From Pseudolactococcus piscium (GTDB lineage: Bacteria; Bacillota; Bacilli; Lactobacillales; Streptococcaceae): a stretch of DNA of 64,000 nucleotides. The stretch lies in the NCBI RefSeq assembly GCF_002441695.1, contig NZ_JXJW01000006.1, forward strand, positions 1 through 64,000. The letters run 5' to 3'. Below, piece after piece: positions 1 through 64,000 of the stretch. Every line of letters starts with the position of its first letter. Positions within the stretch are counted from its first letter, which is position 1. The position numbers and the translations under genes were made by a program. Below the pieces are notes generated by a model. That model was not told the origin of the DNA. It saw only the letters and a program-made list of their open reading frames with translations, and did no database searches.

Positions 1-28
1 GTCGCAGGTTCGAATCCTGTCTTCCCGA
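1..28 (+). tRNA. tRNA-Pro (probably UGG), 3' part only
   Basis: Only the T arm and the 3' acceptor strand lie in the window. The T arm reads GCAGG-TTCGAAT-CCTGT with a five-pair stem, followed by the acceptor strand CTTCCCG and discriminator A at 28. The acceptor strand implies a 5' CGGGAAG, which from memory matches Firmicutes tRNA-Pro(UGG). CCA is not encoded. The anticodon is outside the window, so the identity is inferred. Confidence 0.75.
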
Positions 29-33
29 TATTC

Positions 34-56
34 ACGACTGATTCAGTCGTTTTTTT
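34..56 (+). terminator. Terminator of the tRNA transcript
   Basis: ACGACTGA at 34-41 and TCAGTCGT at 43-50 are perfectly complementary and are followed directly by a T run to 56. This is a classical intrinsic terminator six bases after the tRNA. Confidence 0.85.
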
Positions 57-66
57 GTATTTACAA

Positions 67-96
67 TTAACTTTTTATAGCTTTTTTTGTTATAAT
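67..96 (+). promoter_or_regulatory. Promoter of the rsmD-coaD operon
   Basis: TATAAT at 91-96 is preceded by TGT, an extended -10. A weak -35 (TTAACT, 67-72) lies 18 bases upstream. It sits between the tRNA terminator and rsmD, so it probably starts the rsmD-coaD-protease transcript. Confidence 0.6.
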
Positions 97-124
97 AAAG
101 CATTAAATTAATGTAGGAGTGTCA

Positions 125-676
125 ATGAGAGTTGTTGCAGGCAATTATGGTGGCAGAAATTTAAAAACACTTGATGGGAAACTAACGCGGCCAACAGGCG
201 ATAAGGTTAGAGCTGCGATGTTTTCTATGATTGGCCCTTTTTTTGAAGGTGGCCGGGTGCTTGACTTATATGCTGGTAGTGGTGGGTTGGCGATAGAGGC
301 TATTTCTAGAGGGATGTCTTCTGCTATTTTAGTTGAAACAGATCGAAAAGCACAGGCTATTATTTTAGATAATATAGAGATGACCAAGGAATTAAATAAA
401 TTTAGTTTATTAAAAATGGATGCCAAACGCTCGTTAAACCAATTGTCTGGACCATTTGATCTTGTGTTTTTAGACCCTCCCTATGCTAAAGAAACTGTAG
501 AAAATGATATCAGCAGTTTGGATAGTCTACAATTATTGAGTGACCGAGTGATTATTGTATGTGAAACTGACGAGTCAGTCGTACTACCTGATAGTATAGG
601 AGAGTTTGAGATAGTAAAGCAAAAACGCTATGGTATCTCTAAAGTAACGATTTATGAAAGAGGTGATCATGACTAA
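125..676 (+). CDS. rsmD: 16S rRNA (guanine966-N2)-methyltransferase RsmD
   Basis: RsmD methylates G966 of 16S rRNA with S-adenosylmethionine during 30S assembly. The 183-residue protein has the Rossmann SAM loop [15 protein letters not shown] near residues 45-60 and the catalytic N6/N2 methylase motif DPPY in [15 protein letters not shown] at 119 is in frame, but the AGGAG at 115-119 sets ATG 125 as the start, giving [10 protein letters not shown], the usual family N-terminus. The stop overlaps the start of coaD by 8 bases, and rsmD-coaD pairing is common in Firmicutes. Confidence 0.95.
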
Positions 677-1157
677 AAAAATTGGCCTATATACTGGTAC
701 CTTTGATACTGTGACAAATGGTCATTTGGATATTATTTATCGGGCTGCTAAATTATTCGATACACTTTATGTGGGTATATTTAACAATGATAAAAAAAAT
801 CCTTTGTTTTCGACTATTGAACGAAAAGTCATGTTGGAAAACCTATTGCTTGATTTTGATCATGTTCAAGTAATCGTTCATGAATCAGATTTAACGGTTA
901 AGGTTGCCGAAAAACTACAGGTAACTGCCTTAGTTCGAAGCGTGAGAAATGCGCAAGATTTAGCCTATGAATCAGAGATGGTTTATTTTAATCAACAGAT
1001 GAGTGGTATTGAAACTGTTATATTGCTTGCCGATCCTAATTTACAATATATTAATAGTACACGTATCAAGGAATTGGCTCAATTTGGAGCTGATATTTCA
1101 AAATGGGTACCAGGTTTAGTTATAAAAGAATTGGAGCGTAAAATTGAAAAAAAATAA
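669..1157 (+). CDS. coaD: Phosphopantetheine adenylyltransferase CoaD
   Basis: CoaD transfers AMP from ATP to 4'-phosphopantetheine to give dephospho-CoA, the penultimate step of coenzyme A synthesis in the cytoplasm. The 162-residue protein has the nucleotidyltransferase motif [10 protein letters not shown] at its N-terminus (usual form GSFDPVTNGH) and the late motif [10 protein letters not shown], the family's SSS/T-R-I element. ATG 669 follows AGGTG at 661-665; an in-frame upstream start at 654 has no ribosome site. It overlaps rsmD and is itself overlapped by the next gene, so the three genes are translationally coupled. Confidence 0.95.
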
Positions 1158-2196
1158 ACAGTCTTTTATTAAAAAAAGATGGTTAGTTATCCTTTTTTTA
1201 ACGATCTTGCTAATCATCGGTATCGTATTCCCATTACCTTATTATATTGAAATGCCAGGAACTACTGAAAATGTTGGCTCCATGGTTAAGGTTGATCAGG
1301 CTTCTGTCGTTGGCAAAGGGTCGTTAAATTTGACAACAGTATCTATGATGCAGGCAACCGGAGCAGGTTTGATCTACGCTGCAGCAACTGATTTCACAGA
1401 TGTTTACAGTAAGAAGGACATGATGGGCAATCAATCTGATAGTGATTATAATCGGATGAATGCTTTTTATATGGAAAGCGCACAAAATGCGGCTATTTAT
1501 GAAGCATTTAAACTGGCTAATAAACCTTTTGACTTAACTTATAAAGGGGTTTACGTTTTAGACGTGATGCAGACATCGTCTTTTAAAAATGTGCTACAGG
1601 TAGCTGATACTGTTAGTGGTGTTGATGGAAAAAACTTTAAATCTTCTCAAGAATTAATGTCATATATCAAGTCTTTAAAAGTTGGTGCACCTATCTCTGT
1701 TCAATATACCAATGATCAGGGAAGAAATAAATCAGCGGATGGTAAAACGATTAAATTAACTGATGGCAAAGCCGGTATTGGGATTACATTAGTCGATCAT
1801 ACCGTTGTTTCTAGTACGCCTGCTGTCACGATAAATGCTGGGGGGATAGGCGGACCATCTGCTGGGATGATGTTTACACTTGAAATCTATTCTCAGTTAA
1901 CGGGCAAGGATTTGACTCATGGTAAGGATATAGCTGGTACAGGTACTATCGAGGCAAATGGCATCGTAGGTCGAATTGGTGGTATCGATAAAAAAGTGGC
2001 GAGCGCCAATCAAAATGGCGCGAAGGTATTTTTAGCACCAGATGATCAGATTACGCCGGAAATGAAAAAATACGATAAACATATCAAAACAAATTATCAA
2101 GAGGCACTTGATGCTGCAAAAAAATTGAAAACTAAAATGAAGATTGTGCCAATAAAGACAGTACAAGACGCAATTAATTACTTGGAAAAAAATTAA
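1144..2196 (+). CDS. Membrane-anchored PDZ / Lon-type serine protease (YlbL/SepM family)
   Basis: The 350-residue protein has one N-terminal transmembrane segment (residues 12-32), an extracytoplasmic PDZ domain (about 134-205) and a C-terminal Lon (S16) protease domain. The catalytic Ser239 lies in GGPSAGMMF and the partner Lys is at 283/284 in GRIGGIDKK. In Streptococcus mutans the relative SepM trims the competence peptide CSP outside the cell; whether this copy processes a pheromone is unknown. The start is TTG 1144 with GGAG at 1133-1136, overlapping coaD by 14 bases. Length and gene order match the family. Confidence 0.9.
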
Positions 2197-2207
2197 AGTT
2201 AAGGCTT

Positions 2208-2241
2208 ATGAACAAATATCAACATTTGTTCATTTTTTTTT
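2208..2241 (+). terminator. Terminator after the rsmD operon
   Basis: ATGAACAAAT (2208-2217) pairs perfectly with ATTTGTTCAT (2224-2233) across a six-base loop, followed by a long T run. Confidence 0.9.
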
Positions 2242-2291
2242 ATTTACTTTGTGAATTAGCTTTCTTTTAAAATCTGCCTTCTGTAACTGAA

Positions 2292-2309
2292 AAGTGATTA
2301 ATTTCACAA
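2292..2309 (+). promoter_or_regulatory. Possible Rex-type operator upstream of adhE
   Basis: AAGTGATTAATTTCACAA has a GTGA-N6-TCAC dyad and resembles the Rex consensus TTGTGAAATATTTCACAA, matching the right arm fully and the left arm partly. A second TTGTGAAT half site lies at 2249-2256. Rex senses NADH/NAD and represses adhE in many Firmicutes. Binding here is inferred. Confidence 0.45.
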
Positions 2310-2342
2310 AGTGGATAAAAATACGTTATTTTTATCCACTTT
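2308..2342. terminator. 16-bp perfect hairpin before the adhE promoter
   Basis: Bases 2308-2323 pair perfectly with 2327-2342 across a CGT loop, and TTTT follows at 2341-2344. It could act as a second terminator that insulates adhE from upstream transcription. Its left edge touches the Rex-like dyad, so it may instead belong to the control region. Confidence 0.6.
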
Positions 2343-2347
2343 TTCGC

Positions 2348-2375
2348 TTTACAAACGTTTTCAAAATGGTATAAT
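2348..2375 (+). promoter_or_regulatory. adhE promoter with overlapping cre site
   Basis: TTTACA (2348-2353), 16-base spacer and TATAAT (2370-2375) form a good sigma-A promoter. TTACAAACGTTTTCA at 2349-2363 matches the CcpA cre consensus WTGNAANCGNWNNCW except for one base and covers the -35 and spacer. CcpA bound there would block RNA polymerase, which suggests glucose repression of adhE. Confidence 0.75.
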
Positions 2376-2388
2376 AAGTTCATAAAGA

Positions 2389-2412
2389 CAAGTTAGTGAA
2401 TTCACTAACTTG
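2389..2412. promoter_or_regulatory. 24-bp perfect palindrome at the adhE transcript start
   Basis: The two 12-base arms centred between 2400 and 2401 (left arm CAAGTTAGTGAA) are exact reverse complements with no spacer. The site begins about 14 bases after the -10 box. It may be an operator for a dimeric repressor or form a hairpin in the 5' leader. It does not fit Rex or cre. No T run follows, so it is not a terminator. Confidence 0.7.
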
Positions 2413-2453
2413 AAAAAACTTATCACTCTTACCATTTTTAAGGAGAAAAAAAG

Positions 2454-5054
2454 ATGGCTACTAAAACTGTAGATAAAACTGAAACATTTGACGTTGCTGG
2501 CATGATTGATGAACTGGCTGCCAAAGGTGCCCAAGCACTTAAAGGACTTGAAAAATTAAATCAAGAACAGATTGACCATATTGTTCATGAAATGAGTATG
2601 GCTGCCCTTGATAAACATATGCCACTTGCAAAATTAGCAGTCGAAGAAACTGGGCGCGGTATCTATGAAGATAAAGCAATCAAAAATATGTATGCATCAG
2701 AGTATATCTGGAATGCAATTAAAGATAATAAAACTGTTGGTGTTATCAACGAAGATAAAGAAGCTGGTATCATTGAGATTGCAGAACCCGTCGGTGTTAT
2801 CTGTGGTGTGACGCCAACAACGAACCCAACGTCTACAACAATTTTTAAAGCAATGATTGCCATTAAAACACGTAACCCAATCATCTTTGCTTTTCACCCT
2901 TCTGCTCAAAAATCTTCTTCAGCAGCAGCACAAATCGTGCTTGATGCGGCAGTAGCGGCTGGTGCACCTGAAAACTGTGTACAGTGGGTTACAAAACCCT
3001 CTATTGAAGCAACTGGTCTCTTGATGAACCACCCAACGATTGCAACAGTACTTGCAACTGGTGGATCAGCTATGGTTAAATCTGCTTACTCTACTGGTAA
3101 ACCAGCACTTGGTGTAGGTCCAGGTAACACACCTGCTTACATTACTAGAGAAGCCAAAATCAAACGTGCGGTAAATGACTTGTTCCTTTCAAAAACATTT
3201 GATAACGGGATGATTTGTGCGTCTGAGCAAGCAATTATTGTTGACAATGAAGTCTTCAATGAAGTTAAAGATGAGTTCTTAGCTCATAATGCCTATATCG
3301 TTTCTTCAAAAGCAGAATTAGCTAAACTCGAAGCAACTGTTATGTTACCTGATGGTCATGCGGTTAATCCGAAAATTGTTGGGTTCTCTGCCAAACATAT
3401 TGCCGAATTAGCAGGCATCAAAGTACCAGCTGAAACGAAGCTATTGATTGCTGAAATTGCCGGTGTTGGACCAGATTATCCTTTATCACGTGAAAAATTG
3501 TCACCAGTATTAGCAATGATCAAAGCTAACTCGACTGAGGAAGGTCTTGATTTATGTGAAGCCATGCTTGATCTTGGTGGTCTAGGCCATACAGCAGTTA
3601 TCCATACTGAGGATGAAGCACTCCAAATTGAATTTGGTATCCGCATGAAAGCATGTCGTATTCTTGTCAATACACCTGCTGCTGAGGGTGGTATCGGTAA
3701 TATCTACAATGAAATGTTGCCATCATTGACACTAGGTTGTGGGTCATATGGACATAACTCAGTATCACACAATGTATCAGCAGTTGACTTGATTAATGTT
3801 AAGACACTTGCTAAACGGAGAAATAATATGCAATGGTTCAGATTACCACCAAAAGTTTACTTTGAAAAGAATTCGATTACTTACTTGCAACAAATTAAAG
3901 CGGAACGCGTCATGCTTGTTTGTGACCCAGGTATGGTCCAATTTGGTTATGCTGATCTTATCCGTAAACAACTTGAGAAAAACCCAAATGATCCAAGCAT
4001 TGAAGTATTTTCAGATGTTGAACCTAACCCATCTACAAATACAGTCTATAAGGGATTAGAAATGTTCAATAGCTTCCAACCAGATGTTGTCATTGCATTG
4101 GGTGGTGGTTCAGCTATGGATGCTGCTAAAGGGATGTGGATGTTCTTTGAACACCCAGATACAAGTTTCTTTGGTGCGAAACAAAAATTCCTTGATATTC
4201 GTAAACGTGCTTATAAGATTGAATATGCTGAGAAGGCAAAATTCATCTGTATCCCAACAACATCAGGAACAGGTTCAGAAGTGACACCTTTCGCAGTAAT
4301 CACTGACTCAGATGATCATACTAAATATCCTTTAGCTGATTATGCCTTGACACCAGATGTGGCAATTATTGACCCACAACTTGTGATGTCAGTTCCTGCA
4401 AGCGTAACAGCTGATACAGGGATGGATGTGTTAACACATGCGATCGAGTCATACGTGTCAGTTATGGCATCAGATTATACGCGTGGTTTGTCATTACAAG
4501 CTATCAAAATCGTCTTTGAATATCTTGAAAAATCAGTAAAAACTGGTGACGCTGAATCTCGTGAGAAGATGCATAATGCCTCTACGATGGCTGGTATGGC
4601 CTTCGCAAATGCCTTCCTCGGTATTTCTCACTCAATCGCCCATAAAGTGGGCGGCGCTTGGGGTGTGCCTCACGGACGTACGAATGCGATTTTATTACCG
4701 CACGTTATCCGTTACAATGCCAAAGATCCTCAAAAACATGCCATGTTCCCTAAATATGACTTCTTCCGTGCAGATACAGACTATGCTGATATCGCACGAT
4801 TCTTAGGACTCAAAGGTAATACGACCGCAGAACTTGTTGAAGCACTTGCAAGTGCAGTTTATAAACTTGGTATTGCGACTGGCATCGAAATGAACTGGCA
4901 ATCACAAGGCTTGACTAAGAAACAAATGGTAGCAGAAATTGATCATCTTGCTGAAAAAGCATATGAAGACCAATGTACAACTGCAAATCCAAAACAACCT
5001 TTAATTTCTGAATTGAAAGCAATTATCGAAATTGCTTACGACTACAAAGGTTAA
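2454..5054 (+). CDS. adhE: Bifunctional acetaldehyde/alcohol dehydrogenase AdhE
   Basis: AdhE reduces acetyl-CoA to acetaldehyde and then ethanol, recycling two NADH in mixed-acid fermentation; the family forms cytoplasmic spirosomes. The 866-residue protein has an N-terminal aldehyde dehydrogenase domain (about 15-440; catalytic Cys in NGMICASEQ) and a C-terminal iron-dependent alcohol dehydrogenase domain (about 455-866; GGGSAMDAAK NAD site, iron-binding histidines in the DVLTHAIESY and SHSIAHKVGG regions). AAGGAG precedes ATG 2454. It is monocistronic between strong terminators. The upstream cre, Rex-like dyad and palindrome indicate control by carbon source and redox state. Confidence 0.98.
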   Translation: MATKTVDKTETFDVAGMIDELAAKGAQALKGLEKLNQEQIDHIVHEMSMAALDKHMPLAKLAVEETGRGIYEDKAIKNMYASEYIWNAIKDNKTVGVINEDKEAGIIEIAEPVGVICGVTPTTNPTSTTIFKAMIAIKTRNPIIFAFHPSAQKSSSAAAQIVLDAAVAAGAPENCVQWVTKPSIEATGLLMNHPTIATVLATGGSAMVKSAYSTGKPALGVGPGNTPAYITREAKIKRAVNDLFLSKTFDNGMICASEQAIIVDNEVFNEVKDEFLAHNAYIVSSKAELAKLEATVMLPDGHAVNPKIVGFSAKHIAELAGIKVPAETKLLIAEIAGVGPDYPLSREKLSPVLAMIKANSTEEGLDLCEAMLDLGGLGHTAVIHTEDEALQIEFGIRMKACRILVNTPAAEGGIGNIYNEMLPSLTLGCGSYGHNSVSHNVSAVDLINVKTLAKRRNNMQWFRLPPKVYFEKNSITYLQQIKAERVMLVCDPGMVQFGYADLIRKQLEKNPNDPSIEVFSDVEPNPSTNTVYKGLEMFNSFQPDVVIALGGGSAMDAAKGMWMFFEHPDTSFFGAKQKFLDIRKRAYKIEYAEKAKFICIPTTSGTGSEVTPFAVITDSDDHTKYPLADYALTPDVAIIDPQLVMSVPASVTADTGMDVLTHAIESYVSVMASDYTRGLSLQAIKIVFEYLEKSVKTGDAESREKMHNASTMAGMAFANAFLGISHSIAHKVGGAWGVPHGRTNAILLPHVIRYNAKDPQKHAMFPKYDFFRADTDYADIARFLGLKGNTTAELVEALASAVYKLGIATGIEMNWQSQGLTKKQMVAEIDHLAEKAYEDQCTTANPKQPLISELKAIIEIAYDYKG

Positions 5055-5064
5055 ATAATTCAAG

Positions 5065-5091
5065 AAAAACCGTACAGATGTGCGGTTTTTT
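5065..5091 (+). terminator. adhE terminator
   Basis: AAAAACCGTAC (5065-5075) pairs with GTGCGGTTTTT (5080-5090) with one T-G wobble, followed by T. Confidence 0.9.
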
Positions 5092-5101
5092 ACGTTATAA
5101 A

Positions 5102-5206
5102 TAAGTCATCTGACAAAACATACAAGTAGAGATCAGCTAGTTTAATCTTCCCTGATATGTCTAGTAAATTTGCTAGGTATGTCAGACGACTTAGATTTTT
5201 ACTTGT
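5102..5206. repeat. Interleaved inverted repeats upstream of the Nudix gene
   Basis: Bases 5102-5115 (TAAGTCATCTGACA) are complementary to 5180-5193 at 13 of 14 positions. ACAAGTA (5122-5128) is complementary to TACTTGT (5200-5206). The two pairs interleave rather than nest, so they could form a pseudoknot in RNA or be separate DNA sites. Between them, 5161-5176 is a near-perfect 16-bp palindrome with one wobble. I recognise no known riboswitch here. Confidence 0.6.
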
Positions 5207-5251
5207 CATTTATGCCCACTTGACGTATGATATGTTGTGGAGGAGATAAGC

Positions 5252-5770
5252 ATGGAATCATTTGATATTTATGATCAAGAGCGTCGACTTACGGGTAGAA
5301 CAGCTGAACGGGGGACAAAACTGAGTGCTGGTGAGTTCCGAATGGTCGTTAATTTGAGTATTTTAAATTCGGATAATCAGTTATTGATTCAGCAACGTCA
5401 GCCTTTTAAAGAGGGGTGGCCTAATATGTGGGATATCTCAGCCGGCGGAAGTGCTGTTGCTGGTGAAACGAGTCAAGAAGCGATTGCACGTGAGACACAA
5501 GAAGAAATTGGGGTACATCATGATTTTTCTGAGATGAGACCTTTTTTTACCCTGAATTTTGATGAAGGGTTTGATGACTACTATATCCTCTATCAAGATA
5601 TAGCGCTATCAGAATTAACACTGCAACCATCTGAAGTCCAGGCGGTAAAATGGGCAACACGTGAAGCGGTTCAAGCCTTAATTTTAAGCGGCGAATTTAT
5701 TCCTTATCACAAAAGTATCATTGATTTATTGTTTGACTTGAATGGTGTTTACGGTGGGCATGACTTATAA
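5252..5770 (+). CDS. Nudix hydrolase (YfcD/IPP-isomerase-like)
   Basis: The 172-residue protein carries a complete Nudix box, GSAVAGETSQEAIARETQEE followed by IGV (GX5EX7REUXEEXGU), which binds the divalent metal that hydrolyses nucleoside-diphosphate-linked substrates. The N-terminal part (DIYDQERRLTGRTAERG) resembles the YfcD / isopentenyl-diphosphate isomerase-like subgroup; the true substrate is unknown. GGAGGAG at 5239-5245 selects ATG 5252 over an in-frame start at 5237. It is a single gene with its own leader region full of inverted repeats, ending at a short terminator. Confidence 0.88.
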   Translation: MESFDIYDQERRLTGRTAERGTKLSAGEFRMVVNLSILNSDNQLLIQQRQPFKEGWPNMWDISAGGSAVAGETSQEAIARETQEEIGVHHDFSEMRPFFTLNFDEGFDDYYILYQDIALSELTLQPSEVQAVKWATREAVQALILSGEFIPYHKSIIDLLFDLNGVYGGHDL

Positions 5771-5795
5771 GATAGACTATTGCCTATCTTTTTTT
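5769..5795. terminator. Terminator between convergent genes
   Basis: AAGATAG (5769-5775) pairs with CTATCTT (5784-5790), followed by TTTTT. It ends the Nudix transcript and overlaps the last codons of the convergent Lrp gene. Confidence 0.75.
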
Positions 5796-6196
5796 CTGTT
5801 GTCAAGGACAGTTTCAATGCTGTAACGTCCCCATCTTGAGATTGTCGTAATAAATTGGGCTAGTTTTTCATGAGAAAAGTGGCCAACAATCATATAACAG
5901 GCTTGTCCTGACACTTTATAAAAGTCGGCCACTTCGGGATAGGCATTTACTGCGGCTTCAAAGGTGTCATACTGGTTATTATCCATGAAAACGCGGATAA
6001 ATTGTTTGTGATCATACTGAATTGAGATGGTGTAGTTTTGAATGTGTCCAGCATCAATCAATTTATTAATTCTGATACCTACGGCCTGCCCTGTCATATG
6101 AATCAGTTGCCCAATGTCTTTGTTTGTTAGTTTAGCATTTGATTTCAAATAGGCTAATATTTGGTGATCGATGTTGTCCAATATGATTCCTTTCAT
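5777..6196 (-). CDS. Lrp/AsnC-family transcriptional regulator
   Basis: The 139-residue protein has an N-terminal winged helix-turn-helix (about 8-60: LDNIDHQILAYLKSNAKLTN, with the recognition helix region MTGQAVGIRINKLIDAG) and a C-terminal RAM-like ligand-binding part containing YKVSGQACYMIVGHF. Lrp/AsnC proteins form dimers and octamers and sense amino acids or other small molecules. It is divergent from a cysteine hydrolase gene with a 93-base gap that holds two matching dyads, one covering its own start codon. Autoregulation and control of the hydrolase are therefore likely. The effector is unknown. Confidence 0.85.
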   Translation of the reverse strand: MKGIILDNIDHQILAYLKSNAKLTNKDIGQLIHMTGQAVGIRINKLIDAGHIQNYTISIQYDHKQFIRVFMDNNQYDTFEAAVNAYPEVADFYKVSGQACYMIVGHFSHEKLAQFITTISRWGRYSIETVLDNRKKDRQ

Positions 6197-6232
6197 CGTG
6201 AAAGAAGTCTACTAAAACCTCTTTCGCGAAAG
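6190..6232. promoter_or_regulatory. Paired operator dyads in the divergent gap
   Basis: CTTTCATCGTGAAAG (6190-6204) and CTTTCGCGAAAG (6221-6232) share the arms CTTTC...GAAAG and begin 31 bases apart, close to three helical turns. The first covers the start codon of the Lrp gene (CAT at 6194-6196); the second abuts the -35 of the hydrolase promoter. Spaced same-face sites suit an oligomeric Lrp protein. Confidence 0.6.
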
Positions 6233-6234
6233 CA

Positions 6235-6263
6235 TTTACTATCTATTATAAAACAATTATACT
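6235..6263 (+). promoter_or_regulatory. Promoter of the cysteine hydrolase gene
   Basis: TTTACT (6235-6240), 17-base spacer and TATACT (6258-6263), just downstream of the second dyad. Confidence 0.65.
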
Positions 6264-6289
6264 TTATTTTATAGAGAAGAGGTATAGAG

Positions 6290-6829
6290 ATGAAACAAGG
6301 ACTTTTAGTGATTGATGTACAAAATGATTATTTTACTGGCGGGAAAATGACATTAACTGGCGCTGATGAGGCTTTACTGAAAGTTAATGCGTTGGAAGCA
6401 CAGTTTCTTGCAGCAAAAATACCAATCATTTATATCCAACATATCAAATATGAACCAAATGCAGATTTTTTTGAAGTAGGAACAGTAGGTGCTGACTTGC
6501 ATCCGCAGTTAAAGTATGGTGCTAGCTCAATAATTGTAGAAAAGCAATTTCCAAACAGTTTTCAAGGCACACCCTTGCAGCATCATTTAGAACAAAATGG
6601 TGTTGAACAACTTGTCATTTGTGGTATGATGACACATATGTGTGTCCGTGCAACAACACCAGTTGCGGAAAAGTTAGGCTATGCACCAATCGTCATAACA
6701 GATGCGACGGCTACAAGGGACTTGATAGTAAATGACGAGCTGATGCCTGCCAAACAAGTCCAGGAAACGATGCTTGCTGAACTTTCGGCAGTAGCAAGTA
6801 TGATGACAGTCAAGGGATTTTTGGGTTAA
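6290..6829 (+). CDS. Isochorismatase-like cysteine hydrolase (nicotinamidase-related)
   Basis: The 179-residue protein has the catalytic triad of the cysteine hydrolase superfamily: Asp in LLVIDVQNDYF, Lys in IVEKQFPNSF, and Cys in GMMTHMCVRATT. Family members hydrolyse nicotinamide, isochorismate, N-carbamoyl compounds or peroxyureidoacrylate. This short form lacks clear evidence for one substrate, so a specific name is not given. It is single, divergent from an Lrp-type regulator whose operators lie in its promoter, and therefore may act on the compound the regulator senses. Confidence 0.85.
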   Translation: MKQGLLVIDVQNDYFTGGKMTLTGADEALLKVNALEAQFLAAKIPIIYIQHIKYEPNADFFEVGTVGADLHPQLKYGASSIIVEKQFPNSFQGTPLQHHLEQNGVEQLVICGMMTHMCVRATTPVAEKLGYAPIVITDATATRDLIVNDELMPAKQVQETMLAELSAVASMMTVKGFLG

Positions 6830-6878
6830 TGAGGTGGACAAAAAGGTTGCTTTATGCTTGTTTATTACCAAATAAGAC

Positions 6879-6907
6879 TTGTAAAACACGCTAAAGTCGT
6901 GTATAAT
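6879..6907 (+). promoter_or_regulatory. rpsB promoter
   Basis: TTGTAA (6879-6884), exactly 17 bases, TATAAT (6902-6907). Confidence 0.85.
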
Positions 6908-7038
6908 TAAATGGTTGCAGTAAAATTTTACGCAATCTAAACCACATTTTGAACGGATATCATCGTTGTGCTAGCGATAGTTGCGGTGATAGGTGATGTT
7001 TGAAAGAGGAAAAAACAATTTTAAAAGGAGACTAGCTC
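6908..7038 (+). promoter_or_regulatory. Structured 5' leader of rpsB (candidate S2 autoregulatory leader)
   Basis: The 130-base leader contains a hairpin made from TTGC/GTAAAA and TTTTAC/GCAA (6915-6935) and a second stem ATCATCG (6959-6965) with CGGTGAT (6984-6990). rpsB leaders are controlled by S2 in other bacteria. I cannot match this one to a known leader family, so the role is inferred. Confidence 0.4.
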
Positions 7039-7821
7039 ATGGCAGTCATTTCAATGAAACAACTACTCGAAGCGGGTGTTCACTTCGGTCACCAAACACG
7101 CCGTTGGAACCCAAAAATGAAACCGTTCATCTTTACAGAACGTAACGGTATTCACGTTATCGATTTACAAAAAACAGTAAAACTTGCTGACGATGCATAC
7201 AACTACGTACGCGACGCAGCTGCAAACGGCGCTATTGTTCTTTTTGTAGGTACAAAAAAACAAGCTGCTGAAGCTGTTAAAGAAGAAGCACTTCGTGCTG
7301 GTCAATACTACATCAACCACCGTTGGTTGGGTGGTACTTTGACTAACTGGGGTACGATTCAAAAACGTATCGCACGTTTGAAAGAAATCAACAAAATGGA
7401 AGAAGACGGTACTTTTGACGTGCTTCCTAAAAAAGAAGTTGTACTTTTAAACAAACAACGCGATCGTCTTGAAAAATTCTTGGGCGGTATTGCTGATATG
7501 CCTCGTATCCCAGATGTTATCTACATCGTGGATCCACATAAAGAGCAAATTGCAGTTCAAGAAGCAACTAAATTAAACATTCCAATCGTTGCAATGGTTG
7601 ATACAAATGCGGATCCTGATCCAATTGATGTTATCATCCCTGCAAATGACGATGCAATTCGTGCGGTTAAATTGATCACTGGTAAAATGGCAGATGCTAT
7701 TATCGAAGGTCATCAAGGCGAAGACGCTGTTGAAGCTGAAGATGCAAACGTATCTGAAGCAGCATCAGCTGAATCAATCGAAGAATTGGTAGAAGTTGTG
7801 GAAGGTTCAAAAGAAGCCTAA
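7039..7821 (+). CDS. rpsB: 30S ribosomal protein S2
   Basis: S2 binds late to the 30S subunit between head and body and recruits S1-type proteins. The 260-residue sequence has the usual S2 landmarks: [19 protein letters not shown] near the N-terminus, [19 protein letters not shown] and [12 protein letters not shown], with an acidic C-terminal tail. AAGGAG precedes ATG 7039. The gene's last codons form part of a hairpin that is repeated downstream. tsf follows, the usual partner, but separated by 258 bases with a strong terminator. Confidence 0.98.
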
Positions 7822-7952
7822 GCTTCTTTTGAATTGACCAATCAGTAACGCGTCGTGTTACGACAAAAAAGAAGCCTAAGCTTCTTTTGAATTAACCAAT
7901 CAGTAACACGTCGTGTTACGACAAAAAAAGAAGCCTAAGCTTCTTTTGAATT
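7809..7952 (+). repeat. 58-59 bp tandem repeat, 2.4 copies, covering the rpsB stop
   Basis: A unit beginning AAAAGAAGCCTAAGCTTC recurs with its GAAGCC at 7813, 7871 and 7930. The first two copies differ at only two bases over the unit; the third stops after GAATT at about 7952. Each copy holds the hairpin AAAAGAAGC-CTAA-GCTTCTTTT; the first two also hold GTAAC...GTTAC. The first copy includes the rpsB stop codon (7819-7821), so the array duplicates the gene's 3' end. It may give stacked attenuators or mRNA 3'-end protection. Confidence 0.9.
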
Positions 7953-8000
7953 GAGTTGGCAAGCGTTAGCGAGTCAACTCAAATGACCAATAAAATTGAA

Positions 8001-8033
8001 AGAGGGCGGGGCCTACGCCTCAGCCCTCTTTTT
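8001..8033 (+). terminator. Strong GC-rich terminator between rpsB and tsf
   Basis: AGAGGGC (8001-8007) pairs with GCCCTCT (8023-8029), with an inner GGC/GCC, followed by TTTTT. A further stem GAGTTG...CAACTC lies just upstream at about 7953-7980. If efficient, it makes tsf depend on read-through or its own promoter. Confidence 0.85.
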
Positions 8034-8079
8034 CATAAAAAATTAAGTATCATAAGCACATCAAAAAGGAGAAAATAAA

Positions 8080-9117
8080 ATGGCAATTACTGCAGCTCAA
8101 GTAAAAGAATTACGTGAAAAAACTGGTGCTGGCGTTATGGACGCTAAAAAAGCATTAGTAGAAACTGATGGTAACATCGAAAAAGCAACTGAATTACTCC
8201 GTGAAAAAGGGATGGCTAAAGCAGCTAAAAAAGTTGACCGTATTGCAGCAGAAGGCTTAACTGGTGTTTATGTTGATGGTAACTTTGCAGCACTTGTTGA
8301 AGTTAACTCAGAAACAGACTTTGTTGCTAAAAATGAACAGTTTGTTGCTTTAGTTAATGAATCAGCAGAATTGATTGCTAAAAACAAACCAGCTGATAAC
8401 GATGCTGCACTTGCGATTCAAATGGCATCTGGTAAAACTTTATCAGAAGCTTACGTTGAAGCAACTTCAACTATCGGAGAAAAAATTTCTTTCCGTCGTT
8501 TTGCTTTGATTGAAAAAACAGATGCCCAACATTTTGGTGCTTACCAACATAATGGCGGACGTATCGGTGTTATCACAGTTGTTGATGGTGCTGACGATGC
8601 ACTTGCTAAACAAGTATCAATGCATATTGCAGCAATGAAACCAGTTGTGCTTTCATACACTGAATTAGAAGAACAATTCGTTAAAGATGAGTTGGCGCAA
8701 CTTAACCACGTGATTGAGTTGGACAACGAAAGCCGCGCAATGGTTGACAAACCAGCTTTGCCTTTCTTAACTTACGGCTCTAAAGCACAACTTACAGATG
8801 AAATCGTTGCAGCAGCAGAAGTGGCTATTAAAGCTGAATTAGCTGCTGAAGGTAAACCTGAAAAAATCTGGGATAAAATTATTCCAGGTAAAATGGAACG
8901 TTTCATGCTTGATAACACAAAAGTTGACCAAGCTTACACATTGTTAGCACAACTTTATGTGATGGATGATAGCAAAACTGTTGAGCAATACCTGGCTTCT
9001 GTTAACGCAACTGTTGTTGCATTTGCACGTTTTGAAGTTGGCGAAGGTATTGAAAAAGCAGCAAATAACTTTGAAGCTGAAGTTCAAGCGACAATGGCTG
9101 CTGCCTTAGAAAAATAA
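8080..9117 (+). CDS. tsf: Elongation factor Ts
   Basis: EF-Ts exchanges GDP for GTP on EF-Tu. The 345-residue protein begins with the UBA-like domain ([20 protein letters not shown]) and continues with the dimerisation/core domain bearing the EF-Tu contact [13 protein letters not shown] (TDFV motif). The length is typical of streptococcal/lactococcal EF-Ts, longer than the E. coli form. AAGGAG precedes ATG 8080. Confidence 0.98.
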
Positions 9118-9134
9118 TCTTTGAGAAATAGGTA

Positions 9135-9170
9135 AAAAAGACACGGGGAGTTAACTTTCTGTGTCTTTTT
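9135..9170 (+). terminator. tsf terminator
   Basis: AAAAAGACAC (9135-9144) pairs with GTGTCTTTTT (9161-9170) across a 16-base loop. Confidence 0.85.
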
Positions 9171-9181
9171 CTGTGTAAATA

Positions 9182-9190
9182 TGGTATAAT
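9182..9190 (+). promoter_or_regulatory. Extended -10 promoter of ezrA
   Basis: TGG directly precedes TATAAT (9185-9190). No convincing -35 is visible at 17 bases, consistent with an extended -10 promoter. Confidence 0.6.
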
Positions 9191-9262
9191 GAAACACGGA
9201 ATTTATAATTTGAATAGATGGTTTAAATATATTAACAGATCAGTGATGGAGAGTAAAAAAGA

Positions 9263-10993
9263 ATGCCTAAAAGTATTATAATTGCAATAATCATATTGCT
9301 AGCAGTAGTCGTTATATTCTATGCTATAGCGATGGTGCTGCGTAAGCAAACAGAAAATCGCATTCTTGCTCTTGAAAAGCGCAAGGAAGATTTATTTGAT
9401 TTACCTGTTCAAGAAGAAGTTGACGCTGTCAAAAAATTACATCTTGTGGGACAAAGCCAGACAATTTTTAGAGAGTGGAATCAAAAATGGATTGATTTAT
9501 CAGCTAATTCATTTGCTGATTTGGAAAATCATATTTTTGAAGCTGAACAGTTGAATGATTCTTTTAGGTTTATCAGAGCGCGTGCATCAGTTGATGCCTC
9601 AGAAGGACAAATCAAACTAATGGAAGAAGATGTGCAGTCTATTCGAGAGGGCATATCTGAATTAACCAAGCAAGAAACGATTAATTCTTCTAAAATCCAA
9701 GATTCTCTAGACTTATATGATACCTTACGTTCAGAAATTGCTGATAATGCTGGGAAATACGGTGTTGCGATCACGGAACTTCAAGTGCAACTAAAGAATA
9801 TAGAAACTGAGTTTACGCAGTTTGTTGATTTGAATTCTACAGGGGATCCGATAGAGGCATCTGAAGTTTTAGAAACAGCTGAAGAGCATACGATCGCTCT
9901 AGGTGCAATTGCGGATCGTATCCCAGCTCTTGTTGAAGAGTTAACACAAACATATCCTGCACAACTTGAAGAGTTAACTGAAGGCTATGAGGCATTCAAA
10001 GAGCAAGATTTGAAATTGCCGGATTCAGCCAAAGTTGATGATAGATTGCAAGAAATTAGTGATGATTTAGCACAAGCTATGATTTTTCTGGAAAATTTCG
10101 AACTAGATCGTGCAGACGCTCAGTTGGAAAAAATGAAGCTTAATTTAGATGGTCTTTATGAGATTTTCTCAGACGAGTATAAAGCACGACGAGATGTTGC
10201 CAATAATACAGCGATTATAAAAGATTATCTGGCACATACACGTACTAATAATAAAAATCTATTACTTGAGATTGACCATGTCTCACAGAATTATATTTTA
10301 ACAGGTAATGAGATGGGCTTAGTCAGAGGCTTCCAAGAAGAACTTGAGACGCTTGATTCTGGCGTAAGTGAAATTCTTGATGTGATAAAAGAGAATGCAC
10401 AGCCCTATAGTTTACTTGGTAAAGAAGTAGACATTATTGTTTCTACGCTTGATGATATTGAAAAAAATCAAGTTAAAATTAGTAGCGATTTGCAGAATTT
10501 ACGAAAACAAGAAAAGGCTGCACAAGATGTGGCTGATACCTTTGATAGAGAGGTACGTATCTTAAAACGGTATGTTGAAAAACGTAACTTACCTGGTTTA
10601 CCTCAAGCCTATCTAGATAAGTTTTTTGCCACATCTGAGCGGGTACAAACCTTATTTAAAGAGTTAAATAAGGTCAAGGTCAATATTGATGGTGTTAATC
10701 ATCTAGTTGATGTTGCAACAGAGGATGTTGCAAACCTGAAAGATGCAACAGATGAGATGGTTGATAAAGCGCGCTTAGCTGAAGATTTGATGCAATATGG
10801 TAATCGTTATAAGACAACAAATGAACGAATTGCTAAGAGTATTGCGCGGGCCTATCAATTATTTGAGAGAGATCGTAATTATGCAGCATCATTTGAAGAA
10901 ATCTCAGTTGCTCTAGATGAAGTAGAACCTGGAGCTTCAGAACGAATTTCAAATGTTTACTATAATACAAAGCCAACTCCTGATTATCGTTAA
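9263..10993 (+). CDS. ezrA: Septation ring formation regulator EzrA
   Basis: EzrA is a membrane protein of the division ring that binds FtsZ and division proteins in Gram-positive cocci. The 576-residue sequence has one N-terminal transmembrane helix (about 4-26), a short basic stop-transfer, then a long region rich in Glu, Lys, Leu and Gln with coiled-coil/spectrin-like repeats to the C-terminus. Length and architecture match EzrA. It is monocistronic, with its own extended -10 promoter and a terminator downstream. Confidence 0.95.
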   Translation: MPKSIIIAIIILLAVVVIFYAIAMVLRKQTENRILALEKRKEDLFDLPVQEEVDAVKKLHLVGQSQTIFREWNQKWIDLSANSFADLENHIFEAEQLNDSFRFIRARASVDASEGQIKLMEEDVQSIREGISELTKQETINSSKIQDSLDLYDTLRSEIADNAGKYGVAITELQVQLKNIETEFTQFVDLNSTGDPIEASEVLETAEEHTIALGAIADRIPALVEELTQTYPAQLEELTEGYEAFKEQDLKLPDSAKVDDRLQEISDDLAQAMIFLENFELDRADAQLEKMKLNLDGLYEIFSDEYKARRDVANNTAIIKDYLAHTRTNNKNLLLEIDHVSQNYILTGNEMGLVRGFQEELETLDSGVSEILDVIKENAQPYSLLGKEVDIIVSTLDDIEKNQVKISSDLQNLRKQEKAAQDVADTFDREVRILKRYVEKRNLPGLPQAYLDKFFATSERVQTLFKELNKVKVNIDGVNHLVDVATEDVANLKDATDEMVDKARLAEDLMQYGNRYKTTNERIAKSIARAYQLFERDRNYAASFEEISVALDEVEPGASERISNVYYNTKPTPDYR

Positions 10994-11028
10994 AAATATA
11001 GGCTTGCTATCTAGCAAGTTTAAGATTG

Positions 11029-11060
11029 AAGACAAAGCCTATAAGACTTTGTCTTTTTTT
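11029..11060 (+). terminator. ezrA terminator
   Basis: AAGACAAAG (11029-11037) pairs with CTTTGTCTT (11047-11055), followed by TTTTT. Confidence 0.88.
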
Positions 11061-11133
11061 GTTTCGTAGAAATACTTGGGTATCTAGCGTTTTAGCAGGA
11101 TTATAACGTAGGTAGCACATATAATCGTAAATA

Positions 11134-11213
11134 TGATATAATTAGATGATTGATATTTTGGATACTAGACAATAAGAGGTTAACTATCGTTAGCGGTTTA
11201 TCGCTATAGTTAA
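11134..11213 (+). promoter_or_regulatory. Promoter and leader hairpin of the wall-polysaccharide operon
   Basis: An extended -10, TGA-TATAAT, lies at 11134-11142. The leader then holds a stem of TTAACTAT (11180-11187) with ATAGTTAA (11206-11213) enclosing AGCG (11192-11195) and CGCT (11202-11205). No T run follows, so it is a leader structure or operator rather than a terminator. Confidence 0.6.
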
Positions 11214-11239
11214 AGATAAAATAGAAAAGAGAACTCATC

Positions 11240-12115
11240 ATGACAAAAGGTATTATATTAGCAGGCGGTTCAGGAACACGTTTATATCCACTAACGCGTG
11301 CAGCAAGCAAACAATTGATGCCAATCTATGATAAACCAATGATTTATTATCCGCTTTCAACTTTAATGTTAGCAGGTATTAAAGAAATTTTGATTATTTC
11401 GACGCCACAAGATGTACCACGTTTTGAAGAATTACTGGGAGATGGTAGCGAGTTTGGTATTTCACTTAGCTACGCTGTTCAACCAAGCCCAGATGGTTTG
11501 GCGCAAGCATTTATTATCGGTGCGGACTTCATCGGTGACGATAATGTTGCCTTGATTCTTGGGGACAATATTTACTATGGTCCTGGTATGTCTAGTATGT
11601 TAGCTCGTGCTGCAGCTAAAGATACAGGTGCGACAGTTTTTGGCTATCAAGTGAAGGATCCAGAACGTTTTGGTGTTGTTGAATTTGATGAAAACATGCG
11701 TGCAGTATCAGTAGAAGAGAAACCTGAGCATCCAAAATCAAACTATGCAATTACAGGATTGTACTTCTATGATAATGATGTGGTCGAAATTGCTAAGTCT
11801 ATCCAACCATCGTCTCGTGGTGAACTGGAGATAACAGATGTAAATGACGCCTATCTTAAACGTGGGGATTTAGATGTTGAGGTGATGGGTCGTGGCTTTG
11901 CATGGCTAGATACTGGTACGCATGAGTCATTACTTGAAGCAGCACAATATATAGAAACTGTACAACGTATGCAAAATGTACAAGTAGCTAATTTAGAAGA
12001 AATTGCCTACCGTATGGGCTATATCACACGTGAGCAAGTGATTGAACTTGCGCAAGCACTTAAGAAAAATGAATATGGTCAATATTTACTAAGACTTGTG
12101 GAGGCTGACGTTTAA
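11240..12115 (+). CDS. rmlA: Glucose-1-phosphate thymidylyltransferase RmlA
   Basis: RmlA makes dTDP-glucose from dTTP and glucose-1-phosphate, the first step to dTDP-L-rhamnose. The 291-residue protein opens with the nucleotidyltransferase signature [20 protein letters not shown] and contains LGDNIYYG and the [20 protein letters not shown] region typical of short RmlA enzymes. It is first of four rml genes that feed the rhamnan transferases downstream; the enzyme family is usually feedback-inhibited by dTDP-rhamnose. Confidence 0.97.
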
Positions 12116-12116
12116 A

Positions 12117-12710
12117 ATGAGTGAAGATTTTTTTGGTAAGACATTAGCGGTACGAGAGATTTCTGAAATTCCTGGCATGTTGGAGTTTGACATTCCTGTT
12201 CATGGAGACAATCGTGGCTGGTTTAAAGAGAACTTTCAAAAAGAAAAAATGATGCCTCTAGGGTTTCCGACCTCTTTTTTTGCAGAAGGTAAATTGCAGA
12301 ATAATGTTTCGTTTTCGAGAAAAGACGTTTTACGTGGGTTACATGCGGAGCCTTGGGATAAATATATTTCTGTAGCAGATAATGGTCGTGTACTTGGTGC
12401 ATGGGTTGATTTGCGAGAAGGTGCTAGTTTTGGTCATGTCTATCAAACTGAAATTAACGCTAGTAAGGGTATATTTGTCCCGCGTGGTGTTGCAAATGGC
12501 TTCCAAGTTTTGAGTGAGTTTGTGTCTTATAGCTACCTTGTAAATGATTATTGGGCACTTGAGTTAAAACCAAAGTATGCCTTTGTTAATTATGCTGACC
12601 CTGCCTTAGGGATCAAATGGGAAGATGTTGCTAATGCAGAAGTAAGTGAAGCAGATATGAATCATCCCTTGCTTAGTGATGTCAAGCCATTAAGTGCAGA
12701 TTCACTGTAA
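12117..12710 (+). CDS. rmlC: dTDP-4-dehydrorhamnose 3,5-epimerase RmlC
   Basis: RmlC epimerises dTDP-4-keto-6-deoxyglucose at C3 and C5. The 197-residue cupin has DNRGWFKENFQ, FSRKDVLRGLHAEPW (conserved RGLH with the catalytic His) and VPRGVANGFQVLSE. ATG 12117 starts one base after the rmlA stop; an in-frame start inside rmlA is less likely. It is of the Streptococcaceae type, without the highly conserved Q-G after RGLH seen in enteric enzymes. Confidence 0.93.
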   Translation: MSEDFFGKTLAVREISEIPGMLEFDIPVHGDNRGWFKENFQKEKMMPLGFPTSFFAEGKLQNNVSFSRKDVLRGLHAEPWDKYISVADNGRVLGAWVDLREGASFGHVYQTEINASKGIFVPRGVANGFQVLSEFVSYSYLVNDYWALELKPKYAFVNYADPALGIKWEDVANAEVSEADMNHPLLSDVKPLSADSL

Positions 12711-12746
12711 ACTATATGGTTGATGCTGATTAAGGATCGTCATTAA

Positions 12747-14665
<1,919 letters not shown>

Positions 14666-14678
14666 ATTGAGTCTTTAC

Positions 14679-14706
14679 AAGCAAGTACCTCGGTACTTGC
14701 TTTTTT
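14679..14706 (+). terminator. Terminator of the rml operon
   Basis: AAGCAAGTAC (14679-14688) and GTACTTGCTT (14693-14702) pair perfectly across CTCG, followed by TTTT. Confidence 0.92.
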
Positions 14707-14778
14707 GATTATAAATGCATATGCGCAGCATAACTAAGATAAATCCGTGTAAATTCCCAAATGTAATCAGACGGTAAA

Positions 14779-14807
14779 ATGACAATTATCCTTAATTGTG
14801 CTATACT
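14779..14807 (+). promoter_or_regulatory. rgpA promoter
   Basis: ATGACA (14779-14784), 17-base spacer and TATACT (14802-14807) with TGC extension. The spacer contains the inverted repeat ACAATTA-TCCT-TAATTGT (14782-14799), which could be an operator. Confidence 0.7.
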
Positions 14808-14839
14808 GAAAAAGACTATGATGAGAAATTAGGTGAAAA

Positions 14840-15982
14840 ATGCAACATGTTTTTATAATTGGTTCGCGTGGTTTGCCTGCCAAATATGGCGGATTTGAAA
14901 CTTTTGTTGAGGAGCTTGTTAGTCATCAACAGTCCGACCAAATTAAGTATCACGTTGCCCAACTTTCGGAAAATGAAACGGGCAAGCATCTTACTTATAA
15001 AACTGCTGATGTATTTGAGATTAAAAAAAGAAATTTCGGTGCGGCAAATGTCATTTTCTATGATCGAGATGCGATTGTCTATGCCATAAAGTACATCAAA
15101 GCAAACAATATTACGAATCCCATATTTTATATTTTAGGGAACACATTAGGTGCCTTTATTGGTCACTATGTGAAGCTGATTCATAAAATAGGTGGAAAAT
15201 TATACGTTAATCCAGATGGACTTGAGTGGAAGCGTAGTAAGTGGATGAAGCCAATTCAAGTGTACTTGAAATATTCAGAGAAAAAAATGGCTGAAAATGC
15301 TGATTTGATTATTTCGGATAATCAGGGGATTGAAGATTATTTAAAAGCTGAATATGATCATGTTGCATCAAAAGTGATTGCCTATGGTACGAACGATGTC
15401 GTAATGGTTCCGGGAGTTGCTCAACCTTGGTTGGATAAATATGGCATCCAAGTGGGTGCCTATTACCTTGTTGTTGGTCGCTTTGTACCCGAAAATAATT
15501 ACGAGGCAATTATCCGTAATTTTATGGTGTCAAGCACGGAACATGATTTGGTCATCATCACCAACCATCTGGGCGATCCTTATTTTGAAAAATTACGTCA
15601 ATTAACCAACTTTGATCAAGACAAGCGAATCAAGTTCGTTGGCACAGTGTATGATAAAGAGCAGCTGACTGCTATTAGAAAGCATGCTTTTGCTTATATA
15701 CATGGGCATGCAGTAGGTGGGACAAACCCGGGATTACTTGAGGCGATGAGTACGACAGATTTAAACTTGGTATTTGATGTCAGTTTTAATCAGAATGTAG
15801 CTTTGGATTCAGCTCTTTTTTGGCAATTAGATACACTCTGCGAGGTAATGAATCAAGCAGAGAATCTTGATTCGAAAGCAGTCGTGATGCTTGCGCAAAA
15901 AGCAAGGGAAATTATAGCTGAAAAATATACTTGGGGTAAGATTGTAGGACAATATGAGGAGCTGTTTTTGAATGAAGGTTAA
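14840..15982 (+). CDS. rgpA: Rhamnosyltransferase RgpA (DUF1972 / GT4)
   Basis: RgpA-type enzymes add a first rhamnose to the lipid-linked primer of streptococcal/lactococcal rhamnan on the cytoplasmic membrane face. The 380-residue protein has an N-terminal DUF1972 domain (IIGSRGLPAKYGGFETFVEE) and a C-terminal GT4 domain with the donor-binding segment HGHAVGGTNPGLLEAM (E-X7-E-like). It heads the rgp operon under its own promoter and its stop overlaps the next transferase by 11 bases. Confidence 0.9.
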   Translation: MQHVFIIGSRGLPAKYGGFETFVEELVSHQQSDQIKYHVAQLSENETGKHLTYKTADVFEIKKRNFGAANVIFYDRDAIVYAIKYIKANNITNPIFYILGNTLGAFIGHYVKLIHKIGGKLYVNPDGLEWKRSKWMKPIQVYLKYSEKKMAENADLIISDNQGIEDYLKAEYDHVASKVIAYGTNDVVMVPGVAQPWLDKYGIQVGAYYLVVGRFVPENNYEAIIRNFMVSSTEHDLVIITNHLGDPYFEKLRQLTNFDQDKRIKFVGTVYDKEQLTAIRKHAFAYIHGHAVGGTNPGLLEAMSTTDLNLVFDVSFNQNVALDSALFWQLDTLCEVMNQAENLDSKAVVMLAQKAREIIAEKYTWGKIVGQYEELFLNEG

Positions 15983-16907
15983 TATTGTTCTCTCAACCTA
16001 TAACGGGGCAAAGTTTCTTTCTGAGCAAATTGATAGCATACAGGCACAGACGTTTACTGACTGGCAATTACTGATTCGTGATGATGGCTCGACAGATAAG
16101 ACGCTTGACATAATCAAGGCATATGTTTTAAAGGATGAACGTATCAAATTTATTGATGAGCCTGAGCGAAGAAATTTAGGCGTCATTAATAGTTTTTACA
16201 AACTAATCAAGCATGATGAGGCCGATTACTATTTTTTCTGTGATCAGGATGATGTATGGCTTCCAGAAAAAATAGCCATCATGCTATCTGAAGCTACAAA
16301 GTATAATGCAAATAAAGCTTTAATGGTCTATATGGATTTATCAGTAGTTGACGAAAACTTGAAGGTGATCAATCCATCAATGGTTCATAGCCAAAGTCAC
16401 CATGCCAATACAAGTTTACTGGCAGAGTTAACAGAGAATACTGTTACTGGTGGTGTGGCTATGATCAATCATGCTTTAGTCAAAAGATGGAGCAGTTCAG
16501 ATAACATGATCATGCATGATTGGTACTTGGCTTTGCTAGCCACTGCAACAGGGGAGCTCGTTTATATCGATAAGCCTGGTGAACTTTACCGTCAGCATGA
16601 TCATAATGTGTTGGGCGCTAGAACTTTGGCTAAACGCCTTAAAAAATGGTTAAATCCATTGCAAGCTGTTCAAAAATACTGGGAGCTGATCATCACCAGT
16701 CAAAAACAAGCAGCTTCTATATTAAATCAACCTGATTTATCGGATGATAATAGAGAATTGATAGAAAAGTATGTTGATTTGCTAAATCAGACGATGATCA
16801 ATCGGATTATGTATTTAAAAAAATATAACTTTAAAAAGAATAAATTATTTCACACCATCGTGTTTCGAACACTTGTTGTGACAAAGTTGGGGTATGTAAA
16901 AAAATGA
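15972..16907 (+). CDS. rgpB: Rhamnosyltransferase RgpB (GT2)
   Basis: The 311-residue GT-A enzyme has the nucleotide-binding start NIVLSTYNGAKFLSEQIDSI, RDDGSTDKT, the metal motif DQDDVW (DXD) and a later MHDW acceptor-site motif. In the rgp locus RgpB extends the rhamnan backbone with RgpF. Order (between rgpA and the ABC permease) supports the name; linkage specificity cannot be read from sequence. Confidence 0.88.
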   Translation: MKVNIVLSTYNGAKFLSEQIDSIQAQTFTDWQLLIRDDGSTDKTLDIIKAYVLKDERIKFIDEPERRNLGVINSFYKLIKHDEADYYFFCDQDDVWLPEKIAIMLSEATKYNANKALMVYMDLSVVDENLKVINPSMVHSQSHHANTSLLAELTENTVTGGVAMINHALVKRWSSSDNMIMHDWYLALLATATGELVYIDKPGELYRQHDHNVLGARTLAKRLKKWLNPLQAVQKYWELIITSQKQAASILNQPDLSDDNRELIEKYVDLLNQTMINRIMYLKKYNFKKNKLFHTIVFRTLVVTKLGYVKK

Positions 16908-17695
16908 ACTCGAAAAATTGGATTTTATTAAAAGAATTAGTGAAAACTGATTTTAAATTACGATATCAGGGAAGCGTAATAGGCTATTTGTGGTCGATTC
17001 TGAAACCAATCATGCTATTTGCAGTTATGTATATGGTTTTTATTCGATTTTTAAGATTCGGATCTGATGTACCTCACTTTGCTGTTGCCTTACTCTTAGG
17101 GACTACCGTTTGGGGGTTTTTCTCTGAAGCAACAAGTATGGGCATGGTATCAATCGTTACACGTGGTGATTTAATGCGGAAAATTAGTTTTTCAAAACCT
17201 ATTATTGTTTTATCCGCTGTTACAAATGCATTTATAAATTTGTGCATCAACTTAGTTGTTGTATTGATTTTTGCCGCATTTAATGGTGTAACATTTTCGT
17301 TTCAGGTGCTCTTTCTCCCTTTACTTCTAATAGAACTGTTAATTCTTGTAGTCGGTATTGCACTATTATTAGCGACACTCTTTGTTAGATATAGAGACCT
17401 GTCCCCCGTGTGGGAAGTTGTTCTTCAAGCAGGAATGTATGCCACACCAATCATCTATTCCGTCTCATTTGTTTCCAAGGATCACCCATTAGCAGCGAAA
17501 TTAATGTTTATGAATCCAATGGCACAAATCATTCAGGATATGCGTTATTTTTTGATTGATCATGCAAATGTTACTGTATGGCAATTACTAAAATGGCAGT
17601 ATGCTTTTATACCCTATGTAATACCAGTTATCGTATTTGTTATAGGTCTTGTTTTATTTAATAAACATTCTAAGAAATTTGCGGAGATTATCTAA
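16904..17695 (+). CDS. rgpC: Polysaccharide ABC transporter permease RgpC
   Basis: RgpC is the ABC-2 membrane component that, with RgpD, moves the lipid-linked rhamnan outward. The 263-residue protein has about six transmembrane segments and the family start LKELVKTDFKLRYQGSVIGY-LWS, a hallmark of O-antigen/teichoic acid exporters. ATGA overlap with rgpB and direct abutment of rgpD indicate a coupled operon. Confidence 0.93.
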   Translation: MNSKNWILLKELVKTDFKLRYQGSVIGYLWSILKPIMLFAVMYMVFIRFLRFGSDVPHFAVALLLGTTVWGFFSEATSMGMVSIVTRGDLMRKISFSKPIIVLSAVTNAFINLCINLVVVLIFAAFNGVTFSFQVLFLPLLLIELLILVVGIALLLATLFVRYRDLSPVWEVVLQAGMYATPIIYSVSFVSKDHPLAAKLMFMNPMAQIIQDMRYFLIDHANVTVWQLLKWQYAFIPYVIPVIVFVIGLVLFNKHSKKFAEII

Positions 17696-18889
17696 ATGAC
17701 TGAAAATAATAACATTGCTGTTCGTGTTAATCATGTTAGCAAATCTTTTAAATTGCCTACAGAAAGTTCGTCAAGCCTAAGAACTACACTAGTGAATCGA
17801 TTTAAAGGGATAAAAGGTTACACGGAACAAAAAGTACTAAAAGATATTTCTTTCGATGTTGAAAAAGGTGATTTTTTTGGCATAGTGGGACGAAATGGCT
17901 CAGGGAAGTCAACGCTACTCAAAATCATTTCACAAATTTATGTACCAGAAAAAGGGAATGTTGATGTCAATGGTAAATTGGTCTCGTTTATTGAACTTGG
18001 CGTTGGCTTTAATCCCGAATTGACTGGACGTGAGAATGTCTACTTAAATGGTGCCATGCTTGGGTTTTCTGAGAGTGAAGTTGATGATATGTATCAAGAA
18101 ATCGTTGACTTTGCTGAACTTCATAAGTTTATGAACCAAAAATTGAAGAACTATTCATCTGGCATGCAAGTTAGACTAGCTTTTTCAGTTGCTATTCAAG
18201 CTAAATCAGATATTTTAGTCTTAGATGAAATTCTGGCAGTTGGTGATGAAGCTTTCCAAAGAAAATCACAAGAATTTTTTGATGAGATTCGACAAGATAA
18301 AGATAAAACGGTTATCTTAGTAACACATGATATGAACGCAATACAGCGATATTGTAACAAGGTTGTCTATATCAAGGATGGCTATCTGGACAGAGCAGAG
18401 ACGATACAAGATGTCACGACTCATTATTCAGAAGATAACCTTTCAGCTAATCGTGATAAAGTGACTCAAGCAACTAGTTATAAAGCTATTGAATTAAGTA
18501 TGATACCAAAGAGTCCACTTGTTTTGGATAAACCAAATCAAAATTTTGAGTTCGATGTAACATATAACATCAATGATGAGAGTATCAAGCAAGAGCCAAA
18601 TTTATATCTGGCCTATGCGCTTTATGATGTTGGTCGTGGCGGGATTGTATTTGATAGTGGTTCAATTAATGTTAATGGACAAAATAGCTTTCATGCTAGT
18701 ATACCGATGACCAATTTCCATAATACAAACTTTAGATTAACAGTTAGTTTACGCAAAGACCCTAAGATTAAAAATGAAGCACATTTTGATACTGAGCCAC
18801 TTGCTTATACAAGTGGAGATGATGATATATATTTCAAGTATTTTGATGTTGATGACAAATATACATATGGTCTACTAAAGGAACTATAA
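17696..18889 (+). CDS. rgpD: Polysaccharide ABC transporter ATP-binding protein RgpD
   Basis: The 397-residue protein has an ABC ATPase domain (about 1-235) with Walker A VGRNGSGKST, signature YSSGMQ, Walker B ILVLDEILAVGDE and switch His in VTHDM. The C-terminal 150 residues (from about 255) form a Wzt-like beta domain that in related exporters recognises the polymer's end. This points to export coupled to a chain-end signal. It follows rgpC without a gap. Confidence 0.94.
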   Translation: MTENNNIAVRVNHVSKSFKLPTESSSSLRTTLVNRFKGIKGYTEQKVLKDISFDVEKGDFFGIVGRNGSGKSTLLKIISQIYVPEKGNVDVNGKLVSFIELGVGFNPELTGRENVYLNGAMLGFSESEVDDMYQEIVDFAELHKFMNQKLKNYSSGMQVRLAFSVAIQAKSDILVLDEILAVGDEAFQRKSQEFFDEIRQDKDKTVILVTHDMNAIQRYCNKVVYIKDGYLDRAETIQDVTTHYSEDNLSANRDKVTQATSYKAIELSMIPKSPLVLDKPNQNFEFDVTYNINDESIKQEPNLYLAYALYDVGRGGIVFDSGSINVNGQNSFHASIPMTNFHNTNFRLTVSLRKDPKIKNEAHFDTEPLAYTSGDDDIYFKYFDVDDKYTYGLLKEL

Positions 18890-18890
18890 T

Positions 18891-19859
18891 ATGAACCCCC
18901 TTATTTCTGTTATAATCACTAATTACAACTATGCTCAGTATATTCAAAAAGCAATTGAAAGTGTATCTGACCAAACCTATCCTAATATTGAATTACTGAT
19001 TTATGATGATGGTTCTAGTGATGACTCGCTTGCCATAATTGACAAAACATTACCATCTGTCAAGGTATCAAAGGTAAAACTTATACAGCAAGAAAATAGA
19101 GGTATTGTTAAAACAAGAAATAGAGCCCTACAGGAGTTAACAGGGAGCTACTATATTTTTCTTGATGCAGATGACTTCTTTGATGCAGATTTTGTGAGTA
19201 GTTTATATCAAATAGCGATAGATACAGGCGCTGATGTTATCTATCCTAATTGGCATGTTGTAGAATTAGAGACTGGGAATGACTATAAGACTAATTTTCC
19301 GGAGTTTACCCTTGAGGGGTTACAGAGACAACAACTCCATGTTACTCCGGAGTCTTTAGTTAAAACTGCTGCTATTAAGGACATGACATTTGAAATGGAG
19401 TTGGTGGCAGAAGATTGGCACTTCTTTTTGCAGATGGCTTTTTTAGGAAAAAAGTTTAAGCTTGCTAAAGATAACTATATCAACTATCAAGTGAAATCAA
19501 ATAGTCGGTCATCTCAAAACAGTTATACGGAAGATACGTTTTTATTTGAATCTATATTGGCAGAATTTAGAGAGAAATATATGGATCAGGTTATCGAGCC
19601 TGACTATATTAGCCAGAAACGGATGGCAGAACTTGAATTAGACAGAGCAGCTATACAAGAACGACTGCGAATCTCAGACGAAAATTTGAAGTTATTGAGT
19701 GATAGTAATATAAATCTGACCATGCAAATATCGCAATTGGAAAATCAGATAGCTGACTTTCAGTCAATCATCAATCAGAAAGAACTGCATATTCAAAATT
19801 TGGAACGGTCGAAATTTGGTAGGCTACAGAAAATGCTCAGAAAAGGATTGAAAAAATGA
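18891..19859 (+). CDS. rgpE: GT2 glycosyltransferase with C-terminal coiled coil (RgpE position)
   Basis: The 322-residue protein has a GT-A fold (SVIITNYNYAQYIQKAIESV, YDDGSSDDS, LDADDFF as DXD) up to about residue 220. The last 80 residues (about 240-310) are a heptad-rich coiled coil ending in a basic tail (RLQKMLRKGLKK). The position between rgpD and rgpF equals rgpE, which in streptococci adds the glucosyl side chain. The coiled coil may set oligomerisation or chain-length gauging, and is unusual for a plain side-chain transferase. The gene name is positional. Confidence 0.72.
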   Translation: MNPLISVIITNYNYAQYIQKAIESVSDQTYPNIELLIYDDGSSDDSLAIIDKTLPSVKVSKVKLIQQENRGIVKTRNRALQELTGSYYIFLDADDFFDADFVSSLYQIAIDTGADVIYPNWHVVELETGNDYKTNFPEFTLEGLQRQQLHVTPESLVKTAAIKDMTFEMELVAEDWHFFLQMAFLGKKFKLAKDNYINYQVKSNSRSSQNSYTEDTFLFESILAEFREKYMDQVIEPDYISQKRMAELELDRAAIQERLRISDENLKLLSDSNINLTMQISQLENQIADFQSIINQKELHIQNLERSKFGRLQKMLRKGLKK

Positions 19860-21550
19860 CACGCCGAATATTATTTTATGTTCATTTTAATAAATATAAT
19901 AAGTTGAGTGATCATGTGATTTTTCAACTCAATGAGATGAGACCACTATTTGAAAAAATAATCGTGGTTTCAAATAGCCAATTGTCGCCGAATGATTTAT
20001 CAAGAATTACCTATGACGGGTTCATCCAACGTGAAAACTCGGGTTTTGATTTTGCCGCTTGGTCAGATGGTATTGAGCATGTTGGATGGGAGGAACTGAT
20101 TAAGTATGATTCCGTGACTCTGATGAATGACACGTGTTTTGGCCCGTTATACGATATGCAACCTTACTATGAAAATTATGAAGCTGAAGCAGTGGATTTC
20201 TGGGGGATTACAAATCATCGCGAGACTAAAACGGTTTCAGAACACATTCAAAGTTACTTTGTAGTCTACCATAAGGAAATTATAGAATCCAATTTATTCC
20301 AATCATTTTGGGGAAATGTTGAAATCTTATCTGATGTCCAAGAGGTGATTGCAAGTTACGAAACATCTTTAACATCCGAATTAATAAAAATGGGTTATCA
20401 GTATAAAACAATTTTGGATACAGTGAGTTTGCCGATAAGTGGTATGTTACATCCAGATTTTTCATATTGGAATCCTTCAGTAATCGTTAAAGAAAAAGTG
20501 CCCTTTTTAAAAATAAAAGCCATTCAAGCGTTTAAAGATATGACACCACTGGTTTTAAGAGAACTTGACAGACAAAGTGATTATCCAATCAAGCAAATAT
20601 ATACGCATATGTCTAGTTTTGTTGAGTATCCAGATGAGAAATACTTACTAGCAGATAGCTATTTAAATCTAAGGGATAATAAGGGTAAATTTGTTAAACC
20701 TGTTGCGATTCACTTGCATGTATTTTATACGGATTTGCTAGCAGAGTTTTTTGAACAGTTTGTCAGGTATGAATTTCAATATGACTTGTTTATTACAACA
20801 GATATTTATGAAAAAAAAGCTGAAATTGAGCGAGCACTAGCCACATTTAAATTAAAAGCGAAAATATTTGTTACAGGAAATGTCGGACGTGATGTGCTGC
20901 CCATGCTGAAATTGAAAGATATACTATCAACATACGAGGTCATAGGACATTTTCATACTAAAAAATCTAAGGAAGCAGATTTTCTGGTTGGTGAATCTTG
21001 GCGCAAGGATTTGATTGACATGTTGGTTAAACCTGCCAATCAAATCGTATCACAATTTTCAAGTCCAAAACTTGGTTTAGTGATTGCTGATATACCAACT
21101 TTTTTTAGATATAATGAAATTGTAAATGCGACTAATGAATCACAAATTGCACCACATATGAATGAATTGTGGGAGCGCATGGTATTAGATAAGGTAGTCG
21201 ATTTTACACAACTATCTACATTTGTGATGAGTTATGGGACATTTGGCTGGTTTAGGTATGATGCGCTGCATCAGCTATTTGATTTGAATTTGACAGAGTC
21301 AGATGTCCCTAATGAACCACTACCACAAAATAGTATTCTACATGCAATCGAGCGGTCGTTAATTTATATTTCATGGAATAATTTTTATGAGTTTAAGATA
21401 TCGCAGAATGTGACGAGGCTAACACCATTTATAGACGTTAAAACTATGAATAAAAATACTAGTCAAATTGATTGGAATAGTTTAGGTGGAAGAAAAGCAT
21501 TGAAATATTTAATCAAAAAAATTCTGATTAGATTGAAACTAGTCAAGTGA
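19856..21550 (+). CDS. rgpF: Rhamnan synthesis protein RgpF
   Basis: The 564-residue protein belongs to the RgpF family (rhamnan synthesis F), which adds rhamnose to extend the backbone. Visible landmarks are RENSGFDFAAWSDGIE, VTLMNDTCFGPLYDM, FWGITNH and the second half with AIHLHVFYTDLL and IGHFHTKKS. The start overlaps the previous gene by four bases. It is the last gene of the conserved rgp core, after which the content becomes strain-variable in lactococci. Confidence 0.93.
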   Translation: MTRRILFYVHFNKYNKLSDHVIFQLNEMRPLFEKIIVVSNSQLSPNDLSRITYDGFIQRENSGFDFAAWSDGIEHVGWEELIKYDSVTLMNDTCFGPLYDMQPYYENYEAEAVDFWGITNHRETKTVSEHIQSYFVVYHKEIIESNLFQSFWGNVEILSDVQEVIASYETSLTSELIKMGYQYKTILDTVSLPISGMLHPDFSYWNPSVIVKEKVPFLKIKAIQAFKDMTPLVLRELDRQSDYPIKQIYTHMSSFVEYPDEKYLLADSYLNLRDNKGKFVKPVAIHLHVFYTDLLAEFFEQFVRYEFQYDLFITTDIYEKKAEIERALATFKLKAKIFVTGNVGRDVLPMLKLKDILSTYEVIGHFHTKKSKEADFLVGESWRKDLIDMLVKPANQIVSQFSSPKLGLVIADIPTFFRYNEIVNATNESQIAPHMNELWERMVLDKVVDFTQLSTFVMSYGTFGWFRYDALHQLFDLNLTESDVPNEPLPQNSILHAIERSLIYISWNNFYEFKISQNVTRLTPFIDVKTMNKNTSQIDWNSLGGRKALKYLIKKILIRLKLVK

Positions 21551-21576
21551 TAGAATAATATTTTTTGGGGGAGAAT

Positions 21577-23166
21577 ATGAAAAAAAAAATAAATGGTTGT
21601 ATGCAAAATGCTTATAAGAATAAATACATTTTTTTAACTCTTACTGTGTTGTTGTTTGTATCTCATTTCATGGTCAGGAGCAAAGTTGATTGGCCAATGA
21701 GGTATATGATTCCTGCTTTTTTGGTACTTATTGTGCTAATGTTTGTGCTGAACTTTAATGATGTAAAAAAAATACCTAGAAATGCATTTTATATCATTTT
21801 GTTGATTGGTTCTTTAAATAGTTTAATCTTACCAGCTGGAACTGGCTTAGATGAGCAAGCACATTATGCTAATGCCATGCAAATTGCTGATGGGCATTTT
21901 ATAAATCTCGTAGATAAAACGGAATTCTATAAAGTTTCTCCGGATGCTGCGTTTAATCCAGAAGGACAAGTTGATAAGTATAACTTATATAGTCGTGATT
22001 GGTTACAGTTAAAGCATAAAAAATCTGATTATAGTGTCATCAAAGAAAAAAATTATAACATTGCGAATCCTGTATTTATTCCATCAGCAATAGGCATTAA
22101 GATTGGTAGAATACTCAGTCCTTATGTTTTCGTCTCATATTATCTAGGTAGGATGTTTAATATCCTTGCATTAGCCACAATGGCATACTTTGCAATTAAG
22201 AAGTCAAAACAGTATGCAATCGCATTATTTGGAGTTTCAACGATTCCAATTTGTCTATGGATCTCTGCAGGATATAATTATGACTCATTTTACTATGGCC
22301 TAACTTTATTAGCGATATCTTGGCTAATCAATATGTTTGATAATGAAAATAAGATACAGTTAAAGGATATCATTGTTTACTCAATTTTTTCATGCCTCCT
22401 TGTTTTAGCAAAGGCTCCTATGGTGTCAATCGTCATTTTACCATTATTTATTTCAAAATCATATTATCAGTCTGCTAAAATCAAGTTGGTGTCGTTTATT
22501 CCAATTGCTCTGACAATACTTTTATCTGGCATGTGGCTAGCACAAACTCGTCTCTTTTCCATATTTGGATATGTTTCATCTGCTGCCGCTGATGTAGATA
22601 CTGGTAAAGTGTCTAACTTAACTTATTTTCTTGCACACTTAAAGGATTCCATTGAGGTATTTATCCGAACGTTCTTTAATGTGATTGGTCAAAATTCTTT
22701 TATGCAAATAGGATCACCCAATGGTCATTTACAGGCGCCCTTTTTACCAGTAGATCATGCGGTATTAAATAATACTAACATCGTCATTTTTATTGTGATG
22801 ATTTTAATCACTAGTTTCGTGGTTAATGTAGAATTACCAACATACTTTAAAACGATTCTAATTACCATAAACGTTTTCATTATCTTTGCAACAATTTATG
22901 CAATTGCAGGTGATTCTAGGGTGTATAGCCAAGGAGAACCTGTTGTTGAGGGAATACAGGGTAGATATCTGTTTATTACAATGACATCTCTTCCAGTATT
23001 GCTGAGTACACCTATCAAAAAAATATTCGGATTAGGTTCAGCTACCAGCGCAATAGATGTGAAAATAGAAGAACATATTTGTGCTGTGGTGATGAAGTTA
23101 TGCCTATTTGGTGCCTTATTAACTACTTATACCTACTTTTACGTTACAGGGGATCTTATTTTTTAG
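21577..23166 (+). CDS. DUF2142-type polytopic membrane protein (predicted GT-C-like)
   Basis: The 529-residue protein has about 11-13 hydrophobic segments and a large loop after the second or third with AGTGLDEQAHYANAM, typical of DUF2142 proteins in polysaccharide loci. The DE pair in the first extracytoplasmic loop resembles the catalytic acidic residues of GT-C enzymes that use undecaprenyl-phosphate sugars. ATG 21577 follows GGGGGAG with short spacing; a TTG at 21565 is also in frame. Together with the DPM1-like transferase and DUF2304 protein downstream it could form a three-component side-chain glycosylation system. That role is inferred. Confidence 0.75.
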   Translation: MKKKINGCMQNAYKNKYIFLTLTVLLFVSHFMVRSKVDWPMRYMIPAFLVLIVLMFVLNFNDVKKIPRNAFYIILLIGSLNSLILPAGTGLDEQAHYANAMQIADGHFINLVDKTEFYKVSPDAAFNPEGQVDKYNLYSRDWLQLKHKKSDYSVIKEKNYNIANPVFIPSAIGIKIGRILSPYVFVSYYLGRMFNILALATMAYFAIKKSKQYAIALFGVSTIPICLWISAGYNYDSFYYGLTLLAISWLINMFDNENKIQLKDIIVYSIFSCLLVLAKAPMVSIVILPLFISKSYYQSAKIKLVSFIPIALTILLSGMWLAQTRLFSIFGYVSSAAADVDTGKVSNLTYFLAHLKDSIEVFIRTFFNVIGQNSFMQIGSPNGHLQAPFLPVDHAVLNNTNIVIFIVMILITSFVVNVELPTYFKTILITINVFIIFATIYAIAGDSRVYSQGEPVVEGIQGRYLFITMTSLPVLLSTPIKKIFGLGSATSAIDVKIEEHICAVVMKLCLFGALLTTYTYFYVTGDLIF

Positions 23167-23188
23167 TCAAATAGAATTGGGAGAAATG

Positions 23189-23974
23189 ATGTTTCAACAT
23201 ACGTTTGTGATTTGTGCTTATGGTGAGTCACCATATTTACAAGCCTGCATTCAATCTTGTGTCAATCAGACAAGTGTGCACGCACAAGAGTCAAAAATTA
23301 TTTTATATACGAGTACACCCAATACGCTAATTGATCAGTTAGCAAAAAAATATCAGATTGATGTATTTACCACTGATGGTGGTGGTATTGGACATGACTG
23401 GAATCAAGCATTATCTTTTGTCACGACTAAATATGCGACGATTGCCCATCAAGATGATATCTATTTGCCAAGTTATGGGACTGAAGTGATCAAGGCGTTT
23501 AATCAGTCTGATGAGACAAATATTGTCTTTACAGACTATAGTGAGAATGATGCGCAAGATCAGCTAAGACCACGTAATATCAATTTGAAAATCAAACATT
23601 TCGGCTTAGGCTTGATGTCCCTACTTCAGGCCAAATGGTATCAAAAACGTATTTATGCGCTTGGTAATTTTATCTCTTGCCCTGCGGTATCCTATAACAT
23701 GGAAAGACTCTCTGATTTCAAGTTTGATGAAGGGTTAAAAATGGTCGTTGATTGGGACGCGTGGGAAAGAATTATGTCACGTCCAGGTAAAGTGACATAC
23801 GTCAAGCAAAGACTGATGTATCATCGAATACACGATGCTTCAGAAACAACAGTCAACACACTAGATAAAAATAGAGAAACTGAAGAGTTTATGATGTATC
23901 AACGCTATTGGCCAACTGTGATTGCAAAACTGCTGATGCGCGTCTATGTAAACAATCAAAAAGGAAATCAATAA
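23189..23974 (+). CDS. GT2 family glycosyltransferase
   Basis: The 261-residue protein begins HTFVICAYGESPYLQACIQS and carries HQDDIYLPSY as the DXD-like metal motif and VDWDAWERI as the acceptor-site region. ATG 23189 has GGGAG five bases upstream; ATG 23186 and TTG 23177 are alternatives. It is soluble, without transmembrane segments. The sugar and acceptor cannot be told. It closes the sub-operon beginning at rgpA, since a new promoter lies just downstream. Confidence 0.82.
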   Translation: MFQHTFVICAYGESPYLQACIQSCVNQTSVHAQESKIILYTSTPNTLIDQLAKKYQIDVFTTDGGGIGHDWNQALSFVTTKYATIAHQDDIYLPSYGTEVIKAFNQSDETNIVFTDYSENDAQDQLRPRNINLKIKHFGLGLMSLLQAKWYQKRIYALGNFISCPAVSYNMERLSDFKFDEGLKMVVDWDAWERIMSRPGKVTYVKQRLMYHRIHDASETTVNTLDKNRETEEFMMYQRYWPTVIAKLLMRVYVNNQKGNQ

Positions 23975-23992
23975 TAACGCATAATTCATTTA

Positions 23993-24001
23993 TGCTATAA
24001 T
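23993..24001 (+). promoter_or_regulatory. Internal extended -10 promoter in the polysaccharide locus
   Basis: TGC-TATAAT at 23993-24001, 30 bases before the next gene, with no good -35. It suggests that the DPM1-like gene onward can be transcribed separately. Confidence 0.5.
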
Positions 24002-24031
24002 AGGTACTATATAAAAAATTTTGGAGAATAA

Positions 24032-24763
24032 ATGGATAAGAAAAAAATCCTTTTAATTATCCCCGCTTACAATGAGTCTGAGGGGATTGCAGCAGTCATT
24101 AAGACAGTTGATACCTATCGTGAGAGTAGTCACTATAAACTAGACTATATCGTGATTAATGATGGATCTTCTGATAATGAAGAAGAGATATTGCTAGCGA
24201 ATAAGATTAACCATGTTGAACTCGTCCTTAATTTAGGGATCGGTGGTGCTGTACAAACAGGTTATATCTATGCTAAAAAGCATGGCTATGATATTGCGAT
24301 CCAATTTGATGGCGATGGTCAACATGATATAGCATCTTTACCTCAACTAGTTGACCCAATCATTAATGGAGAAGTTGACTTTACTGTCGGTTCGCGATTT
24401 ATTCAAGAGGGTACTTCTGATTTTCAGTCAACAGGTGCGCGACAACTTGGTATTAAAATTTTATCACAACTGATCAAGTGGTCGTCAAAAGTAAAAATAA
24501 AAGATGTGACAAGCGGTTATCGAGCAGGTAATCACAAAGTTATCGACCAATTTGCAAAGTATTATCCAAGTAAATATCCAGAACCAGAGAGTTATATGCA
24601 CTTGTTTGCCAATCATATCAAGGTACGAGAAGTGGGTGTTCAGATGTTTGAACGGACGACCGGTGAATCGAGTATTAATTTGAGGAAAGCAGTGGGCTAT
24701 ATGATTGATGTCTCACTATCAATTTTAATTGCTGGGTTGATTATGAAAGAGGACCAAAAATGA
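24032..24763 (+). CDS. DPM1/GtrB-like GT2 glycosyltransferase (polyprenyl-phosphate sugar synthase)
   Basis: The 243-residue enzyme resembles dolichol-phosphate mannosyltransferase catalytic domains: LLIIPAYNESEGIAAVI, VINDGSSDN, the run LGIGGAVQTGYIYA and QFDGDGQHD (DXD), and VTSGYRAGN. Such proteins transfer a sugar from its nucleotide to undecaprenyl phosphate on the cytoplasmic side. No C-terminal transmembrane pair is present, but the next gene encodes a small membrane protein with a four-base overlap that could anchor it. Confidence 0.85.
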   Translation: MDKKKILLIIPAYNESEGIAAVIKTVDTYRESSHYKLDYIVINDGSSDNEEEILLANKINHVELVLNLGIGGAVQTGYIYAKKHGYDIAIQFDGDGQHDIASLPQLVDPIINGEVDFTVGSRFIQEGTSDFQSTGARQLGIKILSQLIKWSSKVKIKDVTSGYRAGNHKVIDQFAKYYPSKYPEPESYMHLFANHIKVREVGVQMFERTTGESSINLRKAVGYMIDVSLSILIAGLIMKEDQK

Positions 24764-25128
24764 TGCCTTTACAACTACAAATTATCGCGATCATTTTGGC
24801 AGTTGGTTTTTTTATCTTGCCAATTTACTTAGTTAAAAAAGGCCAAGCAGAAGTTAGACAGTTGCGTAAATGGCTTTTATTAGCGGTTATTATTTTAATT
24901 GGTGCTTTGGTACCTGCACTAGGAAGCCGTGTTGCTAAGTTGTTGGGGATTATCAATCTGACATCACTTGCCTTATTTGGTTTGACGGGTGTGCTGTTGA
25001 TTTTTGCCTTGAACGCACATATTTCGCTAATTAATGCGGAAAATCAAATTAAAGTGTTGACACAAGAACTATCACTTATGAAAACAGAAGTTGATAAGAC
25101 AGACAAAAATCAACATGACCTGGCCTAA
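24760..25128 (+). CDS. DUF2304 family small membrane protein
   Basis: The 122-residue protein has three hydrophobic segments (about 5-22, 34-52, 64-85) and a soluble C-terminal helix with heptads (NAENQIKVLTQELSLMKTEV). DUF2304 proteins regularly sit next to DPM1-like transferases in wall and capsule loci. It probably anchors or assists that enzyme, or helps flip its lipid product; function is inferred from linkage. ATGA overlap with the previous gene shows coupling. Confidence 0.78.
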   Translation: MMPLQLQIIAIILAVGFFILPIYLVKKGQAEVRQLRKWLLLAVIILIGALVPALGSRVAKLLGIINLTSLALFGLTGVLLIFALNAHISLINAENQIKVLTQELSLMKTEVDKTDKNQHDLA

Positions 25129-25191
25129 CTAGAATGCTTGTAGACCTGGTCAAACAGGTTATGAACTAAAAAAGGAAAAGTAAAGGGTGGT

Positions 25192-26202
25192 ATGTTAAAG
25201 TCAATTGTTAGAATTTATAAATTAAATATACCCAATATTTTTTACTGGTCACCAAAACTGACCCTGCCAAGGATTATATCTTGCCATTTGAGATGGTTAG
25301 CAATCATTATGCCTTTTAAATGGGTTAAGTCATTGCTGTTCAAAATGGCCTTCTTCTTCGAAAAGATATGTTATCGTCAGGTCAAGTATCACTTTAAGAA
25401 AGCGCTATCAAAAGAATTATCTGAAATCTCAATAAATTATCAAGAACGCCAAGTAGAAAATCAAACAGTCTGGTATTCATGGTGGCAGGGTATGGACAAT
25501 GCTCCTGAAGTAGTCAAAAATTGTATACAGCAGATGCAAAAGCAATTCCCACAGGGAACGAAGTTTATCAATATTGATCAAACTAATTTCAAAGAATATA
25601 TATCACTGAGACCAGAAATATTAGCCTTATTTTTATCTGGAAAAATGACCAATGCGCAGTTTTCTGATCAAATTAGGATTAATCTTTTAGCGAAATATGG
25701 TGGTATATGGGCAGATGCCACCTTATGGCTGAACAAGCGCTTTACTAGTGATATATTTAACTATCCCTTCTTATCTTATCGGGCAAAAAAAAGTTTAACT
25801 ATTGCAAGTGACCATGGTATGTCACAGGGTGATTGGCAATTATATTTTTTAGGTGGCACTAATACCTATTTTTATGAAGCATTGAAGATCCTTAATGATG
25901 CTTATTGGCAACGCTATACTAAAGTGATTCATTATTTGCAATTAGATAAATTAATTGACTTAACTTTAGACTGTTTACCAGAATTAGCACAAGAAATGAA
26001 AAAGTTACCAATTCACAGTTATGATCCGGGGGATTTTCTGGCTGGTGGCTACAAATACCAGTTAGCAGATAAGGCGACGACTGCTATCATGGCTGAGGTT
26101 AAGACTGATTTTGACCTAATCAAGTTATCATGGAAGTTTGAACCTCCTAAAAAAAATAGTGATTTTATGACAATATATGGTGAACTTTTAAAAACGAAAT
26201 AG
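25192..26202 (+). CDS. Capsular polysaccharide synthesis protein (Caps_synth / Gly_transf_sug type)
   Basis: The 336-residue protein has a hydrophobic N-terminal region (about 30-60) and a GT32-like core: VWYSWWQGMDNAPEVVKNCI, the segment FSDQIRINLLAKYGGIWADA with the DXD-like WADATLW, and a C-terminal SWKF element. These fit the capsular polysaccharide synthesis transferase family. Donor and acceptor are unknown. It precedes licD and may act on the same substituent. Confidence 0.82.
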   Translation: MLKSIVRIYKLNIPNIFYWSPKLTLPRIISCHLRWLAIIMPFKWVKSLLFKMAFFFEKICYRQVKYHFKKALSKELSEISINYQERQVENQTVWYSWWQGMDNAPEVVKNCIQQMQKQFPQGTKFINIDQTNFKEYISLRPEILALFLSGKMTNAQFSDQIRINLLAKYGGIWADATLWLNKRFTSDIFNYPFLSYRAKKSLTIASDHGMSQGDWQLYFLGGTNTYFYEALKILNDAYWQRYTKVIHYLQLDKLIDLTLDCLPELAQEMKKLPIHSYDPGDFLAGGYKYQLADKATTAIMAEVKTDFDLIKLSWKFEPPKKNSDFMTIYGELLKTK

Positions 26203-26212
26203 GTATTAAAAT

Positions 26213-27028
26213 ATGCAAGAAATAAAAGAATCAGAGTTACGAGAAATTCAGATGGATATGGCTAGCTTTGTTGATGAGATTTGTCGTAAGCATAATCTGG
26301 AATATTCACTTGGAGGTGGCACGCTCTTAGGAGCTATTCGTCATGGAGGCTATATACCTTGGGATGATGATATTGATTTGGTGCTTACTAGAGAACATTA
26401 TGATAAATTATTACAGCTGCTTACATCTGAAACCACTTACAAACTGCTGCACTATACAAAAAGGAAGTCTTATATCCCGTTTGCAAAATTGTTTGATCCT
26501 CGGACGGTTGTAAAAAGCAAAACCTATACTAATTTGATTGGTGCAGGTGTGTCGATTGATATTTTTCCGATAGATGCACTACCAGATGACCGAGAAATAC
26601 GAGAAGTATTTCAAATAGAGGCAAGAAGACAGGCAATAGCTGTTGAGAGCACAGGTTTCCCACAATATGCATTTGGTCCTACATGGCTAGTTTTTTTAGC
26701 AAAAATGGTGCTAAGGTTTCCTATCTATCTTAAAAATAAAGGCAACTGGTTTAGTGTTTCTCGAAACCAAGATAAATTTATGCAGAAATACAACAAAACG
26801 ATACACCAAAATGTTGGTTTCGTTGCATCATATTATGGCTTTAAAGAAATTTTCCCAAGAATCGCTTTTACTGATTATGAAGATGTTACTTTTGAAGGGA
26901 AAACGTATCGTAAAATAAAAAATCATGATGCTTATTTGTCAGCTCTATATGGCAATTATTTGGAACTGCCACCTGAAAATCAGAGAGTGACGCACGACTA
27001 CTATCAATTTTATTGGAAGGAAAAATAA
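26213..27028 (+). CDS. LicD family phosphotransferase
   Basis: LicD proteins transfer phosphocholine or a polyol phosphate from a CDP-linked donor to glycans. The 271-residue protein has the core motif LGGGTLLGAIRHGGYIPWDD followed by DIDLVL, and SIDIFPIDALPDD. It is followed by a CDP-donor-type cytidylyltransferase gene and an SDR, the set expected for adding a polyol-phosphate to the wall polysaccharide. The actual substituent is unknown; the neighbour's frameshift may leave LicD without donor. Confidence 0.88.
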   Translation: MQEIKESELREIQMDMASFVDEICRKHNLEYSLGGGTLLGAIRHGGYIPWDDDIDLVLTREHYDKLLQLLTSETTYKLLHYTKRKSYIPFAKLFDPRTVVKSKTYTNLIGAGVSIDIFPIDALPDDREIREVFQIEARRQAIAVESTGFPQYAFGPTWLVFLAKMVLRFPIYLKNKGNWFSVSRNQDKFMQKYNKTIHQNVGFVASYYGFKEIFPRIAFTDYEDVTFEGKTYRKIKNHDAYLSALYGNYLELPPENQRVTHDYYQFYWKEK

Positions 27029-27029
27029 A

Positions 27030-27733
27030 ATGAATATTGCACTCTTAACAGCAGGTGGTGTGGGCAGTAGAATGAATATGTCCATTCCAAAGCAGTTCGT
27101 TCATGTAAATGATAAACCACTAATCATCTATACATTAGAAAAGTTTGAACGACATCCAGACATTGATGCAATTGTTGTTACTTGTCTGAAAGGTTGGGAA
27201 AATATTTTACGAGCTTATGTCAAACAGTTTCAGATTAAGAAGTTAATTACTATTGTTGAGTCAGGTGACACTGGTCAAGACTCAATTCGTAATGGATTAC
27301 TTGAAATTGAAAAACGGTTTAGTGATGATGATAATGTGATTATTCATGATGGAAATCGGGCAATGGTATCGTCTGAAATTATTTCAGATTGTATTGTTAA
27401 GACGGAACTAAGAGGTTGTGGGATAGCCTCCATCCCTACTGTAGAAGTTGTCTTATATACAGAAAATGAAACGAGTTCTAAAAAAGTTATCCGCGTGAAT
27501 ATTTAAAAAGAACACAGACCCCACATGGTTTCCCAGTAAAAACAATTTTAGGAATGCATCGTGAGGCCTTAGTAAAAGGAATCACTAATACAGCAGCATC
27601 TGTTGATATGGCGATAGCACTTGGCCAAGAGGTTTATTTATCATTAGGGTCAGAAAAAAATTTGAAAATTACAACAGTAGATGATTTAGAAATTTTTAAA
27701 GCACTCTTAAATTACGAAAAAGAGAATGGATGA
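27030..27733 (+). pseudogene. IspD/TarI-like cytidylyltransferase, frameshifted at an A tract
   Basis: The first frame (27030-27506) gives the nucleotidyltransferase start ALLTAGGVGSRMNMSIPKQF, VHDGNRAMV-like IIHDGNRAMV, then stops at 27504-27506. The -1 frame continues from about 27486 with PREYLKRTQTPHGFP and GITNTAASVDMAIALGQEVY to TGA 27731-27733. Adding one A to the A6 run at 27480-27485 restores a 235-residue protein with SYPREYLKRTQTPHGFP, a very usual motif for this family. It would make a CDP-polyol for LicD. The lesion could be real, phase variable, or a sequencing error in a homopolymer. Confidence 0.88.
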
Positions 27734-28784
27734 TATGAATTTTTTCCAAAGTGATAGTTATCAATCAGATTTAAGGGAAGCTGCTTTATCAATCGTAGAT
27801 GTTAATAATTTATATGGTAAAACAGTTTTGGTGACAGGTGCAAGTGGGATGATTGGGTCATTTATCGTTGATACACTTGTTTACCTCAACCAGCATTTTG
27901 AGGCAAATATAGCCATTATTGCTTTAGGTCGACATAAGAAAAACTTAGTATCCCATTTTGGCAATCATAGCGAGTATATTTCCTACTTAGTGCAAGATGT
28001 TACAGCGCCATTTTTGTATAAAGAAAATATTGATTATATTATTCATGCAGCGAGTAATGCGAACCCCAGTACCTATTCATCGGATCCAGTAGGGACGATA
28101 TCGGCTAACCTCTTAGGGACTGAAAACTTGTTAAAAGTAAGTCGAGCAAATGGCGCTAAATTTATTTACATTTCAACAGGTGAGATTTATGGTGAGCTAG
28201 ATGATTCATTTTTGCCATTTGATGAAAATATGTCTGGTTTTATCGATCCGTTATCTGTTCGGTCGTGCTATAGTCTTAGTAAAAAAATGGCTGAAAATTT
28301 ATGTATATCTTATGCGTCACAGTATGGTGTTGATGTCGTGATTGCAAGACTATCACATGTTTTTGGTGCTAACTTTACGGCCATGGATAATCGAGTAAGT
28401 GCAGTTTTCTTTAGAAATGCGATAGCTAATCAACCGATTATTTTAAAGAGTGAAGGCAAGCATTTGAGAAGTTATAGCTATTTAAGTGATACTGTTGGTG
28501 GTATTTTATCTCTTGTAACTGCGGGTGAAAGCGGACAAGCTTACAATGTTACTAAAACAGATAATGAAATCACAATGGCAGATTTTGCAAAAGAAATAGC
28601 AAATGTAGCAGGTGTAGCTTTTGGATATGAGATTTCAGATATTGAAAGTGCTCAGAAAACACCAATTAGCAAGGCAGTTTTGAGTGATACAAAACTGACC
28701 AGTATTGGCTATTCATCGCGTGTCTCTGTTAAGACTGGTATTAAGCGCGTTTTTAATATTTTAAAGGATGAAAAAATATTATAG
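27726..28784 (+). CDS. NAD-dependent epimerase/dehydratase (extended SDR)
   Basis: The 352-residue protein has the Rossmann loop VTGASGMIGSFIVDTL near residue 38, the catalytic region FIYISTGEIYGEL and CYSLSKKMAE (Tyr-X3-Lys), and a C-terminal sugar-binding half. Its pairing with an IspD-like gene recalls pneumococcal capsule pairs thought to make CDP-arabinitol or CDP-mannitol (Abp1/Abp2, Mnp1/Mnp2, from memory), so it may reduce or epimerise the polyol precursor. It overlaps the end of the cytidylyltransferase frame by 8 bases; ATG 27735 is an alternative start. Confidence 0.85.
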   Translation: MDDMNFFQSDSYQSDLREAALSIVDVNNLYGKTVLVTGASGMIGSFIVDTLVYLNQHFEANIAIIALGRHKKNLVSHFGNHSEYISYLVQDVTAPFLYKENIDYIIHAASNANPSTYSSDPVGTISANLLGTENLLKVSRANGAKFIYISTGEIYGELDDSFLPFDENMSGFIDPLSVRSCYSLSKKMAENLCISYASQYGVDVVIARLSHVFGANFTAMDNRVSAVFFRNAIANQPIILKSEGKHLRSYSYLSDTVGGILSLVTAGESGQAYNVTKTDNEITMADFAKEIANVAGVAFGYEISDIESAQKTPISKAVLSDTKLTSIGYSSRVSVKTGIKRVFNILKDEKIL

Positions 28785-29243
28785 ATAAACCGGTTGTTAG
28801 AGAAATAGGTAGTCAATGTTAGTAAACTAATATGAGCGCTACAGATGACAGTTCTGAAGAATAACCATCTTTTGGCTTACGATGATAGCTATACATAAAA
28901 ATATAGTATAAATTGTGCATAATTAATAATTTTCTCATTTAAAACTAATTCTAGGACTTGCCTAAAAGATAGGAAGTGGTTATAATTTAAATAAAGCACT
29001 AGGATTATATGAGAATACAGCAATGATTCATTTCGTTTCAATTTCAAAGTAGTCACATAGCATTTTTTAGCTAACACCTTTTTTAAGAAAATTAGTTTTT
29101 TGTTTTTTTTGAGGTGATCCGGATATTCAAATGCTAACAAGAAGGTCAAGATGAGTACTAAAAACAGTACTTTTTGAGTCAACAATATAAGTTATTAAGG
29201 GGTATCGCATTAATCTATAGAGTCCAAAAGTAGGAGTTTAGTA
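28785..29243. other. 459-base gap between the SDR and flippase genes
   Basis: The stretch is very AT-rich, with many T runs and stops in all forward frames. A minus-strand open frame of 98 codons (28889-29185) has no ribosome site, a biased hydrophobic/Lys make-up and no family resemblance, so I do not call it a gene. A hairpin AGTACT-N6-AGTACT with following T run lies at 29154-29175. The gap may be the scar of a lost gene or a recombination junction in the variable locus. Confidence 0.6.
29154..29175 (+). terminator. Weak terminator-like hairpin before the flippase gene
   Basis: AGTACT (29154-29159) and AGTACT (29166-29171), a self-complementary sequence, flank AAAAAC; TTTT follows. It may end transcription from the SDR, leaving the flippase gene to its own promoter. 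Confidence 0.5.
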
Positions 29244-30776
29244 ATGGAAACTACAAACGTTCAAAAAGCAACTAAAAATATCATGGTTTCATTTGGTACA
29301 CAAGTAGTTTTACTTGTCTTTAAATTTATTGTCCAAACTTTATTTATTCATAAACTAGGCGAGTTATATCTAGGTGTTAATGGACTGATGACAAATCTCT
29401 TTACTGTATTTTCTTTTGCAGAATTGGGACTTGGTACAGCGATTTCATACAACTTATATCAACCCATTGCAGATAATGATAGACCAAAAATTGCCGCCTA
29501 TATGCGTTTCTATAAGCGTGCTTACGAAGTAATCGGCCTGTTTGTTGCCGTATTAGGCATCGGCTTTATGCCCTTTTTGCACACGGTAATTAAAGGAGAC
29601 AATGTTGATGGCTTGTACATCATCTATGCGCTTTTTCTGATGAATACAATCTCATCTTATATTTTCACCTACAAGAGAACCTTACTTACTGCCTACCAGG
29701 AAGAGTATAAAAACCAACTCAATTTATTTTGGTTTACTGTTGTTCAGATGTCCTTGCAGTCAGTTGTCTTGTTTGTTTATCAAAATTTTATTCTTTATTT
29801 AGTTATTCAAGTCGTCTGTACTTTCCTATCCAATTTTGTTATCTCAAGAGTTGTTGATAAGGAGCACCCGTATTTAAAAGAACATATAGATGAACGCATT
29901 AGCAAAGTGGAATTTGGTGTGATTCGTCGGAACGTATTAGAACTACTGGGGGCCAAAGTTGGTTCTGTTGTGCTTACCTCAACAGACAATATCATCATTT
30001 CAACATTTATTGGTCTCGCTGCTGTTGGGCAATATGCTAACTATTTATTAATAACGGCGAGTATTACTTTCGTTACTAATAAAACGATTAGTTCAATTAT
30101 TGCGAGTATTGGTAATATGTCGATAAAGAATTCTAAGGATGATAATATCAAAACGTTTTATCAAGCCTATTTTTTAAATTATATGGCATCTATCATTGTA
30201 TCATCCTGTTTAATGACTTTAATGACGCCTTTTGTACGTGCATGGGCGGGTGAAGCTTATGTTATGGGATTTTGGGTTTTATTATTTACAGTTTTAAATT
30301 ATTTAATCGGCCAAATGCGCCAGACAATCAGTGCGTTTATGTTTGCTTATGGGGCGCTGCAATTTCAAGGCCTTAAATCAATTGTTGAGGCAGTAATCAA
30401 TATGACCCTATCTATCCTATTGGTTACTCAGACAAATTTAGGCGTTGCCGGCATCTTAATGGGGACATTGATTACTAATGTGCTAATTAACAGCTGGTTT
30501 GAAGCCTATCAAATGTTTCGACAAGGGTTTAAAGAGTCGGTTAAAAAGTTCTTATTTTATAATTGGGGTCATTTATTGCTTGCGACTGGGATTGTTTTAC
30601 TGGTCTACAAATTGACATCATATATAGAACTTGCAAATCCTTGGTTAGATTTGCTTGCTACAGTAGTCGTTACGATCGTATTAGATGTGTTTTTTATCAC
30701 GCTCTTACATGGCAGAAATCAGTATTTTAAATCTGTAAAACATATGATAGCTCAAAGAATAGTGAGAAAAAAATAA
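29244..30776 (+). CDS. Polysaccharide flippase (Wzx/MOP superfamily)
   Basis: The 510-residue protein has 12-14 hydrophobic segments and the MOP-type flippase N-terminus (TKNIMVSFGTQVVLLVFKFI, then LGELYLGVNGL and FAELGLGTAISYNLY). Such proteins move lipid-linked oligosaccharides across the membrane. Because the rhamnan is exported by RgpCD, this flippase probably serves a second glycan or the side-chain unit made by the variable genes. No wzy-like polymerase is evident unless the DUF2142 protein plays that role. TAGGAG precedes ATG 29244. Confidence 0.88.
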   Translation: METTNVQKATKNIMVSFGTQVVLLVFKFIVQTLFIHKLGELYLGVNGLMTNLFTVFSFAELGLGTAISYNLYQPIADNDRPKIAAYMRFYKRAYEVIGLFVAVLGIGFMPFLHTVIKGDNVDGLYIIYALFLMNTISSYIFTYKRTLLTAYQEEYKNQLNLFWFTVVQMSLQSVVLFVYQNFILYLVIQVVCTFLSNFVISRVVDKEHPYLKEHIDERISKVEFGVIRRNVLELLGAKVGSVVLTSTDNIIISTFIGLAAVGQYANYLLITASITFVTNKTISSIIASIGNMSIKNSKDDNIKTFYQAYFLNYMASIIVSSCLMTLMTPFVRAWAGEAYVMGFWVLLFTVLNYLIGQMRQTISAFMFAYGALQFQGLKSIVEAVINMTLSILLVTQTNLGVAGILMGTLITNVLINSWFEAYQMFRQGFKESVKKFLFYNWGHLLLATGIVLLVYKLTSYIELANPWLDLLATVVVTIVLDVFFITLLHGRNQYFKSVKHMIAQRIVRKK

Positions 30777-30798
30777 AGCGTTTCTATAGTCAAAAAAA

Positions 30799-30855
30799 TT
30801 CTAGGTCTTCGAGATTAAGTTGTCTGATAAACAGCTTAATAGATCTAGTTTTTTT
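30799..30855 (+). terminator. Structured terminator ending the polysaccharide locus
   Basis: Outer arms ATTCTAG-like / CTAG (30845-30848) and an inner stem ATTAAG (30814-30819) with CTTAAT (30835-30840) precede a run of seven T. Confidence 0.7.
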
Positions 30856-30880
30856 ATTGGTGTATAAAACGCAAGAATAT

Positions 30881-30888
30881 GATATAAT
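30881..30888 (+). promoter_or_regulatory. Extended -10 promoter of the autolysin gene
   Basis: TGA-TATAAT with TATAAT at 30883-30888 and the TG at 30880-30881; the start codon lies 34 bases further on. Confidence 0.6.
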
Positions 30889-30922
30889 AAGATAGATAAT
30901 TAAGAGATAGGTGGGTCGATAA

Positions 30923-33319
30923 GTGAATCATAGTAAACACAGAGAAAAACAGAGAAGTATACAAATAGTTGGGGCTATCGTGTTGGTTATAGGTATGTTT
31001 ATATCTATAAAGGTATCAGCCAGTGATGTTAATGATTACATTATCAGAAATAACATTAAACCAGCCGCTGAAGAGCTACAACTAGGTCGTATTTATAATC
31101 AAGATTCATCGAAGAATGGCAATATCAATATGAATTATGATGGTGGCAAACCTCAAATGATTGTCATTCATGATATTGGTGTTGATGGTGGCAATATTAA
31201 TGGCTCTATTGATTATATGGTACGAACGCAAGATTCAGCCTTCGTGCATGCTTTTGTTGATGATAGTAGATTGATTACTATCGCAGATAAAAATAAGAAA
31301 TCTTGGGGTTCCGGTGCCTATGGGAACAAATATGGGATTCAAATTGAGCAAATCCGTGTTGCTGGCTACACAGCTTTCTATAAACAGATAGCAACTTTGG
31401 CAAATTGGACAGCACAACAGATGGATCAGTACGATATGGGGGCACCAAAGTTAATGTCGAGCCCTAGTACACCACAAACAAATGACTTGTCAATTAGACC
31501 TGATGGGAATCTAACAACCCATAAAATGCTGTCTTATAAATTTAATCAAACTACCAATCATGTAGATCCAGATGCATATTGGGCAAGGTTTGGTTATGAC
31601 ATTAATCAGTTTCGTGATTTAGTTTCAAAATATTATAATGATATCAAGACTAAGCAGAATATAGGCTACCTAGACTCTGTTGGAATAACTGGTGAGGGAA
31701 ATAGTATTAAGGTTCGTGGTTGGCACTATAGCTCTAAAAAATATGAGTATTTGTTTATAATGGATGCAAATACTGGCAGAGAAATTTCACGTCAACAAGT
31801 CACAACACCAGATATCAGAACAGATATTAAAAACGTTTACAATTATCCAAATATTGAAAAATCTGGTTTTAATGTCACACTACCAACGCCACAGGGGCGT
31901 GACGTTTATATCATGTCAAGAAAAACGGATGATACAAGAGGAGATGATGTTGGCGGAGCTGATGATATTCGCTTCACATCAAATCCAATAACAACTTTTG
32001 CTAATCGTGGGTATTTAGACAGCAGCTCTCTAACTGGTAATACATTAGCGATGCGTGCGTGGTTCTGGGCAGGACAGAGTTATAAGTACCAATTTCTCTT
32101 TGCCTTAGATGCAAATACCGGTAGAGAACTATCTCGCAAATCCGTTAATATAGAAACTCGATCTGATGTGAAAAGGGCATTGAACAACCTTGATAACTCT
32201 GAAAAATCAGGTATCCAAGATCAATTAGAGGTGCCAATCGATAAAACAATCATCATGATGATCAGACGTACGAATGATCCAAAAGGTGATGAAATTGGTG
32301 GGAAATCTGATTATACTTTTGCAGATACTACGATATCCTCTTATAAGGCGAAATCTGATCAAGACAGTTTATCCATAAATGATACAGTACTTAATACACG
32401 AGGCTGGTTTTGGACAGAGAGTCGCACGTATCAGTATCAGTATGTGTTCGTGATGGATAAAAACACAAATCAAGAACTTGCTAGAAAGGTTACACCGATA
32501 GTAAGTAGACCGGATGTGAAAAACTATCTTGGCAATTTTGCGACTGCAGATATGACAGGTTTTGATGTCAGCATGGAAGTGCCATCAAATAAACAGGCTT
32601 ATATTATGGTAAGACGTACGAATGATCCAAAAGGTGATGAGCTCGGTGGTTTTACACAAGTTAGTTATACCAATAACGTCGTAAATACTAAGACAGCTCC
32701 TGAACCTCAAGATGATAGACCAAGTCAAACACCTAATATAGATTTAACAGGAACAAATGATACGCAAAAAACTTGGTTTAACGCCCTCTATGCCAGTGCA
32801 CAACAGCTTGCAAAAGCTAATGACTTATTTCCATCTGTTATGATGAGTCAAGCCATTGCAGAAAGTGCTTGGGGTCAGAGTGAGCTCGCTAAAACTGGTA
32901 ATAATTTATTTGGTGTTAAGGCTGATCCTAGTTGGACAGGTGCAGTTGTGAGCAGGTTGACGGCTGAAAATACAACTGCTGCTAATCAAACAGTTACAGG
33001 CTATAGAACAGAGTCAGAAGGTAGATCAGGTAATCCAGCCACAACTTTTGTACTTGCCAATAAAGGGACAGCATATTACATCTATGCCAACTTCCGAAAA
33101 TATGCAAGTCAATCGGAGTCGTTAAGAGACTATGTGACCAAGATAAAAACAACGGTAAATGGGTCAAGCTATCGCTATCAAGGTGCTTGGCGCAGTAATG
33201 CTGGTAGTTATCAAAATGCCGCACGGGCACTAAAAGCCGGTGGATATGCAACCGATCCAGATTATGCCATTAACCTAATTAATCGAATTGATAAATATAA
33301 GCTTAATGCATTAGACTGA
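30923..33319 (+). CDS. Secreted two-domain autolysin: amidase, three repeats, glucosaminidase
   Basis: The 798-residue protein starts at GTG 30923. A signal peptide (about 13-33, ending VSAS) is followed by an amidase_2/PGRP-like domain (about 65-220; MIVIHDIGVDGG, GIQIEQIRV, THKMLS) that would cut MurNAc-L-alanine bonds. Three repeats of about 115 residues begin near 248, 363 and 478; shared features are RGW/RAWFW, Y-Y-FVMDANTGRE and RRTNDPKGDEIGG. A C-terminal glucosaminidase domain (about 617-798; MSQAIAESAWGQSELAKTGN-NLFG) cuts the glycan strand. The repeats resemble modules of secreted lactic acid bacterial wall proteins, probably glycan-binding. It adjoins the polysaccharide locus, so the repeats may bind that polymer. 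Confidence 0.88.
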   Translation: MNHSKHREKQRSIQIVGAIVLVIGMFISIKVSASDVNDYIIRNNIKPAAEELQLGRIYNQDSSKNGNINMNYDGGKPQMIVIHDIGVDGGNINGSIDYMVRTQDSAFVHAFVDDSRLITIADKNKKSWGSGAYGNKYGIQIEQIRVAGYTAFYKQIATLANWTAQQMDQYDMGAPKLMSSPSTPQTNDLSIRPDGNLTTHKMLSYKFNQTTNHVDPDAYWARFGYDINQFRDLVSKYYNDIKTKQNIGYLDSVGITGEGNSIKVRGWHYSSKKYEYLFIMDANTGREISRQQVTTPDIRTDIKNVYNYPNIEKSGFNVTLPTPQGRDVYIMSRKTDDTRGDDVGGADDIRFTSNPITTFANRGYLDSSSLTGNTLAMRAWFWAGQSYKYQFLFALDANTGRELSRKSVNIETRSDVKRALNNLDNSEKSGIQDQLEVPIDKTIIMMIRRTNDPKGDEIGGKSDYTFADTTISSYKAKSDQDSLSINDTVLNTRGWFWTESRTYQYQYVFVMDKNTNQELARKVTPIVSRPDVKNYLGNFATADMTGFDVSMEVPSNKQAYIMVRRTNDPKGDELGGFTQVSYTNNVVNTKTAPEPQDDRPSQTPNIDLTGTNDTQKTWFNALYASAQQLAKANDLFPSVMMSQAIAESAWGQSELAKTGNNLFGVKADPSWTGAVVSRLTAENTTAANQTVTGYRTESEGRSGNPATTFVLANKGTAYYIYANFRKYASQSESLRDYVTKIKTTVNGSSYRYQGAWRSNAGSYQNAARALKAGGYATDPDYAINLINRIDKYKLNALD

Positions 33320-33337
33320 GGCTTTGTATAAGAAACT

Positions 33338-33371
33338 AAAAATGATTGCCATATGGAGGCAATCATTTTTC
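33338..33371. terminator. Bidirectional terminator between autolysin and pepA
   Basis: AAAATGATTGCC (33338-33349 approx.) pairs with GGCAATCATTTT (33358-33369), flanked by A and T runs, and serves both convergent genes. Confidence 0.88.
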
Positions 33372-33395
33372 ATTGTTTTGATATACAAGCATTAC

Positions 33396-34478
33396 TTAAA
33401 AGGTATTACCTCGAATTAACTCAACAGTACTACGGTCTAACTTTTTCACAATTTCTTGTAGGAAGGCCTGAGCAGTATCGAAGTCCTCTAGTGAAAATAG
33501 GGTTTGATGGCTATGGATATAGCGTGCACAAACACCGATTGTTGTTGAAGGGATACCAGCTTGTTTTAAATGTGCGGCCCCAGCATCTGTCCCACCTTTT
33601 GAGACATAATACTGATACTTGACACCTGCGGATTCTGCTGTGTCTAACAAGAAATCACGCATGGTAGGGAGTAAAATATGTCCTGGGTCAAAAATACGCA
33701 TGAGGGTACCCTCACCGATACGTCCGTCAGCACTTGCATCAAAGGTATCTTGAGCTGGTGAGCAGTCTACGGCGAAAAATAAATCTGGATTGAATTTTGT
33801 GGTAGACACATGAGCCCCTCGAAGCCCAACTTCTTCTTGGACATTGGCGCCAGCGATAAGTGTATTTGGTAGCTGTATGTTTTCTGTAGTCAAGTGTGCT
33901 AAAAGTTCGTTGACCATCAAGCAACCATAGCGGTTGTCCCATGACTTACTAATGACATTTTTTTGATTGGCAGTGAGAATAGTTTCTGATTGTGGGATGA
34001 TGACTGCACCGGGATGAACACCAAAATGTTCTGCTTCGGCCTTGTCTGTGAAACCAGCATCGAAAATGATATCTTCAACTTTTGGTAATGTAGCACCACC
34101 TGCACCGCGCATCAAATGTGGCGGGATACCGCCTGTGATGATTGGGATCGTGATATTGTTTCTAGCAAATAACGTGAAGCGTTGGGCAGAGATGACTAGA
34201 GGATTCCAACCACCTAAGGCAACCACACGTAAGGTACCATCAGGTTTGATCATACTAACCATGAAGCCGACTTCATCCATGTGACCTGCTACCATAATTC
34301 TTGGGGCATTTTCTGATTTTGCGTGTTTAATGCCAAAAATCCCACCGAGTCCATCTGTTTGGACGTCATCTACATGAGGGGTTATCTGCTTTCGCATAAA
34401 CGCTTGCATTGGCTTTTCAAAACCTGAAGTTGCTTGAATTTCAGTAATTTCCTTTATTTTTTCAAAGGTGATAGACAT
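33396..34478 (-). CDS. pepA: Glutamyl aminopeptidase PepA (M42)
   Basis: PepA removes N-terminal Glu/Asp from peptides in the cytoplasm, part of lactococcal casein-peptide use. The 360-residue protein shows the M42 metal ligands: His66 in VAGHMDEVGFMV, Asp in SWDNRYG, the Glu pair in NVQEEVGLRG, Asp in FFAVDCSPA and His near SHQTLFS. The sequence KGGTDAGAAHLKQAGIPS also matches the family. It is divergent from the DUF4651-trx-ytpR group, a conserved streptococcal neighbourhood. Confidence 0.94.
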   Translation of the reverse strand: MSITFEKIKEITEIQATSGFEKPMQAFMRKQITPHVDDVQTDGLGGIFGIKHAKSENAPRIMVAGHMDEVGFMVSMIKPDGTLRVVALGGWNPLVISAQRFTLFARNNITIPIITGGIPPHLMRGAGGATLPKVEDIIFDAGFTDKAEAEHFGVHPGAVIIPQSETILTANQKNVISKSWDNRYGCLMVNELLAHLTTENIQLPNTLIAGANVQEEVGLRGAHVSTTKFNPDLFFAVDCSPAQDTFDASADGRIGEGTLMRIFDPGHILLPTMRDFLLDTAESAGVKYQYYVSKGGTDAGAAHLKQAGIPSTTIGVCARYIHSHQTLFSLEDFDTAQAFLQEIVKKLDRSTVELIRGNTF

Positions 34479-34596
34479 AATGACACGCTCCTAAATTAGA
34501 TAGCTTATTAAAAAATAAGGCTTTCTTTAATGATACCAAAATGCGCTTCAAATAGGCACTAAAAAGTATAAGGAGTTAGCAAGCTGATTAAAATTA

Positions 34597-34605
34597 TGCT
34601 AAAAT
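34597..34605 (+). promoter_or_regulatory. Extended -10 promoter immediately before the DUF4651 gene
   Basis: TGC-TAAAAT (34597-34605) ends only six bases before ATG 34612 and no ribosome site lies between. Transcription would start at or next to the A of the ATG, implying a leaderless mRNA. Confidence 0.55.
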
Positions 34606-34611
34606 AAAGAT

Positions 34612-34926
34612 ATGAAAAAAATATTAAAGATTGGTGTCGGGGCGCTTGTTGGCGTAAGTCTTGCGGTCGGTGTGACGACCCTATACCAAAAACGTAAGGA
34701 TCGAAATATACGACGACTCTTGACGTTAGCAAAACAACATTTTATGTTTGATGATATTTTGACAAGTTGGATTATGACTGACCCGATTCTTTTTCAGATA
34801 CATGAAGGTGGTATCATTCGTTCAGATGGTACGGTCGTGACCTTTGAAATAGATGGCGATAGTTTAAGAATTGTTGAAACATTTGGTGAAGAAAAAAAGG
34901 TGGATATAGCAGATGATTATTCCTGA
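34612..34926 (+). CDS. DUF4651 family small membrane-anchored protein
   Basis: The 104-residue protein has an N-terminal hydrophobic helix (about 5-25) with a Gly-rich stretch, a basic stop (QKRKDRNIRR) and a small soluble domain containing IHEGGIIRSDGTVVTFEIDG. It matches the DUF4651 proteins that precede a thioredoxin gene in streptococci. Function is unknown. No Shine-Dalgarno sequence is visible and the promoter is adjacent, so translation may be leaderless. It overlaps the thioredoxin gene by 14 bases. Confidence 0.8.
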   Translation: MKKILKIGVGALVGVSLAVGVTTLYQKRKDRNIRRLLTLAKQHFMFDDILTSWIMTDPILFQIHEGGIIRSDGTVVTFEIDGDSLRIVETFGEEKKVDIADDYS

Positions 34927-35233
34927 AAATTTAGAAGTATTGGCAGAATACGTTAAAAAAGGACGAAATGTGTTCTTTTTTACAGCTGATTGGTGTGGCG
35001 ATTGTTCCTTTATTAAACCATCAATGCCTGAAATCGAAGCGGCTCATCCAGAGTATACGTTCATAGAAGTTGATCGGGATGCCTATCTAGATGTTGCTAT
35101 CGAGTGGGGGATTATGGGGATTCCTAGTTTTGTCGTGATTGAAGATGGTAAAGAGACAGGTCGTTTGGTCAACAAACTACGCAAAACAAAAACAGAAATT
35201 GATGCATTTTTAACAGGAGTAAAAACAAAATGA
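34913..35233 (+). CDS. Thioredoxin-like protein
   Basis: The 106-residue thioredoxin fold carries the redox motif WCGDC in FFTADWCGDCSFIKP, differing from the classical WCGPC, and the cis-Pro in MGIPSFVVIEDG. It lacks a signal peptide and acts in the cytoplasm. The CGDC variant is typical of the YtpP-like thioredoxins linked to ytpR in Bacillus and streptococci. Start and stop overlap both neighbours (14 and 4 bases). Confidence 0.9.
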   Translation: MIIPENLEVLAEYVKKGRNVFFFTADWCGDCSFIKPSMPEIEAAHPEYTFIEVDRDAYLDVAIEWGIMGIPSFVVIEDGKETGRLVNKLRKTKTEIDAFLTGVKTK

Positions 35234-35853
35234 TTGCGATTTATAACACGCATATGAACGACGTCTTGATGCTAATTGTTGGTGATAACCAAGGTGAAAA
35301 ATTAACAGCAACACGTAAAAATAATGTGGCGAGAGTGACGCGTCAAGATACTGGTGAGGTTGTTGCCTGGAACTTTTTTGAAGCAACAGCTTTGTTTCCA
35401 GTAAATGGCAATGGTCAAGTTAGCTTATCAGATGCAGATGTTGCCCACCTCAATACTGAGATGAAGGCTGCTGGATTTGAAGAACAGCTCATGAATAATC
35501 AAGAGCCAAAATTTGTAGTTGGTGAGATCGTGGAGATGGTGGCACATCCTGATTCTGATCATTTAAATATTGCCCAAGTTACGATTGGTCAGGATCAAGT
35601 TGTTCAGATCGTAGCAGGTGCACCTAACGCGCGTGTTGGCATGAAAACAATCGTTGTCCTACCAGGTGCGATGATGCCAAATGGTGCTTTGATTTTTGCA
35701 GGCCAGTTACGTGGTGTACCGAGTTTTGGCATGATGGCAAGTCCGCGCGAACTTGCCCTGCCTAATGCACCTCAAAAACGGGGGATCATTGAACTGGTAT
35801 CAAGTGAAGTACCAGGGACAGCTTTTTCACCAGCTCAACATTGGCATAAATAA
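35230..35853 (+). CDS. ytpR: tRNA-binding domain protein YtpR
   Basis: The 207-residue protein has an N-terminal DUF4479-like part (about 1-85) and a C-terminal EMAP/PheT-type OB fold (about 95-200): VGEIVEMVAHPDSDHLNIAQ, VAGAPNARVG and GVPSFGMMASPRELALPN. It is a stand-alone relative of the tRNA-binding domain of PheRS beta subunit; its physiological role is not settled. The end of the gene overlaps the base of a hairpin that reaches into the ssb ribosome site. Confidence 0.9.
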   Translation: MIAIYNTHMNDVLMLIVGDNQGEKLTATRKNNVARVTRQDTGEVVAWNFFEATALFPVNGNGQVSLSDADVAHLNTEMKAAGFEEQLMNNQEPKFVVGEIVEMVAHPDSDHLNIAQVTIGQDQVVQIVAGAPNARVGMKTIVVLPGAMMPNGALIFAGQLRGVPSFGMMASPRELALPNAPQKRGIIELVSSEVPGTAFSPAQHWHK

Positions 35854-35907
35854 AAAATCCGAGTAGTCTATCCCCTAGTTACGTATAGGTTTCTAGGAGG
35901 ATTTTTT
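35852..35907 (+). terminator. Hairpin that could end ytpR and mask the ssb ribosome site
   Basis: AAAAAATCC (35852-35860) pairs with GGATTTTTT (35899-35907), and CCTAG (35874-35878) with CTAGG (35893-35897). The 3' arm includes AGGAGG, the ssb Shine-Dalgarno. The same element can be a terminator in the ytpR transcript or a translational switch for ssb. Confidence 0.6.
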
Positions 35908-35909
35908 AA

Positions 35910-36305
35910 ATGATGAATAAAAGTTTATTGATTGGTCGATTAACTGCAACGCCTGAACTGAGAAAAACAGCAACAGAAAAATCTGTCATCCGTAGTACAC
36001 TTGCTGTAAATAGACAGTTTAAAACTGCTGATGGCGAACGTGGGGTCGACTTCTTATCGATTGTCATATGGGGGAAATCAGCAGAGTTATTTGTAGCCTA
36101 TGCCCAGAAAGGTAGCCTGATATCGATTGAAGGTGAGCTTCGTAGTAGACGTTACGATGATAAATCTGGTGTCACGCACTATGTCACAGAAGTGTTATGT
36201 CACCAGTTTAATTTATTGGAGAGCAAGGCTGCGGTTGCTTTAAGAGAAAATAATGCCACGTCATTAGAAGATGTGATGTTAGCATCAGATGACCTACCCT
36301 TTTAA
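35910..36305 (+). CDS. ssb: Single-stranded DNA-binding protein (short form)
   Basis: The 131-residue OB-fold protein begins MMNKSLLIGRLTATPELRKT and contains DFLSIVIWGKSAELFVAYAQ and GSLISIEGELRSRRYDD. It keeps the acidic DDLPF tip that binds partner proteins, but the disordered linker is short. In streptococci and lactococci a short SSB (SsbB) beside ytpR is the competence-induced paralogue; no CIN-box is obvious here. ATG 35910 or 35913 could start, both after AGGAGG. Confidence 0.88.
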   Translation: MMNKSLLIGRLTATPELRKTATEKSVIRSTLAVNRQFKTADGERGVDFLSIVIWGKSAELFVAYAQKGSLISIEGELRSRRYDDKSGVTHYVTEVLCHQFNLLESKAAVALRENNATSLEDVMLASDDLPF

Positions 36306-36313
36306 ACTGCATC

Positions 36314-36338
36314 AGATCCCACTTATAGTTGGGATTTT
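36314..36338 (+). terminator. ssb terminator
   Basis: ATCCCA (36316-36321) pairs with TGGGAT (36330-36335), followed by TTT; short but plausible. Confidence 0.65.
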
Positions 36339-36452
36339 ATGATACTCAAAATATCTTGGAAAGTTCATAAAGGCTATTTCAGGGATACATGAACGAGCAA
36401 GGTCAACCTCTAGATAGAGTAGGACTTGTCTTATAGAAAACGAAACAAATTC

Positions 36453-36481
36453 TTGACTATTCCTGACCAAGTGCGTATAAT
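36453..36481 (+). promoter_or_regulatory. groESL promoter
   Basis: TTGACT (36453-36458), 17 bases, TATAAT (36476-36481): near-consensus sigma-A promoter immediately before CIRCE. Confidence 0.9.
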
Positions 36482-36488
36482 TAAATCA

Positions 36489-36515
36489 TTAGCACTCTTA
36501 CGTATTGAGTGCCAA
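36489..36515 (+). promoter_or_regulatory. CIRCE element (HrcA operator)
   Basis: TTAGCACTC, nine bases, GAGTGCCAA. It matches the CIRCE consensus TTAGCACTC-N9-GAGTGCTAA at all but one base and lies at the predicted start of transcription. HrcA bound here represses groESL until heat shock. Confidence 0.95.
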
Positions 36516-36543
36516 AAATTAAAAATAATTGGAGGCTTACCAA

Positions 36544-38504
<1,961 letters not shown>

Positions 38505-38510
38505 TCAGTT

Positions 38511-38541
38511 AAAAGAATCCTTTGTTTATGAGGGTTCTTTT
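38511..38541 (+). terminator. groESL terminator
   Basis: AAAAGAATCC (38511-38520) pairs with GGGTTCTTTT (38532-38541) allowing one T-G wobble. Confidence 0.8.
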
Positions 38542-38568
38542 ATTGTTTTTCTCCTTATGTTTAGTTTG

Positions 38569-38586
38569 GTGCGCAAAAGTGCGCAC
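38569..38586. repeat. Short GC-rich inverted repeat
   Basis: GTGCGCA-AAAG-TGCGCAC is a perfect seven-pair dyad in an AT-rich gap about 100 bases before the purA promoter. No T run follows. It may be an operator; no known regulator is recognised. Confidence 0.6.
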
Positions 38587-38689
38587 AGAATAAAGACAGA
38601 CAGTCCCAAGAAATTTGATTGATTTCACGAACTTTCTTCAAAAGCACCTGATAAAAACCCTAGAACGGTGGTAATAACTTACTAGATTT

Positions 38690-38698
38690 GTTATAATT
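38690..38698 (+). promoter_or_regulatory. purA promoter (extended -10)
   Basis: TGT-TATAAT (38690-38698), no clear -35. No PurR-type PurBox is visible in the gap. Confidence 0.6.
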
Positions 38699-38726
38699 AA
38701 GTGTTGCAATTTTAGCAAGTTTTTAA

Positions 38727-40058
<1,332 letters not shown>

Positions 40059-40068
40059 GAAAAATAAG

Positions 40069-40094
40069 ACAGTGCTCGCTTGAGTGCTGTTTTA
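40069..40094 (+). terminator. purA terminator
   Basis: ACAGTGCTC (40069-40077) pairs with GAGTGCTGT (40082-40090) through nine pairs including two G-T wobbles, loop GCTT, then T run. Confidence 0.75.
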
Positions 40095-40174
40095 TATATG
40101 GGAAATGATAGTCGCTAACTGTCGATTTTCCAGGCTGATTTTAATCGCGTCAAGTGGTTCATTTGGTCATATTT

Positions 40175-40183
40175 TGGTATACT
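40175..40183 (+). promoter_or_regulatory. pepN promoter (extended -10)
   Basis: TGG-TATACT (40175-40183), about 60 bases before the start codon. Confidence 0.6.
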
Positions 40184-40242
40184 AGATAGGTATGAATTAT
40201 TATTGTTTGAGAATTTTTCCAAACAAATCAATGGAGGCATGT

Positions 40243-42777
40243 ATGCAAGCATTTAAACACTTATATAACGATTTTAAACCAGAAAATTATCATATTTTTC
40301 TGGATGTTAACCGTGAGACGAAACAGTTTTCAGGTGACGTGACAGTTACAGGTGAAGCACTGACACGTGATTTAGCTTTCCACCAAAAAGACTTAGCCAT
40401 TACTTCTGTTTTAGTGGACGGCCAAGCAGTGGACTTCACTTTAGATGAGGCGTCAGAGACAGTTGCATTCACTATTGCTAAAACAGGCAATGTAGCAGTT
40501 GCGTTCAGCTATTCAGCTGACTTAACAGATAACATGACAGGTATCTATCCATCATACTATGAAGTAGCTGGTGTCAAAAAACAATTGGTTGGCACACAGT
40601 TTGAAACACATTTTGCCCGTCAAGCTTTCCCATCTATCGATGAGCCAGCTGCCAAAGCAACGTTTGATTTATCAGTTAAGTTTGATGAAAAAGATGGTGA
40701 ATCGATTGTGTCAAATATGCCAAAAGTGTCAAATGAAGATGGTATCCACACATTTGATACAACAGTGAAAATGTCATCTTATCTACTTGCCTTTGTTTTT
40801 GGTGATATGCAATCAAAACTGGGTCAAACCAAGACTGGCACACAAGTTGGGGTATTCTCAACACAAGCACATAAAGCAGCGGCCTTAGATTTCCCGCTTG
40901 ATATTGCCATTCGCGTGATTGAATTTTATGAAGATTACTTCAAGGTTGCTTATCCATTGCCGCATTCTTGGCATATTGGCCTACCAGATTTCTCGGCAGG
41001 TGCTATGGAAAACTGGGGGGCGATCACTTATCGTGAGGTTGCTTTGTTAGCTGATCCAGATAACTCAACACTCGAGAGTCGCCAATACGTTGCCTTAGTT
41101 ATCGCACATGAGCTTGCCCACCAATGGTTTGGAGATCTTGTAACCATGGAGTGGTGGGATGATCTATGGTTGAATGAGTCATTTGCCAACATGATGGAGT
41201 ACGTAGCGATTGATGCTATCGAACCTGACTGGCACATTTGGGAGCAGTTTTCTCTAGCTGAAGCCCCAATGGCCCTTAACCGTGATGCCATCGATGGCGT
41301 ACAAAGTGTCCATGTCGCAGTCAATCATCCTGATGAAATCAATACCTTATTTGACGGTGCCATTGTTTATGCAAAAGGCGCGCGTCTGATGGTGATGCTC
41401 CGCAAATGGTTGGGAGATAGAGATTTCTCAGCAGGACTCCAAGCTTACTTTGAAACACACCAATATGGCAATACAGTCGGATCTGATTTGTGGGCAGCTT
41501 TGTCAACAGCATCAGGTCGTGATGTTTCAGCCTTTATGACATCTTGGGTTGACCAACCAGGCTATCCAGTGTTATCAGTCACTGTGGATGGGGATGCGCT
41601 TGTTCTCAGCCAACACCAATTTTTCACTGGACAAGGTGTCGATGAAAGCCGCTTATGGCATATCCCGCTAAACACGAACTGGACTGGTCTACCTGATGTC
41701 TTATCAGGAAAAGAAGTGCGTATCCCTGGTTTTGCTAAGTTATCAGCTGAAAATGGGGAACAACCCTTAAGATTCAATGCTGAAAATGCGGCACATTATC
41801 TGGTCAACTATTCAGATGAGCTAAATGAAAAAGTTGTGTCTAGCATCCAAACATATGATGCCATTACAAAAGTGCAACTGATCCAATCAGCCTTGAAGCT
41901 TGCTGAAGGTGGTCTAGCAGACTATGCAGCCTTGGTTACCTTATTAGCTAAGTTTGACAATGAAACAGCTAACCCAGTCAATGCAGCAGTCTCACAAGCT
42001 TTGAAAGCACTTGAAATCTTCATCGATGAAGATTCAGCATCTGAAGCAGATTTCAAACAATTTGTTGGCAAGTTATTTGATGCCCAATACAAACGCCTAG
42101 GCTGGGATAAAGTTGCTGGAGAGTCATTTAACGACGAACAACTGCGTGCTTTACCAATTTCATGGGAAGTATATGCTGGCAATGCAGATGCAGTCGCAAA
42201 TTCAACAGCTATTTTTGCGCAACATGCATCCGATATTCACAGCATTTCAGCTGACATCAGACAAATTGTCTTGAAAAATCAAATTGTTGAACAGGAGACG
42301 TCTGAGTTAGTTAAGCAGTATTTTGATGCTTATGCCAATACAACAGATCAGACTTTCCAACGTGAGCTAAACGTTGCCGTATCTAGTACGAAAAATACAG
42401 CAACTGTTGCTGAAATTATCACGCAGTATACCAATACTGACTTGGTTAAACCACAAGATTTACGCTTCTGGTTCTCATCACTTATTCGTCGTGACTTTTC
42501 TCAAGATGCTGCTTTTGCGTGGCTTGTTAAAAACTGGGATTGGGTACAAGAAAAATTAGGTGGTGACATGGCATCAGGTGATTTCATCAAAGTTATCGGT
42601 AACAGTTTTGATACTGCCGCTAAACTTACAGCCTTCATTAGTTTCACAAATCGTTTTAAAGACGAACCGGCCTTTAAACGCATCGTTGAGATGGCGAAAA
42701 CACAGATCACTAGCAAGATTGAGCTTTTAGCATCACAGAAAGAAAAAGTGCAAGCAGCACTTGCTAAAGCAGTCTAA
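40243..42777 (+). CDS. pepN: Lysyl/membrane-alanyl aminopeptidase PepN (M1)
   Basis: PepN is the broad-specificity cytoplasmic aminopeptidase of lactococci that cleaves N-terminal residues from oligopeptides. The 844-residue M1 metallopeptidase has GAMENWGAITYRE (exopeptidase motif), the zinc site HELAHQWFGD at about 289 with the distal Glu in WLNESFANMMEY, and an ERAP1-like C-terminal domain. GGAGG (40233-40237) selects ATG 40243, giving MQAFKHLYNDFKPENYHIFL, close to the known lactococcal N-terminus; a start at 40192 would add 17 residues without a ribosome site. Confidence 0.97.
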   Translation: MQAFKHLYNDFKPENYHIFLDVNRETKQFSGDVTVTGEALTRDLAFHQKDLAITSVLVDGQAVDFTLDEASETVAFTIAKTGNVAVAFSYSADLTDNMTGIYPSYYEVAGVKKQLVGTQFETHFARQAFPSIDEPAAKATFDLSVKFDEKDGESIVSNMPKVSNEDGIHTFDTTVKMSSYLLAFVFGDMQSKLGQTKTGTQVGVFSTQAHKAAALDFPLDIAIRVIEFYEDYFKVAYPLPHSWHIGLPDFSAGAMENWGAITYREVALLADPDNSTLESRQYVALVIAHELAHQWFGDLVTMEWWDDLWLNESFANMMEYVAIDAIEPDWHIWEQFSLAEAPMALNRDAIDGVQSVHVAVNHPDEINTLFDGAIVYAKGARLMVMLRKWLGDRDFSAGLQAYFETHQYGNTVGSDLWAALSTASGRDVSAFMTSWVDQPGYPVLSVTVDGDALVLSQHQFFTGQGVDESRLWHIPLNTNWTGLPDVLSGKEVRIPGFAKLSAENGEQPLRFNAENAAHYLVNYSDELNEKVVSSIQTYDAITKVQLIQSALKLAEGGLADYAALVTLLAKFDNETANPVNAAVSQALKALEIFIDEDSASEADFKQFVGKLFDAQYKRLGWDKVAGESFNDEQLRALPISWEVYAGNADAVANSTAIFAQHASDIHSISADIRQIVLKNQIVEQETSELVKQYFDAYANTTDQTFQRELNVAVSSTKNTATVAEIITQYTNTDLVKPQDLRFWFSSLIRRDFSQDAAFAWLVKNWDWVQEKLGGDMASGDFIKVIGNSFDTAAKLTAFISFTNRFKDEPAFKRIVEMAKTQITSKIELLASQKEKVQAALAKAV

Positions 42778-42781
42778 TTAT

Positions 42782-42900
42782 GGTAGAATAATAACGTTGT
42801 CTTTGTGAGTTTCATAAAGTGCAACCGCACGAGGTAAGGTTTAAGTGACTTAGTCCACCTGCTTAGGCGAGTCTAACATACCAAATTATAAGGAGGAAAC
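42782..42900 (+). promoter_or_regulatory. Promoter and L21-type ribosomal leader of rplU
   Basis: TGG-TAGAAT (42782-42789 approx.) resembles an extended -10. The following leader of about 110 bases contains GTGCAACCGCACGAGG, AAGTGACTTAGTCCACC and CTGCTTAGGCGAGTCTAAC. Its placement and pattern match the Firmicutes L21 leader, through which L21 is thought to regulate its own operon. I assign it from memory of the family and position, without a covariance search. Confidence 0.65.
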
Positions 42901-42906
42901 ACGCAA

Positions 42907-43218
42907 ATGACTTATGCAATCGTAAAAACTGGCGGGAAACAAGTTAAAGTTGAAGTTGGTCAAGCAATCTACGTTGAGAAATTGGACGTTGAAGCTGGCG
43001 CTACTGTGACTTTTGACGAAGTTGTACTTGTTGGTGGTGAAAAAACTGTGATTGGTGCGCCATTCGTAACTGGTGCAACTGTTGTCGCAGAAGTTGAGAA
43101 ACAAGGTAAACAAAAGAAAGTTGTTACTTTCAAATACAAACCTAAAAAACACTCACACCGTAAACAAGGTCACCGTCAACCGTATACAAAAGTGATCATC
43201 AAAGAAATCAACGCTTAA
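42907..43218 (+). CDS. rplU: 50S ribosomal protein L21
   Basis: The 103-residue protein starts [20 protein letters not shown] and ends with the basic stretch [20 protein letters not shown] typical of L21, which binds 23S rRNA domain I and L20. GGAGG precedes ATG 42907. It leads the operon rplU-prp-rpmA, conserved across Firmicutes. Confidence 0.98.
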
Positions 43219-43233
43219 TCGCGTCTTTCAAAT

Positions 43234-43566
43234 ATGATTAACATCAAGTTTACTCGGAAAAATGATCAGATTACACGGTTCGTTATTACAGGACATGCCT
43301 TTGATGGTAAAATCGCCCACGACATTGTTTGTGCTGGCGTATCAAGTCTTGCGATAACAACGGTGAATTCCTTTGAGATACTTGCCCATTTTCGTCCTTT
43401 GGTCGAAGTGGACGAAGTTGAAGGTGGCTTTCTCGACTGTGAAATCCTATCAGACTTATCCGACAAACAAGCTGAAATTGCCCAGATATTACTGCAAAAT
43501 CTTGAGAATGGTGTTAAAGCCATTGCAGATGAGGCAGCATATCGTAATTTCATTAGTGTTACTTAA
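43234..43566 (+). CDS. prp: Ribosomal-processing cysteine protease Prp
   Basis: Prp removes the N-terminal extension of ribosomal protein L27. The 110-residue protein has the catalytic His in TGHAFDGKIAHD and Cys in IVCAGVSSLAIT, as in the Staphylococcus aureus enzyme. Its place between rplU and rpmA is the conserved one, and the L27 encoded next carries the matching cleavage extension, so the pair should work together. Confidence 0.95.
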   Translation: MINIKFTRKNDQITRFVITGHAFDGKIAHDIVCAGVSSLAITTVNSFEILAHFRPLVEVDEVEGGFLDCEILSDLSDKQAEIAQILLQNLENGVKAIADEAAYRNFISVT

Positions 43567-43602
43567 GTGTAACCTACTAATAAATCAAGGAGGAAAAACC
43601 CT

Positions 43603-43893
43603 ATGTTGAAAATGAATCTATCGTTGTTCGCCCACAAAAAAGGTGGTGGTTCAACTTCCAATGGTCGTGATTCACAATCTAAACGTCTTGGCTCAAAAGC
43701 TGCTGACGGACAAACTGTGTCTGGCGGATCAATTCTTTATCGTCAACGCGGTACTAAAATTCACCCAGGTGAAAACGTTGGCCGTGGTGGAGATGATACA
43801 CTTTTCGCTAAAATCGAAGGCGTTGTAAAATTTGAACGTTTCGGTCGCGACAGAAAAAAAGTTTCTGTTTATCCAGTAGCTAAAAAAGCTTAA
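43603..43893 (+). CDS. rpmA: 50S ribosomal protein L27 with Prp-cleaved extension
   Basis: L27 reaches the peptidyl transferase centre with its N-terminus. The 96-residue precursor begins [18 protein letters not shown]; Prp is expected to cut after Phe9, exposing AHKKGGG. The rest ([37 protein letters not shown]) is classical L27. AAGGAGG precedes ATG 43603. This form is confined to Firmicutes and relatives. Confidence 0.98.
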
Positions 43894-44017
43894 TCGCTTA
43901 AAGCATCCCAGATTAACAGTATAAAGAAAAGTTTGACAAAAATCAGGCTTTTTCTTTTGCTATCAAGTTATATGATAAATTGCGGGTAGTAGGCTATCCA
44001 TCAAAAGAGGAGATGAC

Positions 44018-45244
44018 ATGATTAATCCAAAAATGACAGACCGGTTTTTACGCTATGTCAAGCGCAATACACGCTCAGATGAAGCAAGTATGACAGTACC
44101 AACCACACAGTCTCAAGTTGAATTTGCAGCCCTATTAGCTGATGAGATGCGTGAAATTGGTGTTGAAAACGTCCATTATTTGCCTAGTAATGGGTATGTT
44201 ATCGGTACAATTCCAGCGACGACAGATAAAGTCGTGCGTAAAATCGGCTTGATTTCTCATTTAGATACTGCAGATTTTAATGCTGAAGGTGTCAATCCAC
44301 AGCTTATCGAGAATTATGATGGTAAGGCGATTGCCTTAGGCGCTAGTGCCTATTCACTTGATCCTAAAGATTTTCCTAATCTAAACAATTACCTAGGTCA
44401 AACTTTGATTACGACAGATGGCACGACGCTTTTAGGCGCAGATGACAAAGCAGGTATCGCTGAAATTATGACAGCTGCGGATTATTTACTACAGCATCCT
44501 GAAATCGAACATGGGGAAATTCGGATTGGTTTTGGTCCTGATGAGGAAATTGGCGTTGGTGCTGACCTCTTTGATGTGGTAGACTTTGATGTTGATTTTG
44601 CCTACACGATAGATGGTGGCCCTCTAGGTGAGTTAGAATATGAAACCTTTAATGCTGCTGGTGTAACAGTTACCATCGCCGGTCGAAATGTTCACCCTGG
44701 GACTGCTAAAAATCAGATGATCAATGCCTTACAACTAGCAAATGATTTTCATAATCGCTTGCCAGAAGCAGCACGTCCAGAGCTTACAGATGGTCGTCAA
44801 GGGTTTTATCACCTAGCCTCACTAACGGGTACGCCAGAAGCAGCAGAGATGACCTACATCATACGAGACCATGATCGGAAAGTATTTGAAGAGATGAAGG
44901 CTAATCTGTTAGCCATAGCAGACGAGTTGAATGCTTCTTTTGATCAAGCGCGGCTTACTGCGACAGTCAAGGATCAATATTATAATATGGCTGAAGTGAT
45001 TGAAAAAGATATGTCTATCGTTACGCTAGCAGAAACAGCAATGAAAAATTTAGGTATCACACCGAAAATTGAACCTGTTCGTGGCGGTACAGATGGCTCT
45101 AAAATCTCCTTCATGGGTATTCCGACACCAAATATTTTTGCAGGTGGCGAAAATATGCATGGCCGATTTGAATTTGTCAGTTTGGAGACGATGCAAGCTG
45201 CAGTAGATACAATCATCGAGATTGTGACATTAAACGCTAAATAA
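44018..45244 (+). CDS. pepT: Peptidase T (tripeptide aminopeptidase)
   Basis: PepT releases the N-terminal residue from tripeptides. The 408-residue M20 metallopeptidase has metal ligands in [22 protein letters not shown], and the Glu pair in [12 protein letters not shown], the dimer-domain segment [14 protein letters not shown], and the final His in the [13 protein letters not shown] region. AGGAGA precedes ATG 44018. It ends at a strong bidirectional terminator. Confidence 0.97.
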
Positions 45245-45279
45245 AATAAATCAGGACGCAATCTGCGTCCTGATTTATT
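45245..45279. terminator. Bidirectional terminator between pepT and usp
   Basis: A perfect 16-pair stem (45245-45260 with 45264-45279; core TCAGGACGCA/TGCGTCCTGA) with three-base loop and A/T flanks serves both convergent genes. Confidence 0.9.
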
Positions 45280-45281
45280 GT

Positions 45282-45716
45282 TTAACGAATGATCAATGTA
45301 TCACATTTAGCATGTGTGACGATATATTGGGCAACAGAACCGATAAACAAACGTTCTATATAACTTAACCCGGTTGCACCGATCATCACCAAATCGACTT
45401 GCTCTTCAGTGGGAATGGTTGTTGCCATCATCACTTTTGGAGAGCCAAATTCAACAATTGTTTTGATGCGTGTTACACCTGCTGCTCGTGCTTCATCAGC
45501 AAAGTCAGCAATCAATTGATCAGCGCCTCTTTTTGTATCATCAGCTACCATGGTATCGTAGGTAGAAATACTTTGGAAAGCACGTAAATCTATCACATTG
45601 ACAAGTAAGAGTTCGGCGTCATTACGAATTGCCACGGCAACCGCTTTATCAAAAGCATTTGCTGATTCAACTGAACCATCAATACCGACTAAAATTTTCT
45701 TGTATCCTTGAATCAT
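45282..45716 (-). CDS. Universal stress protein (UspA family)
   Basis: The 144-residue protein has the Usp nucleotide-binding signature G-X2-G-X9-G-S as GATGLSYIERLFIGSVAQ-YIV, and an N-terminal VGIDGSVESANAF strand-turn. ATP-binding Usp proteins form dimers and are induced by starvation or acid stress; the specific role is unknown. GGAGGAAC precedes the start. Its leader contains a long inverted repeat and a good promoter. Confidence 0.93.
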   Translation of the reverse strand: MIQGYKKILVGIDGSVESANAFDKAVAVAIRNDAELLLVNVIDLRAFQSISTYDTMVADDTKRGADQLIADFADEARAAGVTRIKTIVEFGSPKVMMATTIPTEEQVDLVMIGATGLSYIERLFIGSVAQYIVTHAKCDTLIIR

Positions 45717-45762
45717 TTCTGTTCCTCCATGAACTAGTTAACCCGATAGTTTATATGACTCA

Positions 45763-45807
45763 TGATAGACACAGTCACACGAATTCCCATTAATCGTGTG
45801 TCTATCA
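45763..45807 (-). promoter_or_regulatory. Imperfect inverted repeat in the usp leader
   Basis: Bases 45763-45782 and 45794-45807 form a stem of TGATAGACAC plus ACACGA with a four-base insertion in one arm. On the minus strand it lies just after the predicted start of transcription. It may be an operator or an mRNA structure; no T run, so not a terminator. Confidence 0.6.
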
Positions 45808-45821
45808 CATCATCTACTGCT

Positions 45822-45850
45822 ATTATATGCTCATTTTATGAAAAAGTAAA
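45822..45850 (-). promoter_or_regulatory. usp promoter
   Basis: On the minus strand: TTTACT (complement of 45845-45850), 17 bases, TATAAT (complement of 45822-45827). Confidence 0.75.
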
Positions 45851-45940
45851 AGAATAATGAAAAAAATATGACGTATTGATGTTATTTTCATGTACATATC
45901 ATGAATGGATAGCTGACCACAAGAATTTTAAGCCAGATTA

Positions 45941-45949
45941 TGCTATAAT
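45941..45949 (+). promoter_or_regulatory. Extended -10 promoter of the small charged-protein gene
   Basis: TGC-TATAAT at 45941-45949, 29 bases before the start codon; no clear -35. Confidence 0.6.
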
Positions 45950-45978
45950 AAGCGATATCAATTAATTGGGGATGTGAG

Positions 45979-46266
45979 ATGAAAAAAATGTCTGATGATG
46001 AGTTTGAGAAACAAATTCATCATATGCGCGAAATTTATGTTGAAAATCATGATAAAAGTGATTTGAGACCTAGTTTTGATGTAAAGTCATCATTCTTTGA
46101 TCGTTTTCGTAGCCTGGAGAGTCAAAAGGCAAAGTTGCGCAGACAGTTATCAGAATTAGAAATTAAGCGTTGTCGTGCGACTTTAGATAAGAAATCAGAT
46201 CAAAAACTAGACCAGAAGTTAGCCCTGAAAAAGGCACTATATAAAAAATTATTGGATGATAAGTGA
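45979..46266 (+). CDS. Small highly charged coiled-coil protein, unknown function
   Basis: The 95-residue product is about half Lys, Arg, Asp and Glu, has no transmembrane segment, and its second half (FRSLESQKAKLRRQLSELEI onward) predicts a long helix. A good promoter, GGGGATGTGAG ribosome site and ATG 45979 support expression. I do not recognise the family. It lies between usp and an antiporter, with no overlap, so context gives no role. Confidence 0.7.
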   Translation: MKKMSDDEFEKQIHHMREIYVENHDKSDLRPSFDVKSSFFDRFRSLESQKAKLRRQLSELEIKRCRATLDKKSDQKLDQKLALKKALYKKLLDDK

Positions 46267-46362
46267 ACCTCCGATTTTTTTTGCTAGGACTTAAATAGGT
46301 TAATCTATTTTTGAAAAAGTTACAGGTCATATTATGTTGACAAGGAAAGGAGACAAATAAGC

Positions 46363-48408
46363 ATGATTCATACAGTATTTTATGTGATCATATTTTTTGC
46401 GGCCTTAATTGTGTCAAATGTCATCAATAAGGTGTTTCCTAAGCTCCCTCTCCCCTTGATTCAGGTTATTTTTGGCTTGATTTTAGGTAGCTTAGGTGCA
46501 GGTAATGTCTTAAGACTTAATTCAGAATTATTTTTAGCGTTTATTATAGGTCCACTCCTATTTAGAGAAGGAGAAGAGGCTGATGTTAAGGGGATCCTTA
46601 AGCATAGTGGCACAGTGTCGCTCCTTGTATTTCCAGTAGTCTTTATTACGACATTAATTATCGGTGTCATCAGTCATAACTTTTACACGTCGATCCCATT
46701 AGCGGCCTGTTTTGCTCTAGGTGCTAGTTTAGGCCCAACTGATGCGGTAGCAGTGAGCTCGCTCTCTGAGCGGTTTGATTTTCCAAAACGGATTACTGCT
46801 ATCTTAAAAGGGGAGGGGTTATTCAATGACGCGTCTGGTATTATCGCCTTTCAGTTTGCGATTTTAGCCCTGACAACTGGTGAATTTTCTCTTGAGAAGG
46901 CTGTATCTAGCTTATTAATTTCTGCTATCGGTGGTGCCTTGATTGGGTTTGTGGTCTCATGGCTCAACAGAATGATTTTGACCTTGATGGAAGATGTTGC
47001 TGCACAAGATGTCACGGGTTACCTGATGTTAGAAATGATCATGCCATTGCTCGCTTTTTTCTTGGCTGAAGAGCTTCATGTTTCAGGAATCATCGCCGTC
47101 GTTGTTGCAGGGGTAATGCAAGCAAGTGGCTTCAAAAAAATTACCTTATTTGATGCGCAAGTCGAGAGTGTGACTAAAACAGTTTGGGATACCATCACTT
47201 TCATTTTAAACTCTATCGTTTTTTTATTTTTAGGGATAGAGTTACAACAGATTATTACGCCAATTATTACCAATGCTTATTATGATAATGTCCGTCTGTT
47301 CGTCACGGTTATCGCCTTAACGGTTATGCTTTTCCTGATCAGATACCTGATATTAAGTATTTACTATGCTATCATTGCAAAAAAAAGGCAGCAGCAATTT
47401 AATCGATATGTGGATGATATTTTACTACTCACTTTTTCAGGGGTTAAGGGGACAGTATCTGTCGCGACGATTTTACTACTACCGGAGGCCATTGCTCAGA
47501 AATATTCACTCTTAATCTTCTTAACTGCATCGGTTACGGTGCTGGGCTTCTTAACAGGTATTTTGGTCTTACCGATCATTGCGCCTAAAAAGGAGCAAAA
47601 GGTTGATAATGTTGCGAGAATTGCCATTTTAACGAATGTTGTAAGTGAGTTAGAGCGAGAATCGGAGAAAAATCGGAATAAGCTGGGCTATATTGCCACA
47701 ATCGATAACTACCAAGCCCGGATTCAAAAATTAATTATTAGCCAGGAATCAGCAACGATGACTGCTGAATTTAATGATCTACAACTCCTGATTTTAAGGT
47801 TGGAAAATGAAGGGTTGGAAAATGCCTTTCGAAATAATGAAATTACCATCAAAACGTATCGTATTTATCAAAGATATCTTAAAGAATTAGAACGCTCGAT
47901 TGTTCATCGATTTGTATCCAGTTTAGCCTTCGTTATTGCCATCTTTTTACGGGCAATTCGACTGCTTTTAAACAATATCTTACATACAAATATAACTGTA
48001 AAAGGTAAAAAAATCAGGAAGTTGATTGGGGATTCTAGGACAGAAATTCGAAATCTGTATTTCAGTAATACGACACTGATTATGGAGGCCTTAGAGAGTC
48101 TGGAGGGCGTCTATAATCCAGAATTGATCAATTATCTACAATCAGAACGGCTGAGAGCTTCTGAAAAAGTAGCTACAGGTGGTTTCATAACAAGAATTAT
48201 CACCAAAGCACATCCAAATAATTTGGATGAAATGATGCGCGGGTACTATCTGGAGCGGAAATTTATTTTCGAGTTTGAGGCAGAAGGGTTACTGACAGCT
48301 CGTCAGGCCAAAATCATGAGAAAGAATGTCAATGCCTTGGAAAATTATTCCATGAATGAGAACCATTCAAATCTGCTTTATGATTTTCTGGAATATAAAC
48401 CAAAATAA
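46363..48408 (+). CDS. Na+/H+ antiporter (CPA1/NhaP type)
   Basis: The 681-residue protein has about 12 transmembrane helices in residues 1-410, with the CPA1 transport motifs LGPTDAVAVSSL and KGEGLFNDASGII (the ND pair that binds the cation), and a long cytoplasmic C-terminal domain (about 410-681) of helices rich in Glu and Arg. Such transporters expel Na+ (or K+) in exchange for protons in pH and salt homeostasis. AAGGAG precedes ATG 46363. Ion preference cannot be read from sequence. Confidence 0.9.
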   Translation: MIHTVFYVIIFFAALIVSNVINKVFPKLPLPLIQVIFGLILGSLGAGNVLRLNSELFLAFIIGPLLFREGEEADVKGILKHSGTVSLLVFPVVFITTLIIGVISHNFYTSIPLAACFALGASLGPTDAVAVSSLSERFDFPKRITAILKGEGLFNDASGIIAFQFAILALTTGEFSLEKAVSSLLISAIGGALIGFVVSWLNRMILTLMEDVAAQDVTGYLMLEMIMPLLAFFLAEELHVSGIIAVVVAGVMQASGFKKITLFDAQVESVTKTVWDTITFILNSIVFLFLGIELQQIITPIITNAYYDNVRLFVTVIALTVMLFLIRYLILSIYYAIIAKKRQQQFNRYVDDILLLTFSGVKGTVSVATILLLPEAIAQKYSLLIFLTASVTVLGFLTGILVLPIIAPKKEQKVDNVARIAILTNVVSELERESEKNRNKLGYIATIDNYQARIQKLIISQESATMTAEFNDLQLLILRLENEGLENAFRNNEITIKTYRIYQRYLKELERSIVHRFVSSLAFVIAIFLRAIRLLLNNILHTNITVKGKKIRKLIGDSRTEIRNLYFSNTTLIMEALESLEGVYNPELINYLQSERLRASEKVATGGFITRIITKAHPNNLDEMMRGYYLERKFIFEFEAEGLLTARQAKIMRKNVNALENYSMNENHSNLLYDFLEYKPK

Positions 48409-48432
48409 AAGAGGACAGATGCCTCTTTTTTT
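48407..48432. terminator. Terminator after the antiporter gene
   Basis: AAAAGAGG (48407-48414) pairs with CCTCTTTT (48422-48429) over a seven-base loop, followed by T. Confidence 0.8.
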
Positions 48433-48465
48433 CATTTATAAAATAGGGTTGCCCCACCTGTCTAC

Positions 48466-49083
48466 TTAATTATCCTGCATGGTACTAGCGATGACTAATT
48501 CTCTAATAGAGACGTCTTGAGGCATGGCATACATGAATGCGACAGCATTGGCTACTTCTTTTGGAGCCATCGAAATACCGCCCATGGTCTGCTTCCAAGC
48601 ATGATAGCCATCTTTTATGTCATCACGTGTCGTGTGGCTTAATAATGGGGTTTCTGCTGCACCTGGTGAGATGAGTAGGACGCGGACATTGTTTTTAGAG
48701 GCTTCCAGTCTGACGGTTTCTGTCAGACCATGAACACCAAATTTTGTTGCACAGTAAGCTGCATGGTTTTCAAATGCTTTAAATCCGGCAATAGAAGAGA
48801 CATTGATAATCGTACCTGACTTTCTGTCAGTCATACCGGGTAGAACTGCTTGTATCCCGTTTAATGTCCCAATTAAATTCACATTTATCATCCGTTCCCA
48901 CTCGGTAGCTGCTTGATTGCCGACATCCACGCTACGTGTTAAAGTGTTTACTAAGCCTAGTTGGTCTAATGCTGCTTTATTTCTGCCAATCAGGAGTAGG
49001 GGGTGTCCCATTTCACTGAATGTTTTGGCCATTTCTTTTCCAAAGCCACTGCCTGCACCAGTTATGACGATTAATTTTTTCAT
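48466..49083 (-). pseudogene. Short-chain dehydrogenase with internal deletion (YdfG-like), possibly inactive
   Basis: The 205-residue frame is open but shorter than the usual 240-250. It keeps the cofactor loop VITGAGSGFGKEMA, the catalytic Ser in INVSSIAGF and Tyr-X3-Lys in YCATKFG. Between SVDVGNQAA (to residue 59) and TEWERMINVNL (from 60) the expected beta4 region with the NNAG motif, about 35-40 residues, is missing (around 48900-48915). Loss of NNAG should destroy the fold's central strand. It is divergent from an HxlR regulator that probably controls it. Whether it is functional is doubtful. Confidence 0.7.
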
Positions 49084-49154
49084 TTTATTTTATTTTTCCT
49101 TTATTTATTTTGTTATATGTTTTATAATAAACTTAAAATCACAATAAAAAAAGG

Positions 49155-49172
49155 AGTTACTTTTAGGTAACT
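49155..49172. promoter_or_regulatory. Probable HxlR operator
   Basis: AGTTAC-TTTTAG-GTAACT is a perfect six-pair inverted repeat in the divergent gap, downstream of a TATAAT (49123-49128) and before the hxlR start. HxlR proteins usually bind such dyads near their own promoter. Confidence 0.55.
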
Positions 49173-49194
49173 ACCAAGTTTCTAGGAGACTGTT

Positions 49195-49527
49195 ATGTAT
49201 CTAAATGAGTTTGATGCAACGATGAAGCTAATTCAAGGTAAATGGAAAATCTATATTATCTATTATATCCATGAACAAGATACAACACGATTTAACCAAT
49301 TATCTAGAGATTTACCGGATGTTAGCAGGAAAACACTAACGCTACAATTAAGGCAACTTGAACGAGATGGCCTAATCGTTCGGATGACCACATCAGGCTA
49401 TCCATTAAAAGTTACCTATCATCTGACACCTGATGGTCTCAGTATGATACCTGTGCTGGATATGATTTGTGATTGGGGCAATGAGCATATCTCACAGGAG
49501 CTTTTAGCAGCAAAGTTGTGTGATTGA
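49195..49527 (+). CDS. HxlR family transcriptional regulator
   Basis: The 110-residue winged-helix protein has LIQGKWKIYIIYYI, RFNQLSRDLPDVSRKTLTLQ (recognition helix), LRQLERDGLIVR and YHLTPDGLSMIPVL, the HxlR hallmark order. The N-terminal redox Cys of many HxlR proteins is absent; the only Cys are near the end (MICDWGNE, KLCD). AGGAGA precedes ATG 49195. It is divergent from the damaged SDR, the classic HxlR-oxidoreductase pair. Confidence 0.9.
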   Translation: MYLNEFDATMKLIQGKWKIYIIYYIHEQDTTRFNQLSRDLPDVSRKTLTLQLRQLERDGLIVRMTTSGYPLKVTYHLTPDGLSMIPVLDMICDWGNEHISQELLAAKLCD

Positions 49528-49622
49528 ATGCGCAATCGTGTCGTCGTTTATTACGCTAAATCGTTTCATTGGGATCTTCGTGAGATAAGTGAATGAAATT
49601 AAAAAATTGGAGGACTTAAAAG

Positions 49623-49826
49623 ATGAGTAAGTACGAGCCATTATGGCAGATTGTCGCAAAAGATAGTCGTATAACATTTAGATTGACTTTTGAAGAGATT
49701 GAGGCTATCCTAGGCTTCCCTATAGACCATGCCTTCTTGACCTATAAGAAGGAATTAAAAGCCTATGGTTATGAGGTTGGCAAAATTTCGATGAAGGAAA
49801 AGCATGTTAATTTTAAAAAATTATAG
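49623..49826 (+). CDS. Small protein resembling DUF7662-type domains, unknown function
   Basis: The 67-residue product has KYEPLWQIVAKD, RLTFEEIEAILGFPIDHAFL and a C-terminal YGYEVGKISMKEKHVNF. The pattern (Leu-Thr-Phe-x-Glu-Ile-Glu, Gly-Phe, ending Val-x-Phe) recalls a small domain often found alone or fused to nucleases and HTH proteins, but the usual Trp-Trp is replaced. TTGGAGG 8 bases before ATG 49623 supports translation. It sits after hxlR with a 95-base gap. Function unknown. Confidence 0.6.
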   Translation: MSKYEPLWQIVAKDSRITFRLTFEEIEAILGFPIDHAFLTYKKELKAYGYEVGKISMKEKHVNFKKL

Positions 49827-49854
49827 CGTTTTAATGTTAGCTGTGACAAAAATG

Positions 49855-49983
49855 TTGACATCCCTCTATAAAAGGTATAACATAGAAGGATAGATGCAAA
49901 AGCATAGTTGTTCAAGTGATGGTCATCCTACTGATATGAGTTGATATGATCAAAAAAACCTACTGAGAAATCAGTAGTTTTTT
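49855..49983 (+). ncRNA. Candidate small RNA or attenuator before iscS-thiI
   Basis: TTGACA (49855-49860) and TATAAC (49876-49881), 15 bases apart, are followed by about 100 bases and an intrinsic terminator CTACTGA-GAAA-TCAGTAG-TTTTTT (49960-49983). CCTACTGA occurs twice (49927-49934 and 49959-49966), so the 3' arm TCAGTAG can pair with either copy, the logic of an attenuator. Two small hairpins (ATGC-AAAA-GCAT and TTGAT-ATG-ATCAA) lie between. No T-box or known riboswitch features are seen. Confidence 0.5.
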
Positions 49984-50109
49984 AATGGCATAACTGTCAT
50001 CCAGTGCTAAAAGAGATAAAAGGGTATATAGTTGGTGCTTAGCAAGTAAAGACAGGTAATACCGGATGCATATAATGATGTTTAAAAACATGTAAAAAGG
50101 AAAAAGATA

Positions 50110-51252
50110 GTGATATATTTTGATAATGCAGCAACGACGGCAATCTATCCGCAAGTGCTGAAGACGTATACCGATGTTGCGACTAGAATTATGGGTAATC
50201 CCTCTAGTCTTCACGATTTAGGGACTGTCGCGACACGTATGTTGCAGGCCTCGCGCAAGCAAATTGCAGAACTACTTGGGAAAGCAACATCAGAAATTTA
50301 TTTTACGTCAGGCGGCACTGAGGGGGATAATTGGATCATCAAAGGACTAGCTTTTGAAAAAAAAGTCTATGGTAATCATATTATCGTTTCAGATGTTGAG
50401 CATCCAGCTGTCAAAGAATCAGCGGCATGGTTAATGACACAAGGTTTTGAGGTCGATTTTGCTCCTGTAGACAGGAACGGTTTCGTTAGCCTAGATGCCC
50501 TTGCTTCATTAATCAGAAGAGAGACGATTTTAATCTCGGTTATGGCAGTCAACAATGAAGTTGGTGCAATCGAACCACTTCATCAGATTGCAGCACTTTT
50601 GGCAGATAAACCGACGATTTCCTTTCATGTTGATGCGGTGCAAGCGATTGGGAAAATCCCCCTCGCAGATATGTTACCGCAACGTGTTGATTTTGCGACC
50701 TTTTCAGCACATAAGTTTCATGGCCCGCGTGGGGTCGGCTTTATTTATATGAAAAAAGGGAAAAATCTGCATCCCTTACTTTCAGGTGGTGGTCAAGAAA
50801 GTAAAAAAAGGTCAACAACTGAAAATGTCGCAGGTATTGCTGCAACTGCCAAAGCCCTTCGCCTATATGTAGCAGAAACTGAGAGCAAGCAAGTCAAGCT
50901 TACTGCCATGAAAGAAGTCTTGCTGACTGCGCTTGAAGCATACTCGGATATTGTCATTTTTAGTCAAAGAGATGGGTTCATTCCAAATGTTGTGACATTT
51001 GGCATGAAGGGTGTCCGAGGAGAAGTCCTCGTGCATGGATTTGAAGCACATGAGATCTACATTTCGACGACAAGTGCTTGCTCATCAAAGGCAGGACTTG
51101 CTTCTAGTACCCTGACAGCCATGCATGTTTCACCTAGACTTGCCACATCGGCAGTTAGGATTTCTCTTGACCCAGACAATAATATGGCTGAAATAGAACA
51201 ATTTCTAACGATTTTCAAACAGTTACATGCGAAATTTCAGAAAATACAATAA
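50110..51252 (+). CDS. Cysteine desulfurase (IscS/NifS-like)
   Basis: This PLP enzyme takes sulfur from cysteine as a persulfide. The 380-residue class V aminotransferase fold has IYFDNAATTAIYP, the PLP Lys in TFSAHKFHGPRGVGF and the active Cys in STTSACSSKAG. GTG 50110 is the start. It immediately precedes thiI (34 bases), as NifZ-ThiI in Bacillus, so its main job is probably to load ThiI for 4-thiouridine in tRNA. Its transcript may begin at the upstream promoter-terminator unit. Confidence 0.92.
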   Translation: MIYFDNAATTAIYPQVLKTYTDVATRIMGNPSSLHDLGTVATRMLQASRKQIAELLGKATSEIYFTSGGTEGDNWIIKGLAFEKKVYGNHIIVSDVEHPAVKESAAWLMTQGFEVDFAPVDRNGFVSLDALASLIRRETILISVMAVNNEVGAIEPLHQIAALLADKPTISFHVDAVQAIGKIPLADMLPQRVDFATFSAHKFHGPRGVGFIYMKKGKNLHPLLSGGGQESKKRSTTENVAGIAATAKALRLYVAETESKQVKLTAMKEVLLTALEAYSDIVIFSQRDGFIPNVVTFGMKGVRGEVLVHGFEAHEIYISTTSACSSKAGLASSTLTAMHVSPRLATSAVRISLDPDNNMAEIEQFLTIFKQLHAKFQKIQ

Positions 51253-51286
51253 GATGAGCCTGCTCGTAAAACAATAGAAAGTATCC

Positions 51287-52510
51287 ATGACAAATTTAAA
51301 CTATTCAGAAATACTGATTCGCTATGGCGAGTTATCAATAAAAGGCAAAAATCGTATGAAATTTATTGCACGACTTGCCAACAATATCAGAGAAGTTTTA
51401 GTCGAATGGCCGATGGTTTCTGTAAAGTCAGATCGGGATCGGACGCATATATTCTTAAATGGTGCCGCTTATGGTCCCTTGTCAGAGAAGTTAGTTAAAG
51501 TATTTGGCGTACAAAATTTTTCTCCGGCTATAAAAGTGGAGAAAACGATGCCGGCACTTGAAGCTGCGGTAGCTGAACTGGTGAAAAAAGTTTATCTAGA
51601 GGGCATGACCTTCAAAATTTCTGCCAAGCGTTCTGACCATGAATTTGAATTAGATAGTACAGAACTTAATCGTGAATTAGGCCATACTGTGATGGAAACG
51701 ATTCCCTATGCTAAGGTTCAGATGAAACGCCCTGATATTGACCTACGTGTTGAAATTCGGCCTGATGCGGCTTATTTGAGCTATGAGACGGTTAAGGGAG
51801 CGGGTGGTTTACCCGTTGGTACGGCAGGTAAAGGGATGCTGATGCTGTCGGGTGGTATTGACTCTCCTGTAGCAGGGTATTTGGCACTTAAACGAGGTGT
51901 TGAAATAGAAGCAGTTCATTTTGCTTCGCCACCTTACACGGGCCCTGGTTCGCTCAAAAAAGCCAAAGACTTAGCAAGTAAATTGACAGTTTTTGGTGGT
52001 GATATTCAGTTTATAGAAGTCCCGTTTACTGAAATACAGGAAGAAATTAAAGAAAAAGTACCCATGCCTTACCTGATGACAGTAACGCGTCGTTTTATGA
52101 TGCGCGTGGTCGATGAAATTCGTGCAAGACGTCATGGACAAGTGATCATTAACGGTGAGAGTCTTGGACAAGTTGCCAGCCAAACGTTAGGCTCGATGGT
52201 CGCAATCAACGCTGTTACCACAACGCCTATCATCCGTCCGGTTGTTACCTTGGATAAGTTAGAGATTATTGAATTGGCTGAGAAAATTGATACTTTTAAT
52301 ATTTCAATTCAACCATTTGAAGATTGTTGTACGATTTTTGCACCACCCCAACCGAAAACAAATCCTAAACTTGAGAACGCAGAGAAATTTGAGCAGCGCT
52401 TAGATATTGATAATTTAGTGCAACGTGCGGTCGATGGCATCATGATCAGTCAAGTATCAGCTGATGCGCAAGTAGATAGTCTAGAGATGGATATTCAGGA
52501 TTTATTGTAA
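51287..52510 (+). CDS. thiI: tRNA 4-thiouridine synthetase ThiI
   Basis: ThiI adenylates U8 of tRNA and inserts sulfur. The 407-residue protein has a ferredoxin-like N-terminus and THUMP domain (about 1-165) and the PP-loop [19 protein letters not shown] near 185. It lacks the C-terminal rhodanese domain of the E. coli protein, as usual in Firmicutes, so it depends on the desulfurase encoded just upstream. Confidence 0.96.
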
Positions 52511-52526
52511 GAAAAGAAGGTAGTAT

Positions 52527-53945
52527 ATGTTTAGTAAAGAAAAATTCCCAGGCCTATTAGCCCTAGGCATTTTCACGTTTATGTCAACGCTTGATGGCTC
52601 TATTGTTAATATTGCCTTACCAAGCATGGCGCGTGAAATGCACCTCGAGATGGGTCAAGTGACCTGGTCGGTGACGATCTATCTCGTCGTTATTTCTGGT
52701 CTGATTTTACTTTTTGGCCGATTAGGGGATTTACTTGGTAAAACAAAAATTTTTAACATAGGTAGCTTGATTTTTACATTAGGATCACTGCTTGCTGGGA
52801 TTAATTTAGGCTTACATTTTTTATTGTTTTCAAGAATTGTACAAGCAATCGGCGCCTCGATGACCATGTCTAACAGCTTTGGTATCACCAGTCAGTTATT
52901 TGAACCTGCCCTTAGAGCCAGGGCGATGAGCATCATGTCAATGTTTGTTAGCTTAGGTGCCATAGCAGGACCTGCAATCGGTGGGTTTATTCTCCAACTT
53001 GCGAGTTGGTCATATATTTTCTGGATCAATGTGCCTTTAGGTATTGTTGCCTATCTGATTGGCCGTAAGGCATTACCAGAGGACAAAGGATCGGGAACAT
53101 TTAAAGATGCGGATCTATTAGGTGCAACGCAAATGTTCTTGACTATCGTTGCTTTTTTCATCGCTATGAGTTTAGGACAGGCACAAGGATTTCTTAGCAT
53201 CCCTGTTTTACTAAGCTTTGTCGCAATGGTAGGTCTTTTTGTTTGGTTTATCCATACGGAAAGAACAGTCGAAAAACCCCTGCTTAATCTAAATATTTTC
53301 CGCAGTAAACTTTTCTCGATGAGTGTCTTGACTAGCTTAGCCATGTTTACGGCAGGGAGTTTTGTCAGTATCCTCATGCCTTTCTACCTGCAAAATTATC
53401 GGGCTAGCGCTGCAGGATTTGCGGGTATGGTGATGATGGCCTATCCTGTTGGTATGTTTATTTTTAGTCCCATTGCTGGTGTACTATCTGATAAGTTTGA
53501 CAAAGAAATAATCACGTTTATAGCGATTACGGGCATTCTTGTCGTGCAATCAGGTTATCTCATATTCGGTCAAACGACAGCGATGGTATTTGTTATGTTG
53601 ACTCTCTTTATACATGGTGGTAGTGTTGGCTTCTTCCAAAGTCCAAATAATGCCTTGGTGATGTCAACAGTTGAGAGCAAATACCTAGGCATCGCAGGAT
53701 CTGTTAATGCATTAGGCCGTAATCTTGGCTTTGTTTTAGGGACAAGTTTAGCAACGACAGTCTTATTTGTTGCCATGTCGGGACAACTTGGCTATCGTGT
53801 ATCTGGTTATGTTGCTACGCGTCCAGACGTTTTTATCACAGGGATGCATCATGCCTTTTACGTGGCACTTGTTTTAGTTATCTTTGCTTGGTGTCTATCC
53901 GGCTATCGCTTATTGACAAGAAAAAATCTATCTAACTTAACCTAA
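52527..53945 (+). CDS. MFS multidrug exporter (DHA2, 14 TMS)
   Basis: The 472-residue membrane protein has about 14 hydrophobic helices, the DHA2 N-terminus FMSTLDGSIVNIALPSMARE, the motif A-like loop LFGRLGDLLGKTKIFNIG and motif C-like GPAIGGFILQLASW. Such proteins use the proton gradient to expel drugs and toxic compounds; the substrate is unknown. It starts 16 bases after thiI and may be co-transcribed. It ends at a perfect 24-bp terminator. Confidence 0.9.
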   Translation: MFSKEKFPGLLALGIFTFMSTLDGSIVNIALPSMAREMHLEMGQVTWSVTIYLVVISGLILLFGRLGDLLGKTKIFNIGSLIFTLGSLLAGINLGLHFLLFSRIVQAIGASMTMSNSFGITSQLFEPALRARAMSIMSMFVSLGAIAGPAIGGFILQLASWSYIFWINVPLGIVAYLIGRKALPEDKGSGTFKDADLLGATQMFLTIVAFFIAMSLGQAQGFLSIPVLLSFVAMVGLFVWFIHTERTVEKPLLNLNIFRSKLFSMSVLTSLAMFTAGSFVSILMPFYLQNYRASAAGFAGMVMMAYPVGMFIFSPIAGVLSDKFDKEIITFIAITGILVVQSGYLIFGQTTAMVFVMLTLFIHGGSVGFFQSPNNALVMSTVESKYLGIAGSVNALGRNLGFVLGTSLATTVLFVAMSGQLGYRVSGYVATRPDVFITGMHHAFYVALVLVIFAWCLSGYRLLTRKNLSNLT

Positions 53946-53995
53946 CTTGCCTTATTATCGTGCTAGATGATAATCATACTGAAATAAGTGCAATA

Positions 53996-54049
53996 AAATA
54001 TAGCAAAACCGCAAGACATAAGCCAATGTCTTGCGGTTTTGCTATATTT
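53996..54049. terminator. 24-bp perfect bidirectional terminator
   Basis: Bases 53996-54019 pair without a mismatch with 54026-54049 across a six-base loop (core CCGCAAGACAT / ATGTCTTGCGG). It separates the convergent MFS and tyrS genes and is unusually long. Confidence 0.9.
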
Positions 54050-54058
54050 CATTTGAGA

Positions 54059-55312
54059 TTAGTAGCTCACAATCGTATATTTTTTCTTACCGCGGCGGAT
54101 AACCGTTAGTTCATTTTCAAGTTTATCCGTATCACTTAGGACATACTCAAGGTCAGTTTGGCGTTCACCATTGAGGTAGATAGCACCGTTGGTGATATCT
54201 TCACGTGCTTGACGACGGCTTGGTGAAATCTTTGCATCCACAAGTAGGTTGACCAAATTACCATCAAAGTCATCAGTGACCGTATGGTTCGGCACATCTT
54301 TCAATCCAGCCTTGATATCTTTGACAGATAAAGCCTTAATATGACCTTCGAAAAGTTGCTCTGAAATGTTAACAGCTTGCTCATAAGCAGCTTCACCGTG
54401 TACGAGACTGACCACTTCTTTTGCTAAGGTCTTTTGTGCGAGTCGCTCATGTGGCGCTGCTTCAAACACTTTGGCAAGTGAATCAATGTCATCAAGACTT
54501 AAGAAGGTAAAGATTCTAAGGAACTTGACAGCATCAGCATCAGCTACATTTAACCAAAACTGGTAGAATTCATACGGAGAGGTCTTATCAGCATCAAGCC
54601 AAACAGCATTTCCTTCTGATTTACCGAATTTCTTACCTGTTGAATCAGTAATTAGCGGAACAGTGATGACATGTGTTTCATTCCCTGATTTTTTACGAAT
54701 AAGATCAGTACCTGCGACCATATTACCCCATTGGTCAGAACCGCCGATTTGGAGCGTGATACCATGATTCTCATTTAGCTGGTAGAAATCATAGCCTTGT
54801 AAAATTTGGTAAGCAAATTCTGTATAAGAAATCCCTGTTTCAATCCGTGATTTAACTGATTCTTTACTCATCATGTAATTGATCGTAAAATGCTTACCAA
54901 TATCACGTAGGAATTCAAGGACGTTCATAGTTGAAAACCAGTCGTAGTTGTTGACGACTTTTGCGGCATGGTCTCCCTCAAAACTTAAAAAACGAGAGAG
55001 TTGCCCTTTAATTGCATTTGACCAGTTAGCCACAGTTTCAGTTGTTTGAAGTGAACGCTCACTGTCTTTAAAAGATGGATCACCAATCATACCTGTCGCA
55101 CCACCAACAAGGGCTACAGGATTGTGACCTGCTAGCTGTAAGCGACGCATGTTTAGAATCGGGACTAAATGTCCTAGGTGAAGCGAATCAGCAGTCGGGT
55201 CATATCCTGTATAGAATGTCACCGAATTTTCTGTTAATGCCTTTACTAAGGTTGCTTCATCAGTCGTTTGAAAAATCAAACCACGTACTTTTAGTTCTTC
55301 AAAGATATTCAT
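54059..55312 (-). CDS. tyrS: Tyrosyl-tRNA synthetase
   Basis: The 417-residue class I synthetase has the HIGH-equivalent HLGHL in [29 protein letters not shown], and the KMSKS-equivalent KFGKSEG; a C-terminal S4 domain follows ([20 protein letters not shown]). The start at ATG 55312 (MNIFEEL) matches related enzymes; an ATG three codons upstream (55321) lies too close to the GGGAT ribosome site. No T-box leader is visible in the short gap, unlike many Firmicutes tyrS genes. Confidence 0.97.
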
Positions 55313-55447
55313 TTTACTCATCCCTATTCTGATGTATTATGAGAAAAAAACTGGTAATATAGCTTGTATTAAGCCATTTATAGCGTGATTGCCAAAACAT
55401 CCAGATTGATTAAACTCATTTTAGCTTAATTTTTATAAATTAAGTCT

Positions 55448-55472
55448 ATTATACCAAAAAATTTGCTATAAT
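55448..55472. promoter_or_regulatory. Divergent, overlapping -10 elements for tyrS and pbp1b
   Basis: The minus strand has TGG-TATAAT (complement of 55448-55453) for tyrS. The plus strand has TGC-TATAAT (55464-55472) for pbp1b. The two polymerase footprints overlap, so the promoters should compete. The plus -10 ends only seven bases before ATG 55480. Confidence 0.65.
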
Positions 55473-55479
55473 TTAAGGT

Positions 55480-57831
55480 ATGACAAAAGAATTATCGGAT
55501 AAAAAACGTAAGGCGATAAAAGATCGTTTACAAAAGAAAAAAATGAAACAGCAAAAACCGGCTACTGACAGCAAGACAGTGCTCGGGACGACTTTTCTTG
55601 TAATCAGAGGACTGTCTGTCATTTTTGCGATTATTATAAGTGTTGGTGTTGTATTTGGTGGTGCAACGGGAACAGGCTATCTGATGAGCCTCATTTCTGA
55701 TGTCAAGCTACCGGATAGTAAGGCATTGACCGATAAAATCAATACGATTCATCAAACTTCTGTGATGACCTATAGTAATGGTCAAAAGATTTCTGATATT
55801 TCGAGTGACTTAAACAGAACAAAAGTGACAAGTGAAAATATATCACCTAATGTCAAACATGCCCTAATTGCGACAGAGGATGAAAATTTTGAGCATCATA
55901 ATGGTGTTGTGCCAAAAGCCTTTTTTAGAGCGATTCTGGGTGAATCGACAGGGGGAGCAAACTCTGGGGGCTCAACCATTACACAGCAACTAATTAAGCA
56001 ACAAATTTTAGGGGCGGCACCAACCTTTAAAAGAAAAGCAACGGAGATGGTTTATGCTTTAGAGCTTGAGAAACATCTTACCAAAGATCAGATTCTAACT
56101 GATTACCTGAACGTGTCTCCTTTTGGCCGCAATAATAAAGGACAAAATATTGCTGGTGTAGAAGAAGCAGCACAGGGTATTTTTGGTAAATCAAGTAAGG
56201 ACTTGACGGTGCCAGAAGCGGCATTTATTGCTGGATTACCTCAAAGTCCGATCGTCTATTCACCATATAATGCAAATGGGACATTAAAATCTAAAGAAAA
56301 TATGCAGTTTGGACTAGATAGACAAAATGAAGTGCTGTTCAATCTATATCGCAATAATTATATCTCTAAAAAAGAATATGAAGCTTACAAATCATACGAT
56401 ATCTCGACAGAATTTATTGCGGCAGGAACTGCAGAAACAGAAAATCATGGCTATCTCTATCAGGTTGTTTATAACGAAGCGATCGATAAAGTCTATGATT
56501 ATTTAATCAAAACGGATAAGGTTTCTGACGCTGAACAAGGTAATGATGCAGTCCGAGACAGTTATCAAAAGCAAGCCGCCCAAAAACTGTCAGAAGGTGG
56601 CTATACCGTTACGGCGACAATTGATCAATCTATCTATCAGGCCATGCAGACAGCAGTCGCAAATTACGGTCGACTACTGCAAGACGGTACCGGTGAAAAT
56701 CAAACAGGTAATGTCTTGATGGACAATAAAACGGGTGCTGTTCTTGGGTTTATAGGTGGACTAGATTATAATACAAACCAAAATAATCATGCCTTTGATA
56801 CGCATCGAAGCCCTGGCTCTTCTATAAAACCAATCATTGCCTATGGTCCAGCGATTGATATGGGCTTAATGGGTAGTGCGAGTCGCTTATCAAACTACCC
56901 AACTAAATATGCAAGTGGTCAACCCATCATGCATGATACCTCGGCCGGTACGCAAGAGATGATGACCTTACAGGATGCACTTGATACCTCATGGAATATT
57001 CCTGCTTATTGGACTTATCAAAAAATACTGCAATCAGGTCAGACCGTTCAACCCTATATGAACAAGATGAACTATCAGGTGGACAATTATCAGATTGAAT
57101 CTCTACCTTTGGGCGGGGGAATAGAACCGACGGTTGTCCAACATACAAATGGCTACCAAGCCCTATTAAATGGTGGCGAGTATGATCCGTATTATGTTGT
57201 TGATAGCATAAAAGATGAGACTGGTAAAGAAATTTATAAGCATCAGAAAAAACCAGTACAGGTTTACTCAAAGGCAACTTCTTCTATTATGGCGCAACTT
57301 TTACGAGGGCCAATCAAATCTCAAAAAACAACGACATTCTTCGGCCAATTGACTAACTTAAATCCGACACTAGCTAGTGCGGACTGGGTAGGGAAAACAG
57401 GGACATCTGATGACTTTAGTGATGTGTGGTTGATGGTGGCAACACCAGCGGTAACACTAAGTTCATGGGTAGGACATGACGTCCTATCGCCAATGGCGCC
57501 CCTGACAGGTTATAATAATAATTCTCAGTATCTAGCACATCTTGCTAATAGCATTTATCAGGCCAGTCCAACTGTATTTGGTATTGACCAAAAATTCACA
57601 ATAGATCCTTCGGTGACCAAGTCTACAGTTCTCACATCAACTGGTGAAAAACCTGGCAGTATAACAGGTGGTACGTATAAAAATGTTGCTGTATCAGGTG
57701 ATACGACGACCTCTTATTGGGCCAAATCAGATGGCGCTCCCCTTACACAATATAAATTTGCAATGGGTGGTAGTGATAGCGATTATACTGATGCATGGAC
57801 TAAAATATTGGGCAATCAGAATAAAAAGTAA
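55480..57831 (+). CDS. pbp1b: Penicillin-binding protein 1B (class A)
   Basis: PBP1b polymerises and cross-links peptidoglycan. The 783-residue protein has a basic cytoplasmic tail, a membrane anchor (about 36-68), a GT51 glycosyltransferase domain (about 110-290; ATEDENFEHHNGVVPKA, SGGSTITQQLIKQQ) and a transpeptidase domain with SXXK in RSPGSSIKPIIAYG, SXN in TSWNIPAYW and KTG in DWVGKTGTSDDFS. It matches pneumococcal PBP1b closely in layout. The promoter -10 ends seven bases before the ATG and AAGG abuts it, so translation may be leaderless. Confidence 0.95.
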   Translation: MTKELSDKKRKAIKDRLQKKKMKQQKPATDSKTVLGTTFLVIRGLSVIFAIIISVGVVFGGATGTGYLMSLISDVKLPDSKALTDKINTIHQTSVMTYSNGQKISDISSDLNRTKVTSENISPNVKHALIATEDENFEHHNGVVPKAFFRAILGESTGGANSGGSTITQQLIKQQILGAAPTFKRKATEMVYALELEKHLTKDQILTDYLNVSPFGRNNKGQNIAGVEEAAQGIFGKSSKDLTVPEAAFIAGLPQSPIVYSPYNANGTLKSKENMQFGLDRQNEVLFNLYRNNYISKKEYEAYKSYDISTEFIAAGTAETENHGYLYQVVYNEAIDKVYDYLIKTDKVSDAEQGNDAVRDSYQKQAAQKLSEGGYTVTATIDQSIYQAMQTAVANYGRLLQDGTGENQTGNVLMDNKTGAVLGFIGGLDYNTNQNNHAFDTHRSPGSSIKPIIAYGPAIDMGLMGSASRLSNYPTKYASGQPIMHDTSAGTQEMMTLQDALDTSWNIPAYWTYQKILQSGQTVQPYMNKMNYQVDNYQIESLPLGGGIEPTVVQHTNGYQALLNGGEYDPYYVVDSIKDETGKEIYKHQKKPVQVYSKATSSIMAQLLRGPIKSQKTTTFFGQLTNLNPTLASADWVGKTGTSDDFSDVWLMVATPAVTLSSWVGHDVLSPMAPLTGYNNNSQYLAHLANSIYQASPTVFGIDQKFTIDPSVTKSTVLTSTGEKPGSITGGTYKNVAVSGDTTTSYWAKSDGAPLTQYKFAMGGSDSDYTDAWTKILGNQNKK

Positions 57832-57845
57832 ACAGTAATCAAAAT

Positions 57846-57886
57846 AAAAAAGATGCAGATTGACTTAGTCAATCTGCATCTTTTTT
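57846..57886. terminator. Bidirectional terminator after pbp1b
   Basis: A 19-pair perfect stem (57846-57864 with 57868-57886; core GATGCAGATTGAC / GTCAATCTGCATC) with A and T flanks separates pbp1b from the convergent aguR. Confidence 0.92.
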
Positions 57887-57916
57887 AAGTCTCATAAGCT
57901 CATCCCGGCATTTATC

Positions 57917-58933
57917 TCACTTAGGGATATCTGTTGTCATCGGATCAAGTTTTTGTGATTGCTGATATTCATCATACAATAATTTTACCTGGTTGCGTTT
58001 AGTCACGTTGAGTTTTGAAAAGATGTTATGAATATGGCTTTTCACCGTCCCCATGGAGATGTAGAGTTCCCGGCTAATGTCTTGGTTGTTTTTATTTTGT
58101 AAGAGTAATAGCAAAACTTCTGATTCGCGTGAGGTCATATGGTAAGTCTCAATAAATTGGAGGTGGGTTGGAATGACATCTGTATGCTGATTTGGATCAT
58201 ATTTTTTAGACTGACTTACGGATAACAGTTTTTTTGCTAAGTAGCTTATTGCCGTTATTGCATAGATAATCGCGAGTATATCCTCGCTGATACTCCGGTT
58301 GGTCATACGGACATTACCGAATGTATAGTTATCTAGAAAAAAGATGACATATGAATCCTCGGCTATCGTTAAGCTCGTCATGATAAGCGTTATGAGCATG
58401 AGTTTTCTTAATAATACTTGCGTCGTCACAGCTTGAGTCTTGATGTCACTGTTTGACGACCTCTTCTTCTTGTCTGTAACTTGCTTTAGAGTAGCTAGTC
58501 CATAGCTGGCAAGTATGATATTAACAAGATCAGATGGAAAGTAGTAAATCCATATTTTAAAGGCATTATTTGGGAGCATAGGCACCAGTAATAATATCAA
58601 GGCATGGCTTATGACCAGCCCATACTGCCAAAAAGAAATCTTACGGCTTAAGGTAGCAGTTAAAATCAGCACCAGAAAGAAAGTATGGGCAACGAGGAGT
58701 ATCGTTTTGGGAGAAGGTGTTGTCATAAATAGTTGATTAAATTTAACAGAAAACCAAGGCAATTGTTCTGTTAAATAAATCAACATATTATTAAGAATTA
58801 AAAATAAAAATAAAAGTGTAATGACGAGATATAATCGTGTTTTATTTTTAAAATAAGTGATAGCCGCTAGCGTTGCGACTACCGTAAATAAGATGATAAG
58901 TCCGATATTGTAAAGGATAAGTAAAATAGCCAT
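57917..58933 (-). CDS. aguR: AguR, membrane-bound LuxR-type regulator of agmatine catabolism
   Basis: The 338-residue protein has seven to eight transmembrane helices in residues 1-235 and a C-terminal LuxR/FixJ DNA-binding domain (about 265-325: TSRESEVLLLLLQNKNNQDI, then GTVKSHIHNIFSKLNVTKR). This rare one-component design is that of lactococcal AguR, which senses agmatine and activates the aguBDAC operon. It is divergent from aguB with a 255-base control region. Its own promoter and an adjoining cre site are visible. Confidence 0.9.
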   Translation of the reverse strand: MAILLILYNIGLIILFTVVATLAAITYFKNKTRLYLVITLLFLFLILNNMLIYLTEQLPWFSVKFNQLFMTTPSPKTILLVAHTFFLVLILTATLSRKISFWQYGLVISHALILLLVPMLPNNAFKIWIYYFPSDLVNIILASYGLATLKQVTDKKKRSSNSDIKTQAVTTQVLLRKLMLITLIMTSLTIAEDSYVIFFLDNYTFGNVRMTNRSISEDILAIIYAITAISYLAKKLLSVSQSKKYDPNQHTDVIPTHLQFIETYHMTSRESEVLLLLLQNKNNQDISRELYISMGTVKSHIHNIFSKLNVTKRNQVKLLYDEYQQSQKLDPMTTDIPK

Positions 58934-58983
58934 CTGGTCACCGCAGGTCCGTTAACTGAAATTAGGAGCCTCTTCTATTTTTA

Positions 58984-59012
58984 AGTATAGCAGATAATTA
59001 AGAGGATTACAA
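58984..59012 (-). promoter_or_regulatory. aguR promoter
   Basis: On the minus strand: TTGTAA (complement of 59007-59012), 17 bases, TATACT with TGC extension (complement of 58984-58989). Confidence 0.75.
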
Positions 59013-59016
59013 AATA

Positions 59017-59031
59017 ATGTAAACGCTTCAA
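59017..59031. promoter_or_regulatory. cre-like site next to the aguR promoter
   Basis: ATGTAAACGCTTCAA matches WTGNAANCGNWNNCW at all but one defined base and lies four bases upstream of the aguR -35. Confidence 0.6.
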
Positions 59032-59136
59032 AAAGGCTAAAACGGCTTGGGATAACGGTTTCATAGCTAAAGGTATAGAAAAGTTTAGCTCAAAATAGAC
59101 CTAAAAGTTGAGGGTAAGCTGATATTAAACTAGAAA

Positions 59137-59151
59137 ATGTAAGCGTATACT
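59137..59151 (+). promoter_or_regulatory. Perfect cre site overlapping the aguB -10
   Basis: ATGTAAGCGTATACT fits the cre consensus WTGNAANCGNWNNCW at every defined base and contains the probable -10 TATACT (59146-59151). No good -35 is present, fitting a promoter that needs the activator AguR. CcpA should repress it directly in glucose. Confidence 0.75.
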
Positions 59152-59188
59152 AAGGGTGTTCAAAAAATTTTAAACGGAGGATATACAC

Positions 59189-60211
59189 ATGTCGAAGAAA
59201 GATTTTATTACAACAGAGGAATTCACAAAAGCGGAACTTTTGGAAATCTTACACCTATCATTGGCTATCAAAAAGAGTATTAAAACAGGATTCTATCCAC
59301 CCTTGCTAAAAAATAAATCGCTAGGGATGATTTTTCAGCAATCTTCTACTAGAACACGGATTTCATTTGAAACAGCAATGACACAGTTAGGTGGCCATGC
59401 CCAGTATTTGGCACCTGGTCAAATTCAGCTTGGCGGTCATGAGACTTTAGAAGATACGGCTAAAGTCCTCTCGAGATTGCTCGATATTGTCATGGCTCGA
59501 GTAGATCGTCATGCAGATGTAGCTGATCTAGCAAAATATGCGACAATACCGGTAATTAATGGGATGTCTGATTATAACCACCCAACGCAAGAGATGGGCG
59601 ATCTTTGTACAATGATGGAACATTTACCTGAAGGAAAAAAACTAGAAGATTGTAAAGTTGTGTTTGTTGGAGATGCGACACAAGTCTGTTTCTCATTAGC
59701 CTTGATTACCACTAAATTTGGGATGCGATTTGCTCAGTTTGGTCCTAAGGATTATCAATTAAGCGAGGAAAAACAAGCCAAGCTGGATGCGATTTGTCAG
59801 GTATCAGGTGGGTCATATATCCTGACAGAGGATGAAGATGCGGGATTAGCTGATGCGGATTTTGTTTATACAGATGTCTGGTATGGCTTGTATGATGCGG
59901 AGTTGTCAGAAGCAGAACGCATGGGGATTTTCTATCCTAAATATCAAGTAAGTGATAGCATGGTCAAAAAAGCAAACCCTTGGGCTAAGTTCATGCATTG
60001 CTTACCGGCAAGTCGTGGAGAAGAGGTATCGGCAGAGGTGATTGATTCAGCGTATTCTGTTGTCTTTGACGAAGCTGAAAATAGATTGACTGCCATGCGT
60101 GGGTTGCTTGTTTATTTCTTTAATCAATATGAAACAAAAGTAGTCATAAGCGAACAAGATAAAGCGGATGCTAAAGCTAATCTCGAAAAATTTTTAGGAA
60201 AAGCACTATAA
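59189..60211 (+). CDS. aguB: Putrescine carbamoyltransferase AguB
   Basis: AguB phosphorolyses N-carbamoylputrescine to putrescine and carbamoyl phosphate. The 340-residue enzyme has the carbamoyl-phosphate motif [10 protein letters not shown] (about 52-61), HPTQEMGDL and the HCLPA loop. The long C-terminal helix ([20 protein letters not shown]) is a feature that separates putrescine from ornithine carbamoyltransferases. It is first in aguBDAC. GGAGGA precedes ATG 59189. Confidence 0.95.
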
Positions 60212-60295
60212 CGTGTTTGGTGCGTCTCTATTTGGGGTTTAAACGATGATTTAAAAACTAAGTAGTCACACGCGCATCTATGAGGAGGAAATCAA

Positions 60296-61663
60296 ATGAG
60301 TGATGTCAAACCAAAAAAGAAGTTTAAGTTATTCTCAGTCATTCTCTCAGTTATATGTGTTGTATTTGTTGCCGAGGCGGCTGCACCAGTTGCGGCAATC
60401 GGTAACTCACAGTATTTCTGGTGGCTGTTCTTGATGCTAACCTTTCTTTTACCCTATGGCTTAATTGCCTCAGAACTTGGCACAACTTATCAAGGGGAGG
60501 GCGGTATTTATGACTGGGTAACCAAAGCTTTCGGTCACCGAATGGGCGCAAGAACGTCATGGTACTACTGGATTAACTTTCCTTTGTGGATGGCTTCTCT
60601 TGCAGTCATTTGTCCTGGACTTGTCACGACCATGACAGGACAGACACTAGGGACATTTGGTGCCATAGTGGTTGAGTTGCTCTTCATCTGGTTGGTCGTG
60701 CTAATCAGCTTCTTTCCAATTAGTGATAGTCTATGGATATTGAATGGGGCAGCTTTTGTCAAAGTGTTTCTGGCGCTTTTAGTCGGTGGATTAGGGATCT
60801 ATGTGGCTGTAACAAGAGGTGTGGCGAATGATTATACGCTTGGGTCTTTGTTACCTAGCTTTGATTTAAAATCATTATCTTTTATCTCGGTTATCTTGTT
60901 CAACTTTCTAGGATTTGAAGTGGTCTGTACCTTTGCACCGGATATGGAAAATCCCAAGAAACAAATTCCGCTTGCGATTGTATCAGGCGGTCTGGTTATT
61001 GCAGCAATCTATATCTTTTCAGCGTTCGGCATCGGTGTTGCCATTCCAACTGCGGACATCAGTACCAGTAGTGGCCTGATTGATAGTATTCAATTAATGC
61101 TGGGTCAGACGGATGGATTAGTCGTTACGCTTGTCGCATTTTTGTTTCTATTAACCCTATTTGGCAACATGGCCTCTTGGTCATTAGGGGTCAATAATAC
61201 AGCTTGTTACGCGGCTAAACATGGTGATATGCCAGCCGTATTTGCCATAAAAAGTGCGAAAAATGATATGCCAACAGGTGCAGCTATTATGAATGGGATT
61301 GTCGCATCGGTTATTGTTGTGATTGCCCCATTCCTACCAAATCAAGATTTGTTCTGGGCTTTCTTTGCCTTAAACTTGGTGATGTTCCTCTTTGCTTATC
61401 TGCCCATTTTTCCAGCGTTCTTAAAGCTTAGAAAAATAGATCCAGATATTGAGCGTCCCTTTAAAGTGGGTGGCGGAAAAGGGGTCTTGTATCTGTTAGT
61501 GGCATTGCCAATGATTTTGATCATCACCTCTATCGTCTTTATCGCAGTGCCTTTTAATCTGAGTACTGAGACGATGACCCAGGTTTTACCGATCACCATC
61601 GGCGCAATCGTCTTTATCGTGATAGGGGAACTCATTATTGTTGTTAAAAAAATTACCAAATAA
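60296..61663 (+). CDS. aguD: Agmatine/putrescine antiporter AguD
   Basis: AguD brings in agmatine in exchange for putrescine. The 455-residue amino acid/polyamine permease (APC family) has about 12 hydrophobic helices and the family start AEAAAPVAAIGNSQYFWW, YQGEGGIYDWVTKAFG, and FEVVCTFAPDMENPKKQIPL. Antiport needs no energy, so the operon yields net ATP. AGGAGG precedes ATG 60296. Position between aguB and aguA matches lactococci and enterococci. Confidence 0.93.
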   Translation: MSDVKPKKKFKLFSVILSVICVVFVAEAAAPVAAIGNSQYFWWLFLMLTFLLPYGLIASELGTTYQGEGGIYDWVTKAFGHRMGARTSWYYWINFPLWMASLAVICPGLVTTMTGQTLGTFGAIVVELLFIWLVVLISFFPISDSLWILNGAAFVKVFLALLVGGLGIYVAVTRGVANDYTLGSLLPSFDLKSLSFISVILFNFLGFEVVCTFAPDMENPKKQIPLAIVSGGLVIAAIYIFSAFGIGVAIPTADISTSSGLIDSIQLMLGQTDGLVVTLVAFLFLLTLFGNMASWSLGVNNTACYAAKHGDMPAVFAIKSAKNDMPTGAAIMNGIVASVIVVIAPFLPNQDLFWAFFALNLVMFLFAYLPIFPAFLKLRKIDPDIERPFKVGGGKGVLYLLVALPMILIITSIVFIAVPFNLSTETMTQVLPITIGAIVFIVIGELIIVVKKITK

Positions 61664-61685
61664 ATAGAAATAGGAGATAAGTATT

Positions 61686-62783
61686 ATGGCAAAAAGAATT
61701 AGTGGCACCACACCAAAAGCAGATGGCTTTAGGATGCCAGGAGAATTTGAAGCACAGGAACAAGTTTGGATGATTTGGCCAGAGCGCCCAGATAATTGGC
61801 GTGATGGTGCAAAACCAGTCCAAAAATCATTTGCTAATGTCGCTAAGGCAATCAGCCAATTTACAAAAATGACAGTGGTGGTATCACAAGCACAGTATGC
61901 CAATTGTCGGAAAGAGCTACCAGGGAAAATTCGTGTGATTGAGATGTCAAATAATGATGCCTGGGTTAGAGATTGTGGGCCTAGTTTTGTTATCAATGAC
62001 AAAGGTGATATTCGGGCCAATGACTGGGAGTTTAATGCCTGGGGTGGTCTAGTCGATGGCCTTTATTTCCCGTGGGATCAAGATGAACTCGTTGCAAGAA
62101 AAATTGCTGAGATTGAAGGGATTGATACCTATAAGACGGATAATTTCGTACTTGAGGGTGGCTCTTTTCATGTTGATGGTCAAGGGACTGTCTTAACGAC
62201 TGAGATGTGCCTCTTAAGTGAAGGTAGAAATCCAGAGTTGTCTAAGTCTGAAATCGAAGCAAAGTTATGCGCCTATCTTAACTGTGAAAAAGTCCTTTGG
62301 TTGAAAGATGGTATTGATCCGGATGAAACAAATGGGCATGTGGATGACGTCGCTTGTTTTGTTGCACCAGGTGAGGTTGCTTGTATCTATACGCAAGACA
62401 AGACAAGTCCTTTTTATGCCCAAGCCCAAGCAGCTTATCAAACGTTGATTGGGATGACGGATGCAAAAGGACGCACGCTTAAAGTACACAAACTATGCTG
62501 TCCTAAAAAAGCAATCACGATCAAGGGAGAGTTTGCCATTGATAGTGTAGAAGGGACGATGCCTAGAGAAGATGGTGATATCTGTATCACATCTTATATG
62601 AATTTCCTGATTACAAATGGGGGTGTTATCGTCCCCCAATACGGTGATGAAAATGATCAGCTAGCCCTTGAACAAGTACGTACTATGTTCCCAGAAAAAG
62701 AAGTGGTGGGTGTTGACACACTTGAAATCGTTTATGGTGGTGGTAACATTCACTGTGTGACACAGCAACAACCCAGGAGATAG
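61686..62783 (+). CDS. aguA: Agmatine deiminase AguA
   Basis: AguA converts agmatine to N-carbamoylputrescine and ammonia, which also raises internal pH. The 365-residue guanidino-group-modifying enzyme has WPERPDNWRDGAKP, DAWVRDCGPSFV, the catalytic pair in EGGSFHVDG and NGHVDD, and the nucleophile Cys357 in GGGNIHCVTQQQP. Length and motifs are complete, so it should be active even though the kinase downstream is interrupted. Confidence 0.97.
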   Translation: MAKRISGTTPKADGFRMPGEFEAQEQVWMIWPERPDNWRDGAKPVQKSFANVAKAISQFTKMTVVVSQAQYANCRKELPGKIRVIEMSNNDAWVRDCGPSFVINDKGDIRANDWEFNAWGGLVDGLYFPWDQDELVARKIAEIEGIDTYKTDNFVLEGGSFHVDGQGTVLTTEMCLLSEGRNPELSKSEIEAKLCAYLNCEKVLWLKDGIDPDETNGHVDDVACFVAPGEVACIYTQDKTSPFYAQAQAAYQTLIGMTDAKGRTLKVHKLCCPKKAITIKGEFAIDSVEGTMPREDGDICITSYMNFLITNGGVIVPQYGDENDQLALEQVRTMFPEKEVVGVDTLEIVYGGGNIHCVTQQQPRR

Positions 62784-62792
62784 GTGATCAGT

Positions 62793-63731
62793 ATGAAAAG
62801 AATTGTTATCGCGCTCGGTGGGAATGCCCTAGGTGATAATCCCAAAGAGCAACTGGCACAGATTAATCAGGCTGCCCCTGCCATGGTAGAGATAATCAAA
62901 CTAGGCTATGAGATCATTATTAGCCATGGGAATGGCCCACAGGTCGGTATGCTTGAAAAAGCGATCAACATGGCAGCAAATTTGGATAGCTCGATTCCTC
63001 ATGTGCAACTCCCTGAATGTACGGCCATGAGCCAAGGTTACATCGGCTATCATTTGCAAAATGCACTTTTGCGAGAACTTAGAAAACAAGAGATGGTCTG
63101 GCAGGTGGCGACCATCATCACCCAAGTTGAAGTTGTAGCAGATGACCCTGCTTTTAAATAACCGACGAAACCAATTGGTAGTTTCTATAGTCAGGAAGCA
63201 GCTGAAAAACTGGGTGATGAAAATCCAAACATGGTCTTTAAGGAAGATGCAGGACGGGGGTATCGTCAGCTCGTCGCCTCTCCAAAACCAATTGATATCG
63301 TTGAGAGTAAGTCGATTTTGAACTTACTTGATAACGAATTCATCGTCATTGCTTGCGGTGGCGGTGGTATTCCTGTTATCAAACGTTGTGAGGGTGACTA
63401 TGAAGGAGCCGTTGCGGTCATCGACAAGGATATGTCATCTGCTAAATTAGCAGAACTTGTTGATGCAGACTACTTATTCATCTTAACAGCAGTTGACCGT
63501 GTGTCGATAAGATTTGGACAAGCAGATCAAGTTGATTTGGATAAGCTGACTGTTGCCCAAGCAATTGCTTATGCAGCACAAAATGAGTTTGCAGCTGGGA
63601 GCATGTTACCTAAAGTAGAGGCAGCGATTCAATTTGCCAGTTCTAAACCAGGTCGAAAAGCAGTTATCGCTTCTCTGGAAAATGCACCATTAGTTTTTAG
63701 TGGTGAGAGTGGTACAGTGATTAGCTTATAA
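62793..63731 (+). pseudogene. aguC: Carbamate kinase AguC, interrupted by an in-frame TAA
   Basis: AguC makes ATP from carbamoyl phosphate. Reading one frame from ATG 62793 to 63731 gives a complete 312-codon carbamate kinase except for TAA at 63159-63161, in the motif DDPAFK-stop-PTKPIGSFY. The N-part holds VIALGGNALG and ISHGNGPQVGM; the C-part FIVIACGGGGIPV, VDADYLFILTAVD and GSMLPKVEAA. Homologues carry Asn, Lys or similar at the stop position, so one substitution can explain it. No ribosome site precedes the next ATG (63231), so the C-part is unlikely to be made alone. Confidence 0.9.
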
Positions 63732-63739
63732 ATACCTAC

Positions 63740-63778
63740 AAAAACGGCACAGATTTCAAAGCATCTGTGCCGTTTTTT
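63740..63778. terminator. Terminator of the agu operon
   Basis: AAAACGGCACAGAT (63741-63754) pairs with ATCTGTGCCGTTTT (63763-63776), followed by T. It also faces the convergent recF. Confidence 0.92.
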
Positions 63779-63779
63779 G

Positions 63780-64000
63780 CTAATTTTCTTTTATAATTTC
63801 ACCGTCACTAACTTGAAAGACAGTGAGTTTATCAGGTAAGTGCTGCAAATGATCCAGCGTTGTTGTCGTGATAAAAGTCTGCGTTTTACCGATAACTAGT
63901 GATAATAGGTCCAATTGACGTTGATTATCCAACTCACTCATCACATCATCTAACAGTAGGACGGGGTACTCACCTGTTTCCTGGAAGACAAGATCAATCT
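63780..64000 (-). CDS. recF: DNA replication/repair protein RecF, C-terminal part
   Basis: RecF loads RecA at gaps with RecO and RecR. About 73 C-terminal codons are in the window; the gene runs off its right edge. The frame reads [20 protein letters not shown], the Walker B/D-loop of this SMC-like ATPase, then [13 protein letters not shown] and ends ...EIIKEN with TAG at 63780-63782 (complement). Its last bases lie just beyond the agu terminator. Confidence 0.92.

Follow-up and report, generated by a model that had tools for sequence, protein, structure and literature searches.

The window analysed here is a stretch of 64,000 nucleotides of Pseudolactococcus piscium, located on contig C56 of a 2.4-Mb genome (G000). 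Within it a gap of 283 bases (49827-50109, + strand) separates a 67-codon ORF, which follows a gene for an HxlR regulator, from iscS and thiI, and the ORF, iscS and thiI are all carried by the + strand. Products of the downstream pair match class-V aminotransferases (IscS-like) and ThiI. The 67-codon ORF is present in three species and gives no Pfam match at E 0.001. According to the sequence-only reading, a promoter, about 100 bases and an intrinsic terminator are lodged in this gap, and our scans placed both signals there. The set of genomes bearing the unit comprises G000 and two relatives, G003 and G010. Features of the locus are as follows.

49195-49527, + strand: HxlR regulator gene (ORF list, domain match)
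49623-49826, + strand: 67-codon ORF downstream of the HxlR gene
49855-49883, + strand: promoter-like site P1, TTGACA-17-TAACAT, 10 of 12 consensus positions
49890-49982, + strand: predicted short transcript of about 93 nt, its start placed from the position of the -10 element
49960-49983, + strand: intrinsic terminator from the motif scan, a 7-bp stem CTACTGA-GAAA-TCAGTAG (49960-49977) with GAAA loop, then T6
50049-50076, + strand: possible weak iscS-proximal promoter, AAGACA-16-TATAAT (motif scan)
50110-51252, + strand: iscS, cysteine desulfurase-like, GTG start (ORF list, domain match)
51287-52510, + strand: thiI (ORF list, domain match)

Promoter, terminator and predicted fold

Under a strict joint rule (promoter with at least 10 of 12 consensus positions, terminator 50-160 nt downstream) the unit before iscS-thiI is the sole match among 20 gaps of at least 120 nt on both strands of the window, a set that rests on a gene list hand-picked from ORFs, and none of 1000 dinucleotide shuffles of the gap yields such a pair on the + strand. 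The promoter-terminator pair thus exceeds chance. With looser settings the five promoter-like sites in the region are ordinary (3.2 ± 1.8 in shuffles), and two terminator matches represent one hairpin read on both strands. P1, whose -10 element is overlapped by TATAAC at 15 nt from the same -35, is also found in G010; the iscS-proximal promoter-like site was not found there by the scan, and G003 has TATAAA at this place, which could still work. A minus-strand promoter-like site (49849-49820) was dropped, as inspection of the alignment by eye indicated that its TATAAT is kept neither in G003 nor in G010.

Folding of the short transcript predicts two hairpins in front of the terminator and one marginal alternative pairing.

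49894-49905, + strand: 5' hairpin I, AUGC-AAAA-GCAU (predicted fold)
49906-49964, + strand: marginal alternative pairing of 49906-49912 with 49957-49964, a possible weak antiterminator (predicted fold)
49920-49952, + strand: hairpin II, UGGUCAU with AUGAUCA (predicted fold)
49927-49934, + strand: CCTACTGA copy 1, in the loop of hairpin II
49959-49966, + strand: CCTACTGA copy 2, containing the 5' arm of the terminator

A 97-nt fold is more stable than shuffled sequences (z -3.0), and without the terminator it becomes unremarkable (z -1.5, 15 of 200 shuffles being equally good). The double occurrence of CCTACTGA, 32 bases apart, had been pointed out before and holds, no further copy being present on either strand of the window. 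Dinucleotide shuffling of the 93 nt produced an 8-mer repeat in 159 of 2000 cases (about 8%), mononucleotide shuffling in 9.1% of 5000; at this chance frequency we rejected the repeat as a sign of design. It was also proposed that either copy can pair with the 3' arm of the terminator. For copy 1 such pairing is possible at -12.8 kcal/mol versus -20.5 kcal/mol for the best fold (7.7 worse), but the idea of a switch is not supported, since copy 1 and the 3' arm still close a hairpin directly before the T run and therefore form no antiterminator. The sole antiterminator found, that of 49906-49912 with 49957-49964, is marginal. It covers part of the terminator 5' arm and before completion of the terminator is predicted to gain 1.7 kcal/mol (-12.6 vs -10.9), while at full length the terminator state prevails (-20.5 vs -12.6 kcal/mol), and with the base found in G010 this pairing is no longer part of the best fold. 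A regulated switch is therefore not demonstrated.

Conservation within the genus

Across the three species bearing the unit the 93-nt body (49890-49982) has one variable site, 49950, which is also the only one over 49890 to 49989; here T is replaced by C in G010, converting a G-U into a G-C pair of hairpin II. The 126 bases before iscS contain 36 variable positions with indel columns counted, so that the conserved body has a sharp downstream edge. Pairwise differences amount to 2, 1 and 2 of 98 sites at positions 49886-49983 and to 24/125, 21/124 and 26/124 in the gap behind the terminator. Fourfold sites of iscS (25/184, 36/179, 27/176) and thiI (19/184, 42/181, 42/182) differ by 10-23%, and those of the upstream genes differ less (3/37, 4/37 and 5/36 for the HxlR gene; 1/16, 2/17 and 0/17 for the 67-codon ORF), so iscS-thiI may overstate the local background. 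Conservation of the pairings, expected by the sequence-only reading, is observed in three species and carries little weight, since almost nothing varies: 31 of 33 predicted pairs are invariant, and covariation is thus uninformative.

As a control the whole window was compared with syntenic stretches of G003 and G010, where 21 intergenic regions offered a fully aligned 93-nt stretch. A stretch with not more than one variable site was found in four of them, namely the unit before iscS, the L21 leader (none variable) and two others, which have their longest invariant run ending 28-37 nt ahead of a gene. A stretch with three variable sites or fewer exists in nine of the 21. Conservation of the body is hence high but not unique in the window. 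In six of the other eight of these nine regions the longest invariant run is placed near the next gene; the conserved block of the unit is not.

The same comparison provided several side observations. The intergenic region with the L21 leader (RF00559, 42778-42906) is invariant over 129 nt in the three genomes. Other long invariant intergenic runs (2328-2416, 7984-8051, 36447-36528, 38682-38765, 45801-45877 and 6900-6952) have no Rfam match at gathering score, and those at 45801 and 6900 are 86-101 nt away from the next gene. Matches to both relatives break at a short-chain dehydrogenase gene (48466-49083, - strand), which in G000 encodes 205 aa and, aligned with G010 and G003, has about 120 gap columns; the pattern suggests that the window's species has lost an internal part of the gene in frame.

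An IscS-like match occurs in all 12 genomes of the genus and this particular iscS (at least 79% identity) in 11 of them, the twelfth genome (G002) being 70% complete and having IscS-like matches of only 37% and 32%. Among the 11, three carry the unit, two have a homologous promoter with a different body, and six have neither. A covariance model of the RNA, searched with strict filters that lose weak matches, retrieved the same three out of 295 family genomes, all from the window's genus. Homology of weak DNA matches in G094 and G084 was rejected; that in G094 is a terminator with similar stem after another gene. Phage, plasmid and viral-contig searches, the last of which used one exact 26-mer, gave no matches. 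In the six genomes lacking both variants (G005 to G009 and G011) the upstream gene, which by its sequence reads like an antiporter, has a terminator-like hairpin behind it, and iscS comes next, with gaps of 49 to 294 nt. The longest of these gaps (L012 1207-1500, G007) exceeds those in close relatives and, by eye, seems to hold several short self-complementary stretches.

The different body belongs to G001 and G004, where the same place holds GTAAAAGGTATAATATAG, about 150 nt resembling a transcript, and a hairpin that is rich in A+T and has a T run.

L014 1261-1407 (G004) and L015 1254-1406 (G001): transcript-like stretch of about 150 nt before iscS, two sequences

Both sequences have conserved ends, GGUAUGANUAUAGU and CUAUAGNAUACU, able to form a basal stem, around a variable middle, and their terminator-like hairpin is weaker than in the window's group. 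The best fold of L015 alone is devoid of the basal stem, and its coordinates bear a two-base discrepancy between fold runs. Neither L014 nor L015 matches Rfam at gathering score, a permissive scan of L015 gave weak sub-threshold matches only, and our simple scan of L015 detected neither this promoter nor a terminator. Alignment of the promoter and start region of G003 with G001 scores 33, a value reached by none of 1000 shuffles (maximum 31), and when 120 TATAA[TC] sites are scored against G001, the window's site comes out on top (35, next 28). Judged from these alignments, the promoter of G001 and G004 is homologous to P1 and keeps the same position before iscS, and the bodies of the two groups align poorly. 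In the IscS+ThiI tree the groups are neighbours with support of 88/96, below the tool's 95 mark and to be read with care, as both outgroup ThiI rows are faulty (the 298-aa frame of L. taiwanensis is, judged by its start, not ThiI; that of L. hircilactis has only 49 aa); the IscS-only tree leaves their sister relation unsettled. Both groups start iscS with GTG, and so does L. hircilactis, so that the shared start is weak evidence.

Candidate functions of the unit

At the level of DNA the locus thus comprises patterns of a promoter and a terminator, their conservation in three species and, at the same position, a homologous promoter in two more, and from them we infer the existence of the RNA, its ends, read-through and any control. 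The unit probably makes a small regulatory RNA or a terminated leader, which would be a modest, lineage-specific find. Both of these options had been named in the sequence-only reading, and the promoter-terminator pair, the conservation of the body and its sharp downstream edge speak for a short RNA or terminated leader; the switch by alternative pairing found no support. Tuning of tRNA thiolation, suggested at the same time, is conceivable from the identity of the neighbouring genes only.

Our tentative preference is for a terminated leader of iscS-thiI that yields a short RNA and feeds the genes by read-through. Transcription would start at P1 near 49890, most polymerases would be halted by the terminator near 49982, setting free a structured RNA of some 93 nt, and a minority would read through and supply iscS-thiI; the invariant body would either control this read-through or let the released RNA act on its own. 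An intrinsic terminator does stand between P1 and iscS, the first gene of the operon, as expected for an attenuator. Since the iscS-proximal promoter-like site was not found in G010, P1 may be the source of the operon, and a terminated leader with read-through would explain why the position before iscS is retained and why no well-conserved promoter is found close to iscS. When such an element stays linked to the gene beside it, this speaks for cis action, albeit not as an absolute rule, and two leader families may double as trans-acting RNAs, according to a survey of attenuators (PMC2965389). Against the leader stand the lack of a strong antiterminator and of a known sensor family, the different body in G001 and G004 and the six of 11 genomes with neither variant.

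Almost as likely is a free-standing gene for a trans-acting sRNA which merely sits before iscS and pairs with mRNAs via the loop of hairpin II (CCUACUGA) or the single-stranded segment 49906-49919. It accounts for the unit's own promoter and terminator, for the conservation of a body including its loops and a single-stranded seed (one variable site per 93 nt in three species, where covariation is uninformative) next to DNA drifting between terminator and iscS, and for a stable terminator devoid of a convincing antiterminator. A printed analogue is the sRNA sLLM2- of L. cremoris, in which two 12-nt direct repeats cover hairpin loops (PMC13109727). The search for partners found no mRNA target. 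With 14 bases and up to two mismatches, the first seed gave 25, 21 and 13 matches in G000, G003 and G010 vs 14, 16 and 12 for the reversed-pattern control, and the second 74, 61 and 61 vs 55, 42 and 45, a modest excess in counts that include the RNA's own gene. Among the 60 loci listed (30 per seed, six being the RNA's own gene) one match, confined to one genome (G010), is start-proximal and has a ribosome site, and the start in question may lie inside a coding frame. A duplex test on genes hand-picked from the window (60, then 55) gave, for the set of 55, nine start regions with z below -2.5 vs three and five for two internal regions. None of 60 shuffles was as low as the real RNA at starts, two of 60 were at +60 and none of 60 at +120; the real RNA thus beats shuffles in coding regions too, and a start preference is not clear. 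All in all, we favour the leader slightly over the free sRNA, and both may hold.

A purely housekeeping arrangement, in which the terminator ends the upstream operon of the HxlR gene and the small ORF, iscS-thiI are transcribed from the promoter and the short RNA arises as a by-product, seems unlikely to us. It agrees with the motif scan, where no terminator-like site appears between the small ORF and P1, with the six other genomes of the genus in which the upstream gene is followed by a terminator-like hairpin and then by iscS, and with the similar conservation of other promoter or leader regions in the window. Yet a terminator downstream of the operon's own promoter would be wasteful, and the conserved block spans the body beyond promoter and stem alone and keeps away from the next gene, where most comparably conserved runs are found.

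Still less probable is a broader proposal, namely a fast-evolving class of leaders linked to iscS-thiI in one Pseudolactococcus-like clade, which would keep promoter and termination point and replace the sensing body (a 93-nt three-hairpin form vs about 150 nt, maybe closed by a basal stem) between two related groups, each body sensing, through a mechanism not yet described, the status of sulfur or of tRNA thiolation.

A leader peptide attenuator (ATG at 49894, 16 codons, MQKHSCSSDGHPTDMS, one Cys codon before a cysteine desulfurase gene) is highly improbable: by the alignment the three species all keep the frame open, but its ATG is only 4 nt from the presumed start of an RNA that lacks a conserved ribosome site, the upstream AAGGA is present in G000 and absent from G010 and G003, conservation extends past the frame, a single codon is for Cys, and no matching frame was seen by eye in G001 and G004.

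If real, the RNA would represent an RNA-level control point beside the genes for cysteine desulfurase and tRNA 4-thiouridine in a lactic acid bacterium, and the invariant body in one group vs a different body in a related one would make a small test case for turnover of leader RNAs. Should it be no more than a short sRNA, it would add to the many such RNAs already known from lactococci.

Relation to known RNA families

The earlier impression that the gap carries no known riboswitch or T-box was confirmed by the absence of Rfam matches at gathering score, and a permissive scan of the gap gave sub-threshold, chance-like matches only. Loci of 16 relatives yielded nine Rfam matches, all of them tRNAs and L21 leaders. 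The terminated leader architecture is shared with T-box and metabolite riboswitches represented in Rfam, but their covariance models find no match in the gap. Among the Streptococcaceae, the CiaR-controlled csRNAs of streptococci are likewise short, terminated and intergenic. The direct repeat of TTTAAG, which we take to be the CiaR site, was not seen by eye at 49830-49889, and in this the unit differs from csRNAs.

The 12-nt repeat of sLLM2- presumably resembles DnaA boxes, and by this likeness its copies may serve replication as well as the RNA. This repeat is located in the gap between the end of dnaA and the gene for DNA polymerase III beta (PMC13109727). Like the RNA described here, sLLM2- is a short intergenic RNA with a direct repeat, one copy of which is in a hairpin loop; compared without aligning the two RNAs, they differ in that both copies of sLLM2- cover loops whereas copy 2 here is a terminator arm, and in that our RNA is confined by covariance model search to three of 295 family genomes, all of the window's genus (PMC13109727). 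The same study lists 193 putative sRNAs in L. cremoris, and iscS, nifS and thiI are not named in its main text (PMC13109727); this also applies to the main texts of PMC10942264 and of the attenuator survey (PMC2965389). Among the matches listed, no publication stood out that describes such an RNA upstream of iscS-thiI in this group. With the premature-terminator leaders of that survey the unit shares a promoter, a leader and an intrinsic terminator before a same-strand operon at a position kept in some relatives, and unlike the surveyed attenuators it has no clear antiterminator or sensor (PMC2965389).
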